A stretch of 64,000 nt of DNA from Oceanospirillum beijerinckii DSM 7166 (GTDB taxonomy: Bacteria; Pseudomonadota; Gammaproteobacteria; Pseudomonadales; Halomonadaceae), in contig NZ_AULT01000022.1 of assembly GCF_000422425.1 (NCBI RefSeq), positions 1 to 64,000 on the forward strand. The letters are read 5' to 3'. Below the pieces are notes generated by a model. It was not told the DNA's origin, did no database searches, and saw nothing but the letters and a program-made list of their open reading frames with translations. Positions 1-64,000 of the stretch are shown here, in pieces. A program made the translations under genes and the position numbers. Every line of letters begins with the position of its first letter. Position 1 is the first letter of the stretch.

Positions 1-300
1 CTTGAAAATATTTTTCGTGGTGTATGTGAGGACTTTGAAGTTCACCTTGAGGAGTTTAATGGCGAGGCAGACCATGTGCATCTGCTAGTCAATTTTCCTC
101 CAAAAGTATCTGTATCAAAGCTAGTAAACAGCTTGAAAGGCGTGTCGAGCAGGCGATTAAAACAGATTCACCCTGAGTTGATTAAATCGGCGTATCTGAA
201 AAACGCCTTGTGGAGTCCAAGTTACTATGCTGGAAGTGTAGGTGGCGCTCCGATCTCCGTTGTCCGTCAATATATCGAGCAACAAGCCAGACCTCATTAG
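1..300 (+). mobile_element. tnpA: IS200/IS605-type transposase TnpA, 3' part only
   Basis: The reading frame is open from the first base of the window, so the 5' part lies outside it. The visible 99 codons contain the HUH motif (DHVHLLV, His-x-His) and, near the end, the VRQYIEQQ segment, which holds the candidate nucleophilic Tyr of Y1 transposases. Family enzymes cut and join single-stranded ends using subterminal hairpins. Just after the stop lie a short palindrome (301-316) and a second hairpin (328-348), positioned as expected for the right end. Whether the copy is intact cannot be judged. A REP-associated transposase is an alternative, but the HVHLLV context fits IS200 better. Confidence 0.8.
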
Positions 301-348
301 AGAGGCTTGCGCCTCTACGCTCTGCATCCCCGCACTAAAAGTACGGGG
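301..348 (+). repeat. Probable right-end hairpins of the IS200-like element
   Basis: Two fold-backs follow the transposase stop: AGAGGC/GCCTCT (301-316), and CCCCGCACT paired with AGTACGGGG (328-348, one G-T wobble). IS200/IS605 transposases recognise such subterminal hairpins. Assignment rests on position and structure; the exact element boundary is not visible. Confidence 0.5.
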
Positions 349-365
349 TTTTCCGCGAAAGGTGA

Positions 366-399
366 TAAAAAAAGCAACCATTGCCGGTTGCTTTTTTTA
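366..399 (+). terminator. Rho-independent terminator
   Basis: AAAAAAAGCAACC pairs with GGTTGCTTTTTTT around a short loop, with A and T tracts on both sides, so it could work in either direction. On the + strand it would end transcription from the transposase. Confidence 0.75.
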
Positions 400-480
400 T
401 TCCGTTTTTACATCGATACCTTGTGCTTTATTAAAGTCTTTTATTAAGCAGCCTCTGAACGAAGAGTCCTAATATCTCTT

Positions 481-613
481 TAGTGAAGCGCACGGGTATT
501 AGCGAAGCGCACGGATATTAGCGAAGCGCACGGATATTAGCGAAGCGCACGGATATTAGCGAAGCGCACGGGTATTAGCGAAGCGCACAGGTATTAGTGA
601 AGCACGCGGGTAT
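481..613. repeat. Tandem repeat, 7 units of 19 bp
   Basis: Seven head-to-tail units of consensus TAGCGAAGCGCACGGRTAT. Units 2-5 are nearly identical; the first and last two have drifted (unit 7 reads TAGTGAAGCACGCGGGTAT). There are no spacers, so it is not a CRISPR array. The last unit runs into the 3' end of the gene at 594-854 and encodes its final codons. The period is not a multiple of three and each unit carries stops, so the array does not extend a protein. Copy number probably varies between strains (inference). Confidence 0.9.
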
Positions 614-854
614 TGGATAAATCCTCTTCTCCCTCATCACCCCATAATCGGTTATCCTGAATCGCTTTATCGATCATCTCTCGGGCAATATCAAAACTAG
701 CGCCACGGAGATGCTCAACAATTTCGGGCGCAAAACGAATTCGAACCAGAGGCTCGCCAGACTCATCATCCGCTGACTGGAGAATAATATCTCCATCGGC
801 AAGCTCAACAATTTCCAGAAAAGGACTGTCAGACAAGGTAGTTACCCCTTTCAA
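594..854 (-). CDS. Conserved hypothetical protein, 86 aa
   Basis: A small acidic protein without signal peptide or membrane segment. The middle reads like a beta-strand-rich domain (IVELADGDIILQ, LVRIRFAPE) followed by a helix (FDIAREMIDKAIQDN). It lies 32 bp downstream of the DUF6586 gene on the same strand, in the order topA, DUF6586, small protein that I recall from pseudomonads, so it is probably a real conserved gene. I do not recognise a function. Its last codons are supplied by the final unit of the 19-bp repeat array, so array changes could alter its C-terminus. Confidence 0.7.
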   Translation of the reverse strand: MKGVTTLSDSPFLEIVELADGDIILQSADDESGEPLVRIRFAPEIVEHLRGASFDIAREMIDKAIQDNRLWGDEGEEDLSNTRVLH

Positions 855-886
855 TAAAACCTAAATACAGAGTATCTCTGCATTAA

Positions 887-1402
887 TTAATATTCTTGCA
901 TGGTTTGGCGAAGATCTCTCACTAGCGCCTGCATGCTATCCAGCCACAGCTGCAGCTGCTGCTGATCGGAGATCGAGTCCTCGCTCAGGGCGATCAAACT
1001 GTTACTATCGACAGCTTCAACCCCTTTGGAGTTTGCGCCTGATTGCACTTCCGGCAACCAGCACGCTTGGTATCTTTTCTGAAATTGACTGAACCAACTA
1101 AAGCTATCATTTTGTAGCTCCAGCAACACATTCAGCTGGGGCAGAAAACGCTCGTTGTCTTCTGCTGCCTGGCGTAAATCTTCCAGACTATGCCATTGGC
1201 CTGCAGGCATCCGTGCGGTTTCTGCGATCTCATATAGCAAAGACTGCAACGCCCCCTGCAGATGAAACAGCACGGCTTCCACATGGGTCGCTTTAAATGA
1301 GGCTTGAATCAGCTCATCCTGCTGACTGGTATCTCCCAAGCGATTCAGTAACAGACGTGCAGCAAATAACTTCTGCATGGTACGTGAAGCAAAAGAACTC
1401 AT
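887..1402 (-). CDS. DUF6586 family protein
   Basis: A 171-aa cytoplasmic, mostly helical protein without transmembrane segments. The N-terminal half has the pattern of this family: a start rich in Ala/Leu/Arg (MQKLFAARLLLNRL), then HVEAVLFHLQGALQSLLYEIA and a WHSLEDLRQ segment. The family is known mainly from pseudomonads and relatives, where it sits beside topA as here. Function is unknown. It shares orientation with topA (254 bp away, with the topA terminator between) and with the 86-aa gene that follows it. Family assignment is from memory of the sequence pattern. Confidence 0.75.
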   Translation of the reverse strand: MSSFASRTMQKLFAARLLLNRLGDTSQQDELIQASFKATHVEAVLFHLQGALQSLLYEIAETARMPAGQWHSLEDLRQAAEDNERFLPQLNVLLELQNDSFSWFSQFQKRYQACWLPEVQSGANSKGVEAVDSNSLIALSEDSISDQQQLQLWLDSMQALVRDLRQTMQEY

Positions 1403-1594
1403 GATGGGCTATTTACCTGTTAACTCATATGGCAAATTGGTATGGCAGAGCCAAATCCCAATCACCAAGCCAAACACAAATATAAATTCATCGTACAAAA
1501 ACACAGGCCGAACCTCCCCAGCCATGAAGAACACGGGGAAAGTTAATTTCGGTGGAGTGCTTATGCACAAGAGCACGTCTAAAGAACGGAGACA

Positions 1595-1628
1595 ATAAAA
1601 GGCCGGTCTAGAAAAACCGGCCTTGAAC
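1595..1628 (-). terminator. Rho-independent terminator of topA
   Basis: A 9-bp perfect stem, AAGGCCGGT (1599-1607) with ACCGGCCTT (1616-1624), followed on the minus strand by a T-rich stretch. It lies just past the topA stop codon. Confidence 0.8.
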
Positions 1629-1660
1629 GCATAGTGTAGCGCGAATTCTACTTTAAAAAA

Positions 1661-4318
1661 CTAGCTTTTCGCAGTTTTTCTAGAAGTTTTTTTCTTATCG
1701 CGGATAACCCATTGACCACCCTCAAAAAATGCCTGCCAACCGGTAGCCTTACCATCCACTTCGCTCATCAGATACTGCTCTTTACTTTTCCTGCTGTAAC
1801 GAATGACTGCCGGATTCCCCTCTGAATCGTGGGTTGGCCCCTTCATCAAAAAGTCATATTTTGGATCAATCTCCGCTTTATGAGGCAAAATCTCGATCAG
1901 CTGCGGCGGGCGGGTTTCCCGATTTTTCGGGAACTGACTGGCCGCCAAGAACAACCCGGACGCACCATCTCGCAGCACATAGTGATCCTCAACCTTCTGG
2001 CACTGCAGTTCAGGCATCGGCACTGGGTCCATTTTGGGAGGAGCGGCTTCGCCACTCTTCAACAGCTTACGGGTATTTTTACAGCTTTCACTGGTACAAC
2101 CAAAATACTTACCAAAGCGACCATTTTTCAGCTGCATTTCAGAGCCGCACTTATCGCATTCGATAACAGGACCATCATACCCCTTGATCTTAAACTCACC
2201 TGCCTCGATCTCGTAACCATCACAGTCCGGGTTATTACCACAGACATGAATTTTACGTTTCTCGTCGATCAGATAGCTCTCCATTGCCGTGCCGCACTTG
2301 GCACAACGGTGCATCGCTCGCAGCGCCTGAGTTTCCGCTTCATCATCCGCATCCGCACTGATTGCTTCTTCACCTGAGGTCAGGTTGATGGTGGTTTTAC
2401 AGCGCTCTTTTGGTGGCAACGAATAACCGGAGCAACCTAAAAAGACACCGGTACTGGCGGTGCGGATCTGCATCGGACGACTACAAGTCGGACACTCAAT
2501 AGAAGTCTCCACCGCCTGATTCGGGCGCATACCGCCCTCTTCAGATTCAGCAATCGCCAGCTTTTCTCTGAAATCGGCGTAGAAGGTATTGAGCAGGTTT
2601 TTCCAATCGTTTTTACCTTCCGCCACATCGTCCAGAGCCTCCTCCATACGAGCCGTAAAGCTGAAGTCCATCAGGTCGCTAAAGCTCTCTGACAAGCGAT
2701 CAGTGACGATATCACCCATCTTCTCAGCATAGAAACGACGGCTCTCAAGGCGCACATAACCGCGGTCCTGGATAGCGGAGATAATCGATGCATAGGTAGA
2801 TGGGCGACCAATACCCCGTTTCTCCAGCTCTTTCACCAGGCTCGCTTCGGTAAAGCGTGCCACTGGCTTGGTAAAGTGCTGTTTCGGCAATAACTGCTCC
2901 AGAGACAACTCATCATCTACCTTCAGATCTGGCAGGGACTGATCTTCATCTTTTTTGCTGTTGGAAGGCATCACACGTGTGAAACCATCAAACTTTAGCA
3001 CGCGACCACGGGCACGCAGTTCAAAATCAGCGGCTTCAACGACCAGAGAAGAGCTCATATATTCTGCAGGCATCATCTGGCAAGCGACAAACTGACGCCA
3101 AATCAGCTCGTACAGACGCTCAGCATCACGCTCCATACCCGTCAAGTCGGTAGACTTACGATTCACATCTGATGGGCGGATCGCTTCGTGGGCTTCCTGG
3201 GCGCCCTCCTTGCTGGAATAGCTATTCGGTACTTCCGGCAGGTAACGCTTACCAAAATTCTCTTCAACGTAGTCACGACAGCTCTCTACCGCCTCCTGAC
3301 TCAGATTAGTCGAGTCGGTACGCATGTAGGTGATAAAACCGGCTTCATACAGGCGCTGGGCCAGCATCATGGTTTTTTTCACACTAAAGCCCAGACGGGT
3401 ACTGGCCGCCTGCTGCAGGGTCGAAGTGATATAAGGTGCCGTTGGCTTGGTCTTAGTGGGTTTGTCTTCCCGCTTAGCGACCTTAAACAAGGCTTTTTCC
3501 AGAATCGTCAGCGTCGCCTCAGTCTGTTCTTTATTGACCGGACGGAAGCCTTCACCAGCTTGCCTGGTGACCTCACACTGGAAAGGGGCCAGATCCGAGC
3601 GTTTCAGATCCGCATGCACACTCCAGAACTCTTCCGGAATAAAGGCTCGAATCTCGCGCTCGCGCTCAACAATCAGGCGCACCGCAACGGACTGTACTCG
3701 CCCCGCAGACAGACCTCGGGCAACTTTTGCCCACAGCAGCGGCGACACCATATAGCCTACAACACGATCAAGAAAACGGCGGGCCTGTTGAGCATTAACA
3801 CGACTCATATCAAGACGGCCCGGCTCCTCGAACGCTTCCTGAATGGCGTTTTTAGTGATCTCGTTAAACACGACCCGACGATAGCGACTATCATCACCGC
3901 CAATGGTTTCCCGCAGGTGCCAGGCAATCGCCTCTCCCTCGCGGTCCAAATCCGTTGCCAGATAGATCTCGTCAGCGTCTGCCGCCAGCTTTTGCAGCTC
4001 AGAAACTACCTTTTCTTTACCGGGCAGCACCTGATAGTTAGCCTGCCAATCATGCTCAGGATCAATACCCATACGGGCGATCAGTTGCTCACGGGCTTTA
4101 CGCTTTTTATGAGCCGCTTTTTCATCCGGACTCATTTTTCGCGTCAGTGCGGCGGCCTGGGCACGCGCTTTGGCATCAACGGGCTCTTTTGCTCCACCAC
4201 TGGTTGGCAGATCACGGATATGGCCGACACTGGACTTCACAACGAAGTTTTTGCCCAGGTATTTGTTGATCGTTTTAGCCTTGGCCGGAGACTCGACAAT
4301 AACTAGTGATTTTCCCAT
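1661..4318 (-). CDS. topA: DNA topoisomerase I (omega protein)
   Basis: Type IA topoisomerase that relaxes negative supercoils through a transient 5'-phosphotyrosine link. The 885-aa protein starts with the Toprim domain ([26 protein letters not shown] with the acidic metal site). The catalytic Tyr is in [13 protein letters not shown] at about residue 331. Three C-terminal Cys4-type zinc ribbons follow (CPTC...C...C, CAKC...C...C, CDKC...C...C), then a basic tail. Length matches pseudomonad enzymes, including the extra Lys/Ala-rich segment after residue 45. The long opposite-strand frames are codon shadows. No anomaly seen. Confidence 0.98.
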
Positions 4319-5044
4319 ATAGGTCTCTTAAATCTAAGGCTGTCTAATACAGAGTTTTACCAAGAAAATAGCTGCAAACCGGTAAAAAAAGCCAGCTTTC
4401 GCTGACCCAACAACTGCTTTATAACCCTTGGCAATAAAAATTTCATTTATATATCCGGCCACTTATAACGAAAAAAAGCAATAGAAATCAATAACGCCTT
4501 AGTCCCTGAACAGATTTTTTTGTTCATTTAAAGCTGATATTCAACAGCAACCGGATTTCATTCCAGACGGTAAATAGCGCGATAGAAGCCTATCAATACC
4601 TAATTTAAGCGGCAGCCATCTATGACCTTAATTGACGATCATGGACACCCACTCAGCTGCCAACCTTTCGCTCAGCTAACCGCTGAACGCTTCACACCAA
4701 CGGTGTTAATCTTAGTGAATTGGTTTTAGTAAGGTATGGCAATTTTTTCTTAAAACGACCTTATCCCTGATGCTTTAAACCATCTTGGTCAAAAAAGGGC
4801 GTATAAACTACCTTAGCAGATTACAGAGTTCCAGCCCTGTCAGTAAAAAAACCTTTATATGCCATACTATCGAGCCTTCAACCTAACCCTTTACATCCGA
4901 TAAGCTGAATAAAAGGATTAAAAATCTTTGCATTTCGGCTAGTTAGACCCCACTCTTAACACATACCCCCGCGCCTGGCCGCTCGCTGAAATAGATGTCC
5001 ATTTTCTCACGGCCATTAAGCGCAGCAACATGGAGGGAATAACG
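4319..5044. other. Intergenic region between topA and gap, 726 bp
   Basis: Divergent spacer that must hold the promoters of topA and gap. It is A+T-rich near topA and contains no plausible reading frame with a ribosome binding site. I looked for a HexR-like palindrome upstream of gap and saw none. No convincing -35/-10 pair could be chosen by eye. Confidence 0.5.
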
Positions 5045-6046
5045 ATGCAAACTGTCAGAGTAGCCATCAACGGCTTTGGCCGTATTGGGCGCAATATCCT
5101 ACGCGCCTATTTTGAAAACAAGCAAGATGCTCCTATTGAGATTGTCGCTATTAACGACCTAGGTGACGCCGAGATTAATGCCCACCTATTACAATACGAC
5201 TCTGTTCACGGACGTTTTGGCTTTGAGGTCAATCACGATAACAATTCACTCATCATCAATGGGAAAACTATTCGCGTATTCTCCGAACGCGATCCCGCTG
5301 CACTGCCCTGGGCTGAGCTTGACATCGATGTTGTTATGGAGTGCACCGGACTATTCACCGCCCGCGCCAAAGCAGGCCTACACTTGCAAGCAGGGGCTAA
5401 AAAAGTGCTGATATCGGCCCCTTCACCCGACGCCGATGCCACCGTGGTGTATGGCGTTAATGAGGACAGTCTACGTCCCGAACATCAGATCATATCCAAC
5501 GCCTCCTGCACGACGAACTGTTTAGCACCTGTTGTACAGGCATTACATCAGCACATGGGCGTTCAAAGCGGTGTAATGACTACTATTCACGCCTATACTA
5601 ACGATCAACACCTAACCGACGTCTATCATAGTGACCCCTACCGTGCACGCTCCGCCACTCAATCGATGATACCAACTAAAACCGGCGCAGCGGCTGCCAT
5701 AGGATTAGTTCTACCGGAACTAGCAGGCAAGCTGGACGGCCTGGCCGTACGCGTACCCACCAGCAATGTCTCCCTGGTGGATTTGAGCGTAGTGGTTGAA
5801 CGCCCGCAAGCGCCGGATATAATTAACCAATTCATGCAACAAGCCGCCCATGACTCTAAAGTCATGCTGTATAATGATATCCCTCTGGTCTCGGTGGATT
5901 TTAATCATTGCCCTGCGTCTTCAGTCTTTGATGCCAGCCACACCCGGGTACAAGGCAACCTGATAAAAGTGATGGCCTGGTACGATAATGAATGGGGCTT
6001 TTCAAACCGAATGCTGGATACAGCTCTCTTTGTAATAAATCGATAA
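5045..6046 (+). CDS. gap: Glyceraldehyde-3-phosphate dehydrogenase
   Basis: Converts glyceraldehyde 3-phosphate, phosphate and NAD(P)+ to 1,3-bisphosphoglycerate, or the reverse in gluconeogenesis. The Rossmann motif [10 protein letters not shown] is at the N-terminus, the nucleophile Cys155 lies in [12 protein letters not shown], and the base His182 in [10 protein letters not shown]. The [15 protein letters not shown] segment fits GAPDH rather than erythrose-4-phosphate dehydrogenase (epd). I place the start at 5045 because GGAGGG lies 7 bases before it; the in-frame ATG at 5030 overlaps that ribosome site. pyk follows 158 bp downstream, suggesting a lower-glycolysis unit. Usual length (333 aa). 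Confidence 0.95.
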
Positions 6047-6204
6047 CTTAATGCCTTAATGCCTCTGTAGAACTGGTAGCACTGACAGTGCAAGCGAACA
6101 GCTCAACAGCAGGCTTATACAGCACCCCAAAAGCAGGCAAGCTATCCCTCGACCGAAAGAAGATCAGCTGCCTGCCAATATCTCTGCTTAGGAAATTCTC
6201 GTAA

Positions 6205-7617
6205 ATGCGCAGAACCAAAATTGTAGCAACCCTTGGCCCAGCCACAGATACACCTGAAACCCTGACAAAGGTTTTACAGTACGTGGATGTGGTTCGAATT
6301 AACTTTTCCCACGGCGACCCGGAAGAACATCAGGCACGGGTCGAGGCAGTCAGAAAAACAGCGACGGAGATTGGTCGCTTTGTTGCTGTACTGGGTGACC
6401 TGCAAGGACCCAAAATCCGTGTCGCGCGCTTTGCCAATGGTCCGATTGATCTGGCTGTGGGTGATAAGTTCACTCTGAATGTGACACTGGATCGCAATGC
6501 AGGTGATCAACGGCAAGTGGGCGTGGATTACCCAGAGCTGGCTGATGATGTAGAGCCAGGTGATATCCTGCTGCTGGACGATGGCCGCCTGCAGCTGAAA
6601 GTCGATGAGATCGCCAAACCAGAAGTACGCTGCACAGTAACTGTTGGTGGTAAACTGTCCAACAATAAAGGTATTAACAAGCAAGGTGGCGGCTTATCCG
6701 CTGCCGCTCTAACCGATAAAGATAAAAAAGATCTGAAAACTGCGATTGCCCTGAAGATGGATTATCTGGCAGTCTCCTTCCCTCGCACTGGCGACGATAT
6801 GCGTGAAGCCCGTGCATTACTCGGTGAAGAAGGCAAGGAAATCGGTCTGATTGCTAAAGTTGAGCGGGCCGAGTCTGTCGCCAATCAGGAACTGATGGAT
6901 GATATGATTTTATCTTGCGAAGGTGTCATGGTTGCCCGTGGTGATCTGGGCGTAGAGATCGGCGATGCACAGCTGATCGGCGTACAGAAGAAGTTGATCC
7001 AACGTGCCCGTAGCCTGAACAAGGTGGTAATTACTGCCACTCAAATGATGGAGTCCATGATATCCAGCCCCCTGCCCACCCGTGCAGAGGTGTTCGATGT
7101 AGCTAACGCCGTACTGGATGGCACCGATGCAGTAATGCTGTCTGCGGAAACCGCTGTCGGCCAATTCCCTCTGGAAACAGTACAAGCGATGGATCGTCTC
7201 TGTCGCGGCGCTGAACAGGAGCGAGTGGCACAACAGTCCAATCACAGAATCCATGAGAATTTTGGCCATATCAACGAAGCCGTTGCACTATCCGCCATGT
7301 ATGCCGCCAACCACCTGGATGGTGTAAAAGCAATTATCTGCATGACGCGAACGGGGTTGACACCTCTACTGATGTCCCGCATCCGCTCTGGCATGCCGAT
7401 TTATGCTTTCAGCAGTCAACCTTTGACTCAACACCGCGTCGCCTTATATCGCGGCGTGACCACAGTGCCGTTTTCAACCTCCAGCACCAGCCCTGAAGCA
7501 ATTCAGAATGCCGTAAATGAGCTGAAGAAGCGCGGAGCGGTGAAAGAAGGTGATAATGTCATTGTGACACGCGGTGACCAAAGCGGCACCCACACCATGA
7601 CGATTGTTCGCATCTAA
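6205..7617 (+). CDS. pyk: Pyruvate kinase
   Basis: Transfers phosphate from phosphoenolpyruvate to ADP, the last step of glycolysis. The 470-aa sequence has the family landmarks in order: TKIVATLGPAT, RINFSHG (31-37), GDLQGPKIR, the catalytic Lys region LIAKVERAE, MVARGDLGVEI, and the family signature region ITATQMMESMI. The C-terminal allosteric domain is present to the end (NVIVTRGDQSG). Length and sequence fit the PykA type. AGGA lies upstream of the ATG. The gene follows gap on the same strand and ends in a clear terminator. Confidence 0.97.
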   Translation: MRRTKIVATLGPATDTPETLTKVLQYVDVVRINFSHGDPEEHQARVEAVRKTATEIGRFVAVLGDLQGPKIRVARFANGPIDLAVGDKFTLNVTLDRNAGDQRQVGVDYPELADDVEPGDILLLDDGRLQLKVDEIAKPEVRCTVTVGGKLSNNKGINKQGGGLSAAALTDKDKKDLKTAIALKMDYLAVSFPRTGDDMREARALLGEEGKEIGLIAKVERAESVANQELMDDMILSCEGVMVARGDLGVEIGDAQLIGVQKKLIQRARSLNKVVITATQMMESMISSPLPTRAEVFDVANAVLDGTDAVMLSAETAVGQFPLETVQAMDRLCRGAEQERVAQQSNHRIHENFGHINEAVALSAMYAANHLDGVKAIICMTRTGLTPLLMSRIRSGMPIYAFSSQPLTQHRVALYRGVTTVPFSTSSTSPEAIQNAVNELKKRGAVKEGDNVIVTRGDQSGTHTMTIVRI

Positions 7618-7637
7618 AACACTCGCCTTTAGTACCC

Positions 7638-7670
7638 TAAAAAACCGGAGCTTCGCTTCCGGTTTTTTTG
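7638..7670 (+). terminator. Rho-independent terminator of pyk
   Basis: AAAACCGGAGC pairs with GCTTCCGGTTTT (one bulge) and is followed by seven T, 20 bases after the pyk stop. Confidence 0.85.
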
Positions 7671-8043
7671 TTTTCAACTCCTGCTATGGCTGTTTTTATG
7701 GCCTTGACTATCAAGCCTGATCGGTCCAGGTTTTCTGAGCCGTTCAAAAAATTCTCTATTTTACCCACCCATAAATGACTGCACGGTCAGAACTATACAG
7801 CCCGCATCGCAACTATTTCCCCCGGCCTTAGATGAGCTTGTTATACCACTCGAAAACAGCTGACATGTAGCGACTTAATTTAGCGCAGATTCAACTTTCA
7901 AAACGCTTTATTCGGGAATAACAATAATACATCAAATATTTTTGACACTAACTAACAAACCTAAAAACCATTAAAATCAAGCTTGAAATAGTTCACTTCA
8001 CGCTGTAAGGTATCAAATATGTTTCGAACTCTAAATATATGAC
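7671..8043 (+). promoter_or_regulatory. ectA upstream region
   Basis: This 373-bp non-coding stretch separates pyk from ectA and must hold the osmotically regulated promoter. A good -35-like TTGACA occurs at 7942-7947, but no consensus -10 stands at 16-18 bp. The stretch 7910-8040 is very A+T-rich. The binding site of the MarR/EctR regulator encoded at 14007 would be expected here; I could not single out a palindrome by eye. ectA itself lacks a clear Shine-Dalgarno sequence. Confidence 0.4.
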
Positions 8044-8577
8044 ATGCTAAACATAACAAGTGAGAAGAGCACTTTGATTCTCTTCACTAAACCCGAAGTA
8101 AAAGATGGCCTGGATATTCACGCCCTTATCAAAAACTGCCCGCCTCTAGATTTGAACTCCAGCTATTGTTATATGCTGGCCAGTTCTTTATGGGCAGAAA
8201 CCTCAATTTGCGCTTGGCAAGACGGGCGGCTGATCGGATTTATTTCGGCACTGATGCGCCCTGATCAGGACAACGCCCTGTTTATCTGGCAAGTGGCAGT
8301 TCATCAACAAGCCCGCGGACAGAAGCTGGCCCGACGTATGCTGATAGAGCTATTGAAGCGCCCCACTATTCAAAATGCTCAATATCTGCATACCACCATA
8401 TCCCCAGATAACCAGGCGTCCTGGAGCACATTTCAGGGATTGGCAAGACAGCTGGATTGTTCGTCGCGCACCCTCCCCTTTCTGGATAAAGACCTGCACT
8501 TCAAAGGTGCCCACGATTCAGAAGACCTTTTCGAAATCGGCCCTTTTGATCTGACAGCGCTATTAAATCAAGCGTAG
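8044..8577 (+). CDS. ectA: L-2,4-diaminobutyrate acetyltransferase
   Basis: Acetylates L-2,4-diaminobutyrate with acetyl-CoA to N-gamma-acetyl-diaminobutyrate, the second step of ectoine synthesis. It is a single GNAT domain of 177 aa. The acetyl-CoA-binding segment is QVAVHQQARGQKLARRML (83-100), and the N-terminal CPPLDLNSSYCYMLAS block is typical of EctA. First gene of ectA-ectB-ectC-ask, 94 bp before ectB. No good ribosome site precedes the ATG, so initiation may be weak or the start slightly different. Confidence 0.97.
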   Translation: MLNITSEKSTLILFTKPEVKDGLDIHALIKNCPPLDLNSSYCYMLASSLWAETSICAWQDGRLIGFISALMRPDQDNALFIWQVAVHQQARGQKLARRMLIELLKRPTIQNAQYLHTTISPDNQASWSTFQGLARQLDCSSRTLPFLDKDLHFKGAHDSEDLFEIGPFDLTALLNQA

Positions 8578-8671
8578 CAGTGCGTCCCGGCGTCAATAAA
8601 TTCGCCCACGCTTAACTCGATTTCAAACTCATTTAATTGATTTAACTTACTTAAGCAAACCGGAGTAAAAA

Positions 8672-9940
8672 ATGATTTTTCAGGATTACGAATCAGAAGT
8701 TCAGAGCTATTCTCGTTCTTTCCCCGTAGTCTTCACCAAAGCCCAGGGCTGCAAGCTGTTTGATACAGAGGGCAAAGAATACATTGACTTCCTGGCCGGT
8801 GCAGGCTCTCTGAACTATGGCCACAACAACCCGGTACTAAAAGAAACTCTGATCGAATACATCCAGCAAGATGGCATCACCCATGGCCTGGATATGCACA
8901 CCCAATCCAAAGCGGAGTTTCTGGAGACCTTTCGTGATCTGATCCTAAAGCCTCGCGGCCTGGATCATAAAGTGATGTTCACCGGCCCAACAGGCGCGAA
9001 CTCGGTTGAAGCAGCAATGAAGCTGGCACGTAAAGTGACTGGTCGTCACAATATTGTTGCTTTCACCAATGGTTTTCACGGCTGTACTTTGGGCGCACTG
9101 GCCGCCACAGGTAATCAGCATCACCGAAATGGCGCAGGACAGGCTCTGAGCGGTGTTACCCGCCTGCCATACGATGGCTATCTAGGCGACAACTTCAATA
9201 CGCTAGAGCTGTTTGAAAAAATGCTGAAGGACAAATCCAGTGGATTGGATGCTCCTGCAGCAGTCATTGTTGAGATTGTACAGGGCGAGGGCGGTCTGAA
9301 TACCGCATCAGGCGAGTGGCTGCAACAGCTGAGCCGTATCTGCCAGCAACACGGCATCTTGTTCATCGCGGATGATATCCAGGCTGGCTGCGGCCGTACC
9401 GGCAGTTTTTTCAGCTTTGATATTTTCGACATCAAGCCAGATATTATTACCCTGTCAAAATCTCTGAGTGGCTTTGGCTTACCGTTTGCTATCACGATTT
9501 TTGATCGCAAACTGGATATCTGGAAGCCGGGCGAACATAACGGCACCTTCCGTGGTAACAACCATGCCTTTATCACCGCCACAAAAGCGCTGAAAACCTA
9601 CTGGGGTGACGATACGTTTATCAGTCATATCCACAGTCGTAGCGAACAGCTTAAACAAGTATTGAATAACATCTGTGATAAATACCCTGAGCTTTACCGT
9701 AAAGGCCGCGGCTTGATGCAAGGTATTAGCTGTCCAAGCGGTGACGTAGCCGATGCAATCACCAGTGACTGCTTTGCCAATAAGCTGATCATTGAAACCA
9801 GCGGCCCTGAAGGTGAAGTCGTGAAGTGCTTCCCACCTCTGACTATATCAGAGCAAGAGCTGGCTGAAGGCCTGAATATTCTGGAGCAGGCTTTTGATCA
9901 ATTCTTCTATCAGGAAGAACCGCTTAAAAAAGCCAGTTAA
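8672..9940 (+). CDS. ectB: Diaminobutyrate-2-oxoglutarate transaminase
   Basis: A PLP-dependent class III aminotransferase that makes L-2,4-diaminobutyrate from aspartate semialdehyde and glutamate, the first dedicated ectoine step. The 422-aa protein carries the cofactor-phosphate motif GPTGANSVEAAMKLAR, the ADDIQAGCGRTG block with the PLP-ring Asp, and the Schiff-base lysine K263 in LSKSLSGFGLP. A Shine-Dalgarno (CGGAG) lies 8 bases before the ATG. Length matches EctB. Confidence 0.98.
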   Translation: MIFQDYESEVQSYSRSFPVVFTKAQGCKLFDTEGKEYIDFLAGAGSLNYGHNNPVLKETLIEYIQQDGITHGLDMHTQSKAEFLETFRDLILKPRGLDHKVMFTGPTGANSVEAAMKLARKVTGRHNIVAFTNGFHGCTLGALAATGNQHHRNGAGQALSGVTRLPYDGYLGDNFNTLELFEKMLKDKSSGLDAPAAVIVEIVQGEGGLNTASGEWLQQLSRICQQHGILFIADDIQAGCGRTGSFFSFDIFDIKPDIITLSKSLSGFGLPFAITIFDRKLDIWKPGEHNGTFRGNNHAFITATKALKTYWGDDTFISHIHSRSEQLKQVLNNICDKYPELYRKGRGLMQGISCPSGDVADAITSDCFANKLIIETSGPEGEVVKCFPPLTISEQELAEGLNILEQAFDQFFYQEEPLKKAS

Positions 9941-10116
9941 GCACCTGCACAAATGCTTTTCGACATTGAGACTCTTATTCTCTCCGGCTGCCGGTCGGAG
10001 AGAATAAAAGAACTTATGTTGGCGTGCTTGAGCTTTTTATCTTTATGCTATACCCGCCTATACGTTACAGGGTGTAGCATTCCAGCAATCACTTATATAA
10101 TTTCACAGGATTAATC

Positions 10117-10518
10117 ATGATTGTCAGACAGCTGCAGGATCTTGAAAATTCAGAACGTTGCATCAAAACAGACAATTGGCAAAGTGTGCGCATGTCACTG
10201 AAAGATGACAACATGGGCTTTTCTTTCCATATCACCACTATTTTCGCCGGTACAGAAACACCGATTCATTATCAGAACCACCTGGAAACAGTCTACTGCA
10301 TCAGTGGTTATGGCGAAGTAGAAACGGTTGAAGATGGTAAAATCTACCCAATCAGCCCTGGCACCATCTATATTCTTGACAAACACGACAAGCACCTGTT
10401 ACGCGCCCACGAAGGCGAAGATATTGTTTTTGCCTGTGCATTCAACCCGCCACTGAATGGTAAAGAAGTGCACGACGAAAATGGCGTGTATCCTCTGGTG
10501 GCTGAAAGCGTTACCTGA
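10117..10518 (+). CDS. ectC: L-ectoine synthase
   Basis: Cyclises N-gamma-acetyl-diaminobutyrate to ectoine with loss of water. The 133-aa sequence is a cupin with typical EctC blocks: the N-terminal MIVRQLQDL, the [22 protein letters not shown] metal-binding segment (written here in full as the key pattern), and [16 protein letters not shown]. It follows ectB by 176 bp. The ATG is preceded by CAGGA. Confidence 0.98.
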
Positions 10519-10537
10519 TCCCACCCACAAGCCCCCT

Positions 10538-10571
10538 TGCGATCTCAGTCATACAGTGCACTGAGGTCGCC
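10538..10571 (+). other. Hairpin after ectC
   Basis: GCGATCTCAGT can pair with ACTGAGGTCGC (one mismatch) just after ectC. No T-run follows, so it is not a normal terminator. It may stabilise the ectABC message or reduce read-through into ask. Confidence 0.4.
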
Positions 10572-10643
10572 AATACGGCATCCATATGGATAAGTGCGTC
10601 TTTTGCGACACCCTGCTAAAGATTCAGACACAAATCAGTCCCA

Positions 10644-10781
10644 GAAATGCAAAATCCATATATAATGCCCCTCCCTGCTAACTGACACATGTTAAAAAAG
10701 CATGACAGTGGCAAAAATCAACGACTACTTGAGAGAAAACAGCGCCTCTGGCACAAACCGGACAGCTGAAAGACATATTCA
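10644..10781 (+). promoter_or_regulatory. Possible separate promoter and leader for ask
   Basis: A TATAAT at 10661-10666 within a non-coding gap of 263 bp before ask could be a -10 element. The -35 region at 16-18 bp is weak. If real, ask would be partly uncoupled from ectABC. Confidence 0.3.
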
Positions 10782-12215
10782 ATGAGCAAGCAACATTCTG
10801 TAGAGAAAATTGGCGGCACGTCCATGAGCGACTACGCCGCGGTACGTGACAACATCATCCTGCATCGCAAGGGCTATCAGCGAATTATGGTCGTATCAGC
10901 CTATGGTGGTGTTACCAACCTGCTGCTGGAGCATAAGAAAAATGGTCAGCCAGGTATTTATGGCGCGTTTGCCGGTGCTGAAGATCAACGTGTGTGGCGT
11001 GAAAAACTGACGGGGCTGCGCAACTACCTGTTCAACATCAACCAAGAGCTGTTTGGTGAAGGTGAACTGTGCAAAAAAGCGAATGACTTTATCGGTAATC
11101 GCCTGGACCAAACGGAACAAACCCTGAATGATCTGGAGCGCGTGTGTCAGCACGGCCACTTTGCTCTGGGCGATCACCTGATGACGGTCCGTGAAATGCT
11201 GGCCAGCCTGGGTGAAGCTCACAGCGCCTGGAATATGGCAGAGCTGCTGAAGCGTGACGGTGTCAACGCTCAGTTTGTCGACCTGAGCGGCTGGAATACC
11301 GACAAACACTTCACCTTGGATGAAGGTATTGCAAAAGCCTTTGCAGACATTGACCTGGAAAACACGCTGCCAATCGCGACCGGTTACGCTCATTGCTCAG
11401 AAGGCCTGATGAAAACCTTCGACCGCGGTTACAGTGAGATGGTATTCAGCCGTATCGCAGTACTGACCGATGCCCGTGAAGCAATCATCCACAAAGAGTT
11501 CCACCTGAGTAGCGCAGACCCGCGTCTGGTGGGCGAGAACAATGTGGTACCGATTGGTCGCACCAACTATGACGTAGCGGATCAATTGGCAAACCTGGGT
11601 ATGGAAGCGATCCACCCGAAAGCGGGTAAAGGCCTACGCCAGAGCGATCTGCCACTGCGTATCATGAACACCTTTGAGCCGGATCATCCGGGCACTCTGA
11701 TTACTAACGACTACGTCAGCGAATCGCCATCTGTTGAGATTATTGCAGGCCGTCAAAACGTTTATGCGCTGGAGATCTTTGAGCAGGATATGATGGGCAG
11801 CATGACTGAATACGGTCGTGAGATCCTGAACATCATTGAGCGCTTTAAAGGTGATCTGGTGTCTCGTGGCAATAATGCCAACACACTGACGTACTACCTG
11901 TCGGGCAACCTGAAAACCATCAAGCGTATTCAGAAAGCGATGCAGGAGAAATACCCGAACTCAGAGATCAATCTAAATAAGATAACTATCGTATCTGCTA
12001 TCGGCAGCAATATGAAAGTTCCGGGTATTCTGGCGAGTATGGTGAATGCACTGGCTGAAGCAGGTATCAGCGTTTTAGCCTTGCAACAATCGATGCGCCA
12101 GGTTGATATTCAGTTTATTCTGGCCGACGAAGACTATGATAAAGCGATTCAGAGCCTGCACGCTAAACTGATTGAGGTTCACAATCACGGCGAAGCCATC
12201 TGCACCGCTGAGTAA
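10782..12215 (+). CDS. ask: Ectoine-type aspartate kinase
   Basis: Phosphorylates aspartate, supplying aspartate semialdehyde for ectoine. The 477-aa sequence belongs to the Ask_Ect branch found beside ect genes. It has the kinase start KIGGTSMSDYAAV (family KxGGTS), FHLSSADPRLVG in the substrate region, and two C-terminal ACT-like segments (VSAIGSNMKVPGILASMVNAL, split by key residues here; IQFILADEDYDKAI). Ask_Ect enzymes are thought to resist usual lysine/threonine feedback, which is family knowledge. Downstream of ectC on the same strand and followed by a hairpin terminator. Confidence 0.95.
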   Translation: MSKQHSVEKIGGTSMSDYAAVRDNIILHRKGYQRIMVVSAYGGVTNLLLEHKKNGQPGIYGAFAGAEDQRVWREKLTGLRNYLFNINQELFGEGELCKKANDFIGNRLDQTEQTLNDLERVCQHGHFALGDHLMTVREMLASLGEAHSAWNMAELLKRDGVNAQFVDLSGWNTDKHFTLDEGIAKAFADIDLENTLPIATGYAHCSEGLMKTFDRGYSEMVFSRIAVLTDAREAIIHKEFHLSSADPRLVGENNVVPIGRTNYDVADQLANLGMEAIHPKAGKGLRQSDLPLRIMNTFEPDHPGTLITNDYVSESPSVEIIAGRQNVYALEIFEQDMMGSMTEYGREILNIIERFKGDLVSRGNNANTLTYYLSGNLKTIKRIQKAMQEKYPNSEINLNKITIVSAIGSNMKVPGILASMVNALAEAGISVLALQQSMRQVDIQFILADEDYDKAIQSLHAKLIEVHNHGEAICTAE

Positions 12216-12225
12216 CCTCCTCTAT

Positions 12226-12258
12226 GAGTGCAGATCCTCACCGGGCCTGCACTCTTTC
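12226..12258 (+). terminator. Terminator after ask
   Basis: GAGTGCAG (12226-12233) pairs with CTGCACTC (12247-12254) and is followed by TTT. The short T-run makes it a moderate terminator closing the ectABC-ask unit. Confidence 0.6.
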
Positions 12259-12309
12259 TGATGTTATCTTATTCGATCACTTTTTGAACAGCGTAATGTT
12301 TTAACCGAT

Positions 12310-12744
12310 TCAAGTATATTCAGCCAACTGCTCACAACAATGGGCAAAATCAGCCACTATATTTAACTGGCCCTGCCTGTACATCGTACCTTGAACAATA
12401 CGTTCTCCCTGAGGTCCTTGCTGCTGATCAATCAGCACATCAATTGCCCTGTCGTCGAATCCCATAATCTCTGTCACAGCATCAACAAGAACGCCCCACA
12501 AACCGGTACTAAGCTCCAGAACCAGAATAAAGCAGCGCTCTCTTGCCGAAGGGTCACTCAGCCCTAAGAGTTGATGCCCTGATACGATTGTCACCACTTC
12601 TCCACGGATGTTGAGCACCCCTAAAATTTCAGTGGGTGTACCCGGCACAGGGAATACTTCCGAAAACGGCAAAACCTCTTTCACCGAATGTACGGAATGT
12701 ACATAAGCCTCGCCTCCAAGGCGAAAACCAATCCAATTATTCAC
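12310..12744 (-). CDS. CheW-like chemotaxis coupling protein
   Basis: A 144-aa single CheW domain. CheW proteins link chemoreceptors to the histidine kinase CheA in the cytoplasm. Family features are the N-terminal strands (WIGFRLGGEAYVHSVHSVKEVL), then VPGTPTEILGVLNIRGEVVTIV, the classic CheW core (Gly-Val-x-Asn-x-Arg-Gly), and GVLVDAVTEIMGF. Two additional segments are quoted by key residues only. No cheA, receptor or other chemotaxis gene is nearby. The gene sits alone and opposed between ask and ectD, splitting the ectoine cluster. Confidence 0.88.
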   Translation of the reverse strand: MNNWIGFRLGGEAYVHSVHSVKEVLPFSEVFPVPGTPTEILGVLNIRGEVVTIVSGHQLLGLSDPSARERCFILVLELSTGLWGVLVDAVTEIMGFDDRAIDVLIDQQQGPQGERIVQGTMYRQGQLNIVADFAHCCEQLAEYT

Positions 12745-12924
12745 TACAACCTCTTTAATACTTCCACCAATAAATACTTAGATCACTATATATTTTTAAA
12801 CACAAAAACTCAAAGAACTATTGAAAATAGAGGGTGAAAAGCTCAAAATAATAGTTAGCAATATAAACTTTAGAGAAAGAATAAAACCCAAGAAATTCAG
12901 CATAAATATCACAGGAGGCTTTCG

Positions 12925-13863
12925 GTGCAACTGGAAAACACTGATTTATACCCAACGCGCAAAGGACAGAAAGAGGCTATCATGCCTCGCCTTGATCCCA
13001 CGGTATATCCGGCCCATGACATATCTCTGAGTTCAACACTGAGCCAACAACAGATTGATCACTTTGGCCATAATGGTTTCCTGGTTTTACCGGATTATAT
13101 GAGTGACTGGGTTGACTCTCTGCAGCATGAAGTTAAGCAGCTAAAAAATGCCATGGCGGGACGTGAAGAACTTATTACAGAACCTGATAATAATGAATTG
13201 CGGACACTGTTTGATCCTATCCCGCACAGCGCATTAATCAAAGGCTTTTTCAGTCATCCGAAAATATTAAATATCGCCAGAAGATTGCTAGGCTCTGAAG
13301 TCTATGCCATGCAGTCACGAGTCAATATCAAGCCCGCATTTACAGGTCGCTCTTTTCCTTGGCATTCTGATTTCGAGACCTGGCATGTTGAAGATGGCAT
13401 GCCCCGCATGAGAGCACTGACAGCCTGGATTATGCTCACTGACAATCATGAACAGAATGGCCCACTCTATGTGATTCCTGGTTCCCATAAGCACTATGTC
13501 AGTTGTAGTGGTATCACTCAGGAAAATAACTTTGCAACCTCATTAAAAAAACAGACACTGGGTGTTCCCCAGCAGCACACAATGCAGAAGCTGATGGATA
13601 ACCGCAAAGTTCAGTCTGTTGTAGGCCAGGCTGGAACCGTTGTTTTCCACGAATGTAATATTATGCATGGCTCACCTGACAATATTTCTGCTGACCCTCG
13701 CTCTATTCTGATGTGCGTATTCAACAGCATGGAAAATATTGCTCATACACCCTATAGCGGTTTGCCTCCCAGACCGGGTTACCTCAACAATCGTAATCCC
13801 ATCGCTCTTGAGGCTCAGGATGTACAGCCGCAGAGCTCGATCGGTATAACAAAAGTCGCCTGA
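12925..13863 (+). CDS. ectD: Ectoine 5-hydroxylase
   Basis: An Fe(II)/2-oxoglutarate dioxygenase that converts ectoine to 5-hydroxyectoine. The 312-aa sequence has the EctD signature WHSDFETWHVEDGMPRMRA with iron ligands His147 and Asp149; the third ligand is His248 in MHGSPDN. The start is a GTG at 12925 with a perfect AGGAGG 6 bases upstream; a later ATG at 12982 has no such site. ectD is often in the ectABC operon, but here it has its own upstream region after an opposed cheW-like gene and its own terminator. Confidence 0.97.
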   Translation: MQLENTDLYPTRKGQKEAIMPRLDPTVYPAHDISLSSTLSQQQIDHFGHNGFLVLPDYMSDWVDSLQHEVKQLKNAMAGREELITEPDNNELRTLFDPIPHSALIKGFFSHPKILNIARRLLGSEVYAMQSRVNIKPAFTGRSFPWHSDFETWHVEDGMPRMRALTAWIMLTDNHEQNGPLYVIPGSHKHYVSCSGITQENNFATSLKKQTLGVPQQHTMQKLMDNRKVQSVVGQAGTVVFHECNIMHGSPDNISADPRSILMCVFNSMENIAHTPYSGLPPRPGYLNNRNPIALEAQDVQPQSSIGITKVA

Positions 13864-13889
13864 TATCATTTTTACGACACCAAACTCCC

Positions 13890-13920
13890 TTTTTGCCAGC
13901 GTTAAGCTGGCATTTTTTTA
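13890..13920 (+). terminator. Rho-independent terminator of ectD
   Basis: TGCCAGC (13894-13900) pairs with GCTGGCA (13906-13912), followed by seven T. Strong. Confidence 0.92.
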
Positions 13921-14006
13921 AAAAGTGATGAATAGATAGTGATCAAAGCAAACAAAGCCGCTAAGATTATTTTCTATTTCACAGACAGTTAAGAATAAGA
14001 CCCCTA

Positions 14007-14501
14007 ATGCAATCCTATGAAGAAGTGCTTGTTGCTATTCGACAGATCATTCGCTCTATCGATCTTCACTCTCGAAAGCTGAACAAAAGCACCGGCCTGA
14101 CAGGCCCTCAACTGGTTATTTTGCAAGCGCTGGAGCAAGGTGGAGAAAACCACACAATTCGGGAACTCTCCAATAGCGTTAATTTGAGCCAAGCCACTGT
14201 AACGACCATTCTTGACCGCTTGGAAAGCAAAGGTCTGGTCGTAAGGCAGCGTAGCTCTGTTGATAAACGCAAAGTACATGTACTGTTAACTGAACATGGC
14301 AAAGAACTGCTCACCGGCTCGCCCAAAGCACTGCAGGAAGAGTTTATTGCCAAATTTCAAAGTCTGGAGGAGTGGGAGCAGAACCTGCTGCTATCATCGG
14401 TACAGCGTATCGCCCGTATGATGAATGCAGAAAAGCTGGATGCCTCGCCTTATCTGGAAGTCAGCAGTATTACACCTGAAGATCAGGTACAAAAGAAATA
14501 A
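14007..14501 (+). CDS. ectR: MarR-family regulator, EctR type
   Basis: A 164-aa winged-helix regulator. The recognition region (ELSNSVNLSQATVTTILDRL) and wing (RQRSSVDKRKVHVLLTEHG) are intact. EctR proteins repress ectABC-ask in methylotrophs, where the gene is usually divergent from ectA. Here it lies at the far end of the cluster, same strand, after the ectD terminator. Targets are inferred from context. The next gene, rlmG, starts 125 bp later beyond a terminator. Confidence 0.8.
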   Translation: MQSYEEVLVAIRQIIRSIDLHSRKLNKSTGLTGPQLVILQALEQGGENHTIRELSNSVNLSQATVTTILDRLESKGLVVRQRSSVDKRKVHVLLTEHGKELLTGSPKALQEEFIAKFQSLEEWEQNLLLSSVQRIARMMNAEKLDASPYLEVSSITPEDQVQKK

Positions 14502-14559
14502 CCCCAATCCATTACGATGTAGGAAGACACATACAAGGTTTTTTCTACTCTGGACAATA

Positions 14560-14594
14560 CGGCGCACCCACATTAAAGTGCGCCGCTTTTCTTT
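14560..14594 (+). terminator. Terminator of ectR
   Basis: CGGCGCAC (14560-14567) pairs perfectly with GTGCGCCG (14578-14585), followed by CTTTTCTTT. It separates ectR from rlmG; the T-run is interrupted by C. Confidence 0.7.
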
Positions 14595-14625
14595 CTATCT
14601 CAGTAGCAACAACGAAGCGATCATC

Positions 14626-15768
14626 ATGGAACAACTCAACGTCCCTCAAGGCCAGTTTTTTCTGTCCCGTTATCCAATACGTAAAAAAGAAAATCTGCGT
14701 GCCTGGGATGCTGCTGATGAATATATCCTGAATTATCTGGCGGAAAACGATGTAGATCTGTCGGGCAACCTGCTGATTATCAACGATAGCTTTGGTGCCT
14801 TAACTACCGCTCTATCTGAGTATCAACCTACGTTGATTACCGACTCTTATCTGGCACAACAAGGTGCGGACTATAACCTTAAGCAAAACGAGCGTTTCTC
14901 CGATGAGGTTCAGCTTTTGGATAGCCTGCAGCAACCCACTGAGCCTTTGGATGTTGCACTGATCAAGGTGCCTAAAAGCCTGTCGATGTTAGAAGAGCAG
15001 TTGCATCGTATCCGCCCTTTTATCACTGAGAATACGGTGATCATCGGTGCGGCGATGGCCAAAGGCATTCATAACTCAACACTGAAACTGTTTGAGCAGC
15101 TGATCGGTCCGACGACCACTTCTCTGGCAGTGAAAAAAGCGCGCCTGATCTTCTCCAGGCTGGATGCTGATCTATCTGCACCCAAAAACCCTTACCCCCT
15201 GACCATGACACTGGAAAACTGTGGTTTTGCCCATACGCAGTTTGAGTTAAGCAACCATGCGAATGTTTTCTCCCGTGAGAAGCTGGATATTGGCACCCGT
15301 TTTTTCCTGCAGAACCTACCAAAAGAGATTCCTGGTAATCGTATTATCGACCTGGGTTGCGGTAACGGTGTGGTGGGGTTAATGGCCGCAGAGCGCTTCC
15401 CTGAAGCAGAGCTGACCTTCGTTGATGAATCCTTTATGGCCGTAGATTCAGCACGCATTAACTTCCAGCGAGCCTTTCCTGAGCGTGAAGCACACTTTAA
15501 AGCCACGGATTGTCTGCACGGTATTCCAAAAAGCAGCACGGACCTGATTCTGAATAACCCACCGTTCCATCAAAATAATGTGGTGGGTGATTTTATTGCC
15601 CAGCAGATGTTCCGGGAATCCAGGCAGGTATTGAAACAGGGTGGTGAACTGTGGGTGATTGGCAATCGCCATCTGGGTTATCACGTCGCGCTGAAACGAC
15701 TGTTTGGTAACTGCACCACTGTGGCCAGCAATAAGAAATTTGTTATCTTAAAAGCTGTAAAACGCTAA
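14626..15768 (+). CDS. rlmG: 23S rRNA (guanine-N2) methyltransferase, RlmG type
   Basis: A SAM-dependent methyltransferase expected to modify G1835 of 23S rRNA. The 380-aa protein has the two-domain plan of RlmG/RsmC: a degenerate N-terminal domain (LRAWDAADEYIL ... LIINDSFGALT) and a catalytic C-terminal domain with the SAM motif IIDLGCGNGVVGL and the guanine-N2 motif NNPPFH (310-315). I choose the ATG at 14626; the frame is open further upstream but that part overlaps ectR and its terminator. RsmC (G1207 of 16S) is the closest alternative. Confidence 0.88.
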   Translation: MEQLNVPQGQFFLSRYPIRKKENLRAWDAADEYILNYLAENDVDLSGNLLIINDSFGALTTALSEYQPTLITDSYLAQQGADYNLKQNERFSDEVQLLDSLQQPTEPLDVALIKVPKSLSMLEEQLHRIRPFITENTVIIGAAMAKGIHNSTLKLFEQLIGPTTTSLAVKKARLIFSRLDADLSAPKNPYPLTMTLENCGFAHTQFELSNHANVFSREKLDIGTRFFLQNLPKEIPGNRIIDLGCGNGVVGLMAAERFPEAELTFVDESFMAVDSARINFQRAFPEREAHFKATDCLHGIPKSSTDLILNNPPFHQNNVVGDFIAQQMFRESRQVLKQGGELWVIGNRHLGYHVALKRLFGNCTTVASNKKFVILKAVKR

Positions 15769-15814
15769 TCGACTGGCGGAGGCTAGAGTCTGGGTTAAAT
15801 CTGAAGCTGGAATT

Positions 15815-15954
15815 ATACCATTCCCGATAAGTTTCTTGATATCAGCGTCGGCTGGATAAGCGAAGCACCATCTGACACGGACTCTGATACCGGATGATTG
15901 TCGGAAGGCGTCTTGCGGCTTTTCCGATCTACAACGATTTATCAGGTTTGGTAT
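15815..15954. repeat. 140-bp mobile repeat with terminal inverted repeats (copy 1)
   Basis: The element begins ATACCATTCCCGATAAGT (15815-15832) and ends ATTTATCAGGTTTGGTAT, the imperfect reverse complement. It matches the segment at 43778-43917 with equal length and high identity throughout. The interior has nested fold-backs, including GGATAAGCGAAGC and TTGTCGGAAGGCGTCTT. It has no coding capacity. Size and inverted ends make it a MITE or composite REP-like element that would depend on a transposase elsewhere. Confidence 0.85.
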
Positions 15955-16002
15955 TAGACCTGGATACGGCTCTAACCGATAGAAAAGAGATCGCAGCAGG
16001 GC

Positions 16003-16533
16003 TTATAAGCCCTGCTCTGCTTGCTGACGCTGCAGTAGATCACGAATTGCCCCACCGGCTTCAGTAATATGTTTTCTTAGCAGTTCAACCGCAGCCACTT
16101 TATCGCCCTTCTCACATAGATCCAGCAGATCACCGTGCTCTTGCTCTGCTTTATCAATACCAGAAGTAAACAGAAGCTGCATGCGAATATAGCGGTCCGA
16201 TTTAGTATTCAGCTGCTTAATGATCTCCATTGCCTGAGGCATATCCGCAGCCTGATACAGGGTTTCATGGAAGGCGTAGTTCAGCTCACTCCACTTTTCC
16301 ACACGAGTCCCCGTATCCAAGGCTTCATCAAAAGAGGTCAGAATCTCACGGGCCTGTTCAATTTCCACTGCAGTCATCTTATCGATCGCCTGCTCCAGGA
16401 CATGGCCTTCCAGCAAGACACGCAGATTAAACAGTTCCTCGATCTTACTGAGAGACAGTTCAGTTGCCGTTGCGCCTTTGTGGGCCTCAAAGTGCACCAA
16501 ACCTTGAGCTTCCAGCTGCAATACATCCGTCAT
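16003..16533 (-). pseudogene. GntR/FCD-family regulator, 5'-truncated
   Basis: The 176 aa cover the FadR-type C-terminal ligand domain (FCD), including IEELFNLRVLLEGHVLE, NYAFHETLYQAAD and the His-rich end HGDLLDLCEKG, HITEAG. The N-terminal winged helix is missing: the frame opens at the last helix of the DNA-binding domain (LQLEAQGLVHFEAHKGATA). The ATG at 16533 has no ribosome site. Normal relatives are about 220-240 aa. The remaining protein probably cannot bind DNA. It meets a likewise beheaded ornithine-cyclodeaminase-like gene head to head. Confidence 0.85.
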
Positions 16534-16584
16534 CAGAAATATCGGATTGGTTGAACCCAGCTCTCCATAAAATGGAATAGGCTC

Positions 16585-17040
16585 TGCGCGGCCGCAGGTA
16601 AGATCAAACAGCGCCCGGATCTAACCGTAATCGCCGAAACGGATCCTCTGAACCGAGCCCGCAAGGTAGATATTATTAGCTGTGCTACCAGTTCAGCTCC
16701 CCCCCTGTTTGATGGCAATAACATTCAACCGGGCACTCATATCGATCTGGTCGGCAACCATAGTCATGATTGTCGGGAATGCGACTCCCAAAGCGTGGTT
16801 AATAGCCGCTGCTATGTGGACAGTCGCATCAATGTCTTGAATGAAGCCGGTGAGTTACTGATCCCCATCGAAGAAGGACTGATCAACAAAGATCATGTAT
16901 TAGGCGAGTTGGCTGAGCTCTGCGCTGAAAAAGCCTCAGGCCGGGAAACGACTGAAGAAGTTACTTTTTTTAAGTCAGTGGGGACCGCCTTATCGGATTT
17001 ATCTGCAGCACATCTGGTCTATCAATTATTGCAGTATTAG
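16585..17040 (+). pseudogene. Ornithine cyclodeaminase/mu-crystallin family, 5'-truncated
   Basis: About 150 codons of one open frame encode the NAD-binding half and C-terminus: VIAETDPLNRARKVDIISCA, then TSSAPPLFDG and PGTHIDLVGNH (typical of the family), and FKSVGTALSDLSAAHLVYQ at the end. An in-frame stop lies at 16552-16554 and the N-terminal catalytic half is absent. The first internal start codon (GTG 16795) would give only 81 aa. The family covers ornithine cyclodeaminase, delta-1-pyrroline-2-carboxylate reductases and EutC-like ectoine utilisation proteins; the original substrate cannot be told. Confidence 0.85.
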
Positions 17041-17536
17041 TTTTTAGCCAGAGATTTATCAATCCATTTAGAAGGGAGTGACACCAGTGCTTCCTCATCT
17101 TCCTCATTAATTTACTTCTCATCTTACGCCTACAACTATTAGCGACATAAATAATCGCAAGCTTGTTCACTTGAACCGATAGAGCACCAGATACCTGTAC
17201 ATCCTTTTATATCACACCCCATATGTAACACATTGTAAAAACAACATATAAAAGGGAATCGAAAAAATAAAAAAATAACAATATCAACAAGTTAAATAAA
17301 AACAAAATACCGCCTGCTGTAATCTTGTGTAATACCTCAATTTGAAATCACTTGATATCTTGTTCCCATAGCTAAAAACAACTGAGTTCTATGGAAGTTC
17401 AGGCGGTTGCTGAGTGTTTCACCATCATGAACAGCCATTACCTAGTGCCGTATGAGCATCATACGGCCTCACAATGTTTATCCTGTTGCCTTAACCCGGC
17501 CACTATTTTAAACCTAGGAATAATAAGGATATACCC
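17041..17536 (+). promoter_or_regulatory. Non-coding leader region of the ferritin-like/DUF692 operon
   Basis: This 496-bp gap is very A+T-rich in 17200-17320 and has no plausible gene. At 17447-17467 is a perfect 9-bp inverted repeat, GCCGTATGA-GCA-TCATACGGC, without a T-run; it could be an operator or an RNA hairpin about 70 bases before the start codon. Immediately before the next gene, AATAAGGAT provides the ribosome site. Confidence 0.5.
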
Positions 17537-19837
17537 GTGATTAACCTGACCCAATCAGCACAGTATCTGCATGATCTGTCCAGCGAAAAAAAGCGCGATC
17601 CTAAATATAAAAAGGCAGATATTGCTGCAGTTCACGCCTTAACTCAGGCAGCGGTTCACGTTGAGCTGTTTACCATTCCTCTTTACATGACCTCGATGTA
17701 TTCCATTCAGGGCATGCATCAGATTAATGGAGGCAATGATTTCTACGAAGGTCGTCTATGGCCTGGTCCTGCAACTTCAGTATTACCTGAAGACAGAGAG
17801 CAAAACCATTACCTGTCTCCTGAGTTTGACCAACCTGCAGTACTGCCAGGTCAGGTTGATACAGATAACTTCTTTAACAAGAAAAGCTTCAACACCATCT
17901 TCAGTGTTTTTATTCAGGAAATGCTGCACCTGCAACTGGCTGCTAACATCTGCACGGCACTGAATAAAGATGCAGACGGTAAAAACAATTCTTTTGACCC
18001 AACCTTTACTGGCCCACCACTGCAAGCTGATACAATTGAGGATGGTTTCCAAAATGCCTGGACCTGCTACGGCCCAGACAAAACCCAGATTCCCCATATT
18101 GTTGATCTGACAGATCTGAAGCACGAAAAGATCTTTGGTGAAGATTACCTGGCGCTGGATGAGATCAAAGTAAAACTGGGTGCACTGGATATCAACGCCA
18201 TCTCCCTGTTTATGGCCATTGAAGCCGATCACCAAGTGGTCAAAGACCATATGAAGCCTGAAGCGCTGTCCAAATACTTCCCTAAAGCGCCTTTCTCCGA
18301 AGAGCTGTGGAACGCTGATAGCACAGAGCTTGATCTGCCAATGTTCGGTACGATCGCTCATATGTACAGCTGTTTGGCCACCTATCTGAACCTGGAATAC
18401 TGCGACGGCACCACTCTGTTCAGCGCTGTATTTAACAGTGAATCTGCTCAGCAGGATCTGTTTAACTTCTCCAACCGCAAAGGCGGTAAAGGTGAAGCAG
18501 GTCACCCTTGCGCAGAGTTCTCTGCCATGGGTGATTTGACCGTAACGGCTGCCGACCCGACCAATGCTAAGAAGCAGATCTTCAATATGATCAGCGGCAT
18601 TATCGACCAGGGTGAGGGTGGTCCTCTGGAAGTTGAACCAACGGATGTCTTTGATAAAGCGAAGATGCTCCTGGGGGCTGCGCCTGCCGCCACAGCCAGT
18701 GATCGAAATGCCGTGAATGTACGTTACCAGCCGGATCGCTTTGCACTGGAAGCAGATTATCCCTCTTATGACGACACAGGTAAGCGCTGCCCATACTCAG
18801 CAGATGCTCAGGCTCGCTCTATTGGTGGTGAACAGGATCACTTTGCCCGCTTTAAAGAAGTGGCAATGTATGTTGCACAAGGCAAGATCACGACCTGGGA
18901 GCAGTGGCATGCTAACCCTGAAAACAAATGGAGTGCGGCGCTGCTGGTAACTGATCCAAAGTATCTGGAAGAAGCTTCAAAATACAATATTGCTAAGCCT
19001 GAAGATGTGGCTACCGCTCTGAATAACCTGAAATACAAGAAGTTTGATGATCAGGATGCCACAGCAAGTGCAGAGTTTTCTGAAGATAACTTCAAACTGT
19101 TTAGCCATGTCGCAGCGGGCTCCATCGCTGGCATCACCTCAGTACTGGATACCTTCTGGAACTACGAAAACTTTATTAAAAACCCTATCGACTTCCCTTA
19201 CCCATCGATGTCCGGTTCTGGTGACCGTATCTCCATCTGCTGGGCAATCTTTGGTAAAGCCCCTGACTTAACCCTGGGTGCCTTCCCCCGTCAACGCGGA
19301 ATTATCCCCAGTGACGCTCAAGCACCGGTTAATCATGCCTGCCAAGGCTTGGGATTCTTACCTAACGGCAACCAAGACACAGAACATCAAAATACGTGTG
19401 CCACCAAGGGTGTTTTCCATACCTGTAAAGGTTCTAACCAGTGTGCCGGTGAAGGCGGCTGTGGCTTTGTACATGACGCTACTATCGGCGGCGGTGGCTG
19501 TGGCGGTTCCAGCAGTGGCCCTGGCACAGGCCTGTTCAGCGCACCTGCCGGTAACAAGTGTAGCGCACTCGGCGGTTGTGCCGTACCTATGTCTGACTCT
19601 CAGTTGCTACCTGAAGATGGTGAGATGCAATTATTCCAGCTCAACAATCACGGGGATGAAGGTTTCCCTCCTATCAAAGAGCCTATGAAATATAAAAAAG
19701 GTGACGGTGTTTACGATACCGCTTGGCGTGCTTACCAGAGTGTATTGCAAGGAAGAATCCTGGAGAAAGACGACAAGGATCTACCTGAAGCGCCGAAACC
19801 CAGTGATCTGCGTCTGGCCTTCCCGCCATCTACCTAA
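17537..19837 (+). CDS. Large ferritin-like (VioB-type) protein with Cys-rich C-terminal tail
   Basis: A 766-aa protein, start GTG at 17537 after TAAGGA. The first ~300 residues fit the iminophenyl-pyruvate dimer synthase/ferritin-like family: helices with HALTQAAVHVELFTIPLYM, then FIQEMLHLQLAANIC and FMAIEADHQVVKDHM, giving the Glu and Glu-x-x-His pattern of a diiron site. The middle (about 420-590) is a second domain I do not recognise. Residues 602-681 hold eight Cys (602, 621, 630, 636, 642, 655, 675, 681) in Gly/Ser-rich sequence with repeats such as CKGSNQC and CAGEGGC. No signal peptide is seen. It is the first gene of a set with DUF692 and DUF2063 proteins, which suggests the tail is a modification substrate (inference). 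A conventional metal-binding role is the alternative. Confidence 0.85.
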   Translation: MINLTQSAQYLHDLSSEKKRDPKYKKADIAAVHALTQAAVHVELFTIPLYMTSMYSIQGMHQINGGNDFYEGRLWPGPATSVLPEDREQNHYLSPEFDQPAVLPGQVDTDNFFNKKSFNTIFSVFIQEMLHLQLAANICTALNKDADGKNNSFDPTFTGPPLQADTIEDGFQNAWTCYGPDKTQIPHIVDLTDLKHEKIFGEDYLALDEIKVKLGALDINAISLFMAIEADHQVVKDHMKPEALSKYFPKAPFSEELWNADSTELDLPMFGTIAHMYSCLATYLNLEYCDGTTLFSAVFNSESAQQDLFNFSNRKGGKGEAGHPCAEFSAMGDLTVTAADPTNAKKQIFNMISGIIDQGEGGPLEVEPTDVFDKAKMLLGAAPAATASDRNAVNVRYQPDRFALEADYPSYDDTGKRCPYSADAQARSIGGEQDHFARFKEVAMYVAQGKITTWEQWHANPENKWSAALLVTDPKYLEEASKYNIAKPEDVATALNNLKYKKFDDQDATASAEFSEDNFKLFSHVAAGSIAGITSVLDTFWNYENFIKNPIDFPYPSMSGSGDRISICWAIFGKAPDLTLGAFPRQRGIIPSDAQAPVNHACQGLGFLPNGNQDTEHQNTCATKGVFHTCKGSNQCAGEGGCGFVHDATIGGGGCGGSSSGPGTGLFSAPAGNKCSALGGCAVPMSDSQLLPEDGEMQLFQLNNHGDEGFPPIKEPMKYKKGDGVYDTAWRAYQSVLQGRILEKDDKDLPEAPKPSDLRLAFPPST

Positions 19838-19983
19838 TACAGGCTTGATGTTTAGCTGTGCAGCACCCTTTAGCTCTGTATAGCTGACATAAAGGCTTAG
19901 AAGGTGATGACCCACAGGCACTGATCCGGTCAGTGCCTGTTCTGGTTCAGCACAGGTTGATACTTAACCCCACAGGATCTGTT

Positions 19984-21177
19984 ATGGCCACGCATACAAA
20001 TAACAGCGCTCCTAACCACAGCGCCCCGAATAGCAGCAACTCTAACAACAACTCTAACAACAACTCTAACAACAACAACTCTAACAACAGCAGTTCTAAC
20101 AAAAGCAGCTCTAACAAGAACGCCACTGATACTGCTTCAGCCTCTCACCTGGCTGATCAACTACCTAAACTAGGCTTTGGTGTGGGCTTACGCAGCTGCC
20201 ACTTTGAATGGCTGCTGAAAAATGATCTTAATCCTGCAGCGCTTAATCCTGTTGAACGCCCGGTGGATTGGTTTGAGATCATCAGCGAAAACTTTATGGA
20301 TAACCATGGTTTTGCCCACTATATGCTGGATCGGGTACGGGAGCGTTATCCTATCGTGATGCATGGCGTATCACTGTCCATTGGCTCCAGTGATCCACTG
20401 AACTGGAATTATCTGACCAAGCTCAACGCTCTGATTCAAGGTATTCAACCGGCCTGGGTATCGGATCATATCTGTTGGACCGGTATATCAGGGGTCAATA
20501 CCCATGACCTGCTGCCACTGCCCTACACAGAAGAATCCCTGCGTCATGTGATACAACGGGTGAACGAAGTGCAGGACTTTCTGCAACGCCCGCTGGTACT
20601 GGAAAACCCCAGCAGCTACCTGCAATTTCAGCAATCTGAATTGACCGAACCCGAGTTTATTAATGCCCTGTGCGCAGAAACCGGTTGCGGCCTGCTGCTG
20701 GATGTGAACAACGTCTTTGTCTCCAGCTTTAATCACGGTTTTGATGCCGAAGAGTATATCCGCGCCCTGCCCCACAAACAGATTGTGCAGATGCATCTGG
20801 CAGGTCCGACCCACTGCGGCAGTCATATTATCGACACCCATGATACAGAAGTACCGAGACAAGTGTGGCAGCTATATCAACTGGCCCAGCAACTGACTCC
20901 AGAGTGCTCCACCCTGCTGGAATGGGATGCCAATATCCCGGAATTCCCGCAACTGGTTAGCGAACTCAATAAAGCCCGTCAGGCTCTTACCGGAGAACTG
21001 CCCGGTAAAGAGCTGCACTATCAACCGGCACAGCAGAACAGTGGTCCCGTGGTATCGACGCCCGCTCACCATAATCTACAGGCCCACAATCTAAACGAAC
21101 ACCACAATCTAAACGAACACCGCAATCTAGACGAGCACTACAATCTTGACGAGTACCGCTATGCAGAAGCTGAATGA
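19984..21177 (+). CDS. DUF692 multinuclear non-heme iron oxidase (MbnB/TglH-like)
   Basis: A TIM-barrel enzyme of the family that modifies cysteines in ribosomal peptides (MbnB makes oxazolone/thioamide groups in methanobactin; TglH works in 3-thiaglutamate synthesis). Family landmarks occur in order: [79 protein letters not shown] and IDTHDTEV, covering the His/Asp/Glu/Asn iron ligands. I choose ATG 19984 after AGGAT. Two oddities: an Asn/Ser-rich N-terminal stretch of about 45 residues before the barrel, and a C-terminal tail with four repeats of the type NLNEH. The gene overlaps the next by 17 bp. Confidence 0.93.
20026..20125 (+). repeat. Short tandem repeats coding an Asn/Ser-rich linker
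   Basis: Units related to AACAACTCTAAC (12 bp) follow one another, coding Ser-Asn-Asn-Asn type repeats near the N-terminus of the DUF692 protein. A unit length divisible by three keeps the frame, so copy number could change the linker length by slippage. Confidence 0.8.
21085..21156 (+). repeat. Four 18-bp tandem repeats at the end of the DUF692 gene
   Basis: Units at 21085, 21103, 21121 and 21139: the first two are identical (CACAATCTAAACGAACAC), and the next two have drifted. They code a His/Asn/Glu-rich tail ([24 protein letters not shown]). The array ends 5 bases before the start codon of the DUF2063 gene. Confidence 0.88.
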
Positions 21178-22015
21178 ACTCCAACACTGGTTTGGCCGTG
21201 CAGTGATCCGTCGCGAACTGGATTACGACACCCTACTGGAAACCATCGTCGATAACGAGCAACTCAGTGCTGAACGCAGGCTGGGGGTTTACGCTGAGGG
21301 TTATCAGCTGCGCTTGCTGGAGTGTATGCGTGCGGAATACGCTTGTCTGGATGCCCTACTGAGCCGGGAGCTGTTTGACCGCTTTGCGCTGAATTACCTG
21401 AGTGCCCGCCCATCAACCTCTTATACACTGTTTGATCTGGGTGGTGAATTTGCTCTGTTTCTAGCCAATACCCGTCCGCCCATGCCGGAAGGAAGTGAAC
21501 AGCAAACGGCCATGAAGATGCCGGAACAACTGGCACAACTGGAACGTTACCGGGTAATGAGCATTCGCGGTAAAGGCTCCGAACACAGCGAGATACCAAC
21601 ACTGGACGCCACCATACTGCTGTTCCAACCTAACTTTCTGTTCAAGCGCACAGATACCAGCTTTGTGATGGCAACCGACTTTGATTTTTCCCCAGCGATT
21701 GAAGCGGTCGACAATGATCAACAACCGGATTTCCCCGAGCAAAAAAGCCAACATCTGCTGATCTACCGCCAAGGCTATCGCGTCAAGCTGATGACCCTGG
21801 AACCCTGGCAAGCCCTATTCCTACAGAGCTGTGATGGTCATTATTCCTGGCAGGCACAACAGCATCTGGTTTCCGAACAGCTGCAGCTATCGGGCGGCGA
21901 TCTGTTATCTCAGCTAATAACCTGGTTACCGCAAATGGTTTCGATGGGCGTACTGGAATTGGTTGAGCAGGAAGGCACGATAGGCAGTCAAAAAGCAGTA
22001 TTCAGTATGATTTAA
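21161..22015 (+). CDS. DUF2063 protein, putative peptide-binding partner of the DUF692 enzyme (MbnC/HvfC-like)
   Basis: A 284-aa protein whose N-terminal domain fits DUF2063 ([58 protein letters not shown]). DUF2063 proteins form a complex with the DUF692 oxidase and help recruit the peptide substrate in methanobactin and related systems. The C-terminal part ([15 protein letters not shown] ... [16 protein letters not shown]) matches the second domain of the HvfC type. The ATG at 21161 lies inside the end of the DUF692 gene (17-bp overlap), implying translational coupling; an in-frame TTG at 21146 is less likely. Confidence 0.88.
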
Positions 22016-22188
22016 CCGAAAGTGGCTGCGGAAGTGGAAAAATAATAGAGAGTATCAGTCATACACCGCGAACAAGAGCCTTCAATACATCCATTTCGCG
22101 GCTTAACACTGGTACTCTGCCTCGGACCTGCCCATAATATCGCTTCTGAATATTAAGCTTAGAAAAACAGCAGCATAAGGGTTATAAA

Positions 22189-22365
22189 ATGGGTGGCGTA
22201 TCGCTGGGGCAACTGATCATCCTGATTATTGTAATCACAATTTTCATCTTACCCAAGCTGATGGAATCCTTCTCTGACCGCTCCCCCGTCAACAAAAAAC
22301 AAGCACGAATTGTGCTGATATCAGTCGTCGTGGTTTACTTTCTCTTCTATGTATTTGGGCTTTAG
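22189..22365 (+). CDS. Small membrane protein, 58 aa
   Basis: ATG at 22189 preceded by AAGGG. The product has two hydrophobic segments, LGQLIILIIVITIFIL near the N-terminus and IVLISVVVVYFLFYVF at the end, joined by a polar loop with several Lys/Ser/Asp. It lies 173 bp after the DUF2063 gene on the same strand and may belong to that operon. The first residues (MGGVSLGQL) recall TatA-like small proteins, but the second segment does not fit TatA. Function unknown. Confidence 0.6.
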   Translation: MGGVSLGQLIILIIVITIFILPKLMESFSDRSPVNKKQARIVLISVVVVYFLFYVFGL

Positions 22366-22368
22366 GAC

Positions 22369-22578
22369 TCAAATCTCCGTCCTGAGTTGATCAAGTACAT
22401 CCTGACTGATCCGAATAATATTGATAATTTGCTCATCAGGTAATCCTGCAGCAAGCATATTCAGGAAACTGATCAACAAGGACAGTGCGAAGTTCTCGAT
22501 AGTGGAAGCATTAGAGACATTAAAAAGGCACTCAGAACACATTGTTCGACGTATCACATCGGATTTAACGATGTGCAC
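22369..22578 (-). CDS. Possible small protein, 69 aa
   Basis: An ATG-started frame on the minus strand, converging on the 58-aa gene with 3 bases between. Sequence is partly amphipathic (FALSLLISFLNMLAAGLPDE, IINIIRISQDVLDQL) with two Cys. A 32-bp piece of it (22480-22511) recurs almost exactly at 23721-23752, beyond the LysR gene. No clear ribosome site and no recognised family; it may be a remnant. Confidence 0.35.
   Translation of the reverse strand: MHIVKSDVIRRTMCSECLFNVSNASTIENFALSLLISFLNMLAAGLPDEQIINIIRISQDVLDQLRTEI
22480..22511. repeat. 32-bp direct repeat, left copy
   Basis: GGACAGTGCGAAGTTCTCGA plus TAGTGGAAGCAT; the copy at 23721-23752 differs at one base. The two copies bracket 1.2 kb containing the LysR gene. 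Confidence 0.9.
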
Positions 22579-22817
22579 GCTTAGAGGGTATGAATAGTCT
22601 CTTTCAGGCAGCCTGAGAACCTCATATATGATTTACCTGACCGGCAGCCCAATAGACATGCTGGTTCAATCTGGTAAATCCACATGAAACGTCAAACATA
22701 TGACACCACAAAAAACCGCATATATAATCCGGACAATAAAAACAAAAAAAACAGTCAAAAAAATGCGACAAAAACTGTCTGATTATAAAATATAAACAAT
22801 AGTAACGAGGTATATCT

Positions 22818-23675
22818 GTGCCGAGAAATATTGATATTGTTGTTCTAAGGAGCTTTATCTCTGTTGTAAGCCTTGGGGGAGTATCAAAAGCAGCCAATAA
22901 ACTCCATGTCACTCAATCTGCTATTTCTCAGCATATAAAAAGATTAGAGAGCATGCTTAATACAAGCTTATTTATTCGTTCAGGTAGAAATGTTACCTTG
23001 ACACCAGCGGGTGAAGAATTACTTGAATACGCCTCAAAAATTCTAGCAACAAATGACGAAATTATCAGCAGGTTCTCACAGTCAGTTGAAAAGACCAGCA
23101 TTTCAATTGGGTTATCTGAACATATCTCTCATGTTTATCTCCCCCAAATATTAGCTAATACAGCCCAATCTTCGCATATAGAGATTGATGCTAAGATAGC
23201 ACTTAACCAAGAGCTGTACTCTGATATCAACAATGGCCTATTAGATATGGCACTGCTCATCAGTGAACAGGGTATCCACCAGCAAAAAACCGTTTCTCAA
23301 TATCAGCTTTCCTGGGTGTCATCACCCGAACTCAATCCCGACGAATTTACAAAATACCTGCCTATTGTTGTCTATGGTGGACCCTGCCTATTTCGAACGA
23401 TGATGATTTCAATCCTAGAATCACATAATATCCCATGGAAAGTCGTCTATAGCGCATCCAGCATTGGAGATTTAAAAGCTGCACTAGCAGCAAAAATGGG
23501 AGTCTCGGCTTTATTAGAGTGTGAAATAGATAGCTCTTTACAGCTCAACCATCCAATATTCCAGCCCTTACCAGATTTACCGATGGTTGATGTTTTACTG
23601 CATAGTAAAAGCAGTTACACGACTGCAGAGGCGAGTAGACTGGCAGCTCTTATACAACAAACATTATACAAATAG
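22818..23675 (+). CDS. LysR-family transcriptional regulator
   Basis: A 285-aa protein with the N-terminal winged helix (LRSFISVVSLGGVSKAANKL, VTQSAISQHIKRLE) and a type 2 periplasmic-binding-like effector domain. ATA/GAGG context precedes a GTG start at 22818. Its codon use is more A+T-rich than neighbouring housekeeping genes, and it lies in a rearranged zone between two 32-bp direct repeats, so it may be a recent arrival. No target gene is evident: neighbours are a small protein on one side and an IS relic on the other. Confidence 0.85.
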   Translation: MPRNIDIVVLRSFISVVSLGGVSKAANKLHVTQSAISQHIKRLESMLNTSLFIRSGRNVTLTPAGEELLEYASKILATNDEIISRFSQSVEKTSISIGLSEHISHVYLPQILANTAQSSHIEIDAKIALNQELYSDINNGLLDMALLISEQGIHQQKTVSQYQLSWVSSPELNPDEFTKYLPIVVYGGPCLFRTMMISILESHNIPWKVVYSASSIGDLKAALAAKMGVSALLECEIDSSLQLNHPIFQPLPDLPMVDVLLHSKSSYTTAEASRLAALIQQTLYK

Positions 23676-23720
23676 TTCACAATAAAAATTAAAAGTATTT
23701 GATATTGTATTTAACGCACT

Positions 23721-23752
23721 GGACAGTGCGAAGTTCTCGATAGTGAAAGCAT
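23721..23752. repeat. 32-bp direct repeat, right copy
   Basis: Matches 22480-22511 at 31 of 32 positions in the same orientation. It lies 46 bp after the LysR stop codon, at the edge of the transposase relic. Confidence 0.9.
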
Positions 23753-23819
23753 AAGCTTGACACCTCTCAGATTTATGGCCTGGACTAAAACTCACCACAA
23801 GCAAAGTCAGATCAAAAAC

Positions 23820-24285
23820 CGAGAGGCGACAATGCGGGCGTATCCAGTTTCATCCGGGCTTTATCTCTTAACCCTCGATGCTATGCTTCCTTACTTCATT
23901 TGTTTCACTCCAGCGCTCTGAATCTGGATAAACTCACAACAGCCTGGTATCGACTGGTGCTGCAAAAGTTCACACCGGCTCAGTACAACAGTCGGCACAT
24001 CATACTGGCCGATGGATAAGACTTCACCTCCTTCTGAAGCGGTGGTAGCTCAGGCGATGCGTTCTTCACTGCCAGAGTTTCTTCTGGTTTCTGTTCAGGA
24101 GCTGAACGTGGTGAAATTCCTGATGGACGTGATGGAATCTGAGCGATACGAAGGCTTCTGTCAGACAGGCTGACGATTAAACCACGAAAACAATCCATTA
24201 AAGCTGGAAATACCTGTTTTTGAAAAAATGGGAAAACAGTTGTGCGTAGCCCATAGTCGTCAGAACTACGCACTGCTCAGATAAT
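23820..24285 (+). pseudogene. Degenerate transposase remnant
   Basis: Pieces of a transposase-like protein are readable in different frames with stops between: one part gives LNLDKLTTAWYRLVLQKF and NSRHIILADG then a stop; a second gives SEAVVAQAMRSSLPEFLL then a stop; a third ends QLCVAHSRQNYALLR. The IILADG motif resembles a DDE strand of large transposases that continue with KVPKEGRKMP. Frameshifts and stops show it is dead. The exact IS family is not certain. Confidence 0.5.
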
Positions 24286-24328
24286 TAAATCCTTACATTA
24301 ATCCATTATAAATTTTACATTTTTTATA

Positions 24329-25231
24329 CTATTTACTACGAGTTGCCAGGTATACACCTGATACCGCAACAGCAAAGCCAACCATTTCGACCACTTTAAA
24401 ATCATCCCCCAATACTATAGTAGCCATCACCGCAGTAGTTGGAGGAATCAGAAAGAATAAGCTTGCTACTGTCGATGCCTTGCCTTTGCGTAGCATTAAA
24501 TACATTAAACTAATCGCACCAATGGAGTTCATTAGCGCCAACCAAGCCGTCGAGGCAATGAAACCAAAGCTCCAACCAACAACCATAGTTTCATTAGTGG
24601 ATGCTAGTAGCCACATAACTAAAGCAGCAATACCTAACTGAATAGCACCACCTGTACGTAGATCCATCGCTTGACAAAATTTCTTTTGGTAAAGAGCACC
24701 CGAAGTAATTCCAATAAGTGCAACGACTACAAATAAGTATCCCATTGGATCAATACTTGAAAAACTCAAGCCTTCGGAAACGACTAAAGCAACACCACAG
24801 ACACCCAGCAGTAAACCTGACCATTGTTTTCCGGTGACAGTTTCACCTAAAAATAAACCCGCTCCCAAAGCAGTAAGTATCGGCATAGTCCCCACGATTA
24901 AGGCAGAAACACCGGCAGGAACCCCCAGGTTCATACCACTATATAAACCTCCAAACTGCATTGCTTGTATCAACAAGCCGACAACTGCGACATGTATTAA
25001 CTGCATCCCTTTCGGCCAGGGTGCTTTTAATAACACCGCAATAGTAAGAAGAATGACTGCAGCACTACCAAATCGAAACAGAGTCATTGTAAAAGGTTCT
25101 GCATATTCAAGGCCGACAGCGCCTCCTATATACCCTGAACTCCATAGTATGATAAATAGTAATGGCATGCTTAACGCCGAGACCAGTTCGGAACTGGTAA
25201 TAGCACTATTACCTTGCTTTACACTTTCCAT
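24329..25231 (-). CDS. EamA/DMT-superfamily transporter
   Basis: A 300-aa integral inner-membrane protein with about ten hydrophobic segments in two EamA repeats (first around LFIILWSSGYIGGAVGLEYA, second around VVVALIGITSGALYQKKF). Members export amino acids or other metabolites; the substrate cannot be deduced. An AATGGAGGTAATAA-type ribosome site (GGAGG) precedes the ATG. The gene stands alone between the IS relic and the UspA-DapA chimera. Confidence 0.88.
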   Translation of the reverse strand: MESVKQGNSAITSSELVSALSMPLLFIILWSSGYIGGAVGLEYAEPFTMTLFRFGSAAVILLTIAVLLKAPWPKGMQLIHVAVVGLLIQAMQFGGLYSGMNLGVPAGVSALIVGTMPILTALGAGLFLGETVTGKQWSGLLLGVCGVALVVSEGLSFSSIDPMGYLFVVVALIGITSGALYQKKFCQAMDLRTGGAIQLGIAALVMWLLASTNETMVVGWSFGFIASTAWLALMNSIGAISLMYLMLRKGKASTVASLFFLIPPTTAVMATIVLGDDFKVVEMVGFAVAVSGVYLATRSK

Positions 25232-25608
25232 TTTATTACCTCCATTTTTGCTGATTTGTTTTCGTAATATGAATAGTGTCAGATCTATTTTTATAAAAAA
25301 AATTAAGTCTTCTAATCGTACTGTTCACGTTTGCTAATAAGTTCAGCTAATGCATTCTTAACAAAGATCTACTCTGCCAAACGCCCCAACCCTAAAAGCA
25401 AATACTCACAGTCATACGTTGTAATCAAGGGAAGGACAACAGAGATAAATCAGCCATCCGGTTGATTACCTTACTGTCGTCAATAGGTTACAGTGCCTTT
25501 CACGAGAAACGGTTACAGCTCAAAAGAGCTACAACATAAGTGATCAAGACACCAGAAGCCCTGTAACCATCGATAAGAGCCACATCAGAGTTTGACCAGG
25601 GGATAACC
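25232..25608. other. Intergenic region upstream of the chimeric gene
   Basis: No gene or clear promoter is visible in this 377-bp divergent spacer. Just before 25609 is AGGGGATAACC, a good ribosome site that belongs to the Usp start. Confidence 0.4.
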
Positions 25609-26133
25609 ATGCTGTCTGAAGTCCGCATGCTTATTTGTGCTTCCGATCTTGGCAAAGGCAGTCGCTCTGATTTTCGCATGGCTGTTCAACTGGCGATCAA
25701 ACACAACGCTCAGATTATCTATTTGCATGTACTGGAACATTTCACCGAAGTGATTGAAGAGGTAATGGATGAGCTGGCCAAGTGCGCCAATATTGTCGCG
25801 GTAAAAGAGTCCACCACCGATATCCGTCGTATCACCGAACTGTACAACCGCTTTGATGACCGCTTTATCGTGTTCTCCGGTGTGGACGATATCGCGCTGG
25901 AATCCCTGATGCTGGGTGCGACCGGTTGGATCTCCGGCCTGACCAACGCTTTCCCGAAAGAGTCCGTCACCCTGTACAAGCGGGCTCAGCAGGGTCGTTA
26001 TGCTGAAGCGGTTGAGATCTATCGCTGGTTCCTGCCACTGCTGCGCCTGGACACCATTCCAGAGTTGGCTGCCTTCGGGCAGCCTTTTTTACATCAGGCT
26101 ACCATTTACACCAGACTACTGGATACGACATAA
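25609..26133 (+). pseudogene. Chimera: UspA N-terminus fused to a DapA-family C-terminus
   Basis: Residues 1 to about 45 are the start of a universal stress protein (MLICASDLGKGSRSDFRMAV, then IIYLHVLEHF). From about residue 48 the sequence becomes the second half of a DapA/DHDPS-family aldolase-lyase: ELAKCANIVAVKESTTDIRR, with the Schiff-base lysine at K66, VFSGVDDIALESLMLGA, and IYRWFLPLLRLD. The latter resembles the hydroxyproline-pathway deaminase branch. The first half of the barrel is missing. After LRLDT the frame runs through a terminator hairpin (26067-26090) and ends in unrelated residues. This looks like an in-frame deletion or recombination product. Confidence 0.85.
26067..26090 (+). 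terminator. Strong terminator inside the chimeric frame
   Basis: GGCTGCC-TTCG-GGCAGCC followed by six T: a perfect 7-bp stem with a UUCG loop. It lies inside the last 23 codons of the UspA-DapA frame, showing that this end of the frame is not original coding sequence. Confidence 0.93.
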
Positions 26134-26305
26134 AGCCATCACAGTGACAGCTTATTACTCCAATTAAGTTGTACTGACCACTCAGTCTGTCATCTAGCTA
26201 TGGCAGGGTTTCACCCTAGACCAACCTTCTTACCCACAGGGATAAAACGTTTTAGAGAACGCGTTTTCGAAAGAGATAGTTTAGATAGGATGAGGCACAG
26301 AGGTA

Positions 26306-26821
26306 ATGAGATTCAGAGCATGGTTATTAAAATGGGGTGTAAGTCTTTGGCCACCGCTATTGGGTGCAGGAATTAGGGTTGAGCAACTGGACAGTGATTT
26401 TAAGTTTGCCCGGGTGCGTATGAAGCTGCGTTGGTTTAACCAAAATCATATGGGCAAGCATTTTGGCGGTTCGCTCTACGCTATGACAGACCCTTTTTAT
26501 GTCTTAATGGTGTCCGAGCGTTTGGGGCGGGATTATGTGGTGTGGGATAAAACGGCATCCATTGACTATCTCAAACCTGGTGATTCCACCGTATGGGCTG
26601 AGTTTCGTTTGCCGCAAGGGTTTATTGATAAGGTAAAAGCCAATACTAAAAACGGCGCTAAGTATCTGCCTGAGTTCGATGTGTTGATTAAAAACAGTTC
26701 AGGGGATGTCGTTGCACGGGTAAAGCGCACCATCTATATCCGGCGCAAGCAAAGCCTCTTGAAGCCTCAAGCTGCGCCGGAGAAAAAACAGGGTCAGACA
26801 ATGGATTCCGCTATATCCTGA
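26306..26821 (+). CDS. DUF4442 protein (hotdog-fold, putative thioesterase)
   Basis: A 171-aa protein with the DUF4442 pattern: MRFRAWLLKWGVSLWPPLLG at the start, then FNQNHMGKHFGGSLYAMTDP, and YLKPGDSTVWAEF. DUF4442 is related to the PaaI/hotdog thioesterase fold; activity is unproven. The 3' end overlaps the convergent ABC ATPase gene by 28 bp. Confidence 0.82.
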   Translation: MRFRAWLLKWGVSLWPPLLGAGIRVEQLDSDFKFARVRMKLRWFNQNHMGKHFGGSLYAMTDPFYVLMVSERLGRDYVVWDKTASIDYLKPGDSTVWAEFRLPQGFIDKVKANTKNGAKYLPEFDVLIKNSSGDVVARVKRTIYIRRKQSLLKPQAAPEKKQGQTMDSAIS

Positions 26822-27867
26822 TCATGCTGTTTAAACAGAATCAAGTGATCGGCTTTCACCTGAATCTTAACCTCATCGCCTACTCTGTACTCCGCATGGC
26901 TGTTAAACAGGGATTCCACGATCTGTCCTGAAGGCAGCCTTAAACGATACAAAATAGAAGAACCGGCAAAGGTGGACTGTTCAACAATAGCCCGAATAGT
27001 GCCATTTGAGCACTCCACAATATCATCTGGACGTAGCAGCACATCCACCTTGGTTCCGTCATCCCACGGATAGGCCCGGTTGCCGGAAATCGTTCCAATT
27101 TCGGTATTTACACTATCATGGCCCGATAGCGTACCGGGTATAAAATAACCCTGGCCGACAAAGTTAGCGACAAAACGGTTACGGGGTTCGTGGTACAGAT
27201 TGTATGGCGTATCCCACTGCTGCAGATGGCCCTGATTTAAGACGCCAACATAGTCCGCCATGGCGAATGCTTCGGTCTGATCGTGAGTAACCAATACACC
27301 ACTAATATCCAGACTTTTCAGAATACGGCGCACTTCCAGACCCAGATGCTTTCTCAGTTCAAAATCCAGATTAGAAAAAGGCTCATCCAGCAGAATCATC
27401 TGGGGGCGCGGTGCCAGAGCCCGTGCCAATGCAACCCTTTGCTGCTGACCACCAGACAGCTCATGGGGGTAGCGGTCCACCAGCTCACGCATGCTGACCA
27501 GATCCAGCATCTCCATCACCCGCTCCTGCTGTACCCGCTTTGCCAGTTTGCGCAGGCCAAAAGCGATATTTTCACCAATCGTCAGATGGGGAAAGAGAGC
27601 ATAATCCTGAAACACCATGCCGATACGGCGCTCTTCGGGCTGTACCTGAGTATTTGGTGCAGAGATCACATCACCATTGAGTTTAATATTGCCCGCATAA
27701 ACAGGATCAAAACCAGCGATAGTACGCAAAAGAGTGGTTTTGCCACAGCCACTGGGGCCTAGCAAGCAACAGATATCACCCTGATTTAAGGAAAAAGAGA
27801 TATCCTGAGTGATGACCAGTTGATCATAGCGACACTCAATGCCTTCAACCTGGAGCAGCGTACTCAT
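26794..27867 (-). CDS. ABC transporter ATP-binding protein, FbpC/PotA-like
   Basis: A 357-aa ATPase of binding-protein-dependent importers. Walker A GPSGCGKTT, Q-loop FQDYALFPHL, signature LSGGQQQR, Walker B MILLDEP and the switch His (VLVTHDQTE) are all present. A C-terminal TOBE-type domain (DVLLRPDDIVE) follows. The sequence is closest to the ferric-iron/thiamine/spermidine class (FbpC, ThiQ, PotA). No permease or binding-protein gene adjoins it, so it probably serves partners encoded elsewhere. Confidence 0.88.
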   Translation of the reverse strand: MSTLLQVEGIECRYDQLVITQDISFSLNQGDICCLLGPSGCGKTTLLRTIAGFDPVYAGNIKLNGDVISAPNTQVQPEERRIGMVFQDYALFPHLTIGENIAFGLRKLAKRVQQERVMEMLDLVSMRELVDRYPHELSGGQQQRVALARALAPRPQMILLDEPFSNLDFELRKHLGLEVRRILKSLDISGVLVTHDQTEAFAMADYVGVLNQGHLQQWDTPYNLYHEPRNRFVANFVGQGYFIPGTLSGHDSVNTEIGTISGNRAYPWDDGTKVDVLLRPDDIVECSNGTIRAIVEQSTFAGSSILYRLRLPSGQIVESLFNSHAEYRVGDEVKIQVKADHLILFKQHDQDIAESIV

Positions 27868-27916
27868 AATGGGGTCCTTGTTTCTGTTCTATGGCCAAAA
27901 CACAGCCTTATGGCAC

Positions 27917-27946
27917 AAAAAAGCCCAGCATAAACTGGGCTTTTTT
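27917..27946 (-). terminator. Terminator of argF (bidirectional)
   Basis: AAAAAAGCCCAG (27917-27928) pairs with CTGGGCTTTTTT (27935-27946). It sits between argF and the ABC ATPase gene, both on the minus strand. Confidence 0.92.
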
Positions 27947-27969
27947 AATGCCTTAGATGCTTGTTACGA

Positions 27970-28884
27970 TTAATTCTCAATTCTGCCTAGAATCAGGAAT
28001 TCAAGCAAGGCTTTCTGTGCATGTAAACGGTTACCCGCTTCCTGCCATACAACGGAGCGCTCATCGTCCAGCATATCTTCGCTGATCTCTTCGCCACGGT
28101 GTGCAGGTAAACAATGCATAAACAGGGCATCAGAAGCCGCGGTATTCATCAGCGCTGGGCTGATCTGATAACCGGCAAAGGCTTTTTCACGTTCCGCCTG
28201 TTCCTCTTCCTGTCCCATAGAAGCCCAGACATCAGTCACGACCAGATGTGCATCCTTGATCGCTTCCTCTGGTGTGCGCACCAGGGTAATACGCTCTTTA
28301 TTGGCTTCCATCAGCTCAGGCATAGGGTCAAAACCCTCAGGACAAGCAATGTTCAGATGAAAACCAAACTGACGGGCTGCATTAATATAGGAGTGGCACA
28401 TATTATTACCATCACCAACCCAGGCTACCGTCTTGCCTTTGATACTGCCGCGCAGCTCAACAAAGGTCTGTACATCAGCCAGCAGTTGACATGGGTGATA
28501 ATCATCGGTGAGTGCATTAATAACCGGAATACTGGAGTATTCAGCAAAGCGCTCAACCGTGGCGTGATCGAAGGTTCGGATCATCACCGCATCAATCATC
28601 TCGGACAGGACGCGTGCACTGTCTTCTACCGGCTCACCACGACCCAGCTGGGTATCACGGGAGGACAGGAAAATAGCGCTGCCGCCAAATTGAGTCATGC
28701 CTGCTTCAAAAGAGACGCGGGTACGGGTGGATGATTTTTCAAAAATCATACCCAGCACTTTGTTTTTCAGAGGTTCATAGATCTCCCCTGCTTTCAGGCC
28801 TTTTTTAATAGTAATGGCCCGGTCAATCACATAATCCAGTTCATCTGGCGTCAGATCCAGAAGGGTCAAAAAATGTCTTGCCAT
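27970..28884 (-). CDS. argF: Ornithine carbamoyltransferase, anabolic
   Basis: Condenses ornithine and carbamoyl phosphate to citrulline in arginine synthesis. The 304-aa sequence has the carbamoyl-phosphate motif SSTRTR, DDYHPCQ, the ornithine-binding region SMG and the catalytic HCLPAHRG. Length is normal. The leader carries a 28-bp perfect palindrome directly before the ribosome site (GGGAGAT). argG is encoded 4.8 kb away. Confidence 0.97.
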
Positions 28885-28901
28885 GATATCTCCCTAAATA
28901 G

Positions 28902-28929
28902 AAACGGCAGCTTAATTAAGCTGCCGTTT
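28902..28929 (-). promoter_or_regulatory. 28-bp perfect palindrome in the argF leader
   Basis: AAACGGCAGCTTAA followed directly by its reverse complement TTAAGCTGCCGTTT. It ends 17 bases before the argF start codon and abuts the Shine-Dalgarno region. It does not match the ArgR box (AT-rich, TGNATNNNNATNCA). It could be a dimer operator or an mRNA hairpin that affects initiation or stability. Confidence 0.7.
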
Positions 28930-29281
28930 CGGGACCAAAAAATCAAAGCTATAGAGAATTGCTCAGGCTGTCAATGACAATTCAATGAAGAAAGTGGGTA
29001 AGCTGTGTTTTAAAGGCCATTTTAGACCAAAGTAGGTGGATATAATTATCTCGTCGGAAGAAAAAGTTGGCCGATACCCTTGAATTACCGTCATTAAGAC
29101 TTCATTTTTCAAATAAGCGCGTTAAAATTGACCATATTACTCGGTTAATACACAGCGAAACAAAGTTTACCTCTATACCTTCTGAGTCAGGATGCCAGAA
29201 AAAGTATTGCTGACTCTTTAAGGCTTTGGTTTCGCTGTTTATCCATAACCGGTTTTTGCCGTTATATCAAAGGGTTCAATA
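28930..29281. other. Divergent spacer between argF and grxD
   Basis: No gene seen in these 352 bp. The divergent promoters of argF and grxD must lie here. GTTATATCAAAGGG precedes grxD and supplies its ribosome site. Confidence 0.4.
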
Positions 29282-29611
29282 ATGAGCACAACCATCGATA
29301 CCATCAAAGAACAGATTAGCAACAACCCGATCCTGCTGTACATGAAGGGCAACCCTCAAATGCCACAGTGTGGCTTCTCCTCGCAGGCGGTACAGGCGCT
29401 GATGGCGTGTGGTGAAAAGTTTGCTTTTGTTAATATTCTGGATAACCCGGATATCCGCGCCGAACTGCCTAAGTACGCGAACTGGCCAACGTTCCCTCAG
29501 CTGTGGGTGAGCGGTGAGCTGGTCGGTGGTTGTGACATCATTGTAGAGATGTACCAAAACGGTGAACTGCAGACGCTGATCTCTGAAGCTTCTGCTAACG
29601 CGGCATCCTGA
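29282..29611 (+). CDS. grxD: Monothiol glutaredoxin Grx4
   Basis: A 109-aa CGFS-type glutaredoxin; active-site Cys30 in QMPQCGFSSQA. TFPQLWV and GGCDI form the glutathione-binding site. These proteins carry [2Fe-2S] clusters bridged by glutathione and act in Fe-S trafficking rather than disulfide reduction. A peroxiredoxin gene follows 180 bp downstream. Confidence 0.97.
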   Translation: MSTTIDTIKEQISNNPILLYMKGNPQMPQCGFSSQAVQALMACGEKFAFVNILDNPDIRAELPKYANWPTFPQLWVSGELVGGCDIIVEMYQNGELQTLISEASANAAS

Positions 29612-29791
29612 TTTTCAGAGGGTTGATACAGCTTCTTTGAATTAGGCTGAATTAATCCTCAACAAAACAGATTGGCTGGCTATAATTGAGTGGTTTCTAA
29701 AGCATGGAAATCAAATTAAGTCTGGCTGGTCTGTCGGCACTTGCCGAGACTAATTTTACTGTGAACTACCCCAATGATTGGAGAATGAAAA

Positions 29792-30394
29792 ATGGGCGTA
29801 TTGGTTGGAAAAAAAGCTCCTGATTTTACTGCAGCAGCAGTACTGGGCAACGGCGAGATTGTTGATAACTACAACCTGACCGAAGCTCTGAAAGGCAAAT
29901 ACGGTCTGGTATTTTTCTACCCTCTGGACTTCACCTTCGTATGTCCATCCGAGCTGATCGCTCTGGATCACCGCATGGAAGAGTTCAAAGCACGTAACGT
30001 TGAAGTTGTAGCGGTTTCTATCGATTCTCAGTTCTCTCACAACGCATGGCGTAACACTCCGATCAACGAAGGTGGTATCGGTCCTGTTAAGTACACTCTG
30101 GTTGCTGACGTTAAGCACGAAATCTGCCAGGCATACGATGTTGAGCACGATGCGGGTGTTGCATTCCGTGGCGCATTCCTGATCGATCAGGAAGGTAACG
30201 TACGTTCTCAAATTGTTAACGATCTGCCACTGGGTCGTAACATGGACGAGCTGCTGCGTCTGGTTGACGCGCTGCAATTCACTGAAGAGCACGGTGAAGT
30301 TTGTCCAGCGGGCTGGAACAAAGGTGACAAGGGTATGACTGCTTCTCCAGACGGCGTTGCTGCTTACCTGAGCGAAGAGTCTGACAAGCTGTAA
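29792..30394 (+). CDS. Typical 2-Cys peroxiredoxin (AhpC/TSA family)
   Basis: Reduces hydrogen and organic peroxides in the cytoplasm. Peroxidatic Cys51 is in DFTFVCPSE and resolving Cys171 in GEVCPAGW; the C-terminal arm (AYLSEESDKL) is complete. Length 200 aa is typical. Codon use is strongly biased to common codons, suggesting high expression. GGAG lies 8 bases before the ATG. The order with rnt resembles that in pseudomonads. Confidence 0.97.
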   Translation: MGVLVGKKAPDFTAAAVLGNGEIVDNYNLTEALKGKYGLVFFYPLDFTFVCPSELIALDHRMEEFKARNVEVVAVSIDSQFSHNAWRNTPINEGGIGPVKYTLVADVKHEICQAYDVEHDAGVAFRGAFLIDQEGNVRSQIVNDLPLGRNMDELLRLVDALQFTEEHGEVCPAGWNKGDKGMTASPDGVAAYLSEESDKL

Positions 30395-30433
30395 TTTCTG
30401 CCTTTATAAGCAGAATTAACGCTTTTTGACTTA

Positions 30434-30470
30434 GGGTTGTTGGATTGATTTTAAATCGTTTCAACAACCC
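30434..30470 (+). other. Hairpin in the peroxiredoxin 3' UTR
   Basis: GGGTTGTTG pairs exactly with CAACAACCC across a 19-base loop. It precedes the main terminator by a few bases and may protect the 3' end of an abundant message. Confidence 0.5.
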
Positions 30471-30472
30471 AT

Positions 30473-30529
30473 AAAAAAGCCCGATATTGTTTTGGTATGA
30501 ACCATACAATATCGGGCTTTTTATTTTTT
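30473..30529. terminator. Bidirectional terminator between peroxiredoxin and rnt genes
   Basis: AAAAAGCCCGATATTGT pairs perfectly with ACAATATCGGGCTTTTT, with A and T runs outside. It serves both convergent genes. Confidence 0.95.
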
Positions 30530-30570
30530 GCTGCTGTGTGGGTCAGTCAACACTAAATTATCGCAAGATA

Positions 30571-31257
30571 TCAATCTCTTAGACGATGCTGTTCCTGTGC
30601 CGCCAGCTCCCAACCACCCAGCTCTTTCCAGCGATTGACAATCGCACAGAATAGTTCTGCAGTTTTCTCTGTATCATAGCGTGCAGAATGAGCCTGACTG
30701 TTATCAAACTCGATACCTGCAACTTTGCATGCTTTGGCCAGTACAGTTTGCCCATAAGCTAAGCCTGATAATGTTGCAGTATCAAAGCTGGAGAACGGAT
30801 GGAAAGGATTGCGTTTAATGCCACTGCGTTCAGCTGCAGCATTTAAGAACCCCTGATCAAAGCTGGCATTGTGTCCCACCAATACTGCACGGGTACAATC
30901 AAATTCTTTCAAGGCTTTCCGTACCGGCTTAAAAATCTCGCCCAGCGCCTGTTGCTCGCTTTTTGCCATGCTTTTACGAATCGGGTTATCCAGATCTATC
31001 TTGGTAAACTCCAGCGCCGCCTGCTCAATATTGGCACCTTCAAAAGGTTCCACATGACATGAGTAGGTGTTGTAGGGGTGTAGATAACCGTTTTCATCCA
31101 TGGTTAACGTGACCGCGGCGATCTCCAGAAGCGCGTCGGTTTTAGCATTAAAGCCTGCTGTTTCCACGTCAACGACGACAGGCAGAAAGCCCCGAAACCG
31201 GTATGCAAGCGGGTGTTTTTCGTAATAGAAATCCGCTTCAGAGGAAAAAGATTCCAA
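30571..31257 (-). CDS. rnt: Ribonuclease T
   Basis: A 3'-5' exonuclease that trims the 3' ends of tRNAs and other stable RNAs. The 228-aa sequence has the DEDDh exonuclease motifs: VVDVETAGF with Asp and Glu, [11 protein letters not shown], and the final His/Asp in [13 protein letters not shown]. Length and end match RNase T. Located between the peroxiredoxin gene and motY, as in pseudomonads. Confidence 0.96.
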
Positions 31258-31505
31258 GGCTTTTTGCTCCCTTACTATTTAACAGAAACGTTTAAACAAA
31301 AGCGTTAACAATGATGTGCCCTTTATTCTGTGCATTTGTTAAATAAATATTAGATAAATAACCGTATTAGCACGTCGAATAAAAACTTCAGCGGCAGATG
31401 GTAACTGATTCAAAATCACCTTCATAGGTTCTGACGCTTAAAGTTTTGAGTTTGCCGGTGGAAGTGGCAAAATAGAGCTCTTACGAATCAAGGAGATCCG
31501 GGTCA

Positions 31506-32456
31506 ATGGCATTGTTTAAGCAGCTGAGAAAATTGGTTAGCTCGCTGGTTCCTGTGGTTGGAAGTGTAGTCACAGGAAGCGCGCTGATATCGGGTGTAGC
31601 TCATGCCGCCAACTATGGCGCAGGTATCGAAGATAGCCAATGGGAGGCCACGGAACCATCCAAGTTATATTGTGAGCTCTGGCATGAAATTCCAGGCATG
31701 GGCACCGCGCGCTTCACCCATCGTTCCGGTGAAGATGTCGAATTTTTCCTGGAGCCCAAAGGCCAACCGCTAAGAAAAGGTAAAGCAGAACTGATCGCTA
31801 TGCCTGCCGAGTGGCAACCGGGTATGCCACCGTTGGATATCGGCAAGGTTGATGTGCAACAGGGTGAAGCGGGTGTACGTATCGGTTCAGAGCAGACCCA
31901 TCTGATGATCGACGCTCTGGGTCGTGGTATGAACCCAACGTTCCTGCAGGAACCCAGCGATAAACGTTTTGCCCAGATTCGTGGTCATATCAGTGCGCTG
32001 AAATTCCAGAAAGCCTATCGCAAATATATCGATTGTGCCGGTGAACTGCTGCCTGTGAACTATGACCAGATCGGTCGCTCAGTGGTATATTTCCCTGGTG
32101 GTGGTTTTGCTCTGACCAACAAAGATCGTGATCTACTGGATCTGATTGTGCGTTATATCAATGCCGATGACACCGTAAAGTATATCTATCTGGATGGTCA
32201 CTCCGACAGTTACGGCTCCCGTCGTGATAACCGTAAGCTATCCAAAGAGCGTACCGATGCCGTGCTGAACTATCTGCTGGATATTGGTGTGAATGAGGCG
32301 ATGATTACGGCGCGCTATCATGGTGAGCGTTATCCTATCGTTCCCAATACAACAAAAGCGAATCGAGCCAAGAACCGACGGGTAACGATTCGACTTGAGC
32401 GCTCGAATCGCTCGGATGGAGCACTGGATCTGCGTCCAGCTAAGATCGATCGCTAG
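31506..32456 (+). CDS. motY: Sodium-type flagellar protein MotY
   Basis: Periplasmic T-ring protein of polar flagella that helps hold the PomA/PomB-type stator. The 316-aa precursor has a long signal peptide ending near HAANYG. It continues with the MotY N-domain (SKLYCELWHEIPGMGTARF) and a C-terminal OmpA-like peptidoglycan-binding domain (YIYLDGHSDSYGSRRDN, LSKERTDAVLNYL, NRAKNRRVTI). It indicates polar flagellar motility although no other flagellar gene is in the window. Confidence 0.95.
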   Translation: MALFKQLRKLVSSLVPVVGSVVTGSALISGVAHAANYGAGIEDSQWEATEPSKLYCELWHEIPGMGTARFTHRSGEDVEFFLEPKGQPLRKGKAELIAMPAEWQPGMPPLDIGKVDVQQGEAGVRIGSEQTHLMIDALGRGMNPTFLQEPSDKRFAQIRGHISALKFQKAYRKYIDCAGELLPVNYDQIGRSVVYFPGGGFALTNKDRDLLDLIVRYINADDTVKYIYLDGHSDSYGSRRDNRKLSKERTDAVLNYLLDIGVNEAMITARYHGERYPIVPNTTKANRAKNRRVTIRLERSNRSDGALDLRPAKIDR

Positions 32457-32493
32457 AGACAACGCTATCCTCAGCCTTCAACCCAAGGCATTA

Positions 32494-32520
32494 GCCAGTG
32501 AAAAAGTGGTTTTCACTGGC
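32494..32520 (+). other. Hairpin after motY
   Basis: GCCAGTGAAAA pairs with TTTTCACTGGC around AGTGG. A T-run does not follow, so termination by this hairpin alone is uncertain. Confidence 0.55.
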
Positions 32521-32575
32521 TAGCCTGCTTCATTGCAGCGCTTATTGGGTTTATACTACGCCTCAAAATTGAAAA

Positions 32576-32680
32576 GAGTCTTCGCTAAGGCGAGGCTTCT
32601 GACCAATTCGAACACGGAGCGGCTATCTCAGCAGACTCAACAAACCTTATTGGAGTCTGTCACGGATAGCCGTTTATCGT
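32576..32680 (+). promoter_or_regulatory. Structured leader upstream of argG
   Basis: A two-tier hairpin: CGGCTATC (32620-32627) with GATAGCCG (32665-32672), and inside it CAGACTC (32632-32638) with GAGTCTG (32653-32659), separated by a small internal loop (TCAG/TCACG). A short hairpin TCGC-taag-GCGA precedes it at 32582. Together they lie about 90 bp before the argG start. A 65-codon TTG-started frame also covers the area but has no ribosome site; I read the region as RNA structure. Confidence 0.5.
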
Positions 32681-32764
32681 TGTCGCAATTTCAGCTTTTA
32701 CAAAAAACGTTTCTTTCGGCCCGACTATAAGTCTGGGTTGATTTGAGTCAGCGTGGAGCAACAA

Positions 32765-33991
32765 ATGTCAGATATTAAAAAGGTGGTACTGGCCTACTCT
32801 GGTGGTCTGGATACGTCTGTAATCGTGCGTTGGTTACAGGATGAATACAATGCCGAGGTTGTAACTTTTACGGCAGACCTGGGTCAGGGTGAAGAAGTAG
32901 AACCAGCGCGTGCGAAAGCCGAAGCACTGGGTGTAAAAGAGATCTACATCGAAGACCTGCGTGAAGAGTTTGTCCGTGACTTCGTATTCCCGATGTTCCG
33001 TGCGAACACCATCTACGAAGGTGAGTACCTGCTGGGCACCTCTATCGCACGTCCTCTGATCGCTAAGCGTCTGATCGAAATTGCGAACGAGACAGGTGCA
33101 GATGCCATCTCTCACGGTGCAACCGGTAAAGGCAACGACCAGGTACGTTTCGAACTGGGTGCTTACGCACTGAAACCAGGCGTTCACGTCATTGCACCAT
33201 GGCGTGAGTGGGATCTGACGTCCCGTGAAACCCTGATGAAGTACTGTGAAGATCACAACATTCCTGTTGATTTCTCCAACAAGAAGAAGAAATCTCCGTA
33301 CTCCATGGATGCTAACCTGCTGCACATCTCCTACGAAGGCGACATCCTGGAAGATCCTTGGCAGGAAGCCGAAGCTGATATGTGGCGTTGGTCCGTATCT
33401 CCAGAGGAAGCGCCAGATGAAGCGACTTACCTGGAGCTGACCTACGAAAAAGGCGACATCGTAGCCATCAATGGCGAGAAGATGAGCCCTGCCACTGTTC
33501 TGGAATACCTGAACAAAGTGGGTGGTGAGAACGGTGTAGGTCGTCTGGATATCGTAGAAAACCGCTTCGTAGGCATGAAGTCTCGTGGTTGTTACGAAAC
33601 CCCAGGGGGCACCATCATGCTGCGTGCTCACCGCGCGATCGAGTCCATCACACTGGACCGTGAAGCGGCACACCTGAAAGATGAGCTGATGCCGCGTTAC
33701 GCGAAGATCATCTACAACGGTTTCTGGTGGTCTGAAGAGCGTAAGATGCTGCAGAAGATGATCGACGAATCCCAGAAAGTTGTAAACGGTGACGTTCGCC
33801 TGAAACTGTACAAGGGTAACGTAATCGTTGTTGGCCGTCGTTCTGACGACAGCCTGTTCGACGAGAACATCGCAACCTTCGAAGACGATGCAGGTTCATA
33901 CGACCAGAAAGACGCAGCAGGCTTTATCAAGCTGAATGCACTGCGTATGCGCATCGCTGCAAGCAAAGGCCGTAATCTGCTGGACGACTAA
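32765..33991 (+). CDS. argG: Argininosuccinate synthase
   Basis: Joins citrulline and aspartate with ATP to argininosuccinate. The 408-aa sequence has the ATP-pyrophosphatase loop [30 protein letters not shown] and the conserved end [13 protein letters not shown] start at ATG 32765, with GGAG 7 bases upstream; the longer frame begins at a GTG within that ribosome site. Codon use is highly biased, suggesting strong expression. Confidence 0.97.
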
Positions 33992-34016
33992 TCTCCAGAC
34001 TGATTATTGCTAACTG

Positions 34017-34071
34017 CAAAAAAACCGCTTGAGGGTATGTTTTTTATAAACAGCCCTAAGCGGTTTTTTTA
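34017..34071 (+). terminator. Terminator of argG
   Basis: AAAACCGCTTGAGGG pairs with GCCCTAAGCGGTTTT with small mismatches, followed by seven T. Confidence 0.9.
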
Positions 34072-34163
34072 TGGATGCGTGCACAGCAACTCACCCACAC
34101 TATCCTGATATCTTGCCCGCTCAATAATATAGCACTTGCCAAGCCTCTGGCATCAAGCGACCA

Positions 34164-34853
34164 CTACCGACGGAACACCGTGATCCATCGGCCCAGGTTT
34201 AACAAGCTGGCCAGCGAGGCCGCGACATAGGTCAGCGCCGCCGCCTTGAGAATTTTCTCCGCATGCTCCAGATCACCGTCGTGCAAATAGTCGCCTTCCT
34301 TCAGGATCGGCAGCGCCTTGCCATAACTGGCATCGAACTCAACCGGAAGGGTCATCAGGTGCACCAAGGCACCTAGTGCCATTGAAACAACGCCAATCAT
34401 TATCGTAAGCGCTCCCGCCTGCGGCAGGCGGGTTAACATTAGAACAAGCGGAGCAGCCACCAGCATCACACCAGCAATACGCTCACCGATCACGGCAGCC
34501 TTTACGAGTTTCTGCCCGGCCAAGAACAAGGACTCGCCACGTGAATCCTGAATGGCATGCCCCACCTCATGGGCGGCTACAGTCACGGCTGTCAGTGAGT
34601 ATCCTGTATAATTGTCTGGTGTCAGACGCACAGTCTTAGCGACCGGATCATAGTGATCACCAACAGAGGTTTCCTCTACCCCGACGTCGCTCAGACCGAA
34701 GCGGTCCAGCAGGTGGCGCGCAAGTTCACCACCACTTCCCCGATTGCGGTAGCGATCAGCTGGCTGCCTGTACTTTTCCATCACATGCTTAACCCACAGG
34801 CTCGGCAGGAAGACGCATATCGCGACTATGAGTAATATGACTATCCAGAACAT
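34164..34853 (-). CDS. Membrane zinc metallopeptidase, YugP type
   Basis: A 229-aa inner-membrane protein of the neutral zinc metallopeptidase family (Zn_peptidase_2). It begins with a transmembrane helix (FWIVILLIVAICVFLPSLWV), and carries the zinc motif AHEVGHAIQD in which His and Glu are catalytic. Two further hydrophobic segments follow (IAGVMLVAAPLVLML, LTIMIGVVSMALGALVHLM). FDASYGKALPIL after them is another conserved block. Physiological substrate unknown. It flanks the cassette island. Confidence 0.88.
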   Translation of the reverse strand: MFWIVILLIVAICVFLPSLWVKHVMEKYRQPADRYRNRGSGGELARHLLDRFGLSDVGVEETSVGDHYDPVAKTVRLTPDNYTGYSLTAVTVAAHEVGHAIQDSRGESLFLAGQKLVKAAVIGERIAGVMLVAAPLVLMLTRLPQAGALTIMIGVVSMALGALVHLMTLPVEFDASYGKALPILKEGDYLHDGDLEHAEKILKAAALTYVAASLASLLNLGRWITVFRR

Positions 34854-35042
34854 TTTAATCAGCCTGTATTAAGCATTTGTGTGACTGGTAAATATTGTAC
34901 GCATAGAAACGAAAAGCAGATGTTTGCCGACAATGGCCCTGCTTCAGAATGCAGCCTAAACCAGCTTTCCGCAGACCACTTTCACCACCAAAAACCACCG
35001 CATACCAAAAAGGCCACGCGGCATGAACCCCACTTGAACGCC

Positions 35043-35071
35043 TTGTTACATGCTTGCATCACACCTATAAT
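35043..35071 (+). promoter_or_regulatory. Sigma70-type promoter of ccdAB
   Basis: TTGTTA (35043-35048), 17-bp spacer, TATAAT (35066-35071). The -35 lies in CGCCTTGTTACATGC, which looks like an attC R' half-site. Confidence 0.8.
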
Positions 35072-35072
35072 T

Positions 35073-35095
35073 TATGCGCACACACAATACGCATA
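35073..35095 (+). promoter_or_regulatory. Candidate operator of ccdAB
   Basis: Inverted repeat TATGCG-N11-CGCATA placed directly after the -10 element and 10 bases before ccdA. Antitoxins such as CcdA repress their own operon through palindromes in this position, so autoregulation is likely. Confidence 0.6.
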
Positions 35096-35105
35096 GGATG
35101 CCATC

Positions 35106-35351
35106 ATGAGAAACGCATACAACACACAAGCACCAAAGAAAGCTACAAACTTAAGCCTAAACAGTGAGTTACTTGCTGAGGCTAAACGCTTAAATATAAA
35201 CCTTTCGGCAACAATGGAAAAGGCACTTGAGAAAGAAGTGAGTCAACGCCTTAAAGCTGAATGGTTAGAGCAAAATGCTGATGCCATTAACGCCTGCAAC
35301 GAGCTAACCGAAAACCACGGACTATTTTCTGATTCTTACCGAGTATTCTAA
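35106..35351 (+). CDS. ccdA: Type II antitoxin CcdA
   Basis: An 81-aa antitoxin that neutralises CcdB. The N-terminal ribbon-helix-helix DNA-binding part (KKATNLSLNSELLAEAKRL) is followed by the disordered toxin-binding tail ending WLEQNADAINACNEL ... GLFSDSYRVF, the standard CcdA C-terminal pattern. It overlaps ccdB by one base (TAATG), so the pair is translationally coupled. The sequence recalls copies carried in Vibrio integron cassettes. Confidence 0.93.
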   Translation: MRNAYNTQAPKKATNLSLNSELLAEAKRLNINLSATMEKALEKEVSQRLKAEWLEQNADAINACNELTENHGLFSDSYRVF

Positions 35352-35668
35352 TGTCACAATTTTCGCTATACAAAAACAACGATAAAAGCACTTCAACCGC
35401 ATACCCATATTTTGTTGACGTTCAAAATGAATTGCTTGATACATTGAACACTCGGTTAGTTATTCCGTTAACGCCTACTGAGCTATTAGAGAAAAAAGCG
35501 CCCAGCCATCTATGCCCCGTAATCCATATTGATGAAGGTGATTTCGTAGTTCTGACTCATCAAATGGCAAGTGTACCTACCAAAATTCTAAGAGAGCCTG
35601 TAAATAATCTAAGCACTTTTAGAGACGAGATCATCTCTGCTATCGACTTTCTGATTACTGGCATATAA
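35351..35668 (+). CDS. ccdB: Type II toxin CcdB, DNA gyrase inhibitor
   Basis: A 105-aa toxin that traps the GyrA-DNA complex. The family pattern is complete: MSQFSLYKN, YPYFVDVQNELLD, RLVIPLTP, SHLCPVIHIDEGDFV, MASVPTKIL and the C-terminal AIDFLITGI. The F-plasmid protein ends WGI, residues needed for toxicity; here the end is TGI, as I recall for the Vibrio fischeri chromosomal CcdB, which is active. The stop codon overlaps the attC-like site that follows. Confidence 0.94.
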   Translation: MSQFSLYKNNDKSTSTAYPYFVDVQNELLDTLNTRLVIPLTPTELLEKKAPSHLCPVIHIDEGDFVVLTHQMASVPTKILREPVNNLSTFRDEIISAIDFLITGI

Positions 35669-35740
35669 CGCCGCATTAAGGTGCGAGCAACGCTTGGCTA
35701 TACTTGAGCGAAGCGAATCACTCTTAAATTACTTGTTATA
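35664..35740 (+). other. attC-like recombination site 1 (after ccdAB)
   Basis: 77 bp with canonical attC layout: R'' TATAAC (35664-35669), 5-base unpaired spacer, L'' ATTAAGGTG (35675-35683), loop, L' CACTCTTAAAT (35719-35729), 5-base spacer, R' GTTATA (35735-35740). Outer and inner boxes pair when folded, with extrahelical bases in the L stem. This is the single-stranded hairpin recognised by integron integrases. Confidence 0.75.
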
Positions 35741-35761
35741 CCGCTTGGCTAAGGCCAAAAT
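35733..35761 (+). promoter_or_regulatory. Candidate relBE promoter with -35 in the attC site
   Basis: TTGTTA (35733-35738), 17-bp spacer, CAAAAT (35756-35761). As for ccdAB, the -35 hexamer is formed by the R' end of the preceding attC site. relB starts 34 bases later. Confidence 0.5.
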
Positions 35762-35795
35762 GACCAATATAAAGACTATTTAAGAGACCGATTAT

Positions 35796-36044
35796 ATGAC
35801 CACTAGAATTTTAGCTGATGTTGCTGCAAGCATTACTGAGTTGAAAGCTAACCCTATGAAAGTTGCAACTAGTGCTTACGGCGAACCTGTTGCTGTACTA
35901 AACCGAAATGAGCCAGTATTTTATTGCGTACCTGCCGAAGCGTACGAAATGATGATGGACAGACTCGAAGATCTTGAACTATTAGCTATTGCTAAAGAGC
36001 GTGAATCTGAAGAGAGCATTTCGGTAAATATTGATGACCTATAA
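35796..36044 (+). CDS. relB: Type II antitoxin, RelB/StbD (Phd/YefM-like)
   Basis: An 82-aa antitoxin. The N-terminal Phd/YefM-type fold (MTTRILADVAASITELKANP, VATSAYGEPVAVLNRNEPVF) binds DNA; the acidic tail (LLAIAKERESEESISVNIDDL) covers the toxin. The gene overlaps the RelE toxin gene by 11 bp. Homologous pairs occur as integron cassettes in Vibrio (from memory). Confidence 0.92.
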   Translation: MTTRILADVAASITELKANPMKVATSAYGEPVAVLNRNEPVFYCVPAEAYEMMMDRLEDLELLAIAKERESEESISVNIDDL

Positions 36045-36324
36045 ACTCGACTTTAAAAAGAGCGCACTCAAAGAGTGGAAAAAGCTTGGGTCTACTCTAC
36101 AACAACAATTTAAGAAAAAGCTAATCGAGCGCTTAGATAACCCATATGTTCCGGCTTCAAAGCTTTCTGGAGCTGACAACATGTATAAAATTAAGTTGCG
36201 TCAATCGGGCTACCGTCTCGTCTACAAAGTTGAAGACGATGTCATCATTGTAACCGTCTTAGCAGTCGGAAAACGCGAACGTAGCGATGTTTACCGTAAC
36301 GCCATGAAAAGGTTAGATGATTGA
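36034..36324 (+). CDS. relE: Type II toxin RelE, mRNA endoribonuclease
   Basis: A 96-aa ribosome-dependent mRNase. Sequence follows E. coli RelE closely (LDFKKSALKEWKKLGSTLQQ, MYKIKLRQSGYRLVY, VGKRERSDVY). The Lys, Arg and Tyr residues that position and cleave mRNA in the A site (K52, K54, R61, R81, Y87 in E. coli numbering) are all present, so the toxin should be active. ATG 36034 is chosen over the TTG three bases earlier. Ends 6 bases before the next attC-like site. Confidence 0.95.
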   Translation: MTYKLDFKKSALKEWKKLGSTLQQQFKKKLIERLDNPYVPASKLSGADNMYKIKLRQSGYRLVYKVEDDVIIVTVLAVGKRERSDVYRNAMKRLDD

Positions 36325-36330
36325 TTGCGG

Positions 36331-36385
36331 TATAACGCCAAAATCAGCCGCCGCTTTTGGCGGTCGGTTGGATTTTTTTGTTAGT
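36331..36385 (+). other. attC-like recombination site 2 (after relBE)
   Basis: R'' TATAAC (36331-36336), 5-base spacer, arm AATCAGCCGCC, tight loop GCTTTT, arm GGCGGTCGGTTGGATT, T5 spacer, R' GTTAGT (36380-36385). About 55 bp, at the short end for attC. It also codes the C-terminus (QPTAKSGG) of the reverse-strand gene. Confidence 0.6.
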
Positions 36386-37258
36386 TTTCTTAATTGTCCC
36401 GACATCGCTTAAAAACGTGCCTGGTTCGATATTATCTGAAACATAAACCTTACCCTTAGGTGTTGCCTCATCAATAAACCCAAAAATTATACTTCCTTCA
36501 ATCAAGTAATAGCGCAAATCGCTTTTTTCCAATCTTTCAGTTTTTTGGTATACATGCCCAGTATCCGATGAATAACTTCCATAAGGGCCAAGACCATTGG
36601 CGTATTTATTTAGATCATCCCGAGCTTCGGTACTCTGTATATCAAATCGAATTCTTTTGGTAGATTTTGGAGGAACACTGATTGGTTGAAATACAGTTAT
36701 GTCAGCACATAAGTTTTTGTTATAAAAACTCTTATATACCTTATCTACTATGGGCTCTGCAGTCCCTGTAGTACTAACACCTCTATCCAAATCAACCATA
36801 ATGACAGAAGAAACACTATCATAACCGCTCTTCATTATTGAAGAGCAATCAGTTTCCGTGGTCTTCAAAGATAACGAAATACTTGAATAATGTATTTCAT
36901 TTACCCCTTTATTGGAAATAATGACATCAAATGTTGAAACGCTATTCTCACTCCTTAATGGCTGCTGCTTCAGTTTTGCAGATACATTTGCCCTTAAATC
37001 CTTAATTTTTATCAACTGCGGGACATTCCACTCACTGCTTGGGTAGTTATGGAAATATTGCACATCGCGATGGTTAATCAGTAATTGGATATTTGCATTA
37101 CCCGGAAATAGAAGCGCGCCATCTTTAAGAGAAATGTCAAAATCGCCTTCAGAATTTGTACTAAATGTATTGCTGATTATGTGCTGGCCATATTTAGCAT
37201 AAATCTCCGCTCCAAACACAGCCAAACCGTTTGAAACAATTCTTCCAGTTATTTTATT
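36344..37258 (-). pseudogene. Second part of a split lipoprotein gene (regulatory-like beta domain and C-terminal domain)
   Basis: The frame is open from the A9 tract (37260-37268) downward and reads KITGRIVSNGLAVFGAEIYA, then TFSTNSEGDFDISLKDG, the pattern of a carboxypeptidase-regulatory-like (transthyretin-type) beta domain. About 210 further residues of unknown fold follow, ending KKIQPTAKSGG within the attC-like site. The first ATG/GTG (37225) would cut into the beta domain and has no ribosome site. It therefore continues the lipoprotein at 37249-37725 in the -1 frame. It may be a frameshift mutation, a slippage-controlled product or a base-call error in the A tract. Confidence 0.7.
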
Positions 37259-37725
37259 GTTTTTTTTTCCTCTTCACTCTTAATCTCACCAAAACTAGTG
37301 GAAAACTCGATAAGCTTTATTTCTGCCATATCACGTGCAGCTTGAGATTTTAGACGCCCCTTGTCTAAGGACTGAGTAAGGACACACATTTGTATGCGGT
37401 ATTTCTTGGCCGCCTCAAAAAACTCTCTGGATACTTTTGCTTCCTTTGTCGAAGCATTGTTAATAACTTTTGAAAGGCCTGCTTTCAACTCAGCACTTGC
37501 AGCTCCTTCATCTAACACCTTAATTTTGCCGGCATTAACTTTTGCAACAGCAGATAAGCTCGAAGCAATCTCGATTACGGCTTTGCTATCATATCCTTCT
37601 TTTACACTCGACCAGCTCAGGTTAGGTATATCGCAATCGTCAGGTGTATCTACTCCCGGTTCTTCTTCACAGCCGCTCAAGACAACAAGAGTTATTATTA
37701 AAAACACTTCCTTAAAATATTTCAT
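37249..37725 (-). CDS. Lipoprotein, N-terminal part of a frame-split gene
   Basis: A 158-aa product with a lipoprotein signal peptide (VFLIITLVVLSGC, lipobox LSGC), then an acidic linker and a helical region (AVIEIASSLSAVAKV, REFFEAAKKYRIQMCVL). The frame ends 17 bases after an A9 tract; shifting -1 in that tract joins it to the next frame and would give a lipoprotein of about 460 aa. The gene is opposed to the toxin-antitoxin cassettes. Function unknown. An AGGAGATAAAG site (GGAG) precedes the ATG. Confidence 0.75.
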   Translation of the reverse strand: MKYFKEVFLIITLVVLSGCEEEPGVDTPDDCDIPNLSWSSVKEGYDSKAVIEIASSLSAVAKVNAGKIKVLDEGAASAELKAGLSKVINNASTKEAKVSREFFEAAKKYRIQMCVLTQSLDKGRLKSQAARDMAEIKLIEFSTSFGEIKSEEEKKTIK

Positions 37726-37752
37726 CTTTATCTCCTATCTTAGATTTGAAAA

Positions 37753-37810
37753 ACTAACGTAAAGCCTAACCGTCGAGCGCAGCGAAGATCGGTTATGGCG
37801 AATTGTTGCT
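37753..37810 (+). other. attC-like recombination site 3 (beyond the lipoprotein gene)
   Basis: R'' ACTAAC (37753-37758), 6-base spacer, L'' CCTAACCG (37765-37772), 17-base loop, L' CGGTTATGG (37790-37798, one extrahelical T), 6-base spacer, R' GTTGCT (37805-37810). The L stem is strong; the R pair is imperfect, so the site may be decaying. Confidence 0.6.
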
Positions 37811-38327
37811 GAGTATCTCCATCAACATTTTATTCATCCGCCCGTGCAAGCTTCACAAGCTTGTAAGGTTGGTCGACCTTGCAAGGTAATCAAGGAGAGG
37901 CACCATGTACTGGCGAATAAAAAGTAATATAGAACGCCCATTATTTAGAAGAATGCCTAACCAAGCAATATCGACAGTATATGTCGGCATATAAGCTTGG
38001 ATAATCAACGGTTACCTTGTTTTAAGGGAGTAAGGCGACACTGAAGTATCCTTATGGCGCAGCGAGTTGATTGACTCTCTGCGTAAAATTGGATTGCACT
38101 TATTACTTGAATCCAAGACTTACTTTTTTGTATGTACTAATGATAGATAACCCAGGGCCTGTCTGCCGAGCGGATAAGCCATCAACATAGGATTTGGGTT
38201 AAGAGGCCTTGTTGGTCAAAGCAAAAGGCCCGAGCATTCTATGGAATACTCGGGTCTGTTATGACTGATTCTTTCTCAGTTTTATTCATTTTCCGGCTAT
38301 TACTGCCTTCTCTATTGCGAACTTCCC
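37811..38327. other. Non-coding region at the right edge of the cassette island
   Basis: Several small palindromes occur near 37850-37885 (ACAAGCTTGT, GGTCGACC). A 29-codon frame (37905-37994) has a good AAGGAG site but no recognisable product (MYWRIKSNIERPL...); it may be a leftover. At 38228-38255, CCCGAG...CTCGGG forms a hairpin in line to terminate the MBL gene on the minus strand. No gene with a known family is seen. Confidence 0.4.
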
Positions 38328-38328
38328 G

Positions 38329-39186
38329 TTAGAACATATTCAAAGGCAGTTTTAGATAAGAGGTGCCGTTATCTTCGGCATCTGGCAATTCACCTGCGCG
38401 AATATTGATCTGAATTGACGGTAGAATCAGTGCTGGCATTTCTAAGGTTGCATCCCGGCTGCTGCGCATGGCGACAAAATCCGCTTTACTGGTGCCGCGA
38501 CCGACATGAATATTATCTTGCTTCTGTTCGGCTACCGTGCACATATAACGCGCTTCTCTTTCCGGCGGATAGTCGTGGCACATATACAGTGCAGTCTCAT
38601 CAGGATAACTCAATAACATCTGGATAGAGTCATAGAGCGTTGCAGCATCACCACCAGGAAAATCGCAACGGGCTGTTCCCACATCAGGCATAAACAGGGT
38701 ATCCCCCACAAACAGGTTGCCGCCGATATCGTAGCTGACACAGGCTGGGGTATGCCCCGGTGTATGCAGCACCTTAATCTCAAGCGCCCCTAATGGCAGG
38801 GTGATATTGTCGCCCAGTAAACGATCAAACTGCTGGCCGTTGGCAATAAACTCATCGCCGTAGTTAAAGACCTTTTTAAACACTCCCTGAACCAGATGGA
38901 TATGGTCGCCAATGGCGATTTCACCCCCCAACTGCTGCTGGAAGTATTTAGCCCCTGTAATGTGGTCCGCATGAGCATGGGTTTCCAGAATCCAGCTGAG
39001 TTCCAGTTGATTCTCCTGTATCCACTGAATCACCTGGTCGGCAGATTCATGGCTGGTTCTGCCAGACTTGTAATCAAAATCCAGTACCGGATCAATCAAA
39101 GCACATTGAGGATTCTTTCCATCGTAAACCACATAAGTATAGGTAAAGGTCGGCTTATGAAAAAAGGCTTTAACCTGAGGTTTCAT
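38329..39186 (-). CDS. MBL-fold hydrolase, persulfide dioxygenase-like (ETHE1/Blh type)
   Basis: A 285-aa metallo-beta-lactamase-fold protein. THAHADHITGA provides the metal ligands, followed by HTPGHTPACVSY, the Asp bridge in FVGDTLFMPDVGTARCDFPGG and CHDYPP. These motifs, in particular the GTARCDFPGG stretch, match persulfide dioxygenases that oxidise glutathione persulfide to sulfite. It is divergent from a SulP anion transporter, as is common for sulfide-oxidation genes. A glyoxalase II role is less likely. Confidence 0.87.
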   Translation of the reverse strand: MKPQVKAFFHKPTFTYTYVVYDGKNPQCALIDPVLDFDYKSGRTSHESADQVIQWIQENQLELSWILETHAHADHITGAKYFQQQLGGEIAIGDHIHLVQGVFKKVFNYGDEFIANGQQFDRLLGDNITLPLGALEIKVLHTPGHTPACVSYDIGGNLFVGDTLFMPDVGTARCDFPGGDAATLYDSIQMLLSYPDETALYMCHDYPPEREARYMCTVAEQKQDNIHVGRGTSKADFVAMRSSRDATLEMPALILPSIQINIRAGELPDAEDNGTSYLKLPLNMF

Positions 39187-39438
39187 AATGAATCTCCTGG
39201 CTGATCACAAGGTCAGGGCTGCCTGCTACAACGCTGAATTAAGTATAACGTCAGATAGTGTGGCTATCGCATAAAGCAGTCAGAGTAGTGCAGTCGTGGT
39301 GTGATTATTTTTTAAATGGATAATTTACATGGAACATTAGCATATAATTATTTAAACTATCAATATTCATTTTTGTTTTAAGACATAGGATATTGCTGAT
39401 GTCTGGACTGATACCAGGCGCATCGTCAGGGGGTGTAT

Positions 39439-41199
39439 GTGCATAAACAAACAACCAATGGTCATTCAGTAGCTAAAACAAACCGCCTGGAAACGCTATT
39501 TCCTCTTTTGGCTTGGCTAAAAACGTACCAGAGGGAAACACTGATCAGTGACAGCATCGCCGGTCTGATTGTTGCTATTATGCTGGTGCCACAGGGGATG
39601 GCCTATGCCTTTCTGGCAGGATTACCACCGCAGATGGGCTTGTATGCCGGTATCGTGCCTTTGTTTATTTATGGGCTCTTAGGCAGCAGCCGGAGCTTGG
39701 CTGTAGGCCCTGTAGCAATCGCTTCTCTTATGGTTGGTGAAGCGGTATCACAACATGCACAGGCCGGGACTGAGCTATATCTTGCGACGGCCATGGTGTT
39801 GGCGCTGCTGGTCGGCATTATCTTATTGTTGATGTATTTGCTGCGTTTAGGCTCGCTGGTCAATTTTCTCAGTCATTCCGTGATTACAGGCTTTACCAGC
39901 GCAGCAGCCCTGATGATTGCGGTTAGCCAGATCAAATATGTATTGGGGCTGGAGTTTCCCAGGGGGCATGGTTTCCCGGAAACCCTAGGCAACCTGATAG
40001 GTCATATTCCGCAGACCAGTCTGATTACGCTAATGCTGGCGCTTTCTGCCTTTGCGGTAATGTGGTTTAGTAAAAATCACTTAGCCACCGTCTTAGCGAA
40101 GCTGGGATGTTCCGGCTTGCTGGCAGGTTCTATTGCTAAAGCCGGGCCTATGTTTGCCATCGTGTTGGGCGTGGCTTTGGTTGAGTTATTCCAGCTGGAT
40201 CAGGCTTATGGCGTGTCCGTTGTCGGTGATATTCCAGCAGGACTACCGGCGTTTCATCTATTACCCGTTGATCTGAGTTGGTGGCAGAGTCTGTTGCCTG
40301 CAGCACTGTTGATTGCTTTGGTAGGCTTTTTAGAAAGCGTTTCTGTCGGTACTGCTCTGGCCAGTAAGCGACGGGAGCGCATCAAGCCTGATAGGGAGCT
40401 GGTAGCGCTGGGGTTTGCCAATCTGGGGGCTGCATTTACAGGGGCTTATCCTGTTGCGGGAGGCTTTGGCCGTTCGATGGTCAATGATGCCTCGGGTGCA
40501 CAAACCACCGTGGCCTCTTTGATTACTGCCACGGGCCTGGCGCTGACGGTGCTGTTTTTTACGCCCTGGTTCTATTCCCCGCCTAAAGCAGTACTGGGGG
40601 TGATAGTGATTATGGCGGTATTGCCATTGATCGATCTATCCGGTATTAAAAGCACATGGCGCTTTAACCGTGCGGATGCTTTAACGCTGATTGTCACTTT
40701 TGCAATGGTTTTAATAGCCGGGGTCGAAATAGGCCTGTTAAGCGGCGTCGCACTGTCTATCGCTCTGTTATTGCAAAGAAACAGCCATCCTCATATCGCT
40801 ATTGTTGGCCGTGTAGGAGACAGCGAGCACTTTCGTAATATCAAGCGCTTTGATGTAAAAACCAACCCCTGCTGCCTGGGGCTGCGCATTGATGAAAATC
40901 TCTATTTTGCCAATACCCGCTATATCGAAGATGAGGTGATGGCCGTTGTCGCAGAGCAACCTCAGCTACAACATCTGGTGATTATCTGCAGTGCGATCAG
41001 CTTTATTGATGCCAGTGCGTTGGAAACTCTGGAGATGCTCAAGGACAATTTGCAGGAATCTGGCGTGACTTTGCATCTGGCCGATGTAAAAGGGCCGGTA
41101 ATGGATCAGCTAAAACAAACGCGATTTATTGAACACCTGGCACCGGGGCAGGTGTATCTGAGTACTCATGAAGCGATGCGGGATCTGTGTGATTTGTAG
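39439..41199 (+). CDS. SulP-family anion transporter with STAS domain
   Basis: An inner-membrane protein of about 586 aa (SLC26A/SulP). The sequence shows ten or more hydrophobic segments from LISDSIAGLIVAIMLVPQGM through VALSIALLLQ, including the conserved AYAFLAGLPPQMGLYAG and PVAGGFGRSMVNDASGA regions. The last ~120 residues form the cytoplasmic STAS domain (VIICSAISFIDASALETLE). Likely substrates are sulfate or other inorganic anions. A GTG at 39439 has AGGGGG 5 bases upstream; the frame opens one GTG earlier at 39433. The divergent persulfide dioxygenase suggests sulfite/sulfate handling. Confidence 0.9.
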   Translation: MHKQTTNGHSVAKTNRLETLFPLLAWLKTYQRETLISDSIAGLIVAIMLVPQGMAYAFLAGLPPQMGLYAGIVPLFIYGLLGSSRSLAVGPVAIASLMVGEAVSQHAQAGTELYLATAMVLALLVGIILLLMYLLRLGSLVNFLSHSVITGFTSAAALMIAVSQIKYVLGLEFPRGHGFPETLGNLIGHIPQTSLITLMLALSAFAVMWFSKNHLATVLAKLGCSGLLAGSIAKAGPMFAIVLGVALVELFQLDQAYGVSVVGDIPAGLPAFHLLPVDLSWWQSLLPAALLIALVGFLESVSVGTALASKRRERIKPDRELVALGFANLGAAFTGAYPVAGGFGRSMVNDASGAQTTVASLITATGLALTVLFFTPWFYSPPKAVLGVIVIMAVLPLIDLSGIKSTWRFNRADALTLIVTFAMVLIAGVEIGLLSGVALSIALLLQRNSHPHIAIVGRVGDSEHFRNIKRFDVKTNPCCLGLRIDENLYFANTRYIEDEVMAVVAEQPQLQHLVIICSAISFIDASALETLEMLKDNLQESGVTLHLADVKGPVMDQLKQTRFIEHLAPGQVYLSTHEAMRDLCDL

Positions 41200-41292
41200 C
41201 AGATATGTAATCAATATAGCCTGCAGGGTGTGGGAAATATTTGGGGTAGTGCACTGATTGATGCGCTACGAAGGGGCAGATGAGGGCTGGGG

Positions 41293-41562
41293 TTAAGACC
41301 CCAGCACCTGTTTTTTTAAACCTTTAACCATTCGGGCGGCTTCTTCTGCATTCCACTTCAGCTGAGTTAACCCCAGAGAAAAACCCTCGATGATCATGCG
41401 TTTCTCTTCTTCCGTCTGACAATGCATCGCAATGCGGTTCAGCTCGATAGTGACCATAATCAGGGCCTGTTCCGAACTGCTGCCGGACTGATCATGCTGA
41501 GCGAGAAACTCACGGGTAAGTTGACGCGCGCGCTCAGTCAGATTGTTTCGAAAAGGACTCAT
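41293..41562 (-). CDS. Small hypothetical protein, 89 aa
   Basis: A helical, charged cytoplasmic protein (MSPFRNNLTERARQLTREFL, EEKRMIIEGFSLGLTQLKW). ATG at 41562 is preferred; a TTG at 41583 would add seven residues. No recognised domain. It stands alone between the SulP gene and a small membrane protein. Confidence 0.6.
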   Translation of the reverse strand: MSPFRNNLTERARQLTREFLAQHDQSGSSSEQALIMVTIELNRIAMHCQTEEEKRMIIEGFSLGLTQLKWNAEEAARMVKGLKKQVLGS

Positions 41563-41716
41563 TCTGCTTTTTGTCTCACCCAAAGAATAAGGCAGTAGAC
41601 TAGCGGCAACTACCAGACAGGTAAAGCCATACTAACATACTGATTTGTAAATAAAGTTTGACAATTTTAGCCACTGTGCCTTCGAATATGCTTCGAAAAA
41701 ACACAAGGAAATTACC

Positions 41717-42103
41717 ATGTTAGCCCTATTGGCTGATCTTTATACGCCCCTGTTTTTTTTACAGAGTCTTTGGCTCGCTTACCAGAGCAATCAACTAAGA
41801 TCTTTTGCATACTTTGCACTCTTATCGTGTGCCGGTATTTATACCCTTTATGCGTTGGATCTATGGCTGCAAATCTGGCCAAAGTGGGGCATGGATTTTA
41901 GCACCCATAGTGCCATTATTGTTCCATCACTGTGGCTGATCTCTCAGCATAGGCGATTAAGCCTAATCTATAGCCTTTTGGCCCTGAGTTATTTCTACCT
42001 GATGATAGAACTGCAGTATCATACATTGGTCGATATTGTTAGCACACTACTATTTGTGACTCCCTGGGTCTATTGGGTGGCACGACGTTTTTTGCAGCGC
42101 TAA
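41717..42103 (+). CDS. Small membrane protein, PAP2-like
   Basis: A 128-aa protein with four or five hydrophobic segments. THSAIIVPSLWLIS and, later, YFYLMIELQYHTLVDIVSTL recall the two active-site blocks of PAP2 phosphatases (SGHS and H...D). Normal PAP2 proteins are longer and carry an additional Lys/Arg motif not seen here, so catalytic function is doubtful. AAGGAAATTACC precedes the ATG. Confidence 0.55.
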   Translation: MLALLADLYTPLFFLQSLWLAYQSNQLRSFAYFALLSCAGIYTLYALDLWLQIWPKWGMDFSTHSAIIVPSLWLISQHRRLSLIYSLLALSYFYLMIELQYHTLVDIVSTLLFVTPWVYWVARRFLQR

Positions 42104-42146
42104 GCTTTTTAATTCAATATTTTTTATCCGCCAGATAAGAGTCATC

Positions 42147-42830
42147 ATGCCAGCCTACCCTGTTCTCTATTCTTTTCGTCGCTGTCCTTATGCAATGCGT
42201 GCCAGATTAGCCATTATGGCTTCAGGGCTAACCGTTGAACTGCGTGAGATTGTACTGAAAAACAAACCAGAAACCATGTTAGCCATCAGCCCAAAAGGTA
42301 CAGTGCCAGTACTGTTCGTGGAAAACGAAAGCAAAGTGGTAGATGAAAGCCTGGATATCATGCGCTGGGTATTAGAGCAAACTGACCCTCAAGGCTTTTT
42401 GCCGCAGGCTGATACAGACAGTGCCACACCGGATGAAAGGATAAAGCACTGTGATCAACTGATTCAACGTAACGATAAAGACTTTAAGCCGTGCCTGGAT
42501 CGTTATAAATATGCCGACCGATACCCTGACTTTTCTCAGCAGGAGTACCGTCAGCAGGGAGAAGTATTTCTGCTGGAGCTAGAGGAGCGGTTACAGGGAA
42601 ACGACTACCTGTTAGGGGATAAAGCCTCATTGGCAGATATCGCCATCATGCCTTTTATTCGACAGTTTGCTCATGTCGATCGCAGATGGTTTTTCGAAGC
42701 CCCCTATCCTAATCTGCAGCGCTGGTTGAATAACTGGCTGGAGAGCCCGCTGTTCTTAAGCATTATGACAAAATATCAGCCTTGGCAGGAAGATGATGAG
42801 ATAACACTGTTTGGCCGTAATCAGCCTTGA
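42147..42830 (+). CDS. Glutathione S-transferase family protein
   Basis: A 227-aa GST. The N-terminal thioredoxin-like half starts VLYSFRRCPYAMRARLA (CPYA at the site used by Grx-like and omega-type GSTs), with KGTVPVLFV and DESLDIMRW forming the glutathione site. The helical second half contains LLGDKASLADIAIMPFIRQ, the conserved N-capping box. Cytoplasmic; substrate unknown. Confidence 0.9.
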   Translation: MPAYPVLYSFRRCPYAMRARLAIMASGLTVELREIVLKNKPETMLAISPKGTVPVLFVENESKVVDESLDIMRWVLEQTDPQGFLPQADTDSATPDERIKHCDQLIQRNDKDFKPCLDRYKYADRYPDFSQQEYRQQGEVFLLELEERLQGNDYLLGDKASLADIAIMPFIRQFAHVDRRWFFEAPYPNLQRWLNNWLESPLFLSIMTKYQPWQEDDEITLFGRNQP

Positions 42831-42913
42831 TGGCTATCGCATGAGTCATGAGTAGCAGGGTGATAAATAACGGCTGTACTTAAGACCAGCACTGATCCTA
42901 AGCAGGAGAGCAG

Positions 42914-43083
42914 GCAAAAAAAACCACCCCGGAGGGTGGTACAATTTTAGGGTTTAATAGTGCTCACTTAGCAGAAGTGACTCAGGGCGATAAGAAAGCC
43001 TCTTGCACGATTGGCTCCTCATGGGCGAGTGTCGCCCTGACAACTCCATTAAAGCAAAATATTAGACTTTAGCCTGAACTGTA
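42914..43083 (-). ncRNA. Candidate small RNA or long structured 3' UTR
   Basis: On the minus strand the segment contains, 5' to 3': CAGGGCGA/TCGCCCTG closing stem (43039-43032 with 42990-42983) around an inner GAGCC/GGCTT stem, a TCACTT/AAGTGA hairpin (42980-42964), and a terminator ACCACCC-TCCG-GGGTGGT with eight T. A possible promoter lies upstream: TTGAAC (43118-43113), 17 bp, AAATAT (43095-43090). The neighbouring genes converge on this region. It may be an independent RNA or the end of the Lrp transcript. I cannot match it to a known RNA family. Confidence 0.45.
42915..42940 (-). terminator. Rho-independent terminator on the minus strand
   Basis: Perfect 7-bp stem (42923-42929 with 42934-42940), tetraloop, then eight T on the minus strand. 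On the plus strand the trailing sequence is ACAATTTT, so minus is the main direction. Confidence 0.85.
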
Positions 43084-43218
43084 TGCGTCATATTTAGTGG
43101 CTTTTCTGTCGTGTTCAATGGAATTTTACATCTGCCATATCAGGATAAAAAAACAATTGTCGCAACGCTATCATTAAGTGTCGCTTTGAGCCCAAATTAA
43201 AATACGATAAATACGTAA

Positions 43219-43647
43219 CTACTGCCGCCACTCTCTCAGCACCATATGGGTCGTGACTCTGGCCTTTTCCGGTAGCCTATCATCCAGTTCTGCCAGGATA
43301 TCGTGAATACGCTGCATGGAATCCACTTCCAGATAGACCAGAAGATCCACCTCTCCGCTTATACCGTGGCACAGCTTCACTTCTGGATACTGCATCAGAA
43401 ACGCCACTAAAGGACGGCACTTAAAGCCACCATGACTGATCTGAAAATAGGCTTTTAGCTGCTGATTACTACTGAGTTTCTGAGCAGTAAGCACCTGATA
43501 ACCCAGAATCTCTCCCTGCTCTTCCAGACGCTTAATTCGCTCTGACACAGCAGAACGGGACAGGTTCACCTGTTCGGCAATAGCAGAAACACTCTGACGA
43601 GCATTTTCCTTCAGGGCTGCAATAATTTTTTCGTCAAAATGATCCAT
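43219..43647 (-). CDS. Lrp/AsnC-family transcriptional regulator
   Basis: A 142-aa regulator. The N-terminal helix-turn-helix (DEKIIAALKENARQSVSAIA, LSRSAVSERIKRLE) is followed by the RAM ligand domain (HGISGEVDLLVYLEVDSM). Such regulators sense amino acids and often control a divergent exporter gene. The divergent YjeH-like gene starts 405 bp away, beyond a 140-bp mobile repeat, and is the likely target. Confidence 0.92.
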   Translation of the reverse strand: MDHFDEKIIAALKENARQSVSAIAEQVNLSRSAVSERIKRLEEQGEILGYQVLTAQKLSSNQQLKAYFQISHGGFKCRPLVAFLMQYPEVKLCHGISGEVDLLVYLEVDSMQRIHDILAELDDRLPEKARVTTHMVLREWRQ

Positions 43648-43777
43648 CGGTTAGCCTTGCGAGCAAAATGTTGGTGAAAACGTGAAAAAAACCCAAATCG
43701 TCGTCAGATCACGACCTTCTGATTTAAACCATCAAAGTATACTAAATGCTTGGCAAAAGCTTTTCTGCAAAGGTGTC

Positions 43778-43917
43778 ATACCATTCCCGATAAGTTTCTT
43801 GATATCAGAGTAGGTTGGATAAGCGGAGCGCCATCCGACATTTGCTCCGGTATCTGATGATTGTCGGAAGGCGCCTTACGGCTTTTCCGACCTACAACAA
43901 CTTATCGGATTTGGTAT
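43778..43917. repeat. 140-bp mobile repeat with terminal inverted repeats (copy 2)
   Basis: Same length and near-identical to 15815-15954. Ends ATACCATTCCCGATAAGT and ACTTATCGGATTTGGTAT are imperfect inverted repeats. It sits in the divergent control region of the Lrp regulator and the YjeH-like exporter. Confidence 0.87.
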
Positions 43918-44051
43918 CAGACCATCTGGCTATGCTCGAAAAGTTTTTGCGTAGCGATCAAAGATATTCGATAAAAAATCATTATTTAACAACCTATTAA
44001 CCAAAGGCACCCCTATATGCCCTTTGGTATATTTATGTCAGGAGCTTAGGG

Positions 44052-45323
44052 ATGACAAGGCTAAATCAAACGATTACCCGCTGGCAAGGAATGGGGCTAA
44101 TTGCCACCACCTTATTAGGTACAGGGGTGTTTATTCTACCTCAACTAACATTGGCCGCTGCCGGTAGTCAGGCGATGTGGGCCTGGGCAATGTTGTTAAT
44201 CGCTGTTCTGCCACTCACCTATGTCTTTGCCGAGCTAGGTCGTCATTATACCCATGCTGCAGGTCCTGCTTACTTTACCGAACGGGCTTTTGGCCCTATA
44301 GCCGGACGGGTAGCTGGCTTAACTTTTCTGTTTGCCATCCCACCAGGGATCACGGCAGCCCTGATTATGACGTTTGAGTTTCTTCGCCCTTTGATTGAGT
44401 TGTCTTCGGGTCAACGCTTACTTGTGGAGCTGGCCGCCTTTGTCGGGCTGTTCCTCCTGAATCGCAGAGGCTTACAACTCTCCGGAAAGATTCAGCTGAT
44501 CTTAACACTGACCATTGTTGCCGTTGTTCTTACAATGCTACTGGCAGCTTTTACTACACCGCACGCCTCTTTATCCACCCAGGCCGCTCAACAAATTAAT
44601 GCAACAAGCTCGACCTCAGAGGGCTTAATGGCCGCTATCGCTCTTGCAGCATGGAGTTTTCTGGGTATTGAAGCAGTTACTCACTTAGCGGGAGAATTCA
44701 AGGATGTTAAACGGGATTTTATTCCAGCCGCTTTGGGTGGAGTGACCCTGGTAGGCTTGATCTATATTGCCTGCACATGGCTATCCTCATTTGCGCCGGA
44801 ACACAGTCTGGCGATGGTAGGCGCGTTTGAGTTATTAATCGGCGATAGCGGGCGTTGGATTATCGGCCTTCTTGGTTTAGTTAGCGGCCTGGCTACCGTC
44901 AACGTTTATTTTGCCAGCACGGCTCGTCTGGCTTGGAGCTTTAGTCAGGACGGCGTTTTACCGGCTCGACTTAACCGACTGAATAAACATCAGGTGCCAT
45001 CCTCTGCTTTACTGACCTTTATTTTGATCTCAGCTACCATATTAGTCATCAGTCACTTTAGCCAGTTGGACTTTGTTGTCTTGGCTCACTGGGTTAATGG
45101 ATGCTTTGTGATGATCTATACCTTATCCATGCTGGCAGCCTGGAAACTGCTCACAAAACGACATCGGCCCGCGATTGCTATAGGGCTAGTAGCCTGTGCT
45201 CTGTTTGTGATCAGCTTAGGTGGTGCCATGGTTTATGCCATGATTCTGGCTGCTGTCATTGTTCCTCTACTGTATCTGCAACAAGGCTGGAAAAACCGTA
45301 ATCTGGTAAGCATGAGTAAGTAG
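44052..45323 (+). CDS. yjeH: APC-family amino acid exporter, YjeH-like
   Basis: A 423-aa inner-membrane protein with about twelve hydrophobic segments. The start (WQGMGLIATTLLGTGVFILP) and AAWSFLGIEAVTHLAGEFKD match YjeH, which exports methionine and branched-chain amino acids in E. coli. A divergent Lrp/AsnC regulator supports an amino-acid-responsive export role. AGGAGCTTAGGG upstream supplies the ribosome site. Ends with a strong terminator. Confidence 0.85.
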   Translation: MTRLNQTITRWQGMGLIATTLLGTGVFILPQLTLAAAGSQAMWAWAMLLIAVLPLTYVFAELGRHYTHAAGPAYFTERAFGPIAGRVAGLTFLFAIPPGITAALIMTFEFLRPLIELSSGQRLLVELAAFVGLFLLNRRGLQLSGKIQLILTLTIVAVVLTMLLAAFTTPHASLSTQAAQQINATSSTSEGLMAAIALAAWSFLGIEAVTHLAGEFKDVKRDFIPAALGGVTLVGLIYIACTWLSSFAPEHSLAMVGAFELLIGDSGRWIIGLLGLVSGLATVNVYFASTARLAWSFSQDGVLPARLNRLNKHQVPSSALLTFILISATILVISHFSQLDFVVLAHWVNGCFVMIYTLSMLAAWKLLTKRHRPAIAIGLVACALFVISLGGAMVYAMILAAVIVPLLYLQQGWKNRNLVSMSK

Positions 45324-45411
45324 GCTATTTCCGTAAGAGTGATGCGAGCATAATTCTGTATTCATTTAAGCAGATAAAGCGATAGCCCTGCAAAATAACA
45401 AAGCCAGGGTC

Positions 45412-45450
45412 GTTGAGCGCTTTGCAATTGCAAAACGCTCAACGTTTTTA
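45412..45450 (+). terminator. Terminator of the YjeH-like gene
   Basis: CGTTGAGCG (45412-45420) pairs with CGCTCAACG (45437-45445), extended by TTTTGCAATTGCAAAA-like inner pairing, followed by five T. Confidence 0.9.
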
Positions 45451-45592
45451 ATATACCACTCGCTTCTTCTTTACATCTCAACACTCTGAGTGAATTCTGG
45501 GAGCGCCTTAGCATTAAAGTGATTTACAGACATGACTGAAACATCAGGTTCAGACTGTACATCTGATGAGATGGGGTCGATTAGCCCGTAAG

Positions 45593-46585
45593 CTACAGAG
45601 AAGGTTTAGTATTAAAGTGCTGCCGATAAATACCGGGTGTTACGCCCAGGTTTTTTAGAAATACGCGTCGCAGCCGTTCCTCACGGCCAAAGCCTGTATC
45701 CCATGCTACCGCTTCCACGGACAACGGAGTACTTTCAAGTAAACTCCGGGCTTGTAATAAGCGCAATTGTTCCAGATATTTTGCAGGAGTAACGCCAGCG
45801 GTCTGAGTAAAACGACGGGCAAAGTTTCTTGGACTCATACGGCAATATTCAGCCATCTGTTCTACTGACAGAGAGCCACAGAGGTTATCCAATAACCAAT
45901 CATGTAGGTGATTAAAACGACTACCGGCCTTTTGTCGCAAGCTGACCGGTGTACTGAATTGAGACTGACTACCCGGACGGCGCATATAAAGCACAAGGCT
46001 TCTGGCTACATCCATCGCTAACTCAACACCGTAATCCTGCTCGACCAAGGCCAATGACAGATCAATACCCGCACTGACACCAGCGCTTGAATAGACACTA
46101 CCCTGCTGAATATAAATAGCCTCTGAATCCACTTTGACCTTAGGGAACATCTCGGCCAAACGCTCACTGTAGTACCAATGAGTAGTACAGGCTTTACCAT
46201 CTAACAGCCCTGTTGCGGCTAATAAGAACGCCCCCGTACAGATAGAAACCTGACATTGAGCCAAGGTCGCTTTAGTCGATAATGTCTCAATCAGCTCAGT
46301 ATTCAAAGCCAGATCAGGCGCGATAAAACTACCCATCAGCATAAAGTAATCGTTATCAGCAAACTGGACGACGGGGCTGTCAGCTTTTAACTGAACACCC
46401 GAGCTTAAGGTCACTAAGCCTGCTTCTTCAGCGGATAGCGTCACCTGATAAGCTGGAGCCTTACCTTGCAGCCGACGAATATGATTCGCCGAAGTAAACA
46501 CTTCCAAAGGCCCCATCACATCCAGGCCGACAACCTGATCATAAAGAAAGATCTCAACCTGTTTCACACTATCGACCTCGTGCAC
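45593..46585 (-). CDS. GlxA-type transcriptional regulator (DJ-1/PfpI + AraC HTH)
   Basis: About 330 aa. The N-terminal DJ-1/PfpI-like sensor domain (VGLDVMGPLEVFTSAN, CTGAFLLAATGLLDGKACTTHW) is joined to a C-terminal AraC/XylS double helix-turn-helix (LSVEQMAEYCRMSPRNFARRF, SVEAVAWDTGFGREERLRRVF). Members such as GbdR, CdhR and ArgR control amine and amino-acid catabolism; the inducer here is unknown. GTG 46585 opens the frame, but GTG 46567 with GAGG six bases upstream is an equally good start. Confidence 0.92.
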   Translation of the reverse strand: MHEVDSVKQVEIFLYDQVVGLDVMGPLEVFTSANHIRRLQGKAPAYQVTLSAEEAGLVTLSSGVQLKADSPVVQFADNDYFMLMGSFIAPDLALNTELIETLSTKATLAQCQVSICTGAFLLAATGLLDGKACTTHWYYSERLAEMFPKVKVDSEAIYIQQGSVYSSAGVSAGIDLSLALVEQDYGVELAMDVARSLVLYMRRPGSQSQFSTPVSLRQKAGSRFNHLHDWLLDNLCGSLSVEQMAEYCRMSPRNFARRFTQTAGVTPAKYLEQLRLLQARSLLESTPLSVEAVAWDTGFGREERLRRVFLKNLGVTPGIYRQHFNTKPSL

Positions 46586-46768
46586 CCTGTTGACCTGCTA
46601 TCTCTGATAGAGCCTCTGTTTGTTACCACTTGTCTGAAAATACAGCTGAAAACCTGGCTGGACACTTTTCTTGCCGCCTTGCTGAAAGCATTTCTGGAGC
46701 GCTCTTCTGGAAGCTCTTTTGGAAGCTCTTTTGGAAAACGTCTGAAAAGCTCCCAGAAACACTTAAGT

Positions 46769-47362
46769 TTAAACCTCAGCTTGATACGGAGGTGCCGGAT
46801 CATAATGCAGCACTTTACGTACTTCTCTTGCATGAGCCGGTGAATGTAACTCACCCAACAGCCACAGCGACATATCAATACCCGCAGAGACACCCTGGGA
46901 AGTTACCATATTACCGTCACGCACATAACGCATCTCAGGCATCACAGTTACACTCTCGTCCGCAGATAAAGCCTCGATTAACATCCAATGCGTGGTGGCT
47001 TTTTTACCCGCCAACAGGCCCGCTTTTTGTAGAATCAACGCCCCTGTACATACCGCGGTGGTGAACCGCACGGTATCCGCCTGCTGACGTACCCAGTCGA
47101 TGGCTTTTTCGCTATTAAGCGCCGCTTCCAGACTATTCGCTCCCGGCACCAGCAAGATATCCAGCTCTGGTGCGGTATCGAATGTAAACTGAGGTTTGAC
47201 CTCCATACCGTTGGAGCACACGATCGGCTCATCTGTTTCAGCAATAGTTACCACTCGGCCGCTTTTCAACAGATAGCAGGACAGATCAAATGCTTCGTAC
47301 GGACCAACAAAGTCCAGCGATGCCACTTCAGGATAAAGGTAAATACCATAGGTCAAATTCAT
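46769..47362 (-). CDS. DJ-1/PfpI family protein, isonitrile-hydratase-like
   Basis: A 197-aa single-domain member. VCTGALILQKAGLLAGKKATTHW contains the nucleophilic Cys of the family, with the acidic partner in LDFVGPYEAFD. It is the enzyme-type partner of the sensor domain in the adjacent GlxA-type regulator, and such pairs are common. Start ATG 47362 with AGGAG upstream is chosen over earlier in-frame codons. Reaction not known; isocyanide hydratase is one possibility. Confidence 0.85.
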   Translation of the reverse strand: MNLTYGIYLYPEVASLDFVGPYEAFDLSCYLLKSGRVVTIAETDEPIVCSNGMEVKPQFTFDTAPELDILLVPGANSLEAALNSEKAIDWVRQQADTVRFTTAVCTGALILQKAGLLAGKKATTHWMLIEALSADESVTVMPEMRYVRDGNMVTSQGVSAGIDMSLWLLGELHSPAHAREVRKVLHYDPAPPYQAEV

Positions 47363-47557
47363 GATAAGACTCCTGGTTATGATGATATTCAGCTCACACC
47401 CTTCTCGGTGTGAACCCTCTATCGCCATACTAAGAGTCCTCCAACCTGGCAGCTATGACAAGATACCAGCATTTTCTGCCAAATTTCAAAACCGACTGGA
47501 TACGACCTGATCATCTAAAGAGCACAAACACGGCTCATCCGCCAGATGCAATGAACA

Positions 47558-47743
47558 CTATTCCACCTCATGGGATTTAGAGCCTTCCGGTGCCTGCTCC
47601 CGTTCGTTAAGACCGTAGTCACGCACTACACTGGCTACTCTTAGACGATAATTAACAAACAATAGGCCAGACAGGATATGGATTCCCGGACGATACAGTT
47701 TAGCGAACAAGGATTGAGGCAGTTTTACCGTCGTTATGGTCTT
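47558..47743 (-). pseudogene. Possible 3' fragment of a membrane protein gene
   Basis: A 61-codon open stretch between stops without a start codon. It reads like protein (LPQSLFAKLYRPGIHILSG, LLFVNYRLRVASVVRDYG, NEREQAPEGSKSHEVE) and ends in a hydrophilic tail. No family recognised. It occupies the otherwise empty 468-bp gap between the DJ-1 gene and the LysR gene. It may be a gene remnant or chance. Confidence 0.25.
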
Positions 47744-47830
47744 TTATCCCGTTAGCACAACAGCCAAAGGGCTGGCCTACCAGATTACAGGCCTATCAGG
47801 TAACCCATCAGAACATATCGCCTATCTGAG

Positions 47831-48793
47831 TTATTCGACTAAAGACATTGTTGCCCGGTTAATAAAATGACGCTCAAACTGTTTAATATTCTGCTGAACG
47901 TAGTCCAGAAACGCCTGCATTGCTGGCGTAGGATGTTTGCCCTGAGGGTGAACGACACAAAAGCTGCGTCGCAATGGAAAGCCATTGACTGAGGGTGTCA
48001 TCAGTGAGCCCAACTTCAACTCGGATAAAATACTGAGTTTGGGTAAGACTGCGACGCCTAAACCGGCAATCACGGCATGTTTTACCGCATCGTTCGAACC
48101 CAGTTCCATACTGGGCAGGAGACGCAGGCGCTGCTGCTGACAGTGTTGCTCCAGCGCCAGGCGACTGCCGGAACCCGGCTCGCGGATCAGTAAACCACTA
48201 TCTAAAAAGCGCTGAGCAGAAATATCATGAGAAGCCAGCAAAGGATGCTCAGGCGGCACCACAGGAACAAACTCATTATCCAGAAAAGGTAGCGACATCA
48301 AAGGTCGATCAACAGGTACCATCCCCATGACGACCAGATCATCACTGTTATCATTCAACCGCTGCAGTGCGGTTGCCCGATTAACTACCTTAACACTGAC
48401 ACTGACCTGAGGGTGTAAATTAAGAAAGGCTCTCAACAGATAGGGCACCACGTACTGAGCCGTGTTGACCGCTACCAGCTTTAACTCACCTGCCACGGCT
48501 CCCTGCAATGCCGCCAGATCGGTTTGCAGATGCCCCAACTCCGTAAAAATAGTATGGATGCTGGATGCCAGACGCTCCCCCGCAGCGGTACAGAATAACC
48601 GTCGCCCGACGTATTCAAACAGGGGCTGCCCTATCGCTTGTTCCAGTTGGCGTACCTGACTGCTGACTGCAGGTTGGGTCAGGCCCAGCTCATCACCGGC
48701 CTTGCTATAGCTTTGCCGTTCATAAACTGCTTTAAACACCTGCAACTGCCGGAATGTCAATCGACTGGTCATCTGAGGAACAGAAAGGGGCAT
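47831..48793 (-). CDS. pycR: LysR-family regulator of pyruvate carboxylase, PycR/CbbR-like
   Basis: A 320-aa LysR protein: winged helix with LTFRQLQVFKAVYERQSYSKA and LTQPAVSSQVRQLE, then the effector domain (LKLVAVNTAQYVVPYLLRAFL, IREPGSGSRLALEQH). The sequence is of the CbbR-like branch. It is divergent from pycA, the arrangement of P. aeruginosa pycR. An inverted repeat between the genes (48980-49003) is a likely binding site. Confidence 0.85.
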   Translation of the reverse strand: MPLSVPQMTSRLTFRQLQVFKAVYERQSYSKAGDELGLTQPAVSSQVRQLEQAIGQPLFEYVGRRLFCTAAGERLASSIHTIFTELGHLQTDLAALQGAVAGELKLVAVNTAQYVVPYLLRAFLNLHPQVSVSVKVVNRATALQRLNDNSDDLVVMGMVPVDRPLMSLPFLDNEFVPVVPPEHPLLASHDISAQRFLDSGLLIREPGSGSRLALEQHCQQQRLRLLPSMELGSNDAVKHAVIAGLGVAVLPKLSILSELKLGSLMTPSVNGFPLRRSFCVVHPQGKHPTPAMQAFLDYVQQNIKQFERHFINRATMSLVE

Positions 48794-48979
48794 ATTGTCA
48801 CCTGATCAAGTATCTGAATCGTCACTGGATATGATAAATGGCCTGTGCAAAAACACCGTCAGAACAAACGGTCGGGGTAACACCCGGTAATCTGAACCAG
48901 CGCATTTTGACGCCAGAATATCCTCTCTGACAAGCAAAATCCTTATAAACTCTATGATAACCTTATCCAAAAACGACAG

Positions 48980-49003
48980 AGCTATAAGTTTTACCTTATA
49001 GCT
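48980..49003. promoter_or_regulatory. LysR-type operator candidate between pycR and pycA
   Basis: AGCTATAAG-N6-CTTATAGCT, a perfect 9-bp inverted repeat with the T/A pattern typical of LysR sites. Related half-sites CTTATAAAC and CTTATCC lie upstream at 48941-48968. It ends 92 bases before the pycA start. Confidence 0.65.
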
Positions 49004-49095
49004 AAGCCAAAAAATAACAATTTCTCCTTATCCGATCATTCTACTAGGCTAAATGGACTTTAAGGGCAAACGAGCTGAAAGCTTAGGAGAATGCC

Positions 49096-50511
49096 ATGAT
49101 CAAAAAAGTTTTAATTGCCAACCGGGGGGAGATTGCGGTTCGTATCGTGCGCGCCTGCGCCGAAATGGGTATTCGTTCCGTGGCAATTTATACCGAGCCA
49201 GACCGTTACGCATTACATGTTAAGCGTGCGGATGAGGCTTACTCTCTGGGAGACGATCCTCTGGCGGGTTATCTTGATCCCCCTCGTATTGTCAATCTGG
49301 CGCTGGAAACCGGCTGTGATGCGATTCATCCCGGCTATGGTTTTCTATCGGAAAACGCTGAATTTGCCCGTTTATGCGAACAGAAGGGAATCACCTTTAT
49401 CGGCCCTCAAGCCGACATTATTCATAAAATGGGGGATAAAACTCAGGCCCGTGATGCCATGCGCGCAGCCGGTGTCCCCATTACACCGGGTTCGGAAGGC
49501 AACCTGAGCGGCGTTGAAGAAGCCCTGACACTGGCTGATGAGATCGGTTACCCCATTATGATCAAGGCCACTTCCGGTGGCGGTGGTCGCGGGATACGCC
49601 GCTGCGACAGCCCTCAGGAGCTGAAACTGCAGTATCCCAGGGTGATCTCTGAAGCGACCAAGGCCTTTGGTTCTGCCGAAGTCTTTATGGAAAAGTGCAT
49701 CGTTAATCCGCGCCATATTGAAGTTCAGGTACTGGCAGACAGCCACGGTAATGTGGTGCATCTGTATGAAAGGGACTGTTCTATTCAGCGCCGTAACCAG
49801 AAGCTGATCGAGATCGCCCCCAGCCCCCAACTAACCCCGGAACAGCGTCAGTATATCGGCGGTCTGGCGGTTAAAGCCGCTCAGGCAGTAGGTTATGAAA
49901 ACGCTGGTACGGTGGAGCTTCTGTTCTCTGGCAATGAAGTCTACTTTATGGAGATGAATACCCGTGTTCAGGTAGAGCATACCATTACCGAGCAGATCAC
50001 TGGGGTGGATATTGTGCGCGAACAGCTGCGAATCGCCTCCGGGCTGGAGTTGAGCTATCGCCAGCAGGATATCAGCTATCGCGGTTTTGCACTGCAGTTC
50101 CGTATCAATGCGGAAGACCCTAAAAATGACTTTCTGCCCAGCTTTGGCCGTATCTCCCATTATTATGCGCCAGGCGGCCCTGGGGTTCGGGTCGATACCG
50201 CGATTTATACCGGTTATGAGATTCCTCCCTTCTACGATTCCATGTGCCTGAAATTAGTCACCTGGGCGCTGACCTGGGAGGAAGTGGTGGCTCGGGGACA
50301 GCGTGCACTGGACGATATGCGCCTGCACGGTATTAAGACCACGGCTACCTACTATCAGCAGATTTTGCAGCACCCGGATTTTCAACAGGCGAATTTTGAC
50401 ACCAGTTTTGTGCCCAGCCACCCGGAGCTGATGAACTACTCAGAAAAACGTCATCCCAGCGAGATTGCTCTGGCGGTGGCCGCGGCTATCGCAGCCCATG
50501 CGGGCTGGTAA
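49096..50511 (+). CDS. pycA: Pyruvate carboxylase subunit A (biotin carboxylase)
   Basis: Carboxylates biotin with bicarbonate and ATP. The 471-aa sequence has the biotin carboxylase N-domain (KVLIANRGEIAVRIVRAC), ATP-grasp loop KATSGGGGRGIR, CSIQRRNQKLIEIAPSP and the EMNTRVQVEHTITE motif with catalytic Glu/Arg. The ATP-grasp and C-terminal domains are complete. AGGAGAATGCC precedes the ATG. The two-subunit pyruvate carboxylase typical of pseudomonads is indicated by pycB 86 bp downstream; acetyl-CoA carboxylase AccC is the paralogous alternative. Confidence 0.93.
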   Translation: MIKKVLIANRGEIAVRIVRACAEMGIRSVAIYTEPDRYALHVKRADEAYSLGDDPLAGYLDPPRIVNLALETGCDAIHPGYGFLSENAEFARLCEQKGITFIGPQADIIHKMGDKTQARDAMRAAGVPITPGSEGNLSGVEEALTLADEIGYPIMIKATSGGGGRGIRRCDSPQELKLQYPRVISEATKAFGSAEVFMEKCIVNPRHIEVQVLADSHGNVVHLYERDCSIQRRNQKLIEIAPSPQLTPEQRQYIGGLAVKAAQAVGYENAGTVELLFSGNEVYFMEMNTRVQVEHTITEQITGVDIVREQLRIASGLELSYRQQDISYRGFALQFRINAEDPKNDFLPSFGRISHYYAPGGPGVRVDTAIYTGYEIPPFYDSMCLKLVTWALTWEEVVARGQRALDDMRLHGIKTTATYYQQILQHPDFQQANFDTSFVPSHPELMNYSEKRHPSEIALAVAAAIAAHAGW

Positions 50512-50597
50512 TCAATGACACTAGCCGCACAGACCGGCAGGTAACGGAATCAAACAGAATTCAGACAATCGCACTGGCGATTGCAGGAGAATAGATC

Positions 50598-52403
50598 ATG
50601 AGTCATGGGAAAAAAGTTGAAGTCACCGATGTCATCCTGCGGGATGCCCACCAGTCCCTAATTGCAACACGGATGCGCACAGACGATATGCTGCCTATCT
50701 GCGAAAAACTGGATCAAGTGGGCTACTGGTCCCTTGAAGTCTGGGGCGGTGCGACCTTTGACGCTTGTGTGCGTTTTCTGAAAGAAGACCCCTGGGAGCG
50801 TTTACGCCAATTGCGTGCAGCATTGCCTAACACTCGTTTACAGATGCTACTACGCGGACAGAACCTGTTAGGCTATCGCCACTATGCCGATGATGTGGTT
50901 GAGGCTTTTGTAGCAAAAGCGGCCGATAACGGTATTGATGTGTTCCGGGTGTTTGATGCCCTGAATGACGTACGCAACCTGGAAACAGCGATGGCGGCGG
51001 TCAAAAAAGCAGGTAAACATGCCCAGGGCACCATCTGCTACACCACCAGCCCGGTACATACACCAGAGTTGTTTGTAAAACAGGCCCAGGCGATGCGCGA
51101 TATGGGGGCCGACTCCATCGCCATTAAAGATATGGCGGGTTTGCTGACCCCTTATGCCACCTACGATCTGGTTGCTGCACTGAAAGCGGAACTGGATCTG
51201 CCGGTTGTGGTACACAGTCACTCTACCGCAGGTCTGGCTCCTTTATGTCAGCTGAAGGCCATTGAAGCCGGTGCAGATCGTATTGATACTGCGATCTCCT
51301 CCTTTGCCAGCGGCACCAGCCACCCGGCTACGGAAGCCCAGGTTGCGGCCCTGAAAGATTCCGATTATGACACGGGGCTTGATCTGGAACTGCTGTCAGA
51401 GATTGCCGACTACTTCCGCGAAGTACGGAAAAAATATCACCAGTTTGAAAGTGAATTTACCCGCGAGGATGTCTCGGTACAGATCAACCAGGTACCCGGT
51501 GGTATGATGTCCAACCTGGCCAACCAGCTGAAAGAGCAGAATGCACTGGATAAGATCCGCGATGTGTTCGCCGAGATTCCACGGGCACGGAAAGACCTGG
51601 GTTATCCGCCACTGGTCACACCAACCTCTCAGATTGTCGGCACCCAGGCCGTGTATAATGTTTTAGCCGGTGAGCGCTATAAAACCATCACCAACGAGGT
51701 CAAACGCTACCTGCAAGGGGGCTATGGTGCCGCACCGGCTGAAGTGGACAGCCAGCTGCAGAAAAAAGCGATTGGTAATGAGAATGTTGATGTGGGTCGC
51801 CCTGCGGATCTGCTGCAGCCGGAGCTGAATAAGCTGCGTGCTGACATTGGTGATCTGGCGCTATCGGAAGAGGATGTACTTACCTATGCCATGTTCCCGG
51901 ACCTGGGGCGCGAGTTCCTGCAACAACGCGCTGACGGCAGCCTGAAGCCTGAAGAGCTGCTACCAGTCGATAGCGGTCAGGGTAGCAAACTGGGACAAAC
52001 CAGGGCATCAGAATTTAAAATTGATGTCCACGGCGAGACCTACGAGATTGCCGTGACCGGTATTGGTGATCACGGTGCGGGCAAACGGAAAATCTATCTG
52101 TCAATGGACGGTATGCCGGAAGAGGTGATTTTCGAGCCGCTCAACGAGTTTGTCTCAGAAGGTGGTAACAGCCGTAAGCGGGCCAGTGAGCCGGGCCATA
52201 TTACTACGGCCATGCCAGGTAATGTGGTTGAGGTGCTGGTGAAAGAAGGCGATAGTGTTGAAGCCGGACAGTCGGTACTGGTCGCTGAAGCGATGAAGAT
52301 GGAAACTGAAATTCATACCAGCATTGCTGGCACTGTACAGGCTATTCATGTTACTAAGGGTGACCGTGTAACTCCGGGTGAAGTTTTAATGGAAATAGGC
52401 TAA
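50598..52403 (+). CDS. pycB: Pyruvate carboxylase subunit B (carboxyltransferase + biotin carrier)
   Basis: Transfers CO2 from carboxybiotin to pyruvate, forming oxaloacetate. The 601-aa protein starts with the carboxyltransferase TIM barrel (VTDVILRDAHQSLIATRMRT; KDMAGLLTPY with the metal-site residues; VHSHSTAGLA). A conserved PYC_OADA region follows, and the C-terminal biotinyl domain carries the biotinylated Lys567 in EAMKMETE. Called oadA in some annotations; no membrane decarboxylase subunits (oadB/oadG) are present, so the pyruvate carboxylase role is favoured. Confidence 0.93.
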   Translation: MSHGKKVEVTDVILRDAHQSLIATRMRTDDMLPICEKLDQVGYWSLEVWGGATFDACVRFLKEDPWERLRQLRAALPNTRLQMLLRGQNLLGYRHYADDVVEAFVAKAADNGIDVFRVFDALNDVRNLETAMAAVKKAGKHAQGTICYTTSPVHTPELFVKQAQAMRDMGADSIAIKDMAGLLTPYATYDLVAALKAELDLPVVVHSHSTAGLAPLCQLKAIEAGADRIDTAISSFASGTSHPATEAQVAALKDSDYDTGLDLELLSEIADYFREVRKKYHQFESEFTREDVSVQINQVPGGMMSNLANQLKEQNALDKIRDVFAEIPRARKDLGYPPLVTPTSQIVGTQAVYNVLAGERYKTITNEVKRYLQGGYGAAPAEVDSQLQKKAIGNENVDVGRPADLLQPELNKLRADIGDLALSEEDVLTYAMFPDLGREFLQQRADGSLKPEELLPVDSGQGSKLGQTRASEFKIDVHGETYEIAVTGIGDHGAGKRKIYLSMDGMPEEVIFEPLNEFVSEGGNSRKRASEPGHITTAMPGNVVEVLVKEGDSVEAGQSVLVAEAMKMETEIHTSIAGTVQAIHVTKGDRVTPGEVLMEIG

Positions 52404-52489
52404 GTACCCGTTTCTGATCGCAGCCTGTCAAAACGGTGGCGGGCTGCAATTTACCCCCCCCTTTAGCAATTTGTATTAGAGAGTAAGCA

Positions 52490-53146
52490 GTGGACAGAAT
52501 CGTCAAAGGCGTATTGAATTTTCGCCAAAATGTATACCCCCAGCATAAAGACCTGTTTGGTACACTGGCCACTGGGCAGAGCCCCGATGTATTATTTATC
52601 ACCTGTTCCGACTCCCGTATTGATCCGAATCTGTTAACAGGCTCTGATCCGGGTGATCTGTTTATCTGCCGTAATGCCGGTAACATTATCCCTCCCCACA
52701 GCAACGAGACAGGTGGCATGACAGCCTCTATTGAGTATGCTGTCGCTGTACTGGGTGTACGTCATATTATTATCTGCGGCCATACCGATTGTGGCGCCAT
52801 CAAGGGGGCTCTGGACCCGGATAATCTGAAGGGACTTCCCCATGTCAAAGAATGGCTGGGCCACTGCCGCTCTGCAATGGAGATTGTGCGTGAACGCCAT
52901 ACTATTCCCCTTGATCAGGGCGTTCCTCATGAATTGCTTAATGAAGCCATTGAAGAAAATGTGCTGCAACAGGTTCAGCATATTCGTACCCATCCTGCTG
53001 TTGCTGCCAAGATAGCCACGGGTAAAGTGCAGATTCATGGCTGGATCTACAATATTAAGACAGGTGGTATTCGTTGCTGCCAGCAGAACGATACCCTGTT
53101 CAGTAACTTTGATGATCAGTACGCAGATATAATTGAACAACTGTAA
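52490..53146 (+). CDS. can: Beta-class carbonic anhydrase
   Basis: Interconverts CO2 and bicarbonate. The 218-aa sequence has zinc ligands Cys39, His98 and Cys101 and the Asp41-Arg43 dyad (TCSDSRID; CGHTDCGA). GTG start with GAGAG upstream. It follows pycB by 86 bp on the same strand with no clear terminator between, so it may be cotranscribed and supply bicarbonate to pyruvate carboxylase (inference). Confidence 0.95.
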   Translation: MDRIVKGVLNFRQNVYPQHKDLFGTLATGQSPDVLFITCSDSRIDPNLLTGSDPGDLFICRNAGNIIPPHSNETGGMTASIEYAVAVLGVRHIIICGHTDCGAIKGALDPDNLKGLPHVKEWLGHCRSAMEIVRERHTIPLDQGVPHELLNEAIEENVLQQVQHIRTHPAVAAKIATGKVQIHGWIYNIKTGGIRCCQQNDTLFSNFDDQYADIIEQL

Positions 53147-53224
53147 TTCGGCTGGTCGCGTCTAAGATAAGGTTTGCTGAAAGTATTAATAGGTAACCGT
53201 TATTTTTAGCGGAAAGATCCGAAC

Positions 53225-53263
53225 ATCAAGCTCCTCTGACCAAAACAGTCGAGGGGCTTGATG
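53225..53263. terminator. Hairpin between can and the response-regulator gene
   Basis: ATCAAGCTCCTCTGAC pairs with GTCGAGGGGCTTGAT with small mismatches. No long T-run on either side; likely a weak bidirectional terminator between convergent genes. Confidence 0.55.
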
Positions 53264-53276
53264 CTCCAGCAGCAAC

Positions 53277-53918
53277 TTAATCAAGAGAAGAGATAAGCCC
53301 CAGGCTCAGTGCAATATGGATCAACTCAGGAAGTGACCCTGCCTCCATTTTGGCCATCATATGGGCTCTATGTCCCTCAACCGTTTTCTTGTTGATGCCC
53401 AGCTCATCAGCCATTTCCTGGTTTGATAAACCTTTGACCACCAGCTCAAATACCTGACGTTCACGCTTGGTCAGGCTGTCGTAGTGAGCTTGTTTGCCGG
53501 ACAGTTCCTGCTGCTTGATACGCCGCTTAGCATCTTTATCTAAGGCGGCCTGGACATAGTCAATCAGGGTTTGATCATCAAAGGGCTTTTCAATAAAGGT
53601 GACAGCCCCTTGGGTCATGGCAGTCACTGCCATATCAATATTACCGTGGGCCGATATCATAATCACAGGCAAGTCAATGTGATGATCTGCCAACTTTTTT
53701 TGTGCACTGATACCACTCATTCCCGGCATGCGCACATCCATAACAATACAACCCGCTGCATCCTTGGGGTATTGCTCGAAAAAAGCCATCGCGGTGTCAT
53801 AACAGCTCACCTGCAGTCCAACAGATTCCAGCAGCCACTTTAAAGACTCCCGAACATCCTGGTCATCATCAACCACATAGATAGTCTGGGAGTTACTGGT
53901 CAACACATTTTCACTCAT
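53277..53918 (-). CDS. FixJ/NarL-type response regulator
   Basis: A 213-aa two-domain regulator. The receiver domain (IYVVDDDQDVRESL) has the phosphoacceptor Asp61 in CIVMDVRMPG and the conserved Lys in IEKPFDD. The LuxR/FixJ helix-turn-helix follows (LTKRERQVFELVVKGLSNQE, INKKTVEGHRAHMMAKM). The start overlaps the kinase stop by 4 bp, so the two are coupled. Targets are unknown; the acyl-CoA synthetase gene upstream of the kinase on the same strand is one candidate. Confidence 0.94.
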   Translation of the reverse strand: MSENVLTSNSQTIYVVDDDQDVRESLKWLLESVGLQVSCYDTAMAFFEQYPKDAAGCIVMDVRMPGMSGISAQKKLADHHIDLPVIMISAHGNIDMAVTAMTQGAVTFIEKPFDDQTLIDYVQAALDKDAKRRIKQQELSGKQAHYDSLTKRERQVFELVVKGLSNQEMADELGINKKTVEGHRAHMMAKMEAGSLPELIHIALSLGLISSLD

Positions 53919-55519
53919 CTATCTCTATCTTCTCTTACATGCTTCAAGGTAAAGCTGAAACACGCTCCACCTGTTAATCGGTTTTCAGCCCAAAGCTGTC
54001 CGCCATGACTCTCAACCAATGAGTGGCTAATCGCCAGGCCCATACCCAATCCCTTAGGCTTAGTTGTAAAAAACTGCTCAAACAGTCTGTCCTGAACGTC
54101 TTCTGCGATACCTTCACCTTCATCTGAGACTGAGATCTGTACCTGTCCCTCGTTATCTAAACAAGCACTGACCTCTACCTCAGGCCAAACCGCATCCTTG
54201 TTATCTGACTCACTTATGGTACCAGAGGCCTCTATCCCATTAATCATTAGATTAAGCAGGATCTGCTCCAGCTGAATTCTGTCCGCATACACACACAGGG
54301 AGGTATCCTTAACCCGGTTGACGACCCTGACTTGATGCTTTTCAGCTTTCGCGGCACAAAATTCTATCAGATCAGGAACCACATCACTAAGACGTATCAA
54401 CTCTCTGTGTGGTTCCTGTTTACGGGTAAAGTTCATAATACGATGAATCAAGCTGCCTGCTCTCATCGCCGTATCAGACACTTTTTTGAGTGGAAAAGCC
54501 AATTCCGACCAGGCGATCTGATCCTGATTACCAAATCGACGCTGTATTCCACTGACATAATTAACAATGGCCGTCAGTGGCTGGTTCAGTTCATGGGCTA
54601 AACCTGAAGCCAGCTCCCCCACCGCGACCAGACGTGAGGCATGATTAATCTCATCCTGATAACGTTTCAGTTCCGCTTGCACCTGTTTTGTTTCACTCAG
54701 ATCCCGGGCCACTAAAGAAAAGTATTCTAACTGCCCATGAAAAGAGTAGTGGGCTAATAGCTCCAATAAAACCGGTATCGCTTCTTGCCGCCCTCCCTGC
54801 ATATTCAGCTCGGCGCACCAGGGTTTACCTTCTTTTACAGCAGGTAAACCTTGTTCGCTGAGTACATCAAAGCTTTCTTTAGTTAACAGATTGGCCAAAT
54901 TAAGCTGATCGTTTTTGATCTGATGCAGCAACAGGGTATTTTGCGCGGCTTCATTCAGATGCGAAACCTTCAGATCAGGAGTGATAAAAGTAACCAGATC
55001 ACTGGTTCTTTCCAGGACACGTGCAAGCCGTTGATTGGCCTGCTCTGTTTCAATTCGATGACTGGCATCCCGGGAGACGACGAGAATCTCTTTTAGCTCA
55101 CCGGTATCCTGATCCCTGATACTCCGGCTGGTACTTTCCAGCCAGGTGTACTGGCCATCTTTTCTGCGAAAGCGATAGGTATGGGTATACAAGCCCCGTT
55201 CATAACTGACCGTCGGACTTCTGCGTTTGAAATCCTCAACATCATCCGGGTGATAAAGCTCATAGGCGGATAAACCGATAATTTCATCCACCTCATAACC
55301 CAACAGGTGAGTGACTGCAGGTGACGCATAGATAAAGCGCCAGTCTTCGGGGGTATGCCGGGAGATCATATCGGTGGACTGCTCTGCCATCTCGGCCAGC
55401 AATCTGTTTCTCTCAGCATCTCGTGTTAGATCAGAGGGCTGAACGAGATGTGAGAAAGGCTCTGTCATATCACACTGAGAGTCTGTAGGGTTACTGATCG
55501 TATATTGACTAAGCAGCAT
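53915..55519 (-). CDS. PAS-domain sensor histidine kinase, FixL/DctS-like
   Basis: A 534-aa soluble kinase without transmembrane segments. Two PAS domains (first: FIYASPAVTHLLGYEVDEII and FRRKDGQYTWLESTSRSI; second: DLVTFITPDLKVSHLNEAAQ) are followed by the phosphoacceptor helix GLAHELNQPLTAIVNYVSG and an ATPase domain (N box NLMINGIEA, G1 DEGEGI, G2 GLGMGL). The heme-binding His of FixL is not identifiable, so the signal is open. It pairs with the response regulator by a 4-bp overlap. Confidence 0.93.
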   Translation of the reverse strand: MLLSQYTISNPTDSQCDMTEPFSHLVQPSDLTRDAERNRLLAEMAEQSTDMISRHTPEDWRFIYASPAVTHLLGYEVDEIIGLSAYELYHPDDVEDFKRRSPTVSYERGLYTHTYRFRRKDGQYTWLESTSRSIRDQDTGELKEILVVSRDASHRIETEQANQRLARVLERTSDLVTFITPDLKVSHLNEAAQNTLLLHQIKNDQLNLANLLTKESFDVLSEQGLPAVKEGKPWCAELNMQGGRQEAIPVLLELLAHYSFHGQLEYFSLVARDLSETKQVQAELKRYQDEINHASRLVAVGELASGLAHELNQPLTAIVNYVSGIQRRFGNQDQIAWSELAFPLKKVSDTAMRAGSLIHRIMNFTRKQEPHRELIRLSDVVPDLIEFCAAKAEKHQVRVVNRVKDTSLCVYADRIQLEQILLNLMINGIEASGTISESDNKDAVWPEVEVSACLDNEGQVQISVSDEGEGIAEDVQDRLFEQFFTTKPKGLGMGLAISHSLVESHGGQLWAENRLTGGACFSFTLKHVREDRDR

Positions 55520-55594
55520 CTTACCTTACCTCTTCAATGTGCTCAATTGAAGGCAGGTTATCGCTCGATAAACGATAACCTGCTGACAGTTTGA

Positions 55595-57232
55595 TCAATC
55601 CAGCGCTTTGACCTTATCCCTTAAGGCAAACTTTTGGATCTTCCCGGTCGATGTTTTGGGCAAGATATCAAAGAGCACTTTCTTAGGGCACTTGAAGTGG
55701 GCCAGATGTTCACGGCAGAAATCGATAATGTCCTGCTCAGAGGCATCCATACCCTCTTTTAATGTGACAACTGCGCAGGGCACTTCACCCCAGAACTCAT
55801 CTGGTCGGGCCACAACAGCCGCCTCCAGTACAGCGGGGTGACGGAAAAGAGCATCTTCCACTTCGATTGTCGAGATGTTTTCCCCTCCCGAAATAATGAC
55901 ATCCTTGAAGCGGTCCTTAATTTCGATATAACCATCAGGGTGTCTTACCGCGATATCCCCAGTGTGAAACCAGCCATCTTTAAAGGCTTCATCCGTTGCC
56001 GTAGGATTGGTCAGATAGCCTTTCATAATGCTGTTACTGCGGATCAAGACCTCGCCCTGAGCCTCACCATCCATAGGAACCGCCTGCCCTGTGGCCATAT
56101 CCGCAACCATCAGGTCTGCCACCCCCGGCGCTCTGACACCCTGGCGAGCCATTTTTTTCGCTTTATCCGGTAAAGGGAGCTGCTGCCACTCTGGCTGAGG
56201 ATCACAAAAAACGCTGGGACCATAGGTTTCTGTCAGGCCATAAGCATGGACCACCTGAATACCCAGATTTTCCATACCTTCGATCACACTGGCAGGTGGT
56301 GCCGCGCCTCCTGTGGTCACAGTAACAGAATGGTTCGCCTTGATACGCTGATGCTCTGGCGCATTAATCATCATATTCAGCACAACCGGAGCACCGCAAA
56401 AATGGGTGGCCTTATGGCGATCGATGGCGGTAAAAATTTGATCCGCACGGACATGACGTAAACAAACGTGCGTACCCGCCACTGCGGTCACAGCCCAGGG
56501 ATAACACCAGCCATTGCAGTGGAACATGGGCAAGGTCCACAGATAAACCGCATGCTGCGGCAATTGCTGCCCCATGATATTGCTGACGGCATTCAGGTAA
56601 GCTCCACGGTGGTGATAAACCACTCCCTTGGGATTACCTGTGGTCCCCGAGGTGTAATTGAGCGTAATAGCCTGCCATTCGTCTTCCGGCAGCTGCCAGC
56701 TGAAGCCTGAGTCGCCCCTTGCCAGCAAAGCTTCGTAGCTCATTTCACCCAGCAGATCACCCGTGACATAAATATCATCAACATCAATCACCTGAGGTTT
56801 ATGCTGACATAACGCCAATGCCTCAGCGACGGTGGAGGCAAACTCCTTATCGGTAAACAAGACCTTTGCCTGACTATGGTCCAGCATAAACGCGATGGTT
56901 TCAGCATCAAGCCGGGTATTCTGCGCATTGAGCACCGCACCCAACATAGGCACGGCAAAATGCAGCTCCAGCATTTCCGGTATATTTGGCAAAATCGCCG
57001 CTACCGTATCATGAGTGCCTACCCCCAGCTGACTGAGCGCCGATGCTAACCGGATACAGCGCTGATAGGTCTCTTTCCAACTCCGTGTGACATCGTTATA
57101 GATGATCGCCGTGCGCTCTGGATAAACCATGGCGGTACGGCGGATAAAATCAACGGGAGTCAGAGGAATATGATTAGCTTCATTCCTGTCCAGGCCTTGT
57201 GTATATGGGCTGTTATTTTTGTTATCTGTCAT
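55595..57232 (-). CDS. Acyl-CoA synthetase (AMP-forming)
   Basis: Activates a carboxylic acid with ATP and CoA. The 545-aa ANL-superfamily protein has the P-loop-like LNYTSGTTGNPKGV, AYGLTETYGP, GWFHTGDIA, DRFKDVIISGGENIS and the catalytic Lys in PKTSTGKIQKF. It resembles short/medium-chain acyl-activating enzymes (WTLPMFHCNGW); the exact acid is not known. Start ATG 57232 with AGGGGA upstream is better than the further upstream codon. It lies among MaoC, thioesterase and malonyl-CoA decarboxylase genes. Confidence 0.9.
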   Translation of the reverse strand: MTDNKNNSPYTQGLDRNEANHIPLTPVDFIRRTAMVYPERTAIIYNDVTRSWKETYQRCIRLASALSQLGVGTHDTVAAILPNIPEMLELHFAVPMLGAVLNAQNTRLDAETIAFMLDHSQAKVLFTDKEFASTVAEALALCQHKPQVIDVDDIYVTGDLLGEMSYEALLARGDSGFSWQLPEDEWQAITLNYTSGTTGNPKGVVYHHRGAYLNAVSNIMGQQLPQHAVYLWTLPMFHCNGWCYPWAVTAVAGTHVCLRHVRADQIFTAIDRHKATHFCGAPVVLNMMINAPEHQRIKANHSVTVTTGGAAPPASVIEGMENLGIQVVHAYGLTETYGPSVFCDPQPEWQQLPLPDKAKKMARQGVRAPGVADLMVADMATGQAVPMDGEAQGEVLIRSNSIMKGYLTNPTATDEAFKDGWFHTGDIAVRHPDGYIEIKDRFKDVIISGGENISTIEVEDALFRHPAVLEAAVVARPDEFWGEVPCAVVTLKEGMDASEQDIIDFCREHLAHFKCPKKVLFDILPKTSTGKIQKFALRDKVKALD

Positions 57233-57331
57233 GATTACTTCCCCTGATAACAGCAAATCACTCTTCCTGCTCTTATCTTAGAAACTGCTGACTGAACGCC
57301 TGCATTAATTAACATGGTGATTTCCAAACCT

Positions 57332-57360
57332 GATGATGCGCCCCCAAATTGCGCATCATC
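57332..57360 (-). other. Hairpin downstream of the MaoC gene
   Basis: GATGATGCGC (57332-57341) pairs exactly with GCGCATCATC (57351-57360). It lies between the MaoC and acyl-CoA synthetase genes, both on the minus strand. There is no T-run; it may be a processing or stability element. Confidence 0.5.
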
Positions 57361-57473
57361 ATGGAAAACCATCCCTCTCTCATAAGAGATAGTCTCAAGT
57401 GCGAGCAACTAAAACAAGGGTTTACCCTTGAAAAACCTCACTCAAAACTTAATCAATAGAGGTAATCTGCTGA

Positions 57474-57923
57474 TTACTGGACAGGTTTTCGGTCAACCAT
57501 ATTGGTCGCAAAGCCTTCAGCAACGACTTTATTGTTGACCCGACAGATGGTTTCCAGACGAACGCGGCGACGCTCTTCATTAATTTCCACAACGGTCGCT
57601 GTTGCCACAACAGTATCACCGATATGAACAGGAGCTTTAAAAGAAAGCTGCTGATCGATATAAATTGCCCCAGGCCCTGAAAGCCTTGTACCCAGCACCG
57701 CTGAGATCAAACCAGCACTGAACATACCGTGGACAATTCTCTGCTCGAACATGGTCTGTTCAGCGTACTCAGCATTGATATGAACAGGGTTATCATCACC
57801 TGTAATACCCGCAAAAAGCACCACATCAGCCTCGGTAATCGTCTTGGCATAGCTGGCCTTCATACCCTCCTTAAGATCTTCCAGATATAGACCATGCAGT
57901 TCAGTCATCATCTCTTGTGACAT
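57474..57923 (-). CDS. MaoC-family enoyl-CoA hydratase (PhaJ-like)
   Basis: A 149-aa hotdog-fold hydratase. The catalytic motif is ITGDDNPVHINAEYA (Asp and His), followed by IVHGMFSAGLISAVLGTRL. PhaJ-like enzymes hydrate trans-2-enoyl-CoA to (R)-3-hydroxyacyl-CoA. Start ATG 57923, with AGGAGA nine bases upstream, is preferred over the longer frame to 57983. Divergent from the malonyl-CoA decarboxylase gene. Confidence 0.9.
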   Translation of the reverse strand: MSQEMMTELHGLYLEDLKEGMKASYAKTITEADVVLFAGITGDDNPVHINAEYAEQTMFEQRIVHGMFSAGLISAVLGTRLSGPGAIYIDQQLSFKAPVHIGDTVVATATVVEINEERRRVRLETICRVNNKVVAEGFATNMVDRKPVQ

Positions 57924-57991
57924 TGTCTTCTCCTGACATTTTTGTTGATAGAAACAATAGTATTTGCCAAAGACTACACACAAACCCTCTT

Positions 57992-58040
57992 AAAACCAAG
58001 TATAAACCCTTGGTTTTTTAAAAAAGGTTTGCTAACCTGC
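57992..58040. promoter_or_regulatory. Divergent control region with inverted repeats (MaoC / malonyl-CoA decarboxylase)
   Basis: AAAACCAAG-N8-CTTGGTTTT (57992-58017) is a perfect 9-bp inverted repeat, and AGGTT-TGCT-AACCT follows at about 58026-58039. They lie in the 169-bp spacer between the divergent starts and suggest operators for a regulator of acyl-CoA metabolism. The first hairpin, followed by six T, could also act as a terminator. Confidence 0.5.
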
Positions 58041-58092
58041 ACAGCAACAAAGGGTTGAACTCCTGTACTCAAAGCGCTGAATGAGGTGAAAC

Positions 58093-59484
58093 ATGCAGGC
58101 AAAAGAAAGCAGCATCCTGGAAAAAACCATTCTCAAACTTCTGCCTCTTTGGCGTGACTCGAACGAGGGGCGCCGATCCCGGGATCAACTGGAATTGTCA
58201 GAGGATTTAACCGCAGCGGATGAACAGGTGCTTAAACAGTGGATCGATGCCTGCCTGTCGGATGAAGGTGGCGAGGTTGCCGCGCGGGCAAAAGCAGCGG
58301 CCTTAGGTAATGGCTTTCTGTCGCTCAGTGATAAAGGCCGTATGCGTTTTTTAAAGCTGCTATCGGAGCATTATGGCACCAATGAGCAACAGCTCAGTGA
58401 ACTGATTCAACAGTGGCAGACCACCTCAGGCAATGAACGAAACCAGCTTGAAAGCTCATTAAGAGCGGCACTTGAGCCCGTACGGATGAAGTTACTGACT
58501 CAATTCAGTGAATTACCACAGGGAGTAAAGTTTCTCGTGGATATGCGAGCCGAACTGTTGGCACTAAAAAAAGACGCCCCTGAACTCACACCTTTGGAGC
58601 AGGATCTAAAGCGTCTGCTAACTTCCTGGTTTGATATTGGCTTATTGCAGTTAGAGCAAATCACCTGGCATTCCAGTGCCGAAATACTGGAAAAACTGAT
58701 CGCCTATGAGGCCGTACACGCCATTCGTAGCTGGGATGACCTGAAGAACCGATTGGATTCGGATCGAAGATGTTTTGCTTTTTTCCACCCGAGCATGCCC
58801 AACGAACCTCTGATTTTTGTTGAAGTAGCCTTGGTCAACGGTCTGTCCGATAACGTGCAGCATCTATTGGATATCTCCGCACCGGTAGAGGATATCAAAC
58901 AAGCAGACACGGCTATTTTTTACTCTATTTCCAATGCTCAGAAGGGGCTGGCGGGTATTAGCTTTGGCAACTTTCTGATTAAGCGCGTAGTAAAGCTGCT
59001 ACAAGCCGAGTTTCCTCAGCTCCAACAGTTTTCCACGCTATCTCCTATCCCAGGCTTATGTCGCTGGATACAAAAAGATCCTGATCTCTTGGCTGAGCTG
59101 AGCTGGCTGGAAAAGCTACAAAGCCAACAAATCAGTGATGCCCAGATCACTCCGGCACAAAAAGAACAGCTCATGACCATTGCAGCCTATTACCTCTCAT
59201 CTGTCAGACAGCAAAACAAACATGGCAGGGCCGGTAGTGCTAAAGATCCTGTCGCTCACTTTCACCTGAGTAATGGTGCCCAGCTGGAGCGCCTGAACTG
59301 GATGGCGGATAGCTCTGTTAACGGCTTAAAGCAATCCGGCGGACTGATGGTGAACTATCTCTACAAACTGGAAAAGATCGAAAGTAACAGTCGCAAATAC
59401 AGTGAGCAGGGCACGATCAACATATCCGGCAAAGTGCGCAAGCTGTTAAAAGCCCCGGCGCTGAAGCTCAAAGAAGCCAGCTAG
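58093..59484 (+). CDS. Malonyl-CoA decarboxylase
   Basis: Converts malonyl-CoA to acetyl-CoA and CO2. The 463-aa sequence has the helical N-terminal domain (MRFLKLLSEHYG) and the GNAT-like catalytic domain with CFAFFHPSMPNEPLIFVEVAL, IFYSISNAQKGLAGISFGNF, LSPIPGLCRWI and DPVAHFHLSNGAQLERLNW, where the conserved His-Phe-His-Leu and Ser/His residues are retained. It probably serves malonate or odd acyl-CoA turnover with the neighbouring genes. TGAGGTG precedes the ATG. Confidence 0.93.
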   Translation: MQAKESSILEKTILKLLPLWRDSNEGRRSRDQLELSEDLTAADEQVLKQWIDACLSDEGGEVAARAKAAALGNGFLSLSDKGRMRFLKLLSEHYGTNEQQLSELIQQWQTTSGNERNQLESSLRAALEPVRMKLLTQFSELPQGVKFLVDMRAELLALKKDAPELTPLEQDLKRLLTSWFDIGLLQLEQITWHSSAEILEKLIAYEAVHAIRSWDDLKNRLDSDRRCFAFFHPSMPNEPLIFVEVALVNGLSDNVQHLLDISAPVEDIKQADTAIFYSISNAQKGLAGISFGNFLIKRVVKLLQAEFPQLQQFSTLSPIPGLCRWIQKDPDLLAELSWLEKLQSQQISDAQITPAQKEQLMTIAAYYLSSVRQQNKHGRAGSAKDPVAHFHLSNGAQLERLNWMADSSVNGLKQSGGLMVNYLYKLEKIESNSRKYSEQGTINISGKVRKLLKAPALKLKEAS

Positions 59485-59647
59485 TCCAGTAAAGAGCAAC
59501 TCAAATTTCTCTATCGGAAGGGTATCCCCCTATAGCGTAGACTCGGCATTAGCGTAGGCTCGGCATCTCTTTTTGAACGGGGATCGATCACGTCTGCCAT
59601 TCCCGTTGTATGACTGGCTTATCGTCAGATCACTTGATCTGCACATT

Positions 59648-60577
59648 TCACTCACTCTGTATTATCCGTTTAGGGTGGCTGTAAATCGTTTGGTAAACAA
59701 AACCCCGAAACCATTTATGCAGCGGATCGTGGTGCATACGGGCGTGCCAAAACATAGAGATATCAATAGCAGGGATCTGAAAGGGTGCGTCCAGCACTGA
59801 AAAACGGTCCAGATCCACATAGCGGCGAATAAAGTTTGCCGGTAGTAAAATCATAAAGTCGGTTCTGGCGATAATTTCCAGGGCCGCAAAGAAGTGAGGC
59901 ACCCGTACGGCAATCTTCCGAGCCATACCTTGCTTTGCTAATAGCTCGTCAATATCACTATTGCCGCTGCCGGTAGGACTGATCATGGCATGATCCTGCT
60001 GAAGGTAATCCTCCAACGAAATGTAGTGTTCATGAGGATGTCCACGACGTACCAGCACCTGAAAGTGGTCATGGGCAACCACACGCTGGAAGATATCTGC
60101 AGGAGGCTCAGTCGCCCCACCAATAATCAGGTCGACTTTGTTATCTTCCAGCTCCGTTAACAGATTAGAACGCCAGTCCAGGGCTGAGAGTTGCACATTG
60201 GGTGCCGCTTTATTCAACAAAGGCACCAGACGGGGAAGAATACTATGGCTGCCGTAGTCTGTTGTTGCCAGGCGTATACTGCCTTGATAAGTAGCGGGGT
60301 CAAAGGCATCTGGAATCAACAGTTCACTGACACCTTCCAATAACTTATTTAGCTGTGGCTGCAGCCGTTCTGCTTTTGTTGTCAGGGCAAGGTGTTTGCC
60401 GGACTTTACCAATAATGGGTCATCAAACATCTGGCGTAGTTTTGCCAGAGTACGGCTCACCGCCGATTGGGTCAGGTTGAGTTTTTCTGCAGTCTGGGTG
60501 ACATGCTTTTCTTCTAACAGTACCTGTAGTGTCACCAAGGCATTGAGATCAAATTTTCTTAAGGTCTTGATATTCAT
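59648..60577 (-). CDS. LysR-family transcriptional regulator (NodD/LeuO-like)
   Basis: A 309-aa regulator with the winged helix FDLNALVTLQVLLEEKHVTQ, LTQSAVSRTLAKLRQMFDDPLLV (key residues of the NodD/PA2206-like branch) and an effector domain starting LRLATTDYG. The family start KFDLNALVTLQ is typical. It sits between malonyl-CoA decarboxylase and a divergently transcribed thioesterase gene and may regulate either. Confidence 0.9.
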   Translation of the reverse strand: MNIKTLRKFDLNALVTLQVLLEEKHVTQTAEKLNLTQSAVSRTLAKLRQMFDDPLLVKSGKHLALTTKAERLQPQLNKLLEGVSELLIPDAFDPATYQGSIRLATTDYGSHSILPRLVPLLNKAAPNVQLSALDWRSNLLTELEDNKVDLIIGGATEPPADIFQRVVAHDHFQVLVRRGHPHEHYISLEDYLQQDHAMISPTGSGNSDIDELLAKQGMARKIAVRVPHFFAALEIIARTDFMILLPANFIRRYVDLDRFSVLDAPFQIPAIDISMFWHARMHHDPLHKWFRGFVYQTIYSHPKRIIQSE

Positions 60578-60782
60578 CCGTTACCCCAAATATCAGTAGA
60601 TGGCTATCAGTCCTGCTTCCACGATGCCGTATAGTACGCTTACAAAGTTAATGATTAATAATCATGACAGTCATTTCAACAATGAATTTAACTTATGCGT
60701 AAAAAGAGTCAACAATAGTTTCAATTCTGGTTCCACTGCATTTGAAAGCCAGATTGTTGTTTGAAGAATATCGGAGAAAACC

Positions 60783-61235
60783 ATGTCTCAGAATGGTGAT
60801 GCACTGTATCAGAAAGAGTTTGAAGTTCGTTGGTCCGATTGCGATGCCAACCAACATATGCGCCACAGTGCTTATGCCGATCTATGTGCACACACCAGGG
60901 TCGGTTTTATGAATCAGATCGGCATGACTGCCGAATGGTTAAAAGAGCAGGGGTTAGGCCCTGTTCTATTTAAAGAAGAAACCGAGTATTTCCGTGAGCT
61001 GTTTATGGGTGAGCAGGTCACAGTAACACTGGAGCCTGGAGAGCCCACCGGTTCACAGAAGTCCATCCAGGTTGTTAATAAGGTCTATCGTCAAAACGGT
61101 GAGATTGCCGCTGTACATAAAGCAGTTTTTGGTTGGTTTGATAGCGAAAAGCGCAAAGTAGTCGAACTGCCCGAGCGTATCCGTCAAGTCTGTCTGCTGG
61201 AGTTTCAGGCCTTGCCGTCCGGTAATGATACTTAA
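60783..61235 (+). CDS. Acyl-CoA thioesterase, 4HBT hotdog family
   Basis: A 150-aa YbgC/4-hydroxybenzoyl-CoA thioesterase-like protein. VRWSDCDANQHMRHSAYADL contains the catalytic Asp and the N-H pair of the family; FKEETEYFRELFMGEQVTV follows. It hydrolyses acyl-CoA thioesters; chain length unknown. GGAG lies 8 bases upstream of the ATG. Same strand as the MaoC gene 117 bp downstream. Confidence 0.9.
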   Translation: MSQNGDALYQKEFEVRWSDCDANQHMRHSAYADLCAHTRVGFMNQIGMTAEWLKEQGLGPVLFKEETEYFRELFMGEQVTVTLEPGEPTGSQKSIQVVNKVYRQNGEIAAVHKAVFGWFDSEKRKVVELPERIRQVCLLEFQALPSGNDT

Positions 61236-61352
61236 GCATTCAGAACACAGGGCTGAAGAGTGTCCGAAGTAGTGACAGTATCTGAGGCCAGCATTAAGCG
61301 GCAGGAACAGCAGCCAAGATATAACATCAGACATGCCTGACAGGAGAGATAA

Positions 61353-61811
61353 GTGGAGCGATATTTAGATGATTTTATTCAGGGCGAGGTAATCACAGGC
61401 CCTGGATTCACACTGAGTGAAGGTCAGGTTCTGGATTTTGCCCTGACCTATGATCCGCAACCGTTTCATATTGATGCCCAGGCCGCAGCTGAAAGCCCCT
61501 ATGGCGGGGTTATCGCCAGTGGTTTTCAGACACTGTCGCTGTGTTTTCGTATGATCATACAGTCTGGAGTGTTTAAAGCGGTCAGTATGGGGGGCCCGGG
61601 TATTGATGAATTGCGCTTTTTAGCACCGGTTCGCCCTGGAGACACGATCACACCAAGTGCGGAAATTATTGAGGTAAAACCTTCCCGCTCTAAGCCGGAT
61701 CGTGGTGTACTGCGCATTCAGTTCAGAGGTTATAACCAACACAGAGATGAAGTGATCAGTTTTATTGTCATTATGATAGGACGCCGACGTCCAGAGCAGA
61801 GTGAGAAATAA
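61353..61811 (+). CDS. MaoC-family dehydratase
   Basis: A 152-aa single hotdog domain with the MaoC motif DYDPQPFHID-type (here ALTYDPQPFHIDAQAA) and GGVIASGFQTLSLCFRM. The start is GTG with AGGAG seven bases upstream. It is a second hydratase for this acyl-CoA gene group, of the branch often annotated as dehydratase acting on 3-hydroxyacyl-CoA. Terminator follows at 61951. Confidence 0.9.
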   Translation: MERYLDDFIQGEVITGPGFTLSEGQVLDFALTYDPQPFHIDAQAAAESPYGGVIASGFQTLSLCFRMIIQSGVFKAVSMGGPGIDELRFLAPVRPGDTITPSAEIIEVKPSRSKPDRGVLRIQFRGYNQHRDEVISFIVIMIGRRRPEQSEK

Positions 61812-62128
61812 CCATGATTTCTCTTCCCATACAGGGAATGGCACATCAAAAGCTTTTAGCGATGGACAACAGCTATTCAGGCAATCAGTGAAATTAAGCT
61901 TTGCATAGAACCGATTTGGGTGACATAGCCCGGCAATTGCTGTCATTCGACCCTGTTCATTTTTGAACAGGGGTTTTTTTCGTCATTTGATTGTTAAAAA
62001 TGACGGTGATATTCATTAACAGGTTTATTGCATCACCTACCTTTCAGCCAGTTCCTGGGAAGTCGATAATCCTGTTTCAGATGCCCTATGATGGCCTCAA
62101 TCGCTTTTTAGCTTTTGTTTTGAGTCTG
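61812..62128. other. Convergent intergenic region
   Basis: No gene seen in these 317 bp apart from the terminator at 61951-61980. The rest (61981-62128) is A+T-rich and holds no further signal that I can support. Confidence 0.4.
61951..61980 (+). terminator. Rho-independent terminator of the MaoC gene
   Basis: CCCTGTTCA (61951-61959) pairs with TGAACAGGG (61964-61972), followed by eight T. Confidence 0.93.
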
Positions 62129-63949
62129 CTAGTGGGTTTGATGCTCACCATAAAGTTTGTGATAAATGCCACCTTGCTCAAGCAGCTCATCATGACTGCC
62201 CTGCTCCATAATACAGCCATCATCAAACACATAAACCTTATCGGCTTGTTTCACCGCACTCAGTCGATGCGCAATAATCAGTGTTGTGAGCCCCTGCAGG
62301 AACTGCTCCAAAGCACGATGCAGTTTCGCCTCGGTCTCTGTATCCAGAGCTGATGTGGCCTCATCCAGGATCACCACCTTAGGTTCTGCCAATATCATAC
62401 GAGCAATAGCCAAACGTTGACGCTGACCACCGGATAAACGTAAACCTTTCTGCCCCACCAGAGTAGCTAACTGCTCATCCAGCTCTTCAACAAAGTCTTT
62501 TAGCTGAGCAATCTCCAACGCTTGCCAAAGCTGTTCATCATCAAAGGTTAGCCCCAAAGTCAGATTATCTCTGATCGAACCATTAAACAGGGCTGGATGC
62601 TGCAGTACTGTTGCGACAGAATCACGTACCTGTTGTAAACCGATCTGCTCTATCGGTACTCCACTAAAACTGATCTGCCCCTGTTCCATGGGATAGAGAC
62701 CCAAAATCGCCTGAACCACGGTAGATTTACCACCGCCACCGGCACCTACCAAAGCCACTTTTTCGCCAGGCTGCACCGTTAGACTCACGCCTTTAAGTAC
62801 CGCTTCATTATCACCATAGCGAAGATGAAGATCTTTAATCTCAATACTGGCGGTCTCGGCAGCTGCGAAAGGATTAGTCTGGCACGGATAAACCGGCTCC
62901 TGTTGCAGGGATAACAGGTTATTTAACCGCCCCGTTGCCGCCTTGGCCGCAAACCAGGAGTATTGAATTCCCAACACTTCCTGTACTGGCCCCATCATAA
63001 ACCACAGGTAGCCAAATACCGCCAGCATCTGTCCCACGGTCAGATCAGAGAACAGCACCATAAGCATCGCCAGAGCGCGAAACAGATCAAAACCGAATAG
63101 AAATACCAGAAAACTTAAACGACTGGTGGCATCGCTTTTCCACTCAAAATTAGCGGAATGATCTTTAACCGCCTCTGCTTTACCCACCAAACGCTGAATA
63201 TAATGACCTTCCCGGTTACTGGTTCTTAGCTGCTGGATCACGTCAAGCGTTTCTGATAGTGCCAATTGGAAGGCTTCAAAAGCCGAGTTCTGGCTTTTCT
63301 TCAGTTGCTTGACATGTTTGCCCAAGCGCATGGTGACCCAGATCACCAGAGGATTAAGCAGCAAAATAAACAGCGCCATCTGCCAGTGCATCCACAATAG
63401 AATGACAGCTGCACCTATCAACGATAATACTGCCACAATAAAACGACTGACCGATGAGCTGATAAAGCGGTCAATCGTATCAACATCCGTCACAAGATGA
63501 GACGCCACCGCACCGCTACCGAGCGTTTCATACTCCGCCATAGAGATACGCTGTAAATGCTGCAGTAAACGTCGGCGCAACATAAACACCACATCTTTTG
63601 AGATCAGGGTAAATTCCCGGGTTTGCCAGACGTTTAACACCAAAGCGACCAGACGCATCGCAATCGTGGCAACCAACACCAGAGAGATATACAACACAGG
63701 ACCGTGCCAATCACTGGGAAATAACCCATTGGACCAAGCGATCAGCTGCCCCGGCTGATCCAGTAAAACTTCATCGACCAACAAAGGAATCAATAGGGGC
63801 ACAGGCACACTGACCACCGTTGCAATAATCGCGATCAGATTGGCCAGGATCAGCTCTTTTTTATGCTGCTTCACCACCTGCCATAAACTGGCAGGGCTGA
63901 TCTCCGCCATTTCACGTTCAGCTTTATCCGGTAAGGGTTGGTATTTCAA
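62129..63949 (-). CDS. ABC transporter half-protein (permease-ATPase fusion, MsbA/MdlB-like)
   Basis: About 606 aa. The N-terminal membrane domain has six helices (ELILANLIAIIATVVSVPVP; VLYISLVLVATIAMRLVALVL; others). The ATPase domain has Walker A GAGGGGKST, Q-loop LQHPALF, signature LSGGQRQR and Walker B VVILDEATSALD. A TTG at 63949 with GGAG upstream is a possible start; the frame stays open to the window edge, so it may begin outside. Half-transporters of this type export lipids, drugs or peptides and often form a heterodimer with a neighbour, perhaps encoded just beyond 64000. Confidence 0.88.
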   Translation of the reverse strand: MKYQPLPDKAEREMAEISPASLWQVVKQHKKELILANLIAIIATVVSVPVPLLIPLLVDEVLLDQPGQLIAWSNGLFPSDWHGPVLYISLVLVATIAMRLVALVLNVWQTREFTLISKDVVFMLRRRLLQHLQRISMAEYETLGSGAVASHLVTDVDTIDRFISSSVSRFIVAVLSLIGAAVILLWMHWQMALFILLLNPLVIWVTMRLGKHVKQLKKSQNSAFEAFQLALSETLDVIQQLRTSNREGHYIQRLVGKAEAVKDHSANFEWKSDATSRLSFLVFLFGFDLFRALAMLMVLFSDLTVGQMLAVFGYLWFMMGPVQEVLGIQYSWFAAKAATGRLNNLLSLQQEPVYPCQTNPFAAAETASIEIKDLHLRYGDNEAVLKGVSLTVQPGEKVALVGAGGGGKSTVVQAILGLYPMEQGQISFSGVPIEQIGLQQVRDSVATVLQHPALFNGSIRDNLTLGLTFDDEQLWQALEIAQLKDFVEELDEQLATLVGQKGLRLSGGQRQRLAIARMILAEPKVVILDEATSALDTETEAKLHRALEQFLQGLTTLIIAHRLSAVKQADKVYVFDDGCIMEQGSHDELLEQGGIYHKLYGEHQTH

Positions 63950-64000
63950 AAGTGATCTCCGTAACGCCGAAATAATTCGGTATAGGCAGCCTCTGCACAC

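Follow-up and report, generated by a model that had tools for sequence, protein, structure and literature searches.

Known MNIO systems and the Oceanospirillum locus

In methanobactin biosynthesis (MbnA/MbnB/MbnC) an MNIO acts on cysteines together with a partner protein; the substrate is a small peptide, and the partner belongs to a family other than DUF2063 (PMC12452194). Bufferins are copper-binding peptides; those of the Buf2 type (Buf_6/12Cys), which share a family of C-x-G-x-N-x-C spacings, are encoded in bufABC operons in the order substrate, MNIO of the BufB type and DUF2063 protein. Long precursors and bufferin fusions, namely MerC|Buf2 and Buf1|Cytochrom_C|FGE-sulfatase, have also been described (Antoine et al. 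2025, PMC12452194); these fusions are given there in a few instances, and those with MerC are membrane proteins whose bufferin part lies outside. The same source describes TIGR04222 membrane proteins that carry a C-proximal Cys-rich segment beside an MNIO, the tail being the suspected target and the partner being of PME-type 2 or missing.

A locus with likenesses to each of these systems is found in Oceanospirillum beijerinckii DSM 7166. The window, which is the whole 64,000-nt stretch analysed (contig NZ_AULT01000022.1, positions 1-64,000, forward strand, to which all coordinates refer), encodes on the + strand a 766-aa ferritin-like protein with a bufferin-type Cys-rich region (FER, 17537..19837, a putative MNIO substrate), followed by an MNIO (DUF692) gene and by a DUF2063 gene that overlaps it. 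The gene order, the type of MNIO and the Cys spacing are like those of Buf2 bufferins. Unlike these, FER has no signal peptide detected by a hydropathy heuristic, places a ferritin-like fold of >500 aa N-terminal to its Cys region, has an extra near-invariant motif after that region and keeps only part of the Buf2 cysteines. The proposed action of the MNIO on Cys with a partner protein recalls methanobactin, but the enzyme is distant from the MbnB subfamily (67.4 bits vs cut-off 325). FER shares with the TIGR04222 proteins a large size and a tail as suspected target, and with the published fusions the joining of a bufferin domain to a metal or redox domain; a ferritin-like fusion is not named in the main text of PMC12452194, whereas here it forms a recurrent cassette in several phyla. 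The best reading is that this cytoplasmic bufferin-ferritin fusion is a new variant of MNIO/bufferin systems, one not found in the literature searched. A preliminary description of the locus had proposed a possible new RiPP-type system, which is corrected here to a bufferin derivative and not a wholly new type; its premise that known systems use small precursors is likewise corrected by the long precursors and fusions already described (PMC12452194).

A conserved three-gene cassette

Relatives of FER number 157 among 84,980 species genomes, and the best 80 of the 157, ranked by likeness to the tail-containing query, were kept; these represent five phyla by their record titles, and the 77 weaker relatives lie outside the counts. 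Marinobacterium jannaschii is among the carriers. An MNIO gene adjoins FER in 78 of the 80 kept loci, the remaining two stopping at a contig edge, and a DUF2063 gene is present in 77 (by a profile made here), every miss being a contig end. In most loci the three genes were called by profiles of our own, built from 4-5 sequences each, with Pfam applied to a few, and the FER loci include two near-duplicate pairs (L009/L010 and L014/L015). Because the same trio recurs across phyla, its co-occurrence is far beyond chance, and FER, MNIO and DUF2063 are a conserved three-gene cassette. Co-occurrence in other genomes, on which the preliminary description had staked its proposal, is thus seen in every kept locus whose contig continues (78 of 80).

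The MNIO (19933..21177, + strand; PF05114 E 2.2e-104) begins at a mechanically assigned GTG at 19933, with a likely ATG start at 19984. It passes the NCBIfam BufB equivalog (350.5 bits, cut-off 310), is classed as a BufB-like maturase, and carries the common residue at 22 of 22 near-invariant positions, defined as H, D, E, N, K, R, Y or W kept in at least 97% of 142 MNIOs; H144 is one of its conserved residues. The DUF2063 (PME-type 1) partner (21146..22015, + strand; PF09836 E 9.5e-17) overlaps the MNIO gene by 32 nt as a frame and by 17 nt from its likely ATG at 21161, so that the pair of overlapping genes first reported downstream of FER is upheld; an RRE-type NGO1945_C match in this protein is sub-threshold (20.1 bits vs 27). 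In a FastTree analysis the FER-linked MNIOs form one clade (support 0.96) within a wider clade of FER, FER2, split and one further MNIO (support 0.94). Branches outside the ferritin-linked clade vary between trees and were not relied on, and the Buf1, Buf2 and EGKCG tree labels are pattern matches on upstream ORFs. One locus (L242) has an MNIO of the ferritin-linked clade and only a Cys-poor degenerate module; PF12902 was not found there.

Small Cys-rich precursors were sought among 1,274 ORFs (25-249 aa, at least 3 Cys, within 3 kb, 84 loci), and the largest family spans 7 loci labelled Janthinobacterium. None is conserved within 3 kb outside the trio, in keeping with the earlier report that no separate precursor is visible, and the separate Cys-rich protein of the split loci described below is a homologue of the tail. 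The only two ORFs near the cassette that fit a loose bufferin pattern were set aside as they looked like chance.

FER combines a complete ferritin-like fold with a Cys-rich region

The PF12902 Ferritin-like match in FER covers aa 37-365 (67.9 bits vs cut-off 22.3; E 1.5e-18), which sustains the original assignment of a ferritin-like domain to the 766-aa product of the open frame 17537-19837. The fold extends over aa 24-579 (17606..19273, + strand) in an AlphaFold2 model that matches 3hl1_A with Z 28.0, rmsd 2.8 and 283/289 residues; it is complete, and 3hl1 is the only confident match among the solved structures compared. The 3hl1 structure is that of CC_0557, and PF12902 forms part of VioB. 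Six residues kept in 85 of 85 FER homologues (E43, E128, H131, E229, E360 and H435) are candidate dimetal ligands, and the domain is probably dimetal.

The bufferin-type Cys-rich region (aa ~600-689; 19334..19603, + strand) reads HACQG..C..FHTCKGSNQCAGEGGCGF..C..SAPAGNKCxxxGGCAVP. Of the 15 Cys in FER, 9 lie inside aa 561-700; C602, C630, C642, C675 and C681 are invariant in 85/85 aligned homologues, and three further Cys are kept in 80-84 of the 85. A conserved Cys-rich tail, as first described, is therefore present, with the correction that it is not at the extreme C-terminus: it is bordered by the ferritin fold on one side and by a small C-terminal piece on the other, and is followed by ~75 residues that include conserved positions. 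Its pLDDT is mostly <50, flanked by confident parts. The motif CxGxNxCx5C occurs in 83/85 FER proteins (the failures being L011 and L012), vs 0/3,984 other ORFs of the same sources and 3/17,000 shuffled tails. Among the regions measured, conservation is highest at aa 668-692 (SAPxDNxCxxxGGCAVPISASQLxP), after the bufferin core, with a mean of 0.84 vs 0.45-0.56 for the fold. The C-terminal subdomain (aa 693-766; 19613..19837, + strand) has 10-residue mean pLDDT values of 58-82 and a conserved PPST end (S765 and T766 each in 82/85), and may be a recognition element. By the hydropathy heuristic, 0/85 FER proteins reach the signal-peptide threshold, a measure by which only 15/23 of the Buf2 controls do so.

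The tail is related to Buf2 bufferins through an intermediate

Direct comparison of the FER tail with Buf2 by hhalign is weak (prob 65), and the homology link therefore needs an intermediate, the Cys-rich module of the split loci. The tail matches this module with prob 98.6 and E 7.6e-16, and the module matches Buf2 with prob 97.1 and E 6.9e-11, with five Cys columns in register. Since pairwise hhalign E-values are optimistic on Cys-rich profiles, a permutation control was applied (60 column permutations for each pair), in which the real scores of 30 (tail-Buf2), 59 (module-Buf2) and 99 (tail-module) compare with permutation maxima of 16, 24 and 19. Judged from these profiles, the FER tail is homologous to Buf2 bufferins via the module, and the first CxGxNxC present in Buf2 is not kept in FER. 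Since the set of 23 Buf2 precursors was chosen by eye among the 30 MNIO loci that scored highest in one class, its CxGxNxCx5C count of 23/23 is a product of selection and not evidence. A tail profile (A2) run on 398 Pseudomonadota genomes gave 3 matches, all within PF12902 proteins, and no free-standing tail.

Split loci and PF12902 controls

The cassette is split in six loci, two of Saccharothrix and four of relatives, and in 6/6 strong loci the order is Cys module, MNIO, DUF2063 and separate PF12902 protein. The Cys-rich protein is here the homologue of the FER tail and stands in precursor position. That these organisms encode the two halves as distinct proteins within a single cluster argues for a functional link over an accident of fusion. 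Other members of PF12902, unlike FER, have neither MNIO nor Cys module in 25/28 control loci; the three MNIO-bearing controls each have a separate module, and in a search of the 28 loci (2,006 ORFs) with three profiles, modules occur only in L212, L214 and L219. Three loci were limited by their contigs (L205, L224 and L115, at 5.2, 6.4 and 6.7 kb). Partial PF12902 matches (L108-L110) were excluded from the 28; these have neither MNIO nor motif in flanks of only ~1.5 kb. A match in G399 (E 1.2e-4) was dropped for want of a ferritin-like ORF in its ORF list, and at a second weak module match (L243, in G833) neither MNIO nor module was recognised. The split module had no match in the plasmids searched.

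Proposed function and alternatives

Tail homology, the conserved cassette, the split loci and the PF12902 controls together make FER as substrate, the central proposal of the preliminary description, well supported at the level of sequence. We put at about 80% the probability that the cassette comprises a cytoplasmic fusion of a ferritin-like protein with a bufferin-2-derived Cys-rich region and, in the adjacent MNIO and DUF2063, its dedicated maturase. FER would be translated without a signal peptide, as the sequence heuristic indicates, and its Cys region is predicted to remain flexible. The DUF2063 protein and the MNIO would recognise FER, perhaps via its conserved C-terminus, and the MNIO would oxidise tail Cys, with thiooxazole-type rings, known from the homologous bufferins, as the most likely product. 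A loss of four hydrogens for each modified Cys is reported for MmrA (PMC12538549), and absorbance near 305 nm for bufferins (PMC12452194). In the last and weakest step the modified tail may bind copper or another soft metal next to the ferritin-like site, or have a redox function there; iron is a further conceivable ligand. Against this reading stands the count of 0/85 signal peptides, given that DUF2063 partners are tied to signal-peptide substrates in the data published in PMC12452194. If true, the cassette would be an exception to that pairing, and a folded, enzyme-like intracellular protein would be a natural MNIO target, unlike exported small peptides. The sequences suggest that MNIO modification extends to a large enzyme-like intracellular protein, and that a bufferin-like module which first stood alone may have evolved into a fused tail; the three-gene cassette and the split four-gene form define testable units.

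FER might instead be an accessory oxidase that assists the MNIO with a precursor from another locus, such as the separate Buf1-type precursor of the same genome. PF12902 relatives do adjoin redox enzymes (LodA with a LodB-like flavoprotein, a GMC oxidoreductase and an amine-oxidase type), and contig C35 of this genome carries a Buf1-type operon distinct from the cassette. However, an MNIO and a DUF2063-like gene already belong to that operon, identity between the two MNIOs is only 39%, no small precursor is conserved near the cassette, and the FER Cys region, a bufferin homologue in its own right, is found as a separate protein in precursor position in the split loci, all of which leaves this role improbable. 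Still a little harder to credit is a tail that stays unmodified, as a structural metal-binding (zinc or iron-sulfur-like) or disulfide domain, with the MNIO acting elsewhere: Cys-rich regions commonly bind metal without modification, and the PF12902 proteins of L213 and L229 carry CDGSH-like Cys motifs with no MNIO nearby, but the tail is homologous to MNIO substrates, MNIO and DUF2063 are linked to it wherever the contig continues, and in the controls module and MNIO are mostly missing together.

If FER is the substrate, its tail may chelate cytosolic copper as a copper or soft-metal buffer or detoxifier, with the ferritin-like site oxidising Cu or removing peroxide. Bufferins, relatives of the tail, protect against copper (PMC12452194), and copper induces DUF692/DUF2282 gene clusters in Caulobacter (PMC8224329), whereas the cassette loci share no conserved metal-related gene, no copper gene is conserved beside the cassette, and the apparent cytoplasmic location is unlike that of bufferins; the odds of this function fall somewhat short of even. 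Alternatively, the modified tail of the same substrate could be a built-in protein-derived cofactor that serves the ferritin-like site as an electron relay or catalytic group, and no metal buffer, an unlikely but arguable role. The conservation of aa 668-692 exceeds what a loose chelator would need, and the six candidate dimetal ligands are invariant; the tail, however, is predicted to be disordered, and the model does not position it on the ferritin-like site. LodA carries a self-derived cofactor. A gene of this quinoprotein adjoins that of a PF12902 relative (PMC4417212), which also favours the cofactor role. Slightly more doubtful is the specific proposal that the flexible tail of a cytoplasmic ferritin-like oxidase receives a heterocyclic, protein-derived cofactor from the MNIO machinery, with RiPP-type chemistry thereby building part of an enzyme's active site, in cis here and in trans in the Saccharothrix-type split form.

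Genes around the cassette

The small membrane protein that the preliminary description had included in the system, a 58-aa ORF (22189-22365), is not counted as part of it, since a tblastn search of the collected loci (E up to 1) found it only in a copy of the window itself. No further neighbouring family occurs in >8/84 loci, and the viral contigs searched hold no FER relative. A related gene lies close upstream of FER in seven loci, with a sub-threshold DyP_N match in the one scanned (L036). A giant protein is encoded upstream in six loci; the one scanned (L023) contains RTX/cadherin domains.

Gene linkage and distribution of the cassette

The window, part of contig C16 in a 5.3 Mb genome, carries three neighbouring genes on the same strand. 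FER (17537-19837) encodes a 766-aa PF12902 ferritin-like protein with a Cys-rich tail, the MNIO gene (19933-21177) a PF05114 enzyme scoring above the NCBIfam cut-off for the bufferin-type enzyme BufB, and the third gene (21146-22015) its DUF2063 partner, in a frame overlapping that of the MNIO by 32 nt. A 58-aa membrane ORF (22189-22365) had a copy of the window itself as its sole match. The earliest FER homologues came from two more gammaproteobacterial genomes and two Pseudoalteromonas plasmid records; the trio was read directly in loci L009, L011 and L012 and recognized by profiles in L010. A wider search, with an alignment of the first homologues against 84,980 species genomes, returned 157 relatives, and the best 80 were kept. 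Going by the titles of their records, with three of the rarer names verified, these comprise 51 from Pseudomonadota, 22 from Bacteroidota, three each from Actinomycetota and Acidobacteriota, and one from Ignavibacteria (counted as a separate phylum, after the NCBI taxonomy). Among these best 80 of 157, the gene following FER encodes an MNIO in 78 loci, the exceptions (L061, L068) stopping at a contig end, and DUF2063 comes next in 77, L027 also being cut off by a contig end. The distribution of the cassette is patchy, since FER was matched in none of five same-genus genomes, none of 52 other relatives and three of 369 genomes of the class, the window's own counted and a spurious match in G399 excluded.

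At L036 (1-4934) and related loci a cadherin-like protein bearing a type IX secretion signal domain is encoded 5' of FER, and a DyP_N-like gene, sub-threshold, lies between the two, close to FER (domains from L036 alone). At L023 (3-4835) and five more loci of one cluster, a giant RTX/cadherin/Ig-type protein is encoded directly 5' of FER (domains from L023 alone).

A clade of FER-linked MNIOs

The 82 FER-linked enzymes form one clade (support 0.958) in a tree built from 142 MNIOs, and a larger clade of 91 (0.936) adds to them the MNIO of FER2 (a divergent PF12902 protein), seven from split loci, where the Cys module is a gene of its own, and that of L242. The 82 again group together in a tree of 134 MNIOs (0.939). 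Because the FER-linked MNIOs are one clade, the MNIO is most probably a dedicated maturase of the cassette. FER and MNIO distances are correlated (r 0.80, 3,321 pairs), as shared descent would also produce. The window enzyme matches the consensus at all 22 positions that are near-invariant across the 142 MNIOs; in translation it also has an N-terminal Asn/Ser-rich run (19984-20140) and C-terminal His-Asn-Leu-x-Glu repeats (21060-21160). A second MNIO of the genome, 39% identical to it, is encoded on contig C35, apparently within an ordinary operon of the bufferin class Buf1 (L001, 1047-3346), comprising a precursor (88 aa, apparent signal peptide), the MNIO and a DUF2063-like gene.

Kinship of the Cys tail to Buf2 bufferins

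Conservation of the tail was assessed in 85 FER sequences (the window, L009-L012 and the best 80 of 157 relatives). C602, C630, C642, C675 and C681 are invariant, C636 (84/85), C655 (81/85) and C621 (80/85) nearly so, and residues 668-692 have the top mean conservation (0.84) among eight FER regions measured. The core CxGxNxCx5C is present in 83 of the 85 and missing in L011 and L012; none of 3,984 other ORFs from these sources has it, and of 17,000 shuffled sequences 3 do.

Direct profile comparison of the tail with 23 precursors of the bufferin class Buf2 gave a weak match (prob 65, E 6e-5). An intermediate profile was assembled from the stand-alone Cys modules of L212 and L214 (Saccharothrix sp. 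NRRL B-16314 and S. carnea), the tail of L219 and the tail of FER2, a 742-aa PF12902 protein that at L112 bears a Cys tail and is accompanied by an MNIO and DUF2063 of its own. This profile matches both the FER tail (prob 98.6, E 7.6e-16) and Buf2 (prob 97.1, E 6.9e-11), with five Buf2 Cys columns in register; all three comparisons outscore 60 column permutations each and the reversed profile. Because the intermediate matches both, the FER tail is linked through it to Buf2, and sequence comparison thus indicates that the tail was derived from a bufferin.

Two other MNIO-linked precursors were seen: one of 157 aa, with 13 Cys and two copies of a Buf2 unit (L144, 884-1357), and one of 93 aa, built of repeated CKGMNACKGKHACKGKNA units and with an apparent lipoprotein-type signal (L137, 2354-2635).

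Split operons

Among 149 relatives of one Saccharothrix genome, the module was strong in six genomes, one of them with an extra weak match, and weak in a seventh. All six strong loci have the order module, MNIO, DUF2063, stand-alone PF12902 gene, and two of these genomes (those carrying L020 and L035) also have the fused form. The weak seventh (L242, 4904-7204) has an MNIO and DUF2063, upstream only a Cys-poor, degenerate similarity to the module, and no PF12902 match at the locus. At L219 (Acanthopleuribacter) the PF12902 and Cys-rich parts are on two ORFs, representing either a split or a broken gene.

Fold and location of FER

E43, E128, H131, E229, E360 and H435 are kept in 85 of 85 FER and constitute a putative dimetal site with the ligand pattern E, ExxH, E, E, H. 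The AlphaFold2 model (42 sequences) has a pTM of 0.86, and its residues 24-579 superpose on the complete PF12902 structure 3hl1 (Z 28.0, rmsd 2.8, 283 of 289 residues; Foldseek E 1e-5). Since these residues cover the whole of 3hl1 and pLDDT in the Cys region is mostly below 50, the Cys region is predicted to be flexible and to lie between the full ferritin-like fold and a short segment at the C-terminus. By a hydropathy test 0 of 85 FER has a signal peptide, the test being insensitive because only 15 of 23 Buf2 precursors pass it; 12 N-termini inspected are mostly polar.

Proposed modification of the tail

The simplest reading, by analogy, is that the MNIO and DUF2063 would modify the cysteines of the FER tail to thiooxazole-type groups, as their relatives do on bufferins (available sections of PMC12452194, PMC13097082 and PMC12538549). 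What the sequences show is the linkage of the genes, their conservation, the homology of the tail to MNIO substrates and a dedicated MNIO clade; the modification itself, metal binding, a functioning dimetal site and the role of the protein are inferred. As to purpose, two explanations compete: the modified tail may serve cytosolic metal buffering next to an oxidase-like domain, or it may supply a protein-derived cofactor.

The available text of PMC12452194, a landscape paper, describes bufferin fusions and suspects MNIO modification of proteins, and the FER cassette would be another variant, a ferritin-like fusion not named in that main text, where no word beginning with ferritin or VioB occurs. 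FER may well be, unnamed, within that paper's set of more than 1,000 signal-peptide-less proteins preceding MNIOs. The same sections pair DUF2063 partners with signal-peptide substrates, to which the FER cassette appears to be an exception. The available part of PMC13097082 does not mention ferritin, and the main text of one PF12902 paper, so far as available, names neither DUF692 nor MbnB. In the open-access full texts searched, a ferritin-like protein tied to DUF692/MNIO, DUF2063, a multinuclear nonheme iron enzyme or a bufferin fusion is undescribed.

PF12902 proteins outside the cassette

Controls were 28 PF12902 matches apart from FER and FER2: 11 loci from 398 phylum genomes (three weak partial matches omitted) and 17 from 30 FER-carrying genomes, the latter being every paralogue listed there. 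In 25 of the 28 the retrieved sequence contained neither an MNIO nor a DUF2063 gene, and none of its ORFs encoded a Cys module; the remaining three, L212, L214 and L219, have an MNIO and, each, a separate module. Three MNIO-less loci viewed more closely lie beside a LodA/LodB-like pair, a GMC gene and an amine-oxidase-type gene, and PF12902 genes near lodA/lodB-like genes are described for fungi in the available part of PMC4417212. At L114 (5711-10012) a stand-alone PF12902 gene is followed by LodA (a quinoprotein oxidase) and a LodB-like flavoprotein. At L213 (2903-4885) and L229 (4591-6573), with no MNIO in the stretch, 660-aa PF12902 proteins end in CxC...CDGSH motifs, which we take to be of the CDGSH iron-sulfur type.
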